Notes under the pieces: generated by a model | What the model was told of the DNA's origin: nothing | Database searches by the model: none | Seen by the model: only the letters and a program-made list of their open reading frames with translations | Shown: positions 1 through 20,303 of the stretch, one piece after another | Layout: every line of letters starts with the position of its first letter | Numbering within the stretch: position 1 is the stretch's first letter | IMG/VR virus record: IMGVR_UViG_3300033182_000045 | Span: 1 to 20,303 of that record | Direction: 5' to 3' (one strand) | DNA from: a virus | Length of the DNA: 20,303 nt | Position numbers and translations under genes: made by a program

Positions 1-1
1 A

Positions 2-424
2 CAGGAGTCAAAACCAAGTCCTGATATTAACTTAGAAAGAAAACCTGCAGCACAAGGAACACCTGATCCAAAAGCAGAGGATTGGGCTTCTAAGAATGCA
101 TGGTTTGGTCAAGATACAGCTATGACTTATACTGCATTTGACCTACATAAAAAGTTAACGGAAGACGAAGGATATGACCCATCAAGTGACGAATATTATT
201 CGGAAATAGATAAGAGAATAAGACTTGAATTTCCGCATAAATTTGATAGAAAAGATCCTACGGAAACGACCAAGCCTGTACAGACAGTTGCTTCGGCAAA
301 AAGAACTACGAAAACTGGTCGCAGAACTGTAAAACTCACACCTTCACAGGTAGCAATCGCTAAAAAATTAGGTGTGCCACTTGAAGAATATGCGAAACAA
401 TTAAATATCACGAAGGAGGTATAA
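2..424 (+). CDS. scaffold-like capsid assembly protein, C-terminal part (5' end outside window)
   Basis: This reading frame is open right up to the left edge, giving 140 visible residues, so the true start lies outside the window. The first ATG inside the window (position 122) is internal: the residues before it (AEDWASKNAWFGQDTAM) continue the same acidic, Trp/Phe-containing segment. The visible part has a charged, Pro-rich stretch, then a conserved-looking block (WFGQDTAMTYTAFDLH, then DPSSDEYYSEIDKR), then a Lys/Thr-rich linker and a short C-terminal helix (LTPSQVAIAKKLGVPLEEYA). This pattern resembles scaffold or capsid-assembly proteins that sit just upstream of the capsid gene in marine podoviruses. 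The location two genes before the major capsid protein agrees. The last codons contain the Shine-Dalgarno AAGGAGGT (413-420) for the next gene. The role is inferred from resemblance and position; no catalytic motif is visible. Confidence 0.6.
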   Translation, partial: QESKPSPDINLERKPAAQGTPDPKAEDWASKNAWFGQDTAMTYTAFDLHKKLTEDEGYDPSSDEYYSEIDKRIRLEFPHKFDRKDPTETTKPVQTVASAKRTTKTGRRTVKLTPSQVAIAKKLGVPLEEYAKQLNITKEV

Positions 425-428
425 GCAT

Positions 429-893
429 ATGGAAAATAATAATGATAAAAGAACCTCGCGTGCGAGTCAAACTAGGGAGAAGCAAAGCAAACCCAAAGTT
501 TGGTCTCCTCCATCATCTTTAGATGCACCCCCTGCGCCAACAGGCTTCAGGCACAGATGGATTAGAGCTGAGAGCTTAGGATTCAACGATACTAAGAATA
601 TCGCTGGAAGAATAAGATCAGGATACGAATTAGTGAGAGCTGATGAATATCCCGATTCAGACTATCCGATTGTCGAAGATGGCAAATACAAGGGAGTAAT
701 CGGAGTTGGTGGCCTTGTGCTGGCAAGGGTACCTGAAGAGATCGCCAAACAGAGAACTGACTATTATGTTAAACAAGGTCAGGACAATGTTGAAGCAGTT
801 GACAACGATCTCATGAAGGAGCAGCACCCAAGTATGCCTATCAATATTGATAGACAAACTCGTGTAACTTTTGGTGGTACTAAGAAGTCCTAA
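429..893 (+). CDS. conserved pre-capsid phage protein, function unknown
   Basis: A 154-residue soluble protein with no membrane segment. The N-terminal third is basic, polar and probably disordered (TSRASQTREKQSKPK), followed by the Pro-rich stretch WSPPSSLDAPPAPTGFRHRW. The middle (residues about 45-105) looks folded and includes GYELVRADEYPD and EDGKYKGVIGVGGLVLARVPEE. The C-terminus is helical, ending HPSMPINIDRQTRVTFGG. Proteins of this appearance are common just upstream of capsid genes in marine phages and are normally listed as hypothetical or structural. A part in capsid assembly, or as a minor head component, is inferred only from the flanking scaffold-like and capsid genes. Start: ATG 8 bases after the perfect Shine-Dalgarno AAGGAGGT encoded by the end of the preceding gene. 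Confidence 0.75.
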   Translation: MENNNDKRTSRASQTREKQSKPKVWSPPSSLDAPPAPTGFRHRWIRAESLGFNDTKNIAGRIRSGYELVRADEYPDSDYPIVEDGKYKGVIGVGGLVLARVPEEIAKQRTDYYVKQGQDNVEAVDNDLMKEQHPSMPINIDRQTRVTFGGTKKS

Positions 894-957
894 TTACAGA
901 TTTCTAAAACCAACAGAGTACGCTTAAACTAATAAATGTCTAAGGAGGACAACTACT

Positions 958-1527
958 ATGGCAAATAAAGACGCCGCTTTCGGTTTGAAAGCAATTGGTA
1001 AAGTAGGTCAGAATAGAGACAATCAAGGTTTAAGTGAATATAGTATTGCAGCTTCTGCGACAGCTATTTATCAATGGGATCCAGTTGAAATGTTAAACAC
1101 TGGTACAATTGGTGTAGCGGCAGCGGGAGACGTTTTATTAGGTTCACTAAACGGTGTATTCTATACTGACGCTTCTACAAGCAAACCTACATGGGCTAAT
1201 CACTTAGCTGCATCTAACACTGCAACAGACATTGTTGGATTTGTAGCTGATGACCCTTATGAAAGGTTTGAAGTACAATCAGACAACACAGGTGCTTCTG
1301 CACAAACTGATGTTGGTAACTGTGCTGACATTGTATACGCAGCAGGTTCATCTCCAAATTACGTTTCAGGCGTAGAATTGGATGATGGTACTCTTACTAC
1401 AAGTGCAGCTCAGTTAAAAATAATTGGTGCTTCGAAAGATCCAGACAACAATGACATAGCTTCTGCTAACGTTAATTGGATTGTTACGATCAACGAACAC
1501 TTCTTAAAACAAACAGCTGGAGTATAA
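958..1527 (+). CDS. probable head decoration / minor capsid structural protein
   Basis: A 189-residue protein beginning MANKDAAFGLKAIGK, an opening I associate with small structural proteins immediately upstream of major capsid genes in marine phages. The body is rich in Ala, Thr, Ser and Asp with short hydrophobic strands, as expected for a beta-rich virion surface protein. It has no signal peptide or membrane helix. A strong Shine-Dalgarno (AAGGAGG, 942-948) lies 9 bases before the ATG, consistent with high expression. It ends in tandem stops (TAA TAG, 1525-1530) directly before the Shine-Dalgarno of the major capsid gene, so the two are probably co-translated at high level. A decoration or capsid-stabilising role follows from position and composition; other minor head roles are possible. 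Confidence 0.6.
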   Translation: MANKDAAFGLKAIGKVGQNRDNQGLSEYSIAASATAIYQWDPVEMLNTGTIGVAAAGDVLLGSLNGVFYTDASTSKPTWANHLAASNTATDIVGFVADDPYERFEVQSDNTGASAQTDVGNCADIVYAAGSSPNYVSGVELDDGTLTTSAAQLKIIGASKDPDNNDIASANVNWIVTINEHFLKQTAGV

Positions 1528-1542
1528 TAGAGGAGAATAACT

Positions 1543-2454
1543 ATGGCGATAAGTAGAGGACAACTAGTTAAAGAACTAGAACCAGGTTTGAATGCTCTAT
1601 TCGGCTTGGAATATAAACGTTATGAGAATCAGCATGCTGAAATATACACTACTGAATCTTCAGACAGAGCGTTTGAAGAAGAAGTTATGTTATCAGGTTT
1701 TGCTCAAGCACAAGTTAAAGCTGAGGGTTCTGGTATAACTTTTGACAATGCTCAAGAGACTTACACTGCTAGATACACTCACGAGACTGTAGCTTTAGCG
1801 TTTTCAATCACTGAAGAAGCGATTGAAGATAACTTGTATGACAGACTTGCTAGTAGATACACAAAAGCATTAGCTAGATCTATGGCGAACACAAAACAAG
1901 TTAAAGCAGTAAACCCATTAATTCAAGGTTTACCTACAACTGATGGCTACGATTCAGGTGATGGTGTTTCTTTATTTAACACTGCTCACCCAACAATCGC
2001 AGGTACTGTTCAAAACACTTTAACAACTCAAGCAGACTTGAATGAAACTTCATTAGAACAGTGTTTAATCGACATTGCTGCAATGACAGACGAAAGAGGT
2101 CTTAAAATTGCTGCAAGAGGAGTAAAAATGATTATTCCTTCTGAATTACAATTCACTGCTGAAAGATTGATGAAGTCTCAAGGTAGAGTTGGAACTGCTG
2201 ATAATGATATCAACGCAATCGTTTCTATGGGAATGGTTCCTCAAGGTTACAGAGTGAACAATTTCTTAACTGACACAGATGCGTACTACATTATCACTGA
2301 CGTGCCAAATGGTATGAAGTACTTTGAAAGAGCAGCAATTAAAACTGCTATGGAAGGTGACTTTGATACTGGCAACGTAAGATACAAAGCTAGAGAAAGA
2401 TACTCATTTGGTGTATCTGACTTCAGAGGTATCTTCGGTGTTGAAGGTGCATAA
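1543..2454 (+). CDS. major capsid protein (HK97-fold, Mu gpT-like)
   Basis: A 303-residue protein of the length expected for an HK97-fold major capsid protein. The segments look like the Mu gpT-type group: an N-terminal arm with RGQLVKELEPGLNALFGLEY, a middle with ETVALAFSITEEAIEDNLYDR (the spine-helix region), a loop ending LFNTAHPT, a P-domain region (LKIAARGVKMIIPSELQFTA) and a C-terminal block (FGVSDFRGIFGVEGA) typical of the capsid core. No N-terminal delta domain or protease is visible, so assembly probably relies on the separate scaffold-like protein upstream. Shine-Dalgarno GAGGAGA (1530-1536) lies 6 bases from the ATG. A stable hairpin follows immediately (2468-2492), a common arrangement behind highly expressed capsid genes. 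Subfamily assignment is from memory of the motif pattern and is less certain than the capsid call itself. Confidence 0.85.
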   Translation: MAISRGQLVKELEPGLNALFGLEYKRYENQHAEIYTTESSDRAFEEEVMLSGFAQAQVKAEGSGITFDNAQETYTARYTHETVALAFSITEEAIEDNLYDRLASRYTKALARSMANTKQVKAVNPLIQGLPTTDGYDSGDGVSLFNTAHPTIAGTVQNTLTTQADLNETSLEQCLIDIAAMTDERGLKIAARGVKMIIPSELQFTAERLMKSQGRVGTADNDINAIVSMGMVPQGYRVNNFLTDTDAYYIITDVPNGMKYFERAAIKTAMEGDFDTGNVRYKARERYSFGVSDFRGIFGVEGA

Positions 2455-2467
2455 TAATTAAATTATT

Positions 2468-2492
2468 TGAGGCGGGACACAATCTCGCCTCA
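2468..2492 (+). terminator. hairpin after the capsid gene, possible partial terminator
   Basis: The arms GAGGCGGGA (2469-2477) and TCTCGCCTC (2483-2491) pair over 9 bp with one G-U wobble and a 5-base CACAA loop; an outer T-A pair extends the stem. It lies 14 bases after the capsid stop codon. Only three T residues follow the stem, so it is a weak intrinsic terminator at best. It could equally protect the 3' end of a processed capsid mRNA or attenuate transcription into the downstream genes. Confidence 0.5.
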
Positions 2493-2516
2493 TTTAAGTA
2501 TTATAATAGAAAGATT

Positions 2517-2786
2517 ATGAAAAAATTTTTAGTAAACATTTGGGCCTACGATCACCACGCAAAATTTGAAGTTTTATCCCAAGATAACCCAGAAAGCTTG
2601 GAAAATGCTATCCTTGACAAGCTAGGAGAAAATGATATAAATTGGGAACATCTTGGAGCTAGTTACAGTTCTGAGTTGAACAGAATAACCTATGAGGAGG
2701 TTATAAATGACGATGCAAAAACATCTGCAGGATCTATACAAACAGAAAAAAGTGTTGGATCTACAATGGGAGCAGGAGCATCTTAA
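2517..2786 (+). CDS. small hypothetical protein overlapping the next gene
   Basis: An 89-residue acidic protein I cannot assign. Residues 1-65 look like a compact alpha/beta domain (KKFLVNIWAYDHHAKFEVLS, ENAILDKLGENDINWEHLGA, NRITYEEV). The last 24 residues are low-complexity Ser/Thr/Gly/Ala and are read from bases that also encode the start of the next gene in another frame. The overlap is 80 bases, far longer than elsewhere in the window. The ATG at 2517 has only a weak purine stretch (AGAAAG) before it. One reading is that the ancestral stop lay near the next start and was lost by a small indel, adding a non-native tail. It could also be a genuine nested overlap. Confidence 0.55.
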   Translation: MKKFLVNIWAYDHHAKFEVLSQDNPESLENAILDKLGENDINWEHLGASYSSELNRITYEEVINDDAKTSAGSIQTEKSVGSTMGAGAS

Positions 2787-2931
2787 CGAGGGTAGATATA
2801 CTCTCAATATGGTCAGAATAGACCATAAGGTTAGAGAAGTAATTAACCATATTAAAATGGCCGAAGCAAAAGAGGCTAATTTAAATAATAAGGTTAATGA
2901 GGTTGCTCCCCAAGTTTCTGTAGCTACTTAA
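2707..2931 (+). CDS. small helical, coiled-coil-like protein
   Basis: A 74-residue charged protein, predicted mostly helical from the spacing of Leu, Val and Ile among Lys, Glu and Gln (LQDLYKQKKVLDLQWEQEHL, then VREVINHIKMAEAKEANL). It has no Cys, signal peptide or membrane segment. The strong Shine-Dalgarno GAGGAGG (2694-2700), 6 bases before the ATG, argues that this is a real gene although its start lies inside the previous one. It ends in tandem TAA TAA (2929-2934). Short helical proteins just after capsid genes are common in phages, but I do not recognise this one; an assembly chaperone or minor head protein would be a guess. Confidence 0.65.
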   Translation: MTMQKHLQDLYKQKKVLDLQWEQEHLNEGRYTLNMVRIDHKVREVINHIKMAEAKEANLNNKVNEVAPQVSVAT

Positions 2932-2979
2932 TAAAAAGCTACATCGTTGGAAAAATTCCACTCCACATTACAGGCTCTC

Positions 2980-3008
2980 TTGCACTCTATTAAAAAGTAG
3001 TATATAAA
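2980..3008 (+). promoter_or_regulatory. sigma70-like promoter candidate
   Basis: TTGCAC (2980-2985) is followed after 17 bases by TATAAA (3003-3008). The -10 element matches five of six consensus positions and the -35 three of six. It lies in the only long intergenic gap of the window, upstream of the 3095 gene, so it could re-initiate transcription after the hairpin behind the capsid gene. AT-rich DNA gives such matches by chance, so this is tentative. Confidence 0.35.
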
Positions 3009-3029
3009 ATAATCACTATACAAAACAAA

Positions 3030-3074
3030 ATTGATATAGACGAGTATAGTCGACGGCCTAAAGACTATATCAAT
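3030..3074 (+). promoter_or_regulatory. mutually exclusive hairpins in the 5' leader of the 3095 gene
   Basis: A perfect 10-base inverted repeat (ATTGATATAG 3030-3039 with CTATATCAAT 3065-3074) encloses a second perfect 7-base inverted repeat (TATAGTC 3045-3051 with GACTATA 3063-3069). Both use bases 3065-3069, so the two stems compete. The structure ends 6 bases before the Shine-Dalgarno AGGAGG (3081-3086). It could be a protein-binding operator, an RNA switch affecting translation, or a processing site. Confidence 0.45.
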
Positions 3075-3094
3075 ACGATTAGGAGGATAATACT

Positions 3095-3544
3095 ATGGCA
3101 ACTACTACGTTTTCTGGCCCAATTAAGGCTGGAACAATTAAAGATACAACTGGATCAACAGTTGGAACTAATGTTAAAAACGTTGGTTTTGTAAAAATGG
3201 CTCAAACTGCATCTTGGAGTCAATCAACTACAGCTGCAGATACTGGAATTGTAATTCCAGCTAATAGCCAAATTACTGAGATCATCATTAATATTACAAC
3301 TGCATGTGATGCAGCTAATATTTCTATGGGTACTTCATCTACATCAACTGAATTGTTTACTGCTTTAGCAGCAGGGACATCAGCTAATGTATTTAAGTAT
3401 GGATCTACAGGTACAATTGCAGATGGTGATACTTGGGCAGATATAGGTACAAGTGATTTACCAATTTACATTGACTTTTCCGCTGGAACAAGTGGAGCAG
3501 GTTATGTAACAGTTGAATATATTCAAAATATAAACAACGCGTAA
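3095..3544 (+). CDS. small virion structural protein (beta-rich)
   Basis: A 149-residue Thr/Ser/Ala-rich protein with alternating short hydrophobic strands and no signal or membrane segment. It opens MATTTFSGPIKAGTIKDTTG and contains GFVKMAQTASW, IVIPANSQITEIIINIT and LPIYIDFSAGTSGAGYVTVEY. This is the style of small structural proteins of marine phages placed between capsid and connector genes. I cannot tell whether it is a head decoration, head fibre or tail component. Translation is well specified: AGGAGG (3081-3086) lies 8 bases before ATG. Its own upstream region, with promoter-like elements and paired hairpins, suggests expression separate from the capsid gene. A UUCG-capped hairpin follows its stop. 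Confidence 0.6.
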   Translation: MATTTFSGPIKAGTIKDTTGSTVGTNVKNVGFVKMAQTASWSQSTTAADTGIVIPANSQITEIIINITTACDAANISMGTSSTSTELFTALAAGTSANVFKYGSTGTIADGDTWADIGTSDLPIYIDFSAGTSGAGYVTVEYIQNINNA

Positions 3545-3549
3545 TACTT

Positions 3550-3582
3550 AATTTAATGTGGGCCTTCGGGCCCACATAAATT
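3550..3582 (+). terminator. very stable UUCG-tetraloop hairpin (terminator or mRNA-stabilising element)
   Basis: ATGTGGGCC (3556-3564) and GGCCCACAT (3569-3577) pair perfectly around the loop TTCG, giving the extra-stable C(UUCG)G cap. AATTT (3550-3554) and AAATT (3578-3582) extend the stem to 14 bp with a single bulged A. No run of T follows, so a classical U-tract is missing. The Shine-Dalgarno of the next gene (AAGGAG, 3585-3590) begins just outside the stem and stays free. Confidence 0.6.
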
Positions 3583-3596
3583 CTAAGGAGAAAATT

Positions 3597-3878
3597 ATGA
3601 AGGGTGACGTAAAAGCAGTAAGAGTTACAGCAACAGGTGCTATATTTGCGGGTAGAACTAGATTAAGAGGAATCATTTTAGAAAATGATAACGCATCTGC
3701 TACACAAGCAATAACTTTGCAAGACAATACAGACAGCACAACTTTATTTACAACAAGTTGTCCTGCGGGTGATGTGTTTGCATTTAACATTCCTGAAGAT
3801 GGAATCTTATTTCCAGGTGGAATGAAATGTTCTGCAATTGGAGCTGATACTTCTGCTACTGTGTTATTAGACAAATAG
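3597..3878 (+). CDS. small structural protein, 93 residues
   Basis: A 93-residue beta-rich protein starting MKGDVKAVRVTATG. It contains TRLRGIILENDNASAT, SCPAGDVFAFNIPEDGILF and a final SATVLLDK, a pattern seen in short virion proteins of marine phages. Start choice: ATG 3597 is 6 bases after AAGGAG (3585-3590). An in-frame GTG at 3558 would force translation through the UUCG hairpin and lacks a Shine-Dalgarno, so I reject it. The TAG stop (3876-3878) is part of the next gene's Shine-Dalgarno TAGGAGGT, coupling this gene to the connector genes. The exact place in the virion is not evident. Confidence 0.65.
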   Translation: MKGDVKAVRVTATGAIFAGRTRLRGIILENDNASATQAITLQDNTDSTTLFTTSCPAGDVFAFNIPEDGILFPGGMKCSAIGADTSATVLLDK

Positions 3879-3886
3879 GAGGTTAA

Positions 3887-4615
3887 ATGGCTAACACTAC
3901 CTCTGGTACAACTACATTTGAAAAAGGTTTTTCTATTTCTGATATTGTTGAAGAAGCATATGAGAGAATAGGAATTCAAGGTGTATCTGGTTATCAATTA
4001 AAAGGAGCTAGACGTTCTTTAAACATTATGTTTCAAGAATGGGCTAACAGAGGTTTGCATTATTGGGAAGTTGCAAACAATTCAATTACATTAGTAGATG
4101 GCCAAGCAACTTATACAATGTATCGTTCAACAGCTGATGGTACTTCTGATGCAACTGCTGTTTATGGTGTTGATGATATATTAGAAGCATCATACAGAAA
4201 CTCATCAAACGTTGATACTCCACTTACAAAAATTAATAGATCAACATATCAAGCATTATCAAATAAAACTTCCGAAGGTCAGCCTACTCAATATTTTGTT
4301 CAAAGATTTATAGATAAAGTGACAGTGACTTTATATTTAACTCCAGGATCAAGTGAGGCAGGTAATACAATTAATTATTATTATGTAAAAAGAATTCAAG
4401 ATGCAGGAGACTATACTAATGATGCAGACGTACCTTATAGATTTGTACCATGTATGTTAGCAGGTCTAGCATATTATTTAGCAGTTAAGTTTGCACCAGA
4501 TAGAGTTCAGATGCTAAAAATGCTTTACGAAGATGAATTAAACAGAGCACTACAAGAAGATGGTTCTTCTTCTAGTTCTTACATAACACCTAAAACTTAT
4601 TATCCAAATGTCTAA
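3887..4615 (+). CDS. head-tail connector / tail accessory protein (P22 gp4-like)
   Basis: A 242-residue protein. The N-terminal region (residues about 13-65) has the helical pattern FSISDIVEEAYERIGIQG, then GARRSLNIMFQEWANRGLHYWEV, which I associate with P22 gp4-like or tail-tubular-A-like adaptors that dock under the portal in podoviruses. The middle is beta-rich (LVDGQATYTMY, DDILEASYRN, DKVTVTLYLTPG). The C-terminal part is helical (CMLAGLAYYLAVKFAPDRVQMLKMLYEDELNRAL by region), ending in a Ser-rich tail. Shine-Dalgarno TAGGAGGT (3876-3883) lies 3 bases before ATG. Its last 8 bases overlap the next gene, and a second adaptor-type protein lies at 5105, so this is a connector block. The family name rests on pattern memory. 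Confidence 0.65.
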   Translation: MANTTSGTTTFEKGFSISDIVEEAYERIGIQGVSGYQLKGARRSLNIMFQEWANRGLHYWEVANNSITLVDGQATYTMYRSTADGTSDATAVYGVDDILEASYRNSSNVDTPLTKINRSTYQALSNKTSEGQPTQYFVQRFIDKVTVTLYLTPGSSEAGNTINYYYVKRIQDAGDYTNDADVPYRFVPCMLAGLAYYLAVKFAPDRVQMLKMLYEDELNRALQEDGSSSSSYITPKTYYPNV

Positions 4616-5105
4616 ATTATCTAAAGGAAAATATGCACAAGCTATATCAGACAGATCAGGAATGGCTTTTCCATACAATGAAATGGTAAAAGAATGGAAT
4701 GGCTCCCTGGTGCATGTTTCCGAATTCGAGGCTAAACAACCACAATTAGAGCCAACAAGATTTACTGGAGACCCACAAGGTTTAGAAAATGCTAGACCTG
4801 CAAGAACAGAGCCTGCAACACAAAATTTATTACCAGGTAATCCTCTTTCTTTAACTTCTGGGTCTTCAACAGTAACTGTAACTGAACCAAGTCATGGTAG
4901 AAGCACATCAGACACCGTTGTTTTTAGAAATGTAAATGGATCACCAGGAGGATTAGCTTATACAGTATTTGAAAATTCTTCAGGATTTAGTATAACTAAG
5001 GTTGATGCAAATAGTTACACATTTGATTGTGGATCTGGAGCTGCATTAACAGAAAAAGCAGGAGGAATGTTTGTGACCGCTGGTCCAGTTACATTGACAC
5101 CATAA
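4608..5105 (+). CDS. conserved phage structural protein with a C-terminal beta domain
   Basis: A 165-residue protein. The N-terminal half opens SKGKYAQAISDRSGMAFPYN, continues EMVKEWNGSLV and HVSEFEAKQPQLEP, and ends NARPARTEPATQNLLPGNPL. This is a recurrent arrangement in phages of Alphaproteobacteria, usually of unknown function. From about residue 81 a small beta domain follows (SGSSTVTVTEPSHG, SDTVVFRNV, FSITKVDANSYTF). It resembles the extra domain inside the 16372-18321 tail protein (residues 95-182). The start overlaps the previous gene by 8 bases and has no clear Shine-Dalgarno, so translation is probably coupled. Sitting between two connector proteins, it is likely a neck or tail component; this is inference. 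Confidence 0.6.
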   Translation: MSKLSKGKYAQAISDRSGMAFPYNEMVKEWNGSLVHVSEFEAKQPQLEPTRFTGDPQGLENARPARTEPATQNLLPGNPLSLTSGSSTVTVTEPSHGRSTSDTVVFRNVNGSPGGLAYTVFENSSGFSITKVDANSYTFDCGSGAALTEKAGGMFVTAGPVTLTP

Positions 5106-5785
5106 TGGCATACACACTTACAAATTTACAAGATGACGTTAGAGACTACACAGAAGTAGATAGTTCTGTTTTAAGTAATTCTGTTTTAAACACAATGATT
5201 AAAAATGCAGAAAACAGAATTTATAGAGATGCTGATTCTGATGACAATAGATTTTATGCTACATCAAACCTACAAACTGGAAATAGATATGTAACTATTC
5301 CATCAGATTTAAGATTTATTCGATATGCACAATTAACTGATTCATCTGGTAATCAAGTATTTTTAGAAAAAAGAGACACAAGCTTTATGGCAGAATACTA
5401 TGACACTCCAGGTACTCAATCTGGACTTCCAAAATATTATGGTAACTGGGATGCAAACTATTGGGTAGTTGCACCTACTCCAGATTCAACTTATTCAATA
5501 ACTTTAGCTTATACTAAACAACCAATTAGCTTAACTGATTCTTCTGTAAGTGCATCTGGAACTTATGTATCTAATAAATATCAGGATTTACTTTTATATG
5601 GAACTCTGGTAGAAGCATATGGATACTTGAAAGGGCCCGCAGATATGTTACAATACTACGAAGCCTCTTTCAAAAGAGCTTTACAATCGTACGCGATCGA
5701 ACAACAAGGTCGTAGACGCCGAGACGAATGGCAAGATGGGGCCATACGTACTCCTCTTAAATCTGAATCACCATCAAAATACTAA
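5105..5785 (+). CDS. phage adaptor / connector protein
   Basis: A 226-residue protein whose ATG overlaps the previous TAA (TAATG, 5103-5107). A longer in-frame reading from 5027 would run out of frame inside the preceding gene and adds non-conserved residues, so I use 5105. Key blocks are LTNLQDDVRDYTEVD, NTMIKNAENRIYRDADSDD, YATSNLQTGNRYVTIPSDL, FLEKRDTSFMAEYY, YWVVAPTPDSTYSITLAY, KYQDLLLYGTLVEAYGYLK and a basic C-terminus (RRRRDEWQDG). This strongly conserved-looking pattern is one I know from adaptor-type virion proteins of marine podoviruses, possibly the group catalogued as DUF6682. It probably forms part of the ring joining portal and tail. Codons for RGPA around 5630 use GGGCCCGC, GC-richer than the surroundings. 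Confidence 0.7.
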   Translation: MAYTLTNLQDDVRDYTEVDSSVLSNSVLNTMIKNAENRIYRDADSDDNRFYATSNLQTGNRYVTIPSDLRFIRYAQLTDSSGNQVFLEKRDTSFMAEYYDTPGTQSGLPKYYGNWDANYWVVAPTPDSTYSITLAYTKQPISLTDSSVSASGTYVSNKYQDLLLYGTLVEAYGYLKGPADMLQYYEASFKRALQSYAIEQQGRRRRDEWQDGAIRTPLKSESPSKY

Positions 5786-5796
5786 GGAGATAAATA

Positions 5797-6228
5797 ATGG
5801 CTAATATAGTACCTGACTCTTTTAAAACAGACCTACTTGGTGGCGTGTTTGATTTTGATTCATCTGGTGGATCAACTTTTAAACTTGCGTTATACACTGA
5901 CATCTCTGGTTTCAGTACTTCAACTACAGCTTATACAACTACTAATGAAGTTTCTTCATCTGGTACAAACTATACAGCGGGTGGAAATACTTTAACTAAT
6001 AATGGTGTTGCAGTATCAAGTAACATTGCTTACGTTGACTTTGCAGATTTAACTTTCTCATCTGTAACGTTATCAGCAGTGGGTGCTCTGATTTATAAAG
6101 GAACTTCTAATGAAGCAGTATTAGTTTTAGATTTCGGCGGAACAAAAACAGCGACTAACGGTGATTTCGTTATTCAGTTTCCAACTGCTGATTCTTCTAA
6201 TGCAATCATTAGACTTGGCGATGCGTAA
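5797..6228 (+). CDS. small tail or fibre structural protein
   Basis: A 143-residue beta-rich protein opening MANIVPDSFKTDLLGGVFDF, followed by FKLALYTD, a Thr/Ser/Gly-rich centre (TNEVSSSGTNYTAGGNTLTNN), AYVDFADLTFSSVTLSAVGA, ALIYKGTSNEAVLVLDFGG and a closing RLGDA. Proteins with this order are frequent in marine phage tail regions and are commonly annotated only as structural. It has no signal peptide or helix bundle. Shine-Dalgarno AAGGAGA (5784-5790) overlaps the preceding stop codon and lies 6 bases before ATG. Position between connector and fibre genes suggests a tail-base or appendage subunit, but the role is not proven by sequence. Confidence 0.6.
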   Translation: MANIVPDSFKTDLLGGVFDFDSSGGSTFKLALYTDISGFSTSTTAYTTTNEVSSSGTNYTAGGNTLTNNGVAVSSNIAYVDFADLTFSSVTLSAVGALIYKGTSNEAVLVLDFGGTKTATNGDFVIQFPTADSSNAIIRLGDA

Positions 6229-6244
6229 AAATTTGGAGAAGTAG

Positions 6245-6700
6245 ATGGCTTTTGTACTTAATGATAGAGTCAAAGAGACTAGTACAACTACTGGAACTGG
6301 AACTTTTGATTTAGCTGGTGCTGAAACTGGTTTCGAGAGTTTTGTTTCTGGTGTTGGTGATGGTAATGTAACTTACTATGCTATCTCTAATGACGGAACT
6401 AATGAATTTGAAGTAGGGATCGGTACGGTTACTGATGCCACTCCTGATACATTGGCAAGAACAACAGTTATTTCATCTTCTAATTCTGACGCTTTAGTCA
6501 ATTTTTCAGCTGGTACTAAAACAGTATTTTGTACATTACCTGCATCAAGAACACCTTCTGCAGGAATGACAGCGCAAACTTTTGTTAATACTCACAACTC
6601 AACAATATCTGATGATCAAACATTAGTATCAGGAGTATTAGCAGGACCAGTAACAATTACTGGAACACAAACTGTAACAGGAACATTGGTAATTATATAA
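6245..6700 (+). CDS. tail/fibre structural protein, MAFVLNDRVKE family
   Basis: A 151-residue protein beginning MAFVLNDRVKETSTTTGTG, an opening that recurs in phage tail-fibre regions. It continues with AGAETGFESFVSGVGDGN, TYYAISNDGTNEFEVGIG and LARTTVISSSNSDALVNFSAG, and reaches a PASRTPS segment. The last 35 residues (TISDDQTLVSGVLAGPVTIT, then GTQTVTGTLVII) look like a short beta-helix or trimerising stalk of the kind that ends fibre-attachment proteins. Shine-Dalgarno GGAGA (6235-6239) precedes ATG by 5 bases. The stop overlaps the next start (TAATG). A role as an adaptor to which fibres attach is plausible from its place directly before a C1q-like fibre gene. Confidence 0.6.
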   Translation: MAFVLNDRVKETSTTTGTGTFDLAGAETGFESFVSGVGDGNVTYYAISNDGTNEFEVGIGTVTDATPDTLARTTVISSSNSDALVNFSAGTKTVFCTLPASRTPSAGMTAQTFVNTHNSTISDDQTLVSGVLAGPVTITGTQTVTGTLVII

Positions 6701-7548
6701 TGAGTAAATTAGAAGTAGATAAAATAGATCCACAATCAGGTACTAATTTAGAATTAGGTACTTCAGGAGATACAGTTACAATTCCTACAGGTGTAACTTT
6801 AGATGCATCAAATGCAACAACTTCTTTACCTGCAACTGTTGTAACGACTGATGGAACACAGACTTTAACAAATAAAAGTATTGCTGCTTCTCAGTTAACT
6901 GGAACTATTACTCCAAGTGATGGCACAGTTACTGGAGCAAAATTAAATAATGATATTATCTCTGCTCAAACAGAACTTGCTAGTGAACCAGCAGATACAG
7001 ACGAATTTTTAGTATCAGATGCTGGTACATTAAAAAGAATTGATTACTCATTAATTAAAGGTGGTGGAATTACAGTAGCAGATCAATTTAGATTAACTGC
7101 ACAAAAATCAGTTACATCAACAGGTTCAGATATTACTGCAAATTGGGAAAGAATTGATGGAAGTGGTCAAGGAACTTTAGGAAGTGGAATGACAGAAAGC
7201 TCTGGTATTTTTAGTTTTCCAGAAACAGGCATTTATTACATTGTAGTAAATTTAGGTTTCTTTGATACGACTGCTAATCAAAACGATAGCAGATATTTTG
7301 AATTTAAAATAAATGCGACTACTAACAATTCAAGTTACAACACTATTTCAAGAATGAATAGTTCTTTAAAGTACATAAGTGATCATACTTATCAAAATTT
7401 AAGTGTTTCTACTTTTTTTGATGTAACTAATACATCAACTCATAAAATAAAATTTACAGTCGAAAGTCAAAATAATACTTTTATAGCTGGTAGCACATCA
7501 CTTAACGAAAGTAACGATTTCACTTTTATAAGATTAGGAGACACATAA
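6700..7548 (+). CDS. tail fibre protein with C-terminal C1q/TNF-like domain
   Basis: A 282-residue protein in three parts. Residues 1-35 (SKLEVDKIDPQSGTNLELG, then SGDTVTIPTG) resemble the N-termini of the IPT/TIG proteins at 7848, 10953 and 11399, suggesting a shared attachment segment. Residues 36-120 form a repetitive stalk (TDGTQTLTNKSI, LTGTITPSDGTVTGAKL). Residues about 127-282 look like a C1q/TNF-type jelly roll: a Gly/Ser turn with GMTESSGIFSFPETGIYYIV, several amphipathic strands, and a closing FTFIRLGDT. Such trimeric heads are known at the tips of phage and bacterial fibres, where they bind receptors or carbohydrate. No Shine-Dalgarno is close, so initiation is probably coupled to the previous gene by TAATG. 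Confidence 0.65.
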   Translation: MSKLEVDKIDPQSGTNLELGTSGDTVTIPTGVTLDASNATTSLPATVVTTDGTQTLTNKSIAASQLTGTITPSDGTVTGAKLNNDIISAQTELASEPADTDEFLVSDAGTLKRIDYSLIKGGGITVADQFRLTAQKSVTSTGSDITANWERIDGSGQGTLGSGMTESSGIFSFPETGIYYIVVNLGFFDTTANQNDSRYFEFKINATTNNSSYNTISRMNSSLKYISDHTYQNLSVSTFFDVTNTSTHKIKFTVESQNNTFIAGSTSLNESNDFTFIRLGDT

Positions 7549-7549
7549 A

Positions 7550-7846
7550 ATGAATAGAGATTATTTTCAAGAAGCATTACACAGTTTTAATGGTGGTAAT
7601 TGGTATGGTTGGAAAAAAGAAGATGACAATGGAAATGTAATTCCTAACTCTGATCGTATGCAATACCAATATATTAAAATTATAAAAGATGGTGCAACTA
7701 TGCCAACTGAAGAAGAAGTAAATGCAAAGATACAAGAATTAAAAGATGCTGAAGCAAACGCAGAAACTAAAAAAGCATCTGGCAAACAAAAACTTTTAGA
7801 CTTAGGTTTAACCGAAGAAGAAGTGAAGGCACTAATAGGAATATAA
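7550..7846 (+). CDS. small tail-fibre-associated protein
   Basis: A 98-residue protein. The N-terminus carries an aromatic stretch (YFQEALHSFNGGNWYGWKKE), followed by a short beta region (MQYQYIKIIKDGATMPTEEE), a long charged helix (NAKIQELKDAEANAETKKAS) and a C-terminal helix-turn motif (LLDLGLTEEEVKALIG) of the kind found at the end of many phage tail-region proteins. It has no membrane segment. The Shine-Dalgarno TAGGAG (7535-7540) is written in the last codons of the C1q-like fibre gene, so the two are co-translated. It may be a fibre chaperone or a minor tail subunit; the sequence does not decide. Confidence 0.6.
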   Translation: MNRDYFQEALHSFNGGNWYGWKKEDDNGNVIPNSDRMQYQYIKIIKDGATMPTEEEVNAKIQELKDAEANAETKKASGKQKLLDLGLTEEEVKALIGI

Positions 7847-7847
7847 T

Positions 7848-8600
7848 ATGAGTGAAGTAAAAGTAAATAAAATATCACCTAGAACAGGAACCACATTTAC
7901 TATTGGTGATAGTGGTGACACGATTTCTACTGCAGGAAATATTTCTGCTGTTAATATTACAGCAACGAATTCCTTAACAGTAAATGGTGAATCTGTTACT
8001 TCTGCGAATCCAACAATCAGTTCTATTTCACCAGATACAATTACCAATGCTCAAACATCAATAACAATTACTGGAACGAATTTTGTATCAATACCAACTG
8101 TTGAAGCACAAAGTACAACAGGTATCATTGTTCCTGCAGACAGTGTGACTTTTAATAACTCAACATCACTTACTTGTAACTTTACATTAACAACAGATGG
8201 CACATATTATATTAGAATTGAAAACAATGACGGTCTAGCAGTTCGATCGACTACAGCATTATTAACGGTATCAGACGCTCCAACATGGACAACTGCTGCA
8301 GGTGATTTAGGTACTATTGCAGGTAATTTTTCTGGAACAGTTACAACGGTTGCTGCAACATCAGATTCAGCTATTACATATTCAGAGACAACAAACGTAT
8401 TAACTAACGCATCTCAAGCAAATTGCTCGCTTAATTCATCAACAGGTGCTATAACTACTACAGATTTCGGTGGTTCAAGCACCACTGCAACAACATATAA
8501 TTTTACATTAAGAGCAACTGATGCCGAAGGTCAAACAGCAGATAGAAACTTTAGTCTGACTTCTAGCTTCGGTGCAACAGGTGGGGGACAATTTAACTAA
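7848..8600 (+). CDS. IPT/TIG Ig-like domain protein, cassette copy 1
   Basis: A 250-residue extracellular-type protein without signal peptide, as expected for a virion protein. Residues 1-52 form an N-terminal segment (VKVNKISPRTGTTFTIGDSG, then SLTVNGESVTS). Residues 55-142 match an IPT/TIG Ig-like fold (TISSISPDTITNAQTSITIT, GTNF, TYYIRIENNDGLA, TALLTVSDAPTW). Residues 144-238 resemble a putative-Ig or cadherin-like repeat (SDSAITYSE, LNSSTGAITTTDFGG, YNFTLRATDAEGQTADRNFS), less canonical than in copy 2 because the Pro-Gly turn is missing. It ends GGGQFN, whose GGG GGA codons supply a purine-rich site before the next start. Paralogue of 11399-12151, same length. Likely an adhesion or spacer protein of the tail. 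Confidence 0.65.
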   Translation: MSEVKVNKISPRTGTTFTIGDSGDTISTAGNISAVNITATNSLTVNGESVTSANPTISSISPDTITNAQTSITITGTNFVSIPTVEAQSTTGIIVPADSVTFNNSTSLTCNFTLTTDGTYYIRIENNDGLAVRSTTALLTVSDAPTWTTAAGDLGTIAGNFSGTVTTVAATSDSAITYSETTNVLTNASQANCSLNSSTGAITTTDFGGSSTTATTYNFTLRATDAEGQTADRNFSLTSSFGATGGGQFN

Positions 8601-9913
8601 TGGCTAGTACATATTTAACAAGAACACCAAGTAGCACAGGTACTCAAACTAAATTTACTTTTAGTTTTTGGGTAAAAATTACAAGTGCAGGTAATGGTGC
8701 AGATAAAGCTATATTTTCTTCTGGTTTAAATTCATCAAATTATTATATGATAAGATTTACTTCTGGCGACCAATTACAAATTTTATCAAAAGACAATGCT
8801 AATAATCAAATAAACTATAATACTAATCAAATTTTTAGAGATACTAACGCTTGGTATCATATTGTTTTGGCACATGATACTACACAATCAAGTGGAAGTA
8901 GAATTAAATATTATGTTAATGGAGAACAAGTATCAAGTTTTCAATCAAGTGTAGAGCCAAGTGCAAGTGCTAATATTTTATATGTTAATGACACTACTGT
9001 TCATGCTTGGGGAAGAAGAAATTATAATTCTGATTTATATACAGATATGGTTTTATCTCATGTTCATTTTTGTGATGGTTATTCTTATCAAGCATCTGAC
9101 TTTGGTTCTACAGATAGTACAACTGGAGAATGGCAAATAAACACTTCTCCAAGTGTAACTTATGGAACTAATGGATATTTTATTCTTAAAGATGGTAATT
9201 CAGTAACAGACCAATCTGGTAATGGTAATAACTGGACAGTTTCTGCAGGTACACTTACAAATACTGAAGATTGTCCAAGCAATGTTTTTGCTACAGGAAA
9301 TCCTTTAGTTAAAGGAACTAATGGTAATTCACATGGAAATTTAAGAACAACAAGTGGTCAAAACTCATGGGAAAGTATGTGGTCTACATTAGCTTCATCT
9401 TCTGGAAAGTTTTATGCAGAATTTAGAAGAAATACTAACAATGGTTACACAATGTTTGGTGTAAGAAAAACTGAAAATATAACTACATTTGATGAAACAA
9501 CAGGTGTTGCAGGTGGAGTTGGTTATCAAAGTCATGGAAGTATTATTGATAGCACTGTTGAAATACATTCTGGTGGCTCTCCTTATGCAACATATGCAGA
9601 TGGAGATATTATAGGTGTTGCTATGGATTTAGATAATAGCAAATTATATTTTTCTAAGAATGGAACTTGGCAAAATAGTGGAGACCCAACAAGTGGTTCA
9701 ACTGGAACAGGTGCTATTTCTTTAACAGCAAATGCTATTTATCATTTTGGTTTTTGTGCTTACAATAATTCTGCTGATGCAAACTTCGGCAATGGTTACT
9801 TCGGAACAACAGCAGTATCTAGTGCAGGAACTAACGCAAGTGGAATAGGAATATTTGAATATGATGTACCAACTGGCTACACAGCTTTATCAACTAAGGG
9901 GTTAAACGAATAA
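8600..9913 (+). CDS. LamG-like + SPRY domain tail protein, cassette copy 1
   Basis: A 437-residue protein with two lectin-like folds. Residues 1-165 fit a LamG/concanavalin-like jelly roll (FTFSFWVKITS, AWYHIVLAHDTTQSSGSRIK, YYVNGEQVSSF, and the HVHFCDG strand). Residues 165-250 are a linker with YGTNGYFILKDGNSV and DQSGNGNNWTVSAG. Residues about 255-420 fit a SPRY domain (SSGKFYAEFRR, GDIIGVAMDLDNSKLYFSKN, GTWQNSGDP, ANFGNGYFG). Both folds often bind glycans or proteins, so a receptor-binding role at the tail is likely. The start overlaps the previous stop (TAATG). Paralogue of 12154-13509; the C-terminal region is the best conserved (NGYFGTTAVSSA, GIGIFEYDVPTGY). Confidence 0.7.
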   Translation: MASTYLTRTPSSTGTQTKFTFSFWVKITSAGNGADKAIFSSGLNSSNYYMIRFTSGDQLQILSKDNANNQINYNTNQIFRDTNAWYHIVLAHDTTQSSGSRIKYYVNGEQVSSFQSSVEPSASANILYVNDTTVHAWGRRNYNSDLYTDMVLSHVHFCDGYSYQASDFGSTDSTTGEWQINTSPSVTYGTNGYFILKDGNSVTDQSGNGNNWTVSAGTLTNTEDCPSNVFATGNPLVKGTNGNSHGNLRTTSGQNSWESMWSTLASSSGKFYAEFRRNTNNGYTMFGVRKTENITTFDETTGVAGGVGYQSHGSIIDSTVEIHSGGSPYATYADGDIIGVAMDLDNSKLYFSKNGTWQNSGDPTSGSTGTGAISLTANAIYHFGFCAYNNSADANFGNGYFGTTAVSSAGTNASGIGIFEYDVPTGYTALSTKGLNE

Positions 9914-9914
9914 T

Positions 9915-10949
9915 ATGGCTTATACTACAATTAATAAATCTACAGATAATTTTAATACTAAACTTTGGACAGGAACAAGTGATGCAACAACTTCTGTAAC
10001 AGGTGTAGGATTTCAACCAGATTTTACATGGATTAAAAATAGAGATGTAGCAGATGACCATATGCTTTTTGATGCTGTAAGAGGTGTTACAAAAAGATTA
10101 TTTTCAAATTCTAGTGGTGCAGAAGGAACAGACGCACAAACACTAACTTCATTTGATAGTGATGGTTTTACAACAGGTAATAGTAGAGCAACAGGTGGAG
10201 ATGCAGGTAATGATATGGTTTCATGGAATTGGAAAGCAAATGGTGCAGGTTCATCAAATACAGATGGTTCTATAACATCAACTGTATCTGCAAACACGAC
10301 AGCAGGATTTAGTATTGTGTCTTATACAGGTACAGGTTCACAACCTGCTACTGTTGGACATGGTTTAGGAGTAACACCTCAAGTAGTAATAGTAAAACCT
10401 AGAACTGATGCTCAATCATGGTGTGTATATCATGAAAGTCTAGGTAATACAAAAGTAACATATCTTGACAGTGCAAGTGCGTCAGGTGGTTCATCAGTTT
10501 GGAACAACACCTCTCCAACTTCTTCAGTTTTTACTGTAAATGATAATCAAGTTAATAGTAGTGGAATAACTTACATAGCTTATTGTTTTGCATCTAAAAC
10601 TGGTTACAGCAAGTTTGGTTCTTATACTGGTAATGGTTCTACTGATGGAACATTTATTTACACAGGATTTAAACCTGCTTGGGTTTTAATTAAAAAATCA
10701 AGTGCAGTAGAAGACTGGGCTATGTTTGACAGTACAAGAGATACACATAATGTACAATACAAACTTTTATATGCTAATAATAATAATGCTGAATACACAG
10801 GTGTTTCAGCTAGAAATGATTTTTTAAGTAATGGATTTAAAATAAGAACTACAGATAATAAAGAAAATGGTTCTGGTGGAACATACATCTACATGGCATT
10901 TGGTCAATCATTAGTAGGTTCAAATAACGTACCATGTACAGCGAGGTAA
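9915..10949 (+). CDS. 344-residue tail protein with three internal repeats, cassette copy 1
   Basis: A beta-rich protein that can be divided into three related blocks of about 98 residues (14-110, 132-228, 232-330). Each opens with a YTG or WTG turn, then GF/GL-x-P and an IK or VK strand (GFQPDFTWIKNR, GLGVTPQVVIVKPR, GFKPAWVLIKKS), an FD or YHE segment with Arg or Lys, and closes with an aromatic strand (VSWNWKA, TYIAYCFASK, TYIYMAFGQS). The end GSNNVPCTAR matches the paralogue's GTNNIPATAR. The family may be the one catalogued as DUF7483, often found beside LamG/SPRY tail genes, but I cannot confirm that. AAGGGGT (9896-9902) precedes ATG. Its final codons GCG AGG TAA carry the ribosome site for the GTG-started next gene. 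Confidence 0.65.
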   Translation: MAYTTINKSTDNFNTKLWTGTSDATTSVTGVGFQPDFTWIKNRDVADDHMLFDAVRGVTKRLFSNSSGAEGTDAQTLTSFDSDGFTTGNSRATGGDAGNDMVSWNWKANGAGSSNTDGSITSTVSANTTAGFSIVSYTGTGSQPATVGHGLGVTPQVVIVKPRTDAQSWCVYHESLGNTKVTYLDSASASGGSSVWNNTSPTSSVFTVNDNQVNSSGITYIAYCFASKTGYSKFGSYTGNGSTDGTFIYTGFKPAWVLIKKSSAVEDWAMFDSTRDTHNVQYKLLYANNNNAEYTGVSARNDFLSNGFKIRTTDNKENGSGGTYIYMAFGQSLVGSNNVPCTAR

Positions 10950-10952
10950 CTC

Positions 10953-11399
10953 GTGGCCAGTATTCTAAAAAATGACACTATCCAAAATAGTAGTGGATCT
11001 AATATAATCAACGAGTCTGCAGGAACGGTGACCATGGCGGCATCAGGTAATACCGTGACGATTCCTTCAGGTGCAACGATGACCGCTCCAGCATTATTGG
11101 TCAATGGTCAAACAGTAACTGGTAGAATATTTCCAACTGTATCAAGTATCAGTCCTACAACTGCATCAGCATCCGTTCAAACATCAATAGCAATTACAGG
11201 ATCTGGTTTTGTTGCAACACCAGTCGTTGAAGCAATATCTTCAACAGGTGCCATAAATACAGCAGATACAGTCACTTACAATAGTTCAAGTTCTTTGACT
11301 TGTAATTTTACATTGATTGCAGGCTCATATTATATTAGAGTAGAAAATAACACAGGTTTTGCAGGAAGATCTGCATCAACTTTATTAACGGTATCATAA
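10953..11399 (+). CDS. short IPT/TIG protein lacking the second Ig-like domain (GTG start)
   Basis: A 148-residue paralogue of the 250-residue IPT/TIG proteins. The N-terminal segment (ILKNDTIQNSSGSNIINESA, SGNTVTIPSGATM, LLVNGQTVTG) is closer to the 11399 protein, while parts of the IPT domain (SSLTCNFTL, SYYIRVENN) are closer to the 7848 protein, so it looks mosaic. It stops at LLTVS, exactly where both long paralogues continue into their second Ig-like domain. Start: GTG 10953, aligned with the paralogue's ATG and preceded by GAGG (10943-10946). The stop overlaps the next ATG (TAATGG). It could be a functional single-domain subunit or a remnant of the duplication; the open frame and good ribosome site favour a working gene. 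Confidence 0.65.
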   Translation: MASILKNDTIQNSSGSNIINESAGTVTMAASGNTVTIPSGATMTAPALLVNGQTVTGRIFPTVSSISPTTASASVQTSIAITGSGFVATPVVEAISSTGAINTADTVTYNSSSSLTCNFTLIAGSYYIRVENNTGFAGRSASTLLTVS

Positions 11400-12151
11400 T
11401 GGCAGGAATTTTAAAAGTAGACACAGTACAAGATCAAGACGGTAATGATATTATCCAAGAATCTGCAGGTACAGTAACAGTTGGTCAATCAGGCCAAACA
11501 GTTGCGGTTGCAGGTGGTGCTACATTATCGGTACCGACATTATTAGTAAATGGAGAATCAGTTACTGCAATTACTTTACCAACAGTTACATCTTTATCTC
11601 CTGATACAATTACAAATGCACAAACGTCAGTTACAATTACAGGAACTAATTTTGTAAACGGTGCAATAGTCAATGCAATCTCAACAACGGGTGCAATCTA
11701 CAATGCAGACACAGTTACATTTAACAGTGCAACATCAATCACAGCAGCTTTTACTTTAACTGTAGATGGCACTTATTATATTAGAGTCGAGAATCCTGAT
11801 GGATTAGCAGGAAGATCTTCAACTGCTTTACTAACGGTTTCTGATGCACCAACTTGGTCCACTGCTGCAGGTAGTTTAGGTTCTGTTGCACAAGGTGGAT
11901 CAATCAGCTTTACAGTTACGGCTACATCTGATAGTGCTGTCACTTATTCTATTGTATCTGGAGCTTTACCAACAGGTGGTAGTTTAAATAGTTCAAATGG
12001 AGCAATCACTGGAACAGAATCAGGTAGTGATACTTCAGAGACAACTTACAACTTTACAATTAGAGCAACGGATGCAGAGAGTCAGACTGCTGATAGAGCA
12101 TTCTCTATTACAGTAACAGTAGGAATTAATAATGGGGGTCAGTTTAACTAA
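11399..12151 (+). CDS. IPT/TIG + putative-Ig domain protein, cassette copy 2
   Basis: A 250-residue protein equal in length to the 7848 paralogue. Residues 1-56 are the shared N-terminal segment (ILKVDTVQDQDGNDIIQESA, LLVNGESVTA). Residues 60-147 form an IPT/TIG domain (TSLSPDTITNAQTSVTITG, GTNFVNG, TYYIRVENPDGLAGRS). Residues 150-245 are a good match to a He_PIG-type Ig-like repeat (SDSAVTYSIVSGALPTGGSL, NSSNGAITGT, TTYNFTIRATDAESQTADRA). It ends NNGGQFN, like copy 1. No clear Shine-Dalgarno is near, so initiation is probably coupled to the short IPT/TIG gene through the overlapping TAATG. Probably a tail-surface adhesion or spacer protein. Confidence 0.7.
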   Translation: MAGILKVDTVQDQDGNDIIQESAGTVTVGQSGQTVAVAGGATLSVPTLLVNGESVTAITLPTVTSLSPDTITNAQTSVTITGTNFVNGAIVNAISTTGAIYNADTVTFNSATSITAAFTLTVDGTYYIRVENPDGLAGRSSTALLTVSDAPTWSTAAGSLGSVAQGGSISFTVTATSDSAVTYSIVSGALPTGGSLNSSNGAITGTESGSDTSETTYNFTIRATDAESQTADRAFSITVTVGINNGGQFN

Positions 12152-12153
12152 TC

Positions 12154-13509
12154 ATGGCATCAACTTATTTATCAAAAACATTTAGCACACCAACAAGTTC
12201 AAAAATATTTACATTTTCTTTTTGGGTAAAAAAATCACAAGGTTCTCAAAGTGATGATATGCACATTTTTAACAATTATGTTTCTGGTTCATCAAGATTA
12301 ACTTGTGCAATAGATGGAAATGAAAATTTTAAAATAGAAAATAATAATGGTGCATATAATTTAAGATTTATAACAGATGCAGAATATAGAGATGTTAATG
12401 GTTTTTACCATTTTGTAATTTCAGTTGATACTACACAAGCTACAGAATCAAATAGAGTAAAAATTTATGTTAATGGTGTTCAAGAAACTTCATTTTCAAC
12501 ATCTACATATCCATCACAAAATGATGACATAAAAGTACCAGACAGTTCTCATACAATGTATATTGGAACTTTTACAGGTTCAGCACAATTTTGGGATGGC
12601 TCAATGGCTCATGTTCATTTTATAGATGGAACACAGTATTCAGCAAGTGACTTTGGTGAAACAGATTCTACAACTGGAATATGGAAACCTAAAACTGCAC
12701 CATCAGTTACTTATGGTACAAATGGATTCTTTTTAAAATTTGAAAACTCTGGTTCTATGGGTACAGATAGTTCTGGTAATGGAAATAACTTCACGGTTAA
12801 TGGAACATGCACACAGACAATAGATACACCTAGTAATGTTTTTGCTACTATGAATGCTTTAGATAATTATTATCCTAGTGCTACTTTTAGTAATGGTAAT
12901 ACTACAACAACATCTGGTGCTGGTAATTGGACTCCTGTTAAATCAAATTTAGGAGTATCTAGTGGAAAATGGTATTGGGAAATTAAACACTCTGCTGTGA
13001 GTTCTGGTGGTAGTTATGCAACAATAGGTATAGGCTCTAATCAAGCAACAGGAAATCAGCAAAGAGGTGGAGTTAATTCAACTGATTATAGTTATTGGTA
13101 TGCTGGAGAATTAAGAAGTAATGATTCTTTACAAATTTCAGTAAATACTTATGGAGTAGGAGATATTATTGGAATAGCATTAGATTTAGATAATAATAAA
13201 TTATATTTTTCTAAAAATGGAACTTGGCAGAATAGTGGTGATCCAACATCTGGTGCAACAGGAACTGGTGCAATGTCTATTACTGATCCAGCTTCAACAC
13301 CATTAGGTCAATATTTTGCTGAAAATGGTTTTTATGATAATACTAACACAGGAACTTTCCAAGCAAACTTCGGTAATGGATATTTCGGCACAACTGCTGT
13401 ATCATCAGCACAAAACCCAGATGACGGAATCGGGATTTTCGAATATGATGTCCCTACAGGTTACAGAGCATTATGTACTAAATCAATTAATGCACAGGAG
13501 TATAGTTAA
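12154..13509 (+). CDS. LamG-like + SPRY domain tail protein, cassette copy 2
   Basis: A 451-residue paralogue of the 8600-9913 protein. The LamG-like part covers residues 1-165 (IFTFSFWVKKSQGSQSDD, FYHFVISVDTTQATESNRVK, IYVNGVQETSF, MAHVHFIDGTQYSASDFG). The linker again carries GTNGFFLKFENSG and DSSGNGNNFTVNG. The SPRY-like part covers about 262-435 (SSGKWYWEIKHSAVSSGG, ATIGIGSNQA, GDIIGIALDLDNNKLYFSKN, GTWQNSGDP, ANFGNGYFG). It is 14 residues longer than copy 1, mainly in the SPRY loops. The ATG lies about 15 bases after a GGGGG run, so initiation may be helped by reinitiation from the previous stop. Its codons CAG GAG (13495-13500) provide the site for the next gene. Likely a receptor- or glycan-binding tail component. 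Confidence 0.7.
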   Translation: MASTYLSKTFSTPTSSKIFTFSFWVKKSQGSQSDDMHIFNNYVSGSSRLTCAIDGNENFKIENNNGAYNLRFITDAEYRDVNGFYHFVISVDTTQATESNRVKIYVNGVQETSFSTSTYPSQNDDIKVPDSSHTMYIGTFTGSAQFWDGSMAHVHFIDGTQYSASDFGETDSTTGIWKPKTAPSVTYGTNGFFLKFENSGSMGTDSSGNGNNFTVNGTCTQTIDTPSNVFATMNALDNYYPSATFSNGNTTTTSGAGNWTPVKSNLGVSSGKWYWEIKHSAVSSGGSYATIGIGSNQATGNQQRGGVNSTDYSYWYAGELRSNDSLQISVNTYGVGDIIGIALDLDNNKLYFSKNGTWQNSGDPTSGATGTGAMSITDPASTPLGQYFAENGFYDNTNTGTFQANFGNGYFGTTAVSSAQNPDDGIGIFEYDVPTGYRALCTKSINAQEYS

Positions 13510-14543
13510 TGGCACAGATAAATAAACCAGAAGATTATTTTAATACTAAACTTTATACAGGAAATGGTAGCACACAAAGTATAAGCGGAGTCAACTTCAG
13601 TCCAGATTGGGTATGGTTAAAAGGTAGAAGTGTAGCATATTCTCATGGTGTTTTTGATACAGTTAGAGGAGTATTAAAAAACCTTAAAGTAAATGGAACT
13701 GATGCTGAAGCAACATCAGCAAACACAGTAACATCATTTGATTCAGATGGTTTTACTTTAGGTTCAGAAGCTGGTTTTAATGAAAATACTTCTACTTTTG
13801 TTTCATGGTCATGGAAAGCTGGTGGCACAGCATCATCAAACAACGATGGAAGCATAACCTCAAGTGTTTCTGCTAATACTACTGCTGGATTTAGTATTGT
13901 GTCTTATACAGGAAATGCTACTGCTGGTGCAACAGTTGGTCATGGACTTGGTGTAAAACCATCAATGATGATAATTAAAACTAGAGAGAGTGCTGGAAAT
14001 TGGGTTGTTTTTCATGGCACACAACCAGCTACAAAATATATAGAGTTAAATAATACAGGTACATTAGGTACTTCAACTGCACCTTTTAATGATACAGAGC
14101 CTACTTCAAGTGTATTTACTCTTGGAACATGGAGTAACACAAATGATAATGGTAATGGTATGATTGCCTACTGCTTCGCAGAGAAAAAAGGCTACAGCAA
14201 GTTTGGTTCTTATGTTGGGAATAATAATGATGATGGAGCATTTGTTTATACAGGTTTTAAACCAGCTTTTGTTTTAATTAAAATTATAGATACTCAAACT
14301 GATAATTGGATTATGCAAGATAATAAAAGAAACACATCTAATTTATCAACAAGTCAAAGATTAAGAGCCAATTCTAGTGGTGCTGAATTTTCTTCTAGTA
14401 ATGAAATAGATTTATTATCCAATGGTTTTAAAGTTCATGGTGCTGATGGAGAAATTAATGGTTCTGGTGCATCATATATCTACATGGCATTTGCCGAACA
14501 GCCCCTAGTTGGAACTAATAACATCCCAGCCACTGCGAGGTAG
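13509..14543 (+). CDS. 344-residue tail protein with three internal repeats, cassette copy 2
   Basis: Paralogue of 9915-10949 with exactly the same length. The same three blocks are visible: NFSPDWVWLKGRSVAYSHGV, then FDTVRGVLKNL and VSWSWKAGG; GLGVKPSMMIIKTRESAGNW and MIAYCFAEKKGYSKFGSY; GFKPAFVLIKIIDTQTDNW, LLSNGFKVHG and SYIYMAFAEQ. It closes PLVGTNNIPATAR. The most strongly conserved stretch between copies is SITSxVSANTTAGFSIVSYT, which links blocks 1 and 2. Shine-Dalgarno CAGGAG (13495-13500) is 8 bases before ATG, and the ATG overlaps the previous TAA. The stop is TAG, one of four in the window, and the preceding GCG AGG codons serve the GTG start at 14546. Probably a tail appendage subunit working with the LamG/SPRY partner. 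Confidence 0.65.
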   Translation: MAQINKPEDYFNTKLYTGNGSTQSISGVNFSPDWVWLKGRSVAYSHGVFDTVRGVLKNLKVNGTDAEATSANTVTSFDSDGFTLGSEAGFNENTSTFVSWSWKAGGTASSNNDGSITSSVSANTTAGFSIVSYTGNATAGATVGHGLGVKPSMMIIKTRESAGNWVVFHGTQPATKYIELNNTGTLGTSTAPFNDTEPTSSVFTLGTWSNTNDNGNGMIAYCFAEKKGYSKFGSYVGNNNDDGAFVYTGFKPAFVLIKIIDTQTDNWIMQDNKRNTSNLSTSQRLRANSSGAEFSSSNEIDLLSNGFKVHGADGEINGSGASYIYMAFAEQPLVGTNNIPATAR

Positions 14544-14545
14544 CC

Positions 14546-15379
14546 GTGTTTTTTGGTGCAACTTCCTTTGCAGCAGCACCCTTCTCAGATGTAGGGTTCA
14601 ATCCAAATGCATTTGTTAATGTATTAGGTTCACAGATTAATCAATCTAATAATACCGTTGTTGTACTTGGTAAGGCACTTGTTTTACCTACAGGAAGTCA
14701 AGCTAATTTAAGTATTGGTAATTTACAAGTAGCAGATGTTATTGGTGTAGATGGAATTGCAACTGCATTATCTACAGGAACCGTTACGGTTGCTGCAGGG
14801 GCCGATGTCAGTGTTACAGGAAACCAGGCAAACTTTACAACAGGTACAGTTAATGTAGCAGATGTAGTTGGGGTATCTGGTAATAGAGTTAATTTAACAA
14901 CAAACGATGTAACCACAACTGCAGCTGCAAACATTTCACCTACTGGATCAAGAATTAATTTAGATACAGGAACTGTTACATTTAAATTTATATATTCTGT
15001 TACAGGATCTGGTGTCAATATTGCTGATGGAACTGTTACTACAACAGCGGATGCAAATGTATTACCAACAGGATCAAGAGTTAATACAGACACAGGTGAT
15101 GTCACAGTTGTTGCAGATGCAAATATTAGTGTTACAGGAAATAGAGTTGAAATTGCATTAGGTAATGTAACTACAAAAGCAAATGCGACAGCAATTGTTA
15201 CAACAAATAGACAAAATTTATCTACAGGAACCGTTGTTGTTCAAGCAAAAGCAACAGTATTACCTGCAGGTAGCGGTTTAGAAATTGGTACAAGTATGAT
15301 AAACGTTAAAAAATGGGATGGTATTGTACCTGGTGCCACTCAAGAATGGGAGCCAGTGCAAACGTCACTAGGTAGTTAA
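14546..15379 (+). CDS. tandem-repeat tail protein, about eleven 21-residue repeats (GTG start)
   Basis: A 277-residue protein. Residues 1-20 (FFGATSFAAAPFSDVGFNP) match the N-terminus of the next gene. Residues about 26-250 are a chain of roughly ten to eleven repeats of about 21 residues with the pattern TGxRxNxxTGxVTxxAxA, for example SPTGSRINLDTGTVT, LPTGSRVNTDTGDVT and SVTGNRVEIALGNVT. The C-terminus has WxxIxPxATxxWxP, also shared with the next gene. Regular Gly-Asn turns and alternating Val/Thr suggest a beta-solenoid or elongated fibre shaft. It starts at GTG 14546 just after GCGAGG (14535-14540) at the end of the previous gene. A tail fibre or spike role is inferred from architecture and context. 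Confidence 0.65.
   Translation: MFFGATSFAAAPFSDVGFNPNAFVNVLGSQINQSNNTVVVLGKALVLPTGSQANLSIGNLQVADVIGVDGIATALSTGTVTVAAGADVSVTGNQANFTTGTVNVADVVGVSGNRVNLTTNDVTTTAAANISPTGSRINLDTGTVTFKFIYSVTGSGVNIADGTVTTTADANVLPTGSRVNTDTGDVTVVADANISVTGNRVEIALGNVTTKANATAIVTTNRQNLSTGTVVVQAKATVLPAGSGLEIGTSMINVKKWDGIVPGATQEWEPVQTSLGS
14621..15295 (+). repeat. coding tandem repeats of about 63 bp
   Basis: Ten to eleven degenerate units of about 21 codons. The repeat is clear at the protein level (TGxRxNxxTGxVTxxA). At DNA level only short parts recur, such as ACAGGAACCGTT (14776 and 15226 regions), so the units have diverged and instability from slippage is probably limited. Confidence 0.6.
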
Positions 15380-15381
15380 TT

Positions 15382-15633
15382 ATGTTTTTTGGAGCAACCA
15401 CATTTGCAGCAGCACCTTTTGCAGGAGTCGGTATTGTTAATATTACCGTTCAACCAACTGGTAATCAAATAAACACGGCTATTGGTAATGTTCAAGTCGA
15501 TTTAAATACTCCTGTTAATGTTACAGGTAATCAAATAAACCTTGCAACTGGTACCGTTTCTGTGATATCATGGATCCCGATAGATCCGAACGCAACAGGA
15601 ATTTGGATACCAATAGATCCAGATAACCCATAG
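15382..15633 (+). CDS. short paralogue of the 14546 repeat protein, two repeats
   Basis: An 83-residue protein with the same head (FFGATTFAAAPFAGVGI) and tail pattern (SWIPIDPNATGIWIPIDP) as the 277-residue protein before it, but only about two of the 21-residue repeats (VQPTGNQINTAIGNVQV, NVTGNQINLATGTVSV). The frame is intact. The ribosome site is weak (AGGT, 15371-15374), while its TAG stop is embedded in TAGGAG, the Shine-Dalgarno of the next gene. It may be a short version of the same fibre subunit, or the residue of a duplication followed by repeat loss. Head and tail conservation suggest both ends matter for assembly. Confidence 0.6.
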   Translation: MFFGATTFAAAPFAGVGIVNITVQPTGNQINTAIGNVQVDLNTPVNVTGNQINLATGTVSVISWIPIDPNATGIWIPIDPDNP

Positions 15634-15641
15634 GAGAATAA

Positions 15642-16361
15642 ATGGCATCAAGTACGTCAAATGATTTAAAATTAGAACTAATTACTACAGGTGAAAAATC
15701 TGGTACATGGGGTACCATTACTAATACAAATTTACAGATCTTAGAACAAGCTGCATCTGGATATTTATCTCTAGCAGTAGGTTCAGCTGATGTAGCATTA
15801 TCTTTAGCTAATTATGCAACATCAAATGGTAAAAATTTATATTACAAATTAACTGGAACTTTAACTGCAAATAGAACGGTGACTATGCCAGACACTGCAG
15901 AAAGAGTATTTATTGTAGAAGATGCAACAGACAGATCATCTTCTAGTTTTACATTAACTGTTAAAACAGTATCAGGGACAGGTTTAACTTTACCAGTTGG
16001 CTCTACAACAGTATTATATTCTGATGGTACAAACATCACAGGTAAATTACAAACTAAAGGGTACATCACACCTTCTGCAACTTACACAGCAGTCAATGGC
16101 GATCAAGTTTTAGTAGATACTTCTGGAGGTGGTATTGGTGCTCCAGTTACAATTAACTTACCAGCATCTCCATCAGTAGGTGATGAAGTACATTTCATAG
16201 ATTCAGGTGCAAACCTTGCATCTAACAATTTAACAATCGGAAGAAATGGATCTAATATTTTAGGATCCGCTTCTGATCTAACTGTTTCAACAAACGCAGC
16301 GGCGTTTACATTAGTCTATGTTAATGCAACAAGAGGCTGGGCATATAAAGATAACATATAG
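15642..16361 (+). CDS. tail fibre / virion structural protein
   Basis: A 239-residue protein opening MASSTSNDLKLELITTGEKS, then GTWGTITNTNLQILEQAASG. This N-terminus is very frequent in tail-fibre genes of marine phages and probably anchors the protein to the tail. The rest is beta-rich, with two similar halves: residues 60-130 (TGTLTANRTVTMPDTAERVF, SSSSFTLTVKT, TVLYSDGTNITG) and 145-239 (NGDQVLVDTSGG, PVTINLPASPSVGDEVHFID, NNLTIGRNGSNILG, TLVYVNATRGWAYK). The second half resembles the common fibre segment in which a flat carbohydrate-like surface is built from Asn/Thr loops. The TAG of the previous gene forms part of its Shine-Dalgarno TAGGAG (15631-15636). Confidence 0.65.
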   Translation: MASSTSNDLKLELITTGEKSGTWGTITNTNLQILEQAASGYLSLAVGSADVALSLANYATSNGKNLYYKLTGTLTANRTVTMPDTAERVFIVEDATDRSSSSFTLTVKTVSGTGLTLPVGSTTVLYSDGTNITGKLQTKGYITPSATYTAVNGDQVLVDTSGGGIGAPVTINLPASPSVGDEVHFIDSGANLASNNLTIGRNGSNILGSASDLTVSTNAAAFTLVYVNATRGWAYKDNI

Positions 16362-16371
16362 GAGCTAAACA

Positions 16372-18321
16372 ATGGCTCTCATTGATTTCAAAGTTTTACC
16401 TGGAATAGATAAACAGAACACCGATGCAGGTGCCGAGTTTCGTTGGGTAGATTCAGATAACGTTAGATTTAGATATGGATTACCAGAAAAAGTTGGTGGT
16501 TGGTCATCACTTATTACGGATACAATTGTTGGTGTTGCAAGACGTGAATTTGCATTTGTAGATTTAGAAGGTAATAGATATGTTGCAATTGGTACAGATA
16601 AATTTTTACTTATTTATTTTGAAGGTAAACTGTATGATATCACTCCATTAAAAGCAACATTATCATCTGCAACGATTGCTACAACATCTGGTTCTGCAAT
16701 TTGTGATATTACAACAGGATCTAGCCATAATTTATCTGCAGGTGATATTGTTTTATTAGATAATGTAACTTTACCTGGTGGTACAGGTTATTCTAATTCT
16801 GATTTTGAAGATAAATTATTTCAAGTAACTGGTATTACATCATCAACAGTATTTACAATTACACAAAGCTCAAATGCAACTGCAACAGTTTCAACAGGTG
16901 GAAGTATTGATGTTATACCTTACGAACAAGTTGGTCCTGCCGAACAATCATATGGTTATGGTTGGGGTATTGATACCTGGGGCAGTGGTGCCTGGGGCGA
17001 AGCTGCTTCAGCATCTGACGTAAGTCTGGAACCAGGCCTCTGGAGTCTAAGTAATTTTGGTCAAGTATTAATTGCAACAATTGCAAATGGAAAAACATTT
17101 ACATGGGATGCAGGAAATGCAGCAAGATTAACAGTAAGAGCATCTACAAGCACATCAGGTTTTTCTACATCTAATAATCCAACAGCAACTAGAGTTACAC
17201 TTGTTTCACCTACAACTAGACACTTAATACATTTAGGAACCGAAACAACTATTGGCACAACATCTACTCAAGACGATATGTTTATAAGATTTTCAGATCA
17301 AGAAGATATTAACGATTACACTCCAACTGCAGTTAACTCAGCAGGTTCACAAAGATTACAAGATGGTACAAAAATAATAGGTTCATTAAAAGCAAAAGAA
17401 ACTATTCTAATTTGGACAGACAATGCTTTATATACTATGAAGTTTGTAGGTGCTCCATTTACGTTTGGTTTTGAACAGGTTGGTACGAACTGTGGATTGA
17501 TTGGTAAAAACGCAGCTGTTGAAATAGATGGGGTTGCATTTTGGTTATCTAATAATGGTTTCTTTATGTTTGACGGTACCGTTAAATCATTACCATGTAG
17601 TGTAGAAGATTTTGTATTTGATCAATTAGATACTACTAAAGGTCAACAAATATATGCAGGTTTAAATAATTTATATACAGAAGTTGTTTGGTATTATCCA
17701 TCACAAGGTTCAGATTACAACGATCAATATGTAGTATTTAACTATGGAGAAACTATGAAAGGTGGTATTTGGTATACAGGAACTGAAGCCAGAACTTCTT
17801 GGATTGATGCAACAATCTATCCTAATCCAATCGCAACTAAATTTGATAGTACTGCTAGTGGTACTTTTCCTGCGGTTATAGGTGAAGATGGATTGGGTCA
17901 AACTACATTATTTGAACATGAAGTAGGAACTGATCAAGTCAATCCAGATGGTAGTACTACGACTATTACATCGTATGTAAAATCTTATGATTTTGATATA
18001 CAACAAAGATCAAGATCAGCACAGGGTCAGGCAACAGGGCCTACTATAGCAGGTGAAGTTTTCTTAGCAGTTAGAAGATTTGTACCAGATTTTAAAGATC
18101 TACAGGGTAATTGTAAAATAACATTGGCAATTAAAAGATATCCTCAGCAGTCAGAAACAACCACAACTTTAAGTCCCTTTACAATCAATTCAAGTACTGA
18201 TAAAAAAGATACAAGAGCCAGAGGAAGGTTCGTTAATATTAAAATAGAAAACGATGATATTAGTCAATCTTGGAGATTTGGCACATTTAAAATTGATGTT
18301 CAACCCGACGGAAGAAGATAA
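16372..18321 (+). CDS. packaged DNA stabilisation / tail protein, P22 gp10-like
   Basis: A 649-residue protein with the usual length and opening of the P22 gp10-like group in marine podoviruses: FKVLPGIDKQNTDAGAEFRW, then SDNVRFRYGLPEKVGGWSSL. The WD-repeat-like beta-propeller body shows AFVDLEGNRYVAIGT, SNFGQVLIATIANGKTFTWD, FIRFSDQEDINDY, ETILIWTDNALYTMKFVG, GVAFWLSNNGFFMFDG and LYTEVVWYYPSQGSDYNDQY. An extra beta domain at about residues 95-182 (SSATIATTSGSAICDITTG, FQVTGITSSTVFTITQ) interrupts the N-terminal part and resembles the C-terminal domain of the 4608 protein. In P22, gp10 closes the tail channel and joins the connector to the needle. Shine-Dalgarno TAGGAG (16359-16364) overlaps the preceding TAG. 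Confidence 0.8.
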   Translation: MALIDFKVLPGIDKQNTDAGAEFRWVDSDNVRFRYGLPEKVGGWSSLITDTIVGVARREFAFVDLEGNRYVAIGTDKFLLIYFEGKLYDITPLKATLSSATIATTSGSAICDITTGSSHNLSAGDIVLLDNVTLPGGTGYSNSDFEDKLFQVTGITSSTVFTITQSSNATATVSTGGSIDVIPYEQVGPAEQSYGYGWGIDTWGSGAWGEAASASDVSLEPGLWSLSNFGQVLIATIANGKTFTWDAGNAARLTVRASTSTSGFSTSNNPTATRVTLVSPTTRHLIHLGTETTIGTTSTQDDMFIRFSDQEDINDYTPTAVNSAGSQRLQDGTKIIGSLKAKETILIWTDNALYTMKFVGAPFTFGFEQVGTNCGLIGKNAAVEIDGVAFWLSNNGFFMFDGTVKSLPCSVEDFVFDQLDTTKGQQIYAGLNNLYTEVVWYYPSQGSDYNDQYVVFNYGETMKGGIWYTGTEARTSWIDATIYPNPIATKFDSTASGTFPAVIGEDGLGQTTLFEHEVGTDQVNPDGSTTTITSYVKSYDFDIQQRSRSAQGQATGPTIAGEVFLAVRRFVPDFKDLQGNCKITLAIKRYPQQSETTTTLSPFTINSSTDKKDTRARGRFVNIKIENDDISQSWRFGTFKIDVQPDGRR

Positions 18322-19541
18322 TGGCAACTTTATATGATTTAGCGATGCAGTATCTGGCACAAGCCTTACCAGATGGTAAAATATTTCCTGATACTATTCC
18401 ACCATTAGTGCCACCAGCAGAAGATGAAGATACACCAGCACAACCAGGAACTCCTGTACAAGGAATAATTAATACTGGTGCAGCTGATGGTTTTAGTGTT
18501 TACAATCCTGATCCAAATAGATTAAGAACTAAAGATGACTACAGCCCATATGCTTATAGACAAGCAATGGCAAAAAGTGGTGTAGGCATACCTTCTGGTA
18601 TATTGGCAGATTCTTCGTATCTATATCCTGAAAATAAATTTTCAGGTATTTTAAATGTGATTCCTGGAATAGGCGCAGCTAAAAGAGTTGCAGAATTTTT
18701 TAAAGATAAAATTCCCGTAAATCCAAGAGCAAGATTAGAAAATGAATTATTAGGTTCTGGTATTATGTTAGATGATATTGGAAGAGTTGTAAGTAATGAT
18801 TACAATACTGCAGCAGGTATCATGGCTGGATATAATGCAGCTAAAATAACTGATGAAACTTTTGATAAAAGAAGAGCAAGAATTCAAAAAACAATTTCAG
18901 AAAAAAGAGCAAAAGGTTTAGATACTTCTGTTTTAGAAAATAGATTAGATTTATTAGATGAAGCACAAGATTTATTTGGTGGGGCTAGAACTAGAACTAA
19001 AGATATATTAGCAGAAGAATATAAAAAAGATCCTAAGTATCAATTTACAGGACCAGATGTTCAAGGAGATTTAACTTTCCCATCTACATATAATGAAGAC
19101 GACGAAGATGAAACATTAGAAGAAATACTAAGATCACAAATAACAGGAGCTCCTATTTCTTTTGGTGGTTTCCCAGGTTATGGAGTACCACCTGCTTCAG
19201 GTTTATCAGTTGCTCCAGGAGCTGTTATTGATAGAGGTTTAGCTGTTGCTCCAGGAGCTGTTATTGATAGAGGTTTAGCTGTTGCACCAGGTGCGGTTAT
19301 TGATCAAGGTTTATCAGTTGCGCCAGGCGGTATAATGGATATTGGTGACACAGCTGATTTTGCATACACTACAACAACACCTAAAACAATTAATATAACT
19401 AATCCATATCATGGTGGAAGCGGTGGAATACACAGCGGAGGCGGCGGAGGTTTTGATACTTCAAGTGCAGATAAAGCAGGAACATCAGCAGGTAGTGGTC
19501 AATTTTCACCTAAAACAAGCAGAGGAAGATCAGGTTATTAA
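18321..19541 (+). CDS. probable internal virion / ejection-type protein with 12-residue repeats
   Basis: A 406-residue protein whose ATG overlaps the previous stop. Residues 1-45 contain a short helix (LYDLAMQYLAQAL) and an acidic, Pro-rich linker (PPLVPPAEDEDTPAQPGT). Residues 110-235 are helical and charged (VIPGIGAAKRVAEFFKDK, IQKTISEKRAKGLDTSVLEN, RLDLLDEAQDLFGG). An acidic patch follows (NEDDEDETLEE), then four copies of GLxVAPGAVIDR at residues 294-341. The C-terminus is Gly-rich (YHGGSGGIHSGGGGGFDTSS) and ends in a basic SPKTSRGRSGY. It follows the gp10-like gene directly, where podoviruses often carry proteins injected with the DNA. The helical and disordered mix suits that, but no lysozyme or other enzymatic motif is visible, so the role is inferred. 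Confidence 0.55.
   Translation: MATLYDLAMQYLAQALPDGKIFPDTIPPLVPPAEDEDTPAQPGTPVQGIINTGAADGFSVYNPDPNRLRTKDDYSPYAYRQAMAKSGVGIPSGILADSSYLYPENKFSGILNVIPGIGAAKRVAEFFKDKIPVNPRARLENELLGSGIMLDDIGRVVSNDYNTAAGIMAGYNAAKITDETFDKRRARIQKTISEKRAKGLDTSVLENRLDLLDEAQDLFGGARTRTKDILAEEYKKDPKYQFTGPDVQGDLTFPSTYNEDDEDETLEEILRSQITGAPISFGGFPGYGVPPASGLSVAPGAVIDRGLAVAPGAVIDRGLAVAPGAVIDQGLSVAPGGIMDIGDTADFAYTTTTPKTINITNPYHGGSGGIHSGGGGGFDTSSADKAGTSAGSGQFSPKTSRGRSGY
19200..19343 (+). repeat. four tandem 36-bp coding repeats
   Basis: Units 19200-19235, 19236-19271, 19272-19307 and 19308-19343 encode GLSVAPGAVIDR, GLAVAPGAVIDR, GLAVAPGAVIDQ and GLSVAPGGIMDI. Units 1 and 2 differ by only one codon (TCA versus GCT). Units 3 and 4 have changes mostly at third positions. 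The gradient fits recent expansion at the 5' side. Confidence 0.9.
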
Positions 19542-19711
19542 TGGCAAAGATAGTAGTAAGAATACCAGAACCAAAAGAAGAATACGATGTTTCTAACCAG
19601 AAACAAATTAACAGAGCAATTGCTTTAATAACAGAACAATTGAATTCAACTTTCTTAGATGAATTAAAACAAGAGACTGAAAGGTATTCTTGGTTTACGG
19701 GTAGAAATTAA
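19541..19711 (+). CDS. 56-residue conserved-looking small phage protein
   Basis: A short gene fully nested in the coupled operon: its ATG overlaps the previous TAA and its own TAA overlaps the next ATG. The product begins MAKIVVRIPEPKEEYDVSNQ and then forms one long helix with NRAIALITEQLNSTFLDELK, ending ETERYSWFTGRN. There is no signal peptide or membrane segment. I recall very similar short proteins at this place in marine podovirus genomes, without a known function. The end-to-end overlaps and in-frame coding of amphipathic helix support a real gene despite its size. It may be a minor tail protein or a chaperone. Confidence 0.75.
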   Translation: MAKIVVRIPEPKEEYDVSNQKQINRAIALITEQLNSTFLDELKQETERYSWFTGRN

Positions 19712-20303
19712 TGTCTTGCAATAATGTAAATAGAGAACTTAGTTTTGCATTGGATATTGCAAAAGGTAATATTGCTGGACTTTCATCTATTAACAAATTT
19801 GGATTCAATGACCAAGTACCAACTTCATTTGAAGTAATTGCATTAGGTTCTGCTAATTTTACTTACCCAACTTCTGCTGGAACAGTTACTGTTGTATCAG
19901 ATGATGCAAATGATACTTCTGCAGGTACAGGTGCTAGAACAATTAAGATACAAGGAATCGATGGTGATTATGATTTTCAAGAAGAAACAATTACCATGAA
20001 TGGTACAACCAATGTTAATTCTACAAGTACTTTTTTAAGAGTCAATCGAATGGAAGTGATGACAGCAGGGGCAAGTGATGGAATGGAAGGAACAATTACA
20101 GCAACAATCGGTGGTAATGAACAATCTAGAATGGAAGCTGACTATGATAATCAAACTTTACAAGCTAATTATACTATTCCTGCAGATAAAACTGGATATT
20201 TAACTAGAATACAAGCAACTTCTACAAAAGATAATAAAGCAGCATTTGTAGGTTTATTTACAAGAGAAGAAAATAGTATTTTTAAAATTAAACAATTATT
20301 TGA
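19711..20303 (+). CDS. virion structural protein, N-terminal part (3' end outside window)
   Basis: The frame opens at ATG 19711, overlapping the previous stop, and is still open at the right edge after 197 complete codons. The visible part begins MSCNNVNRELSFALDIAKGN, then IAGLSSINKFGFNDQVPTSF. It continues with YPTSAGTVTVVSDDANDTSA, GTGARTIKIQGIDGDYD, ETITMNGTTNVNSTSTFLRV and NYTIPADKTGYLTRIQATST. This order is familiar from structural proteins of marine cyanophages and pelagiphages. It looks like two beta-sandwich segments: one with Asp/Thr/Gly-rich turns, the second starting near residue 145. The role in the virion is unknown; capsid-surface or tail decoration are both possible. No strong Shine-Dalgarno precedes it, so initiation is probably coupled. 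Confidence 0.7.
   Translation, partial: MSCNNVNRELSFALDIAKGNIAGLSSINKFGFNDQVPTSFEVIALGSANFTYPTSAGTVTVVSDDANDTSAGTGARTIKIQGIDGDYDFQEETITMNGTTNVNSTSTFLRVNRMEVMTAGASDGMEGTITATIGGNEQSRMEADYDNQTLQANYTIPADKTGYLTRIQATSTKDNKAAFVGLFTREENSIFKIKQLF

Follow-up and report, generated by a model that had tools for sequence, protein, structure and literature searches.

Genes of the locus and their domains

The window analyzed here (the whole 20.3-kb stretch of DNA) is a virus contig, probably of a marine SAR11-type phage (pelagiphage). Its capsid protein (MCP) was 88% identical to the counterpart in pelagiphage HTVC027P, and a 3.1-kb stretch of DNA had 76.7% identity in the comparison with HTVC023P/HTVC027P-type phages, so that the most likely source is an HTVC023P/HTVC027P-like phage. 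That group (HTVC023P, HTVC027P) was defined by the type of PolA (PMC9599517); our assignment is based on capsid and DNA identity, the 20-kb record being without the PolA region. All the genes of the locus are on the + strand and nearly touch one another:

6700..7548, + strand: socket-1 unit, 282 aa; PQ-type anchor EVDKIDPQSGT and a weakly TNF/C1q-like C-terminal part
7550..7846, + strand: 98-aa gene after the socket-1 protein; 91.9% DNA identity to HTVC034P
7848..8600, + strand: IPT_A, 250 aa (socket 2); PR-type anchor KVNKISPRTGT and Ig-like putative shaft; C-terminus GGGQFN
8600..9913, + strand: LamG/SPRY_A, lectin-like candidate tip protein, 437 aa; C-terminus TKGLNE
9915..10949, + strand: DUF7483_A, 344 aa; N-terminus MAYTTINK
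10953..11399, + strand: IPT_x, 148 aa, GTG start; QD-type anchor and TIG domain only, without tip genes of its own
11399..12151, + strand: IPT_B, 250 aa (socket 3); QD-type anchor ILKVDTVQDQDGN and Ig-like/He_PIG putative shaft; C-terminus GGQFN
12154..13509, + strand: LamG/SPRY_B, lectin-like candidate tip protein, 451 aa; C-terminus NAQEYS
13509..14543, + strand: DUF7483_B, 344 aa; N-terminus MAQINKP
14546..15379, + strand: DN277 repeat protein, GTG start; downstream syntenic border; its MFFGAT.FAAAPF start is common to the next gene
15382..15633, + strand: DN83; downstream syntenic border

Two IPT–LamG/SPRY–DUF7483 cassettes (A and B) therefore lie head to tail at 7848-14543, and the preliminary description of this DNA had their order, common strand and protein lengths (250/250, 437/451 and 344/344 aa) right. 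Its gene list lacked the 148-aa IPT gene at 10953-11399 (IPT_x), which is retained in the nearest relatives. Both IPT_x and the upstream gene at 6700-7548 bear N-terminal anchor motifs and, since the latter does, the locus consists of three mounted units and not two.

The 344-aa proteins, described before only as triple-repeat proteins, belong to the known Pfam family DUF7483 (PF24299, E about 1e-126), with 420 and 431 bits against a cut-off of 27 and alignments over model positions 1-327 and 1-330 of 330. Laminin_G_3 (PF13385) was over its cut-off of 27.6 bits in both LamG genes (56.8 and 48.3 bits) and SPRY (PF00622, cut-off 26.3) in copy B (37.8 bits, E 2.3e-9), but the SPRY match of copy A was under it (19.7 bits, E 9.5e-4). 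TIG (PF01833) exceeded its cut-off in IPT_x alone and He_PIG (PF05345) in IPT_B alone; IPT_A, 60% identical to IPT_B, gave only weak Pfam matches. The C-terminal part of the socket-1 protein matched PF00229 with an E of 0.0049, under the Pfam cut-off. The product of the 98-aa gene is possibly a fibre assembly helper. Among the PHROG families matched, members are labelled as tail fiber protein or virion structural protein, and one family is filed under head and packaging.

The AlphaFold2 model of DUF7483_B (pLDDT 93.4, pTM 0.92) has three internal repeats (residues about 11-104, 126-224 and 228-333) of about 95-105 residues each and 21-27% mutual identity. Fold searches with it gave no clear solved relative, the best matches being weak and partial (Foldseek E 1.8e-3, TM 0.17; VIA Z 5.5 over 65 residues); the absence of a nameable relative is no proof of a new fold. 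In a viral structure library the family is found as a domain within larger proteins. For LamG/SPRY_B (pLDDT 88) the SPRY half of the AlphaFold2 model matched the SPRY domain of Ash2L in Foldseek (E 1.5e-10).

Copy number and order of the anchors in relatives

A set of about 400 loci was assembled from IMG/VR and from chosen isolate genomes, and profiles for each family were run against their ORFs. Versions with one, two and three cassettes share one site, with the U143/U151 genes on one side and DN/G239 on the other. Among the 21 spanning loci recovered by cassette queries, a sample biased toward cassette presence, six had one cassette, eight had two and seven had three. Two spanning loci were free of this bias: L050, with two cassettes, and L020, with none, where other modules occupy the cassette site and the G239 and SP3287 proteins are 96% and 88% identical to those of the window. 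The syntenic slot holds from 0 to 3 cassettes across relatives, and the isolates HTVC103P and HTVC104P have two each in a different gene setting. Repetition of the whole cassette, considered unusual in the preliminary description, is thus recurrent. Small genes of about 95-140 aa come after non-cassette tips in relatives.

Within the cassette the arrangement is fixed. Full LamG genes were directly followed by DUF7483 in 272 of 304 cases, most of the others being at contig ends, and the gaps between cassette genes are mostly of -1 to +9 nt. Natural LamG-DUF7483 fusion proteins also exist (for example in L212, L239 and L252; phrog_19943). This tight packing together with the fusions makes it reasonable that the three genes serve one appendage, as had been proposed from the sequence.

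The strongest new result is the fixed order of the anchors. We distinguished three types of N-terminal motif: PQ (VDKIxPQSGT), PR (VNKISPRSGT) and QD (ILKVDTIQDQ). Their order was always PQ, PR, QD, in 37 of 37 ordered pairs of different types from 43 loci that were filtered for distinct N-termini and are related by descent. These socket motifs were defined within this analysis and are recognisable in 56 of 185 cassettes; lineages without them, such as HTVC103P/104P, use other anchors. Behind each anchor comes either the LamG-DUF7483 pair or a different gene set. In the window, PQ comes with the weakly TNF/C1q-like protein and the 98-aa gene, PR with cassette A, and QD appears twice, the second time in IPT_B, with cassette B.

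Conserved anchors, variable tips and the two copies

In the closest relatives (L025, L129, L238 and L214), the backbone proteins U143, U151, G239 and SP3287, as well as IPT_x and IPT_B, are found at the same positions with mostly 74-99% identity, the exception being a partial G239 match at the contig end of L214. Identity was 58-85% for IPT_A and dropped to 39-54% for LamG and 51-57% for DUF7483. The same contrast appears among the 56 cassettes with an anchor motif when different genomes are compared. The N-terminal part was 68% identical between equal sockets and 33% between different ones, a circular comparison in that the motif defines the class. The corresponding values were 63 and 55% for the C-terminal part of IPT, 42 and 40% for LamG and 48 and 47.5% for DUF7483. 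The socket-specificity of the tips is therefore small, yet for LamG it was above that of shuffles, indicating that tip exchange is not free.

Single genes of the cassette also reassort. In the pair L264/L275 the identities were 0.99 for IPT and LamG and 0.69 for DUF7483, and in L128/L267 they were 0.46, 0.41 and 0.75, respectively. Hence the cassette, although a fixed arrangement, is not a strictly co-inherited block. Some of the tip variation could be due to rapid divergence in situ instead of exchange. A diversity-generating retroelement found no support as its source: no reverse transcriptase (PF00078) was detected in ten comparable genomes or records, including three complete isolate genomes, the window's own record being a fragment of 20 kb.

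The junctions between the genes are conserved. The usual ending of IPT proteins is (G/S/A)GQFN. Most LamG proteins begin with MASTY or MANTY, and their endings are TKGLN, (Y/F)G or QEY/EEY, and DUF7483 proteins start mostly with MAYTTINK, a minority with MAQINKP, and have a conserved TAR end. All 20 of the QEY/EEY endings were joined to a MAQI-type start, as against 0 of 165 otherwise, a match that adjacency of the DNA alone could explain. In HTVC200P, the LamG-DUF7483 junction is present in two copies that make up an inverted repeat of 58 nt (95% matched), a sign of recombination there. The end-tag class differed between copies in 26 of 38 genomes (21.6 expected, P 0.07), which is only suggestive of orthogonal tags within a genome. 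We rejected the idea that LamG and DUF7483 co-evolve strictly as a unit: their global correlation (rho 0.53) is mostly genome background and the partner-specific part is weak, with 43 of 1000 within-genome swaps reaching the observed value. Between DUF7483 and IPT, no partner matching beyond the genome background was found.

Alignment of the A and B proteins confirmed homology far beyond chance, with identities of 60% for IPT (E 3e-83), 45% for LamG/SPRY (E 8e-102) and 54% for DUF7483 (E 7e-113). The preliminary description had attributed the repeated cassette to a duplication in the phage's own lineage, after which the copies would have diverged to give two receptor specificities or a heteromeric fibre. 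Equal gene order, near-equal lengths and this level of identity would fit such an origin. The shared DNA blocks that had been noticed are real (most of 56-141 nt, about 72-81% identity), but they are conserved islands of the family, shared equally or better with L025 and L129, and so give no sign of recent duplication. In 54 within-genome pairs the copies were about as diverged as between phages: 39.1 against 40.0% for LamG, 47.1 against 46.4% for DUF7483 and 55.7 against 54.2% for IPT. The AU test rejected an A+B clade for IPT (p 5e-8) and LamG (p 3e-4), so that in these two genes the copies are not sisters, and IPT_A and IPT_B each cluster with the anchors found at the same position in relatives, that is, both have positional orthologues in other phages. 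For these two of the three genes, this is an outcome that the preliminary description itself had named as contradicting its reading. For DUF7483 an A+B clade was not rejected (p 0.66); the trees of DUF7483 and LamG have long terminal branches and few well-supported forks. The DUF7483 copies of one genome were also slightly more alike than shuffled ones (47.1 against 45.0%), and with the result of the AU test this makes some copying or conversion within genomes possible. Thus a recent tandem duplication is rejected for IPT and LamG, and for the cassette as a whole we regard an in-genome duplication as unlikely. If there was one, it would be ancient, older than many of the relatives.

A proposed modular adhesion locus and its known counterparts

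We consider it likely that this region serves host adhesion and is modular, with parallel tail appendages built of conserved anchors and exchangeable lectin tips. Several such appendages would be encoded in a row, each starting with an anchor protein whose N-terminal motif (PQ, PR or QD) is specific for the position and by which it would be attached to the virion. In cassettes A and B the anchor would extend into an Ig-like shaft (IPT/TIG, He_PIG), and the separate, hypervariable lectin-like LamG/SPRY and DUF7483 proteins would most likely assemble as tips on its distal end and bind structures of the host surface, presumably glycans, with an effect on host range. The tips would diversify and be swapped between phages through recombination at the conserved gene junctions and islands. 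Because the tips would be exchanged while the anchors stay, one genome would carry two or three different binding specificities at the same time. That A and B differ in specificity, as suggested before, is plausible given their strong divergence. The T7-like pelagiphage HTVC011P bears on the position of the shaft: its fibre has a Phage_T7_tail N-terminal domain (PF03906) and an IPT part towards the C-terminus, and the fibre gene is followed by LamG and DUF7483. From this arrangement, the IPT part is most likely the distal shaft of the tail fibre, with LamG/SPRY and DUF7483 acting at its end. More tentatively, and less likely than not, the ordered sockets of some abundant ocean pelagiphages could be addressable through their N-termini and hold interchangeable two-protein tips or other heads, with matching end tags by which every LamG stays with its DUF7483 partner, so as to allow a combinatorial display of several receptor-binding specificities by recombination.

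The six proteins might instead form one large heteromeric fibre in which A and B are interleaved, and the tip-less QD anchor IPT_x beside IPT_B could be a joint subunit of it. However, many phages have just one cassette, and every cassette starts with an anchor motif of its own. The types of LamG end and DUF7483 start also match within the cassette, although neighbouring DNA ends are linked anyway. We find a single fibre improbable, somewhat more so than the in-genome duplication. LamG, SPRY and Ig-like folds also decorate the capsids and necks of other phages. The tips could accordingly be virion decorations, for instance fibres on the capsid or neck with affinity for particles or for other surfaces that are not receptors, and the PHROG filed under head and packaging would agree with this. 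Against it, a tail fibre of the T7 type has the IPT part at its C-terminal end, and hypervariability of the tips points to an arms race (PMC10504331), so that we give decoration the same low probability as the single fibre.

SAR11 bacteria and their phages are dominant in the surface ocean and, to our knowledge, the receptors and adsorption machinery of these phages are almost unknown. If the modular reading is true, the locus names their likely receptor-binding proteins, a single phage may present several specificities side by side, the locus fits the hypervariable region already published, and host range becomes testable from the sequence through the tip content of each socket.

Both the hypervariable lectin genes of pelagiphages and the multi-receptor-binding complexes of other phages have been described before (PMC10504331, PMC3909814, PMC11414711). 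The open-access literature gave us no account of LamG-DUF7483 cassettes repeated on ordered anchors, and no mention of DUF7483 by name. Skadi-1 (Polarivirus skadi) has a hypervariable region at 13,646-15,713, detected in global viromes (PMC10504331), that overlaps a SPRY/LamG gene (14,408-15,730) and a DUF7483 gene (13,353-14,408); that paper does not name DUF7483. Pelagiphages of the Skadi-1/HTVC010P type likewise have SPRY/LamG lectin and DUF7483 genes behind the tail fibre gene. However, Skadi-1 has one cassette and a single tail fibre, whereas the phages of the window's group, a different one with genomes of about 57-59 kb, have two or three cassettes and ordered anchors. Each of the isolated phages HTVC103P and HTVC104P likewise carries a pair of IPT-LamG-DUF7483 cassettes in its tail region, but on other anchors and with the cassettes separated by two extra genes (of about 430-440 and 106 aa). 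The LamG-DUF7483 fusions of phrog_19943 have the same domain order in one polypeptide, in place of the separate genes of the window.

A close parallel in organization is with the branched tailspikes of Ackermannviridae (TSP1-4; PMC11414711), where several receptor-binding proteins are encoded side by side. Their N-terminal parts are structural and conserved, whereas the C-terminal tips vary and are exchanged through recombination at conserved ends. The window has conserved N-terminal anchors and variable tips at one locus too, but the anchors are separate genes and receptor binding is putative. The tailspikes of Ackermannviridae are single chains, and the candidate tips of the window are separate LamG/SPRY and DUF7483 proteins. 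Domains like the XD domains of gp10 were not found among the Pfam and PHROG matches of the anchor proteins, a type of search that could miss them. By analogy, the locus would work like the branched receptor-binding complexes of Ackermannviridae, although built of different parts.

Genes at and around the cassette site

The interval between the genes bordering the cassette site (U151 upstream, DN downstream) is occupied in three relatives (L020, L064 and L065) by other big anchor-like proteins (~370-495 aa) in place of cassettes, together with runs of ~160-210-aa genes; the downstream genes of these phages closely resemble those of the window. The window itself carries:

7550..7846 (+), 98-aa gene
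10953..11399 (+), QD-type anchor with a TIG domain, without tip genes
14546..15633, two adjoining genes
19199..19342, 36-nt tandem repeat (four copies) inside a 406-aa gene

The tip-less anchor gene is kept at 84-93% in the closest relatives, and its product may be an adaptor or a spare socket. Both genes of the downstream pair, which adjoins the cassettes in most spanning relatives, start with MFFGAT.FAAAPF and contain short repeats of the G(S/N)QIN..TG.V type. The tandem repeats encode GL(A/S)VAPGAVID-type units, and the 406-aa gene has few relatives.

Gene transfer and a possible segment inversion

The 98-aa gene has 91.9% DNA identity with HTVC034P, whereas this 35-kb pelagiphage has only ~1% of the window in common at the DNA search sensitivity used, indicating from sequence comparison that the gene was transferred recently between phage groups.

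In HTVC200P (MH598801.1, locus L005) a 58-nt inverted repeat (95% match; arms L005:5419-5476 and 6952-7009) has each arm formed by a LamG-end/DUF7483-start junction, enclosing the LamG gene with one DUF7483 gene on each side, the two on opposite strands. If the stretch between the arms were inverted, this LamG would become paired with the alternative DUF7483. The arrangement is possibly a tip switch, or else the trace of a one-off recombination.
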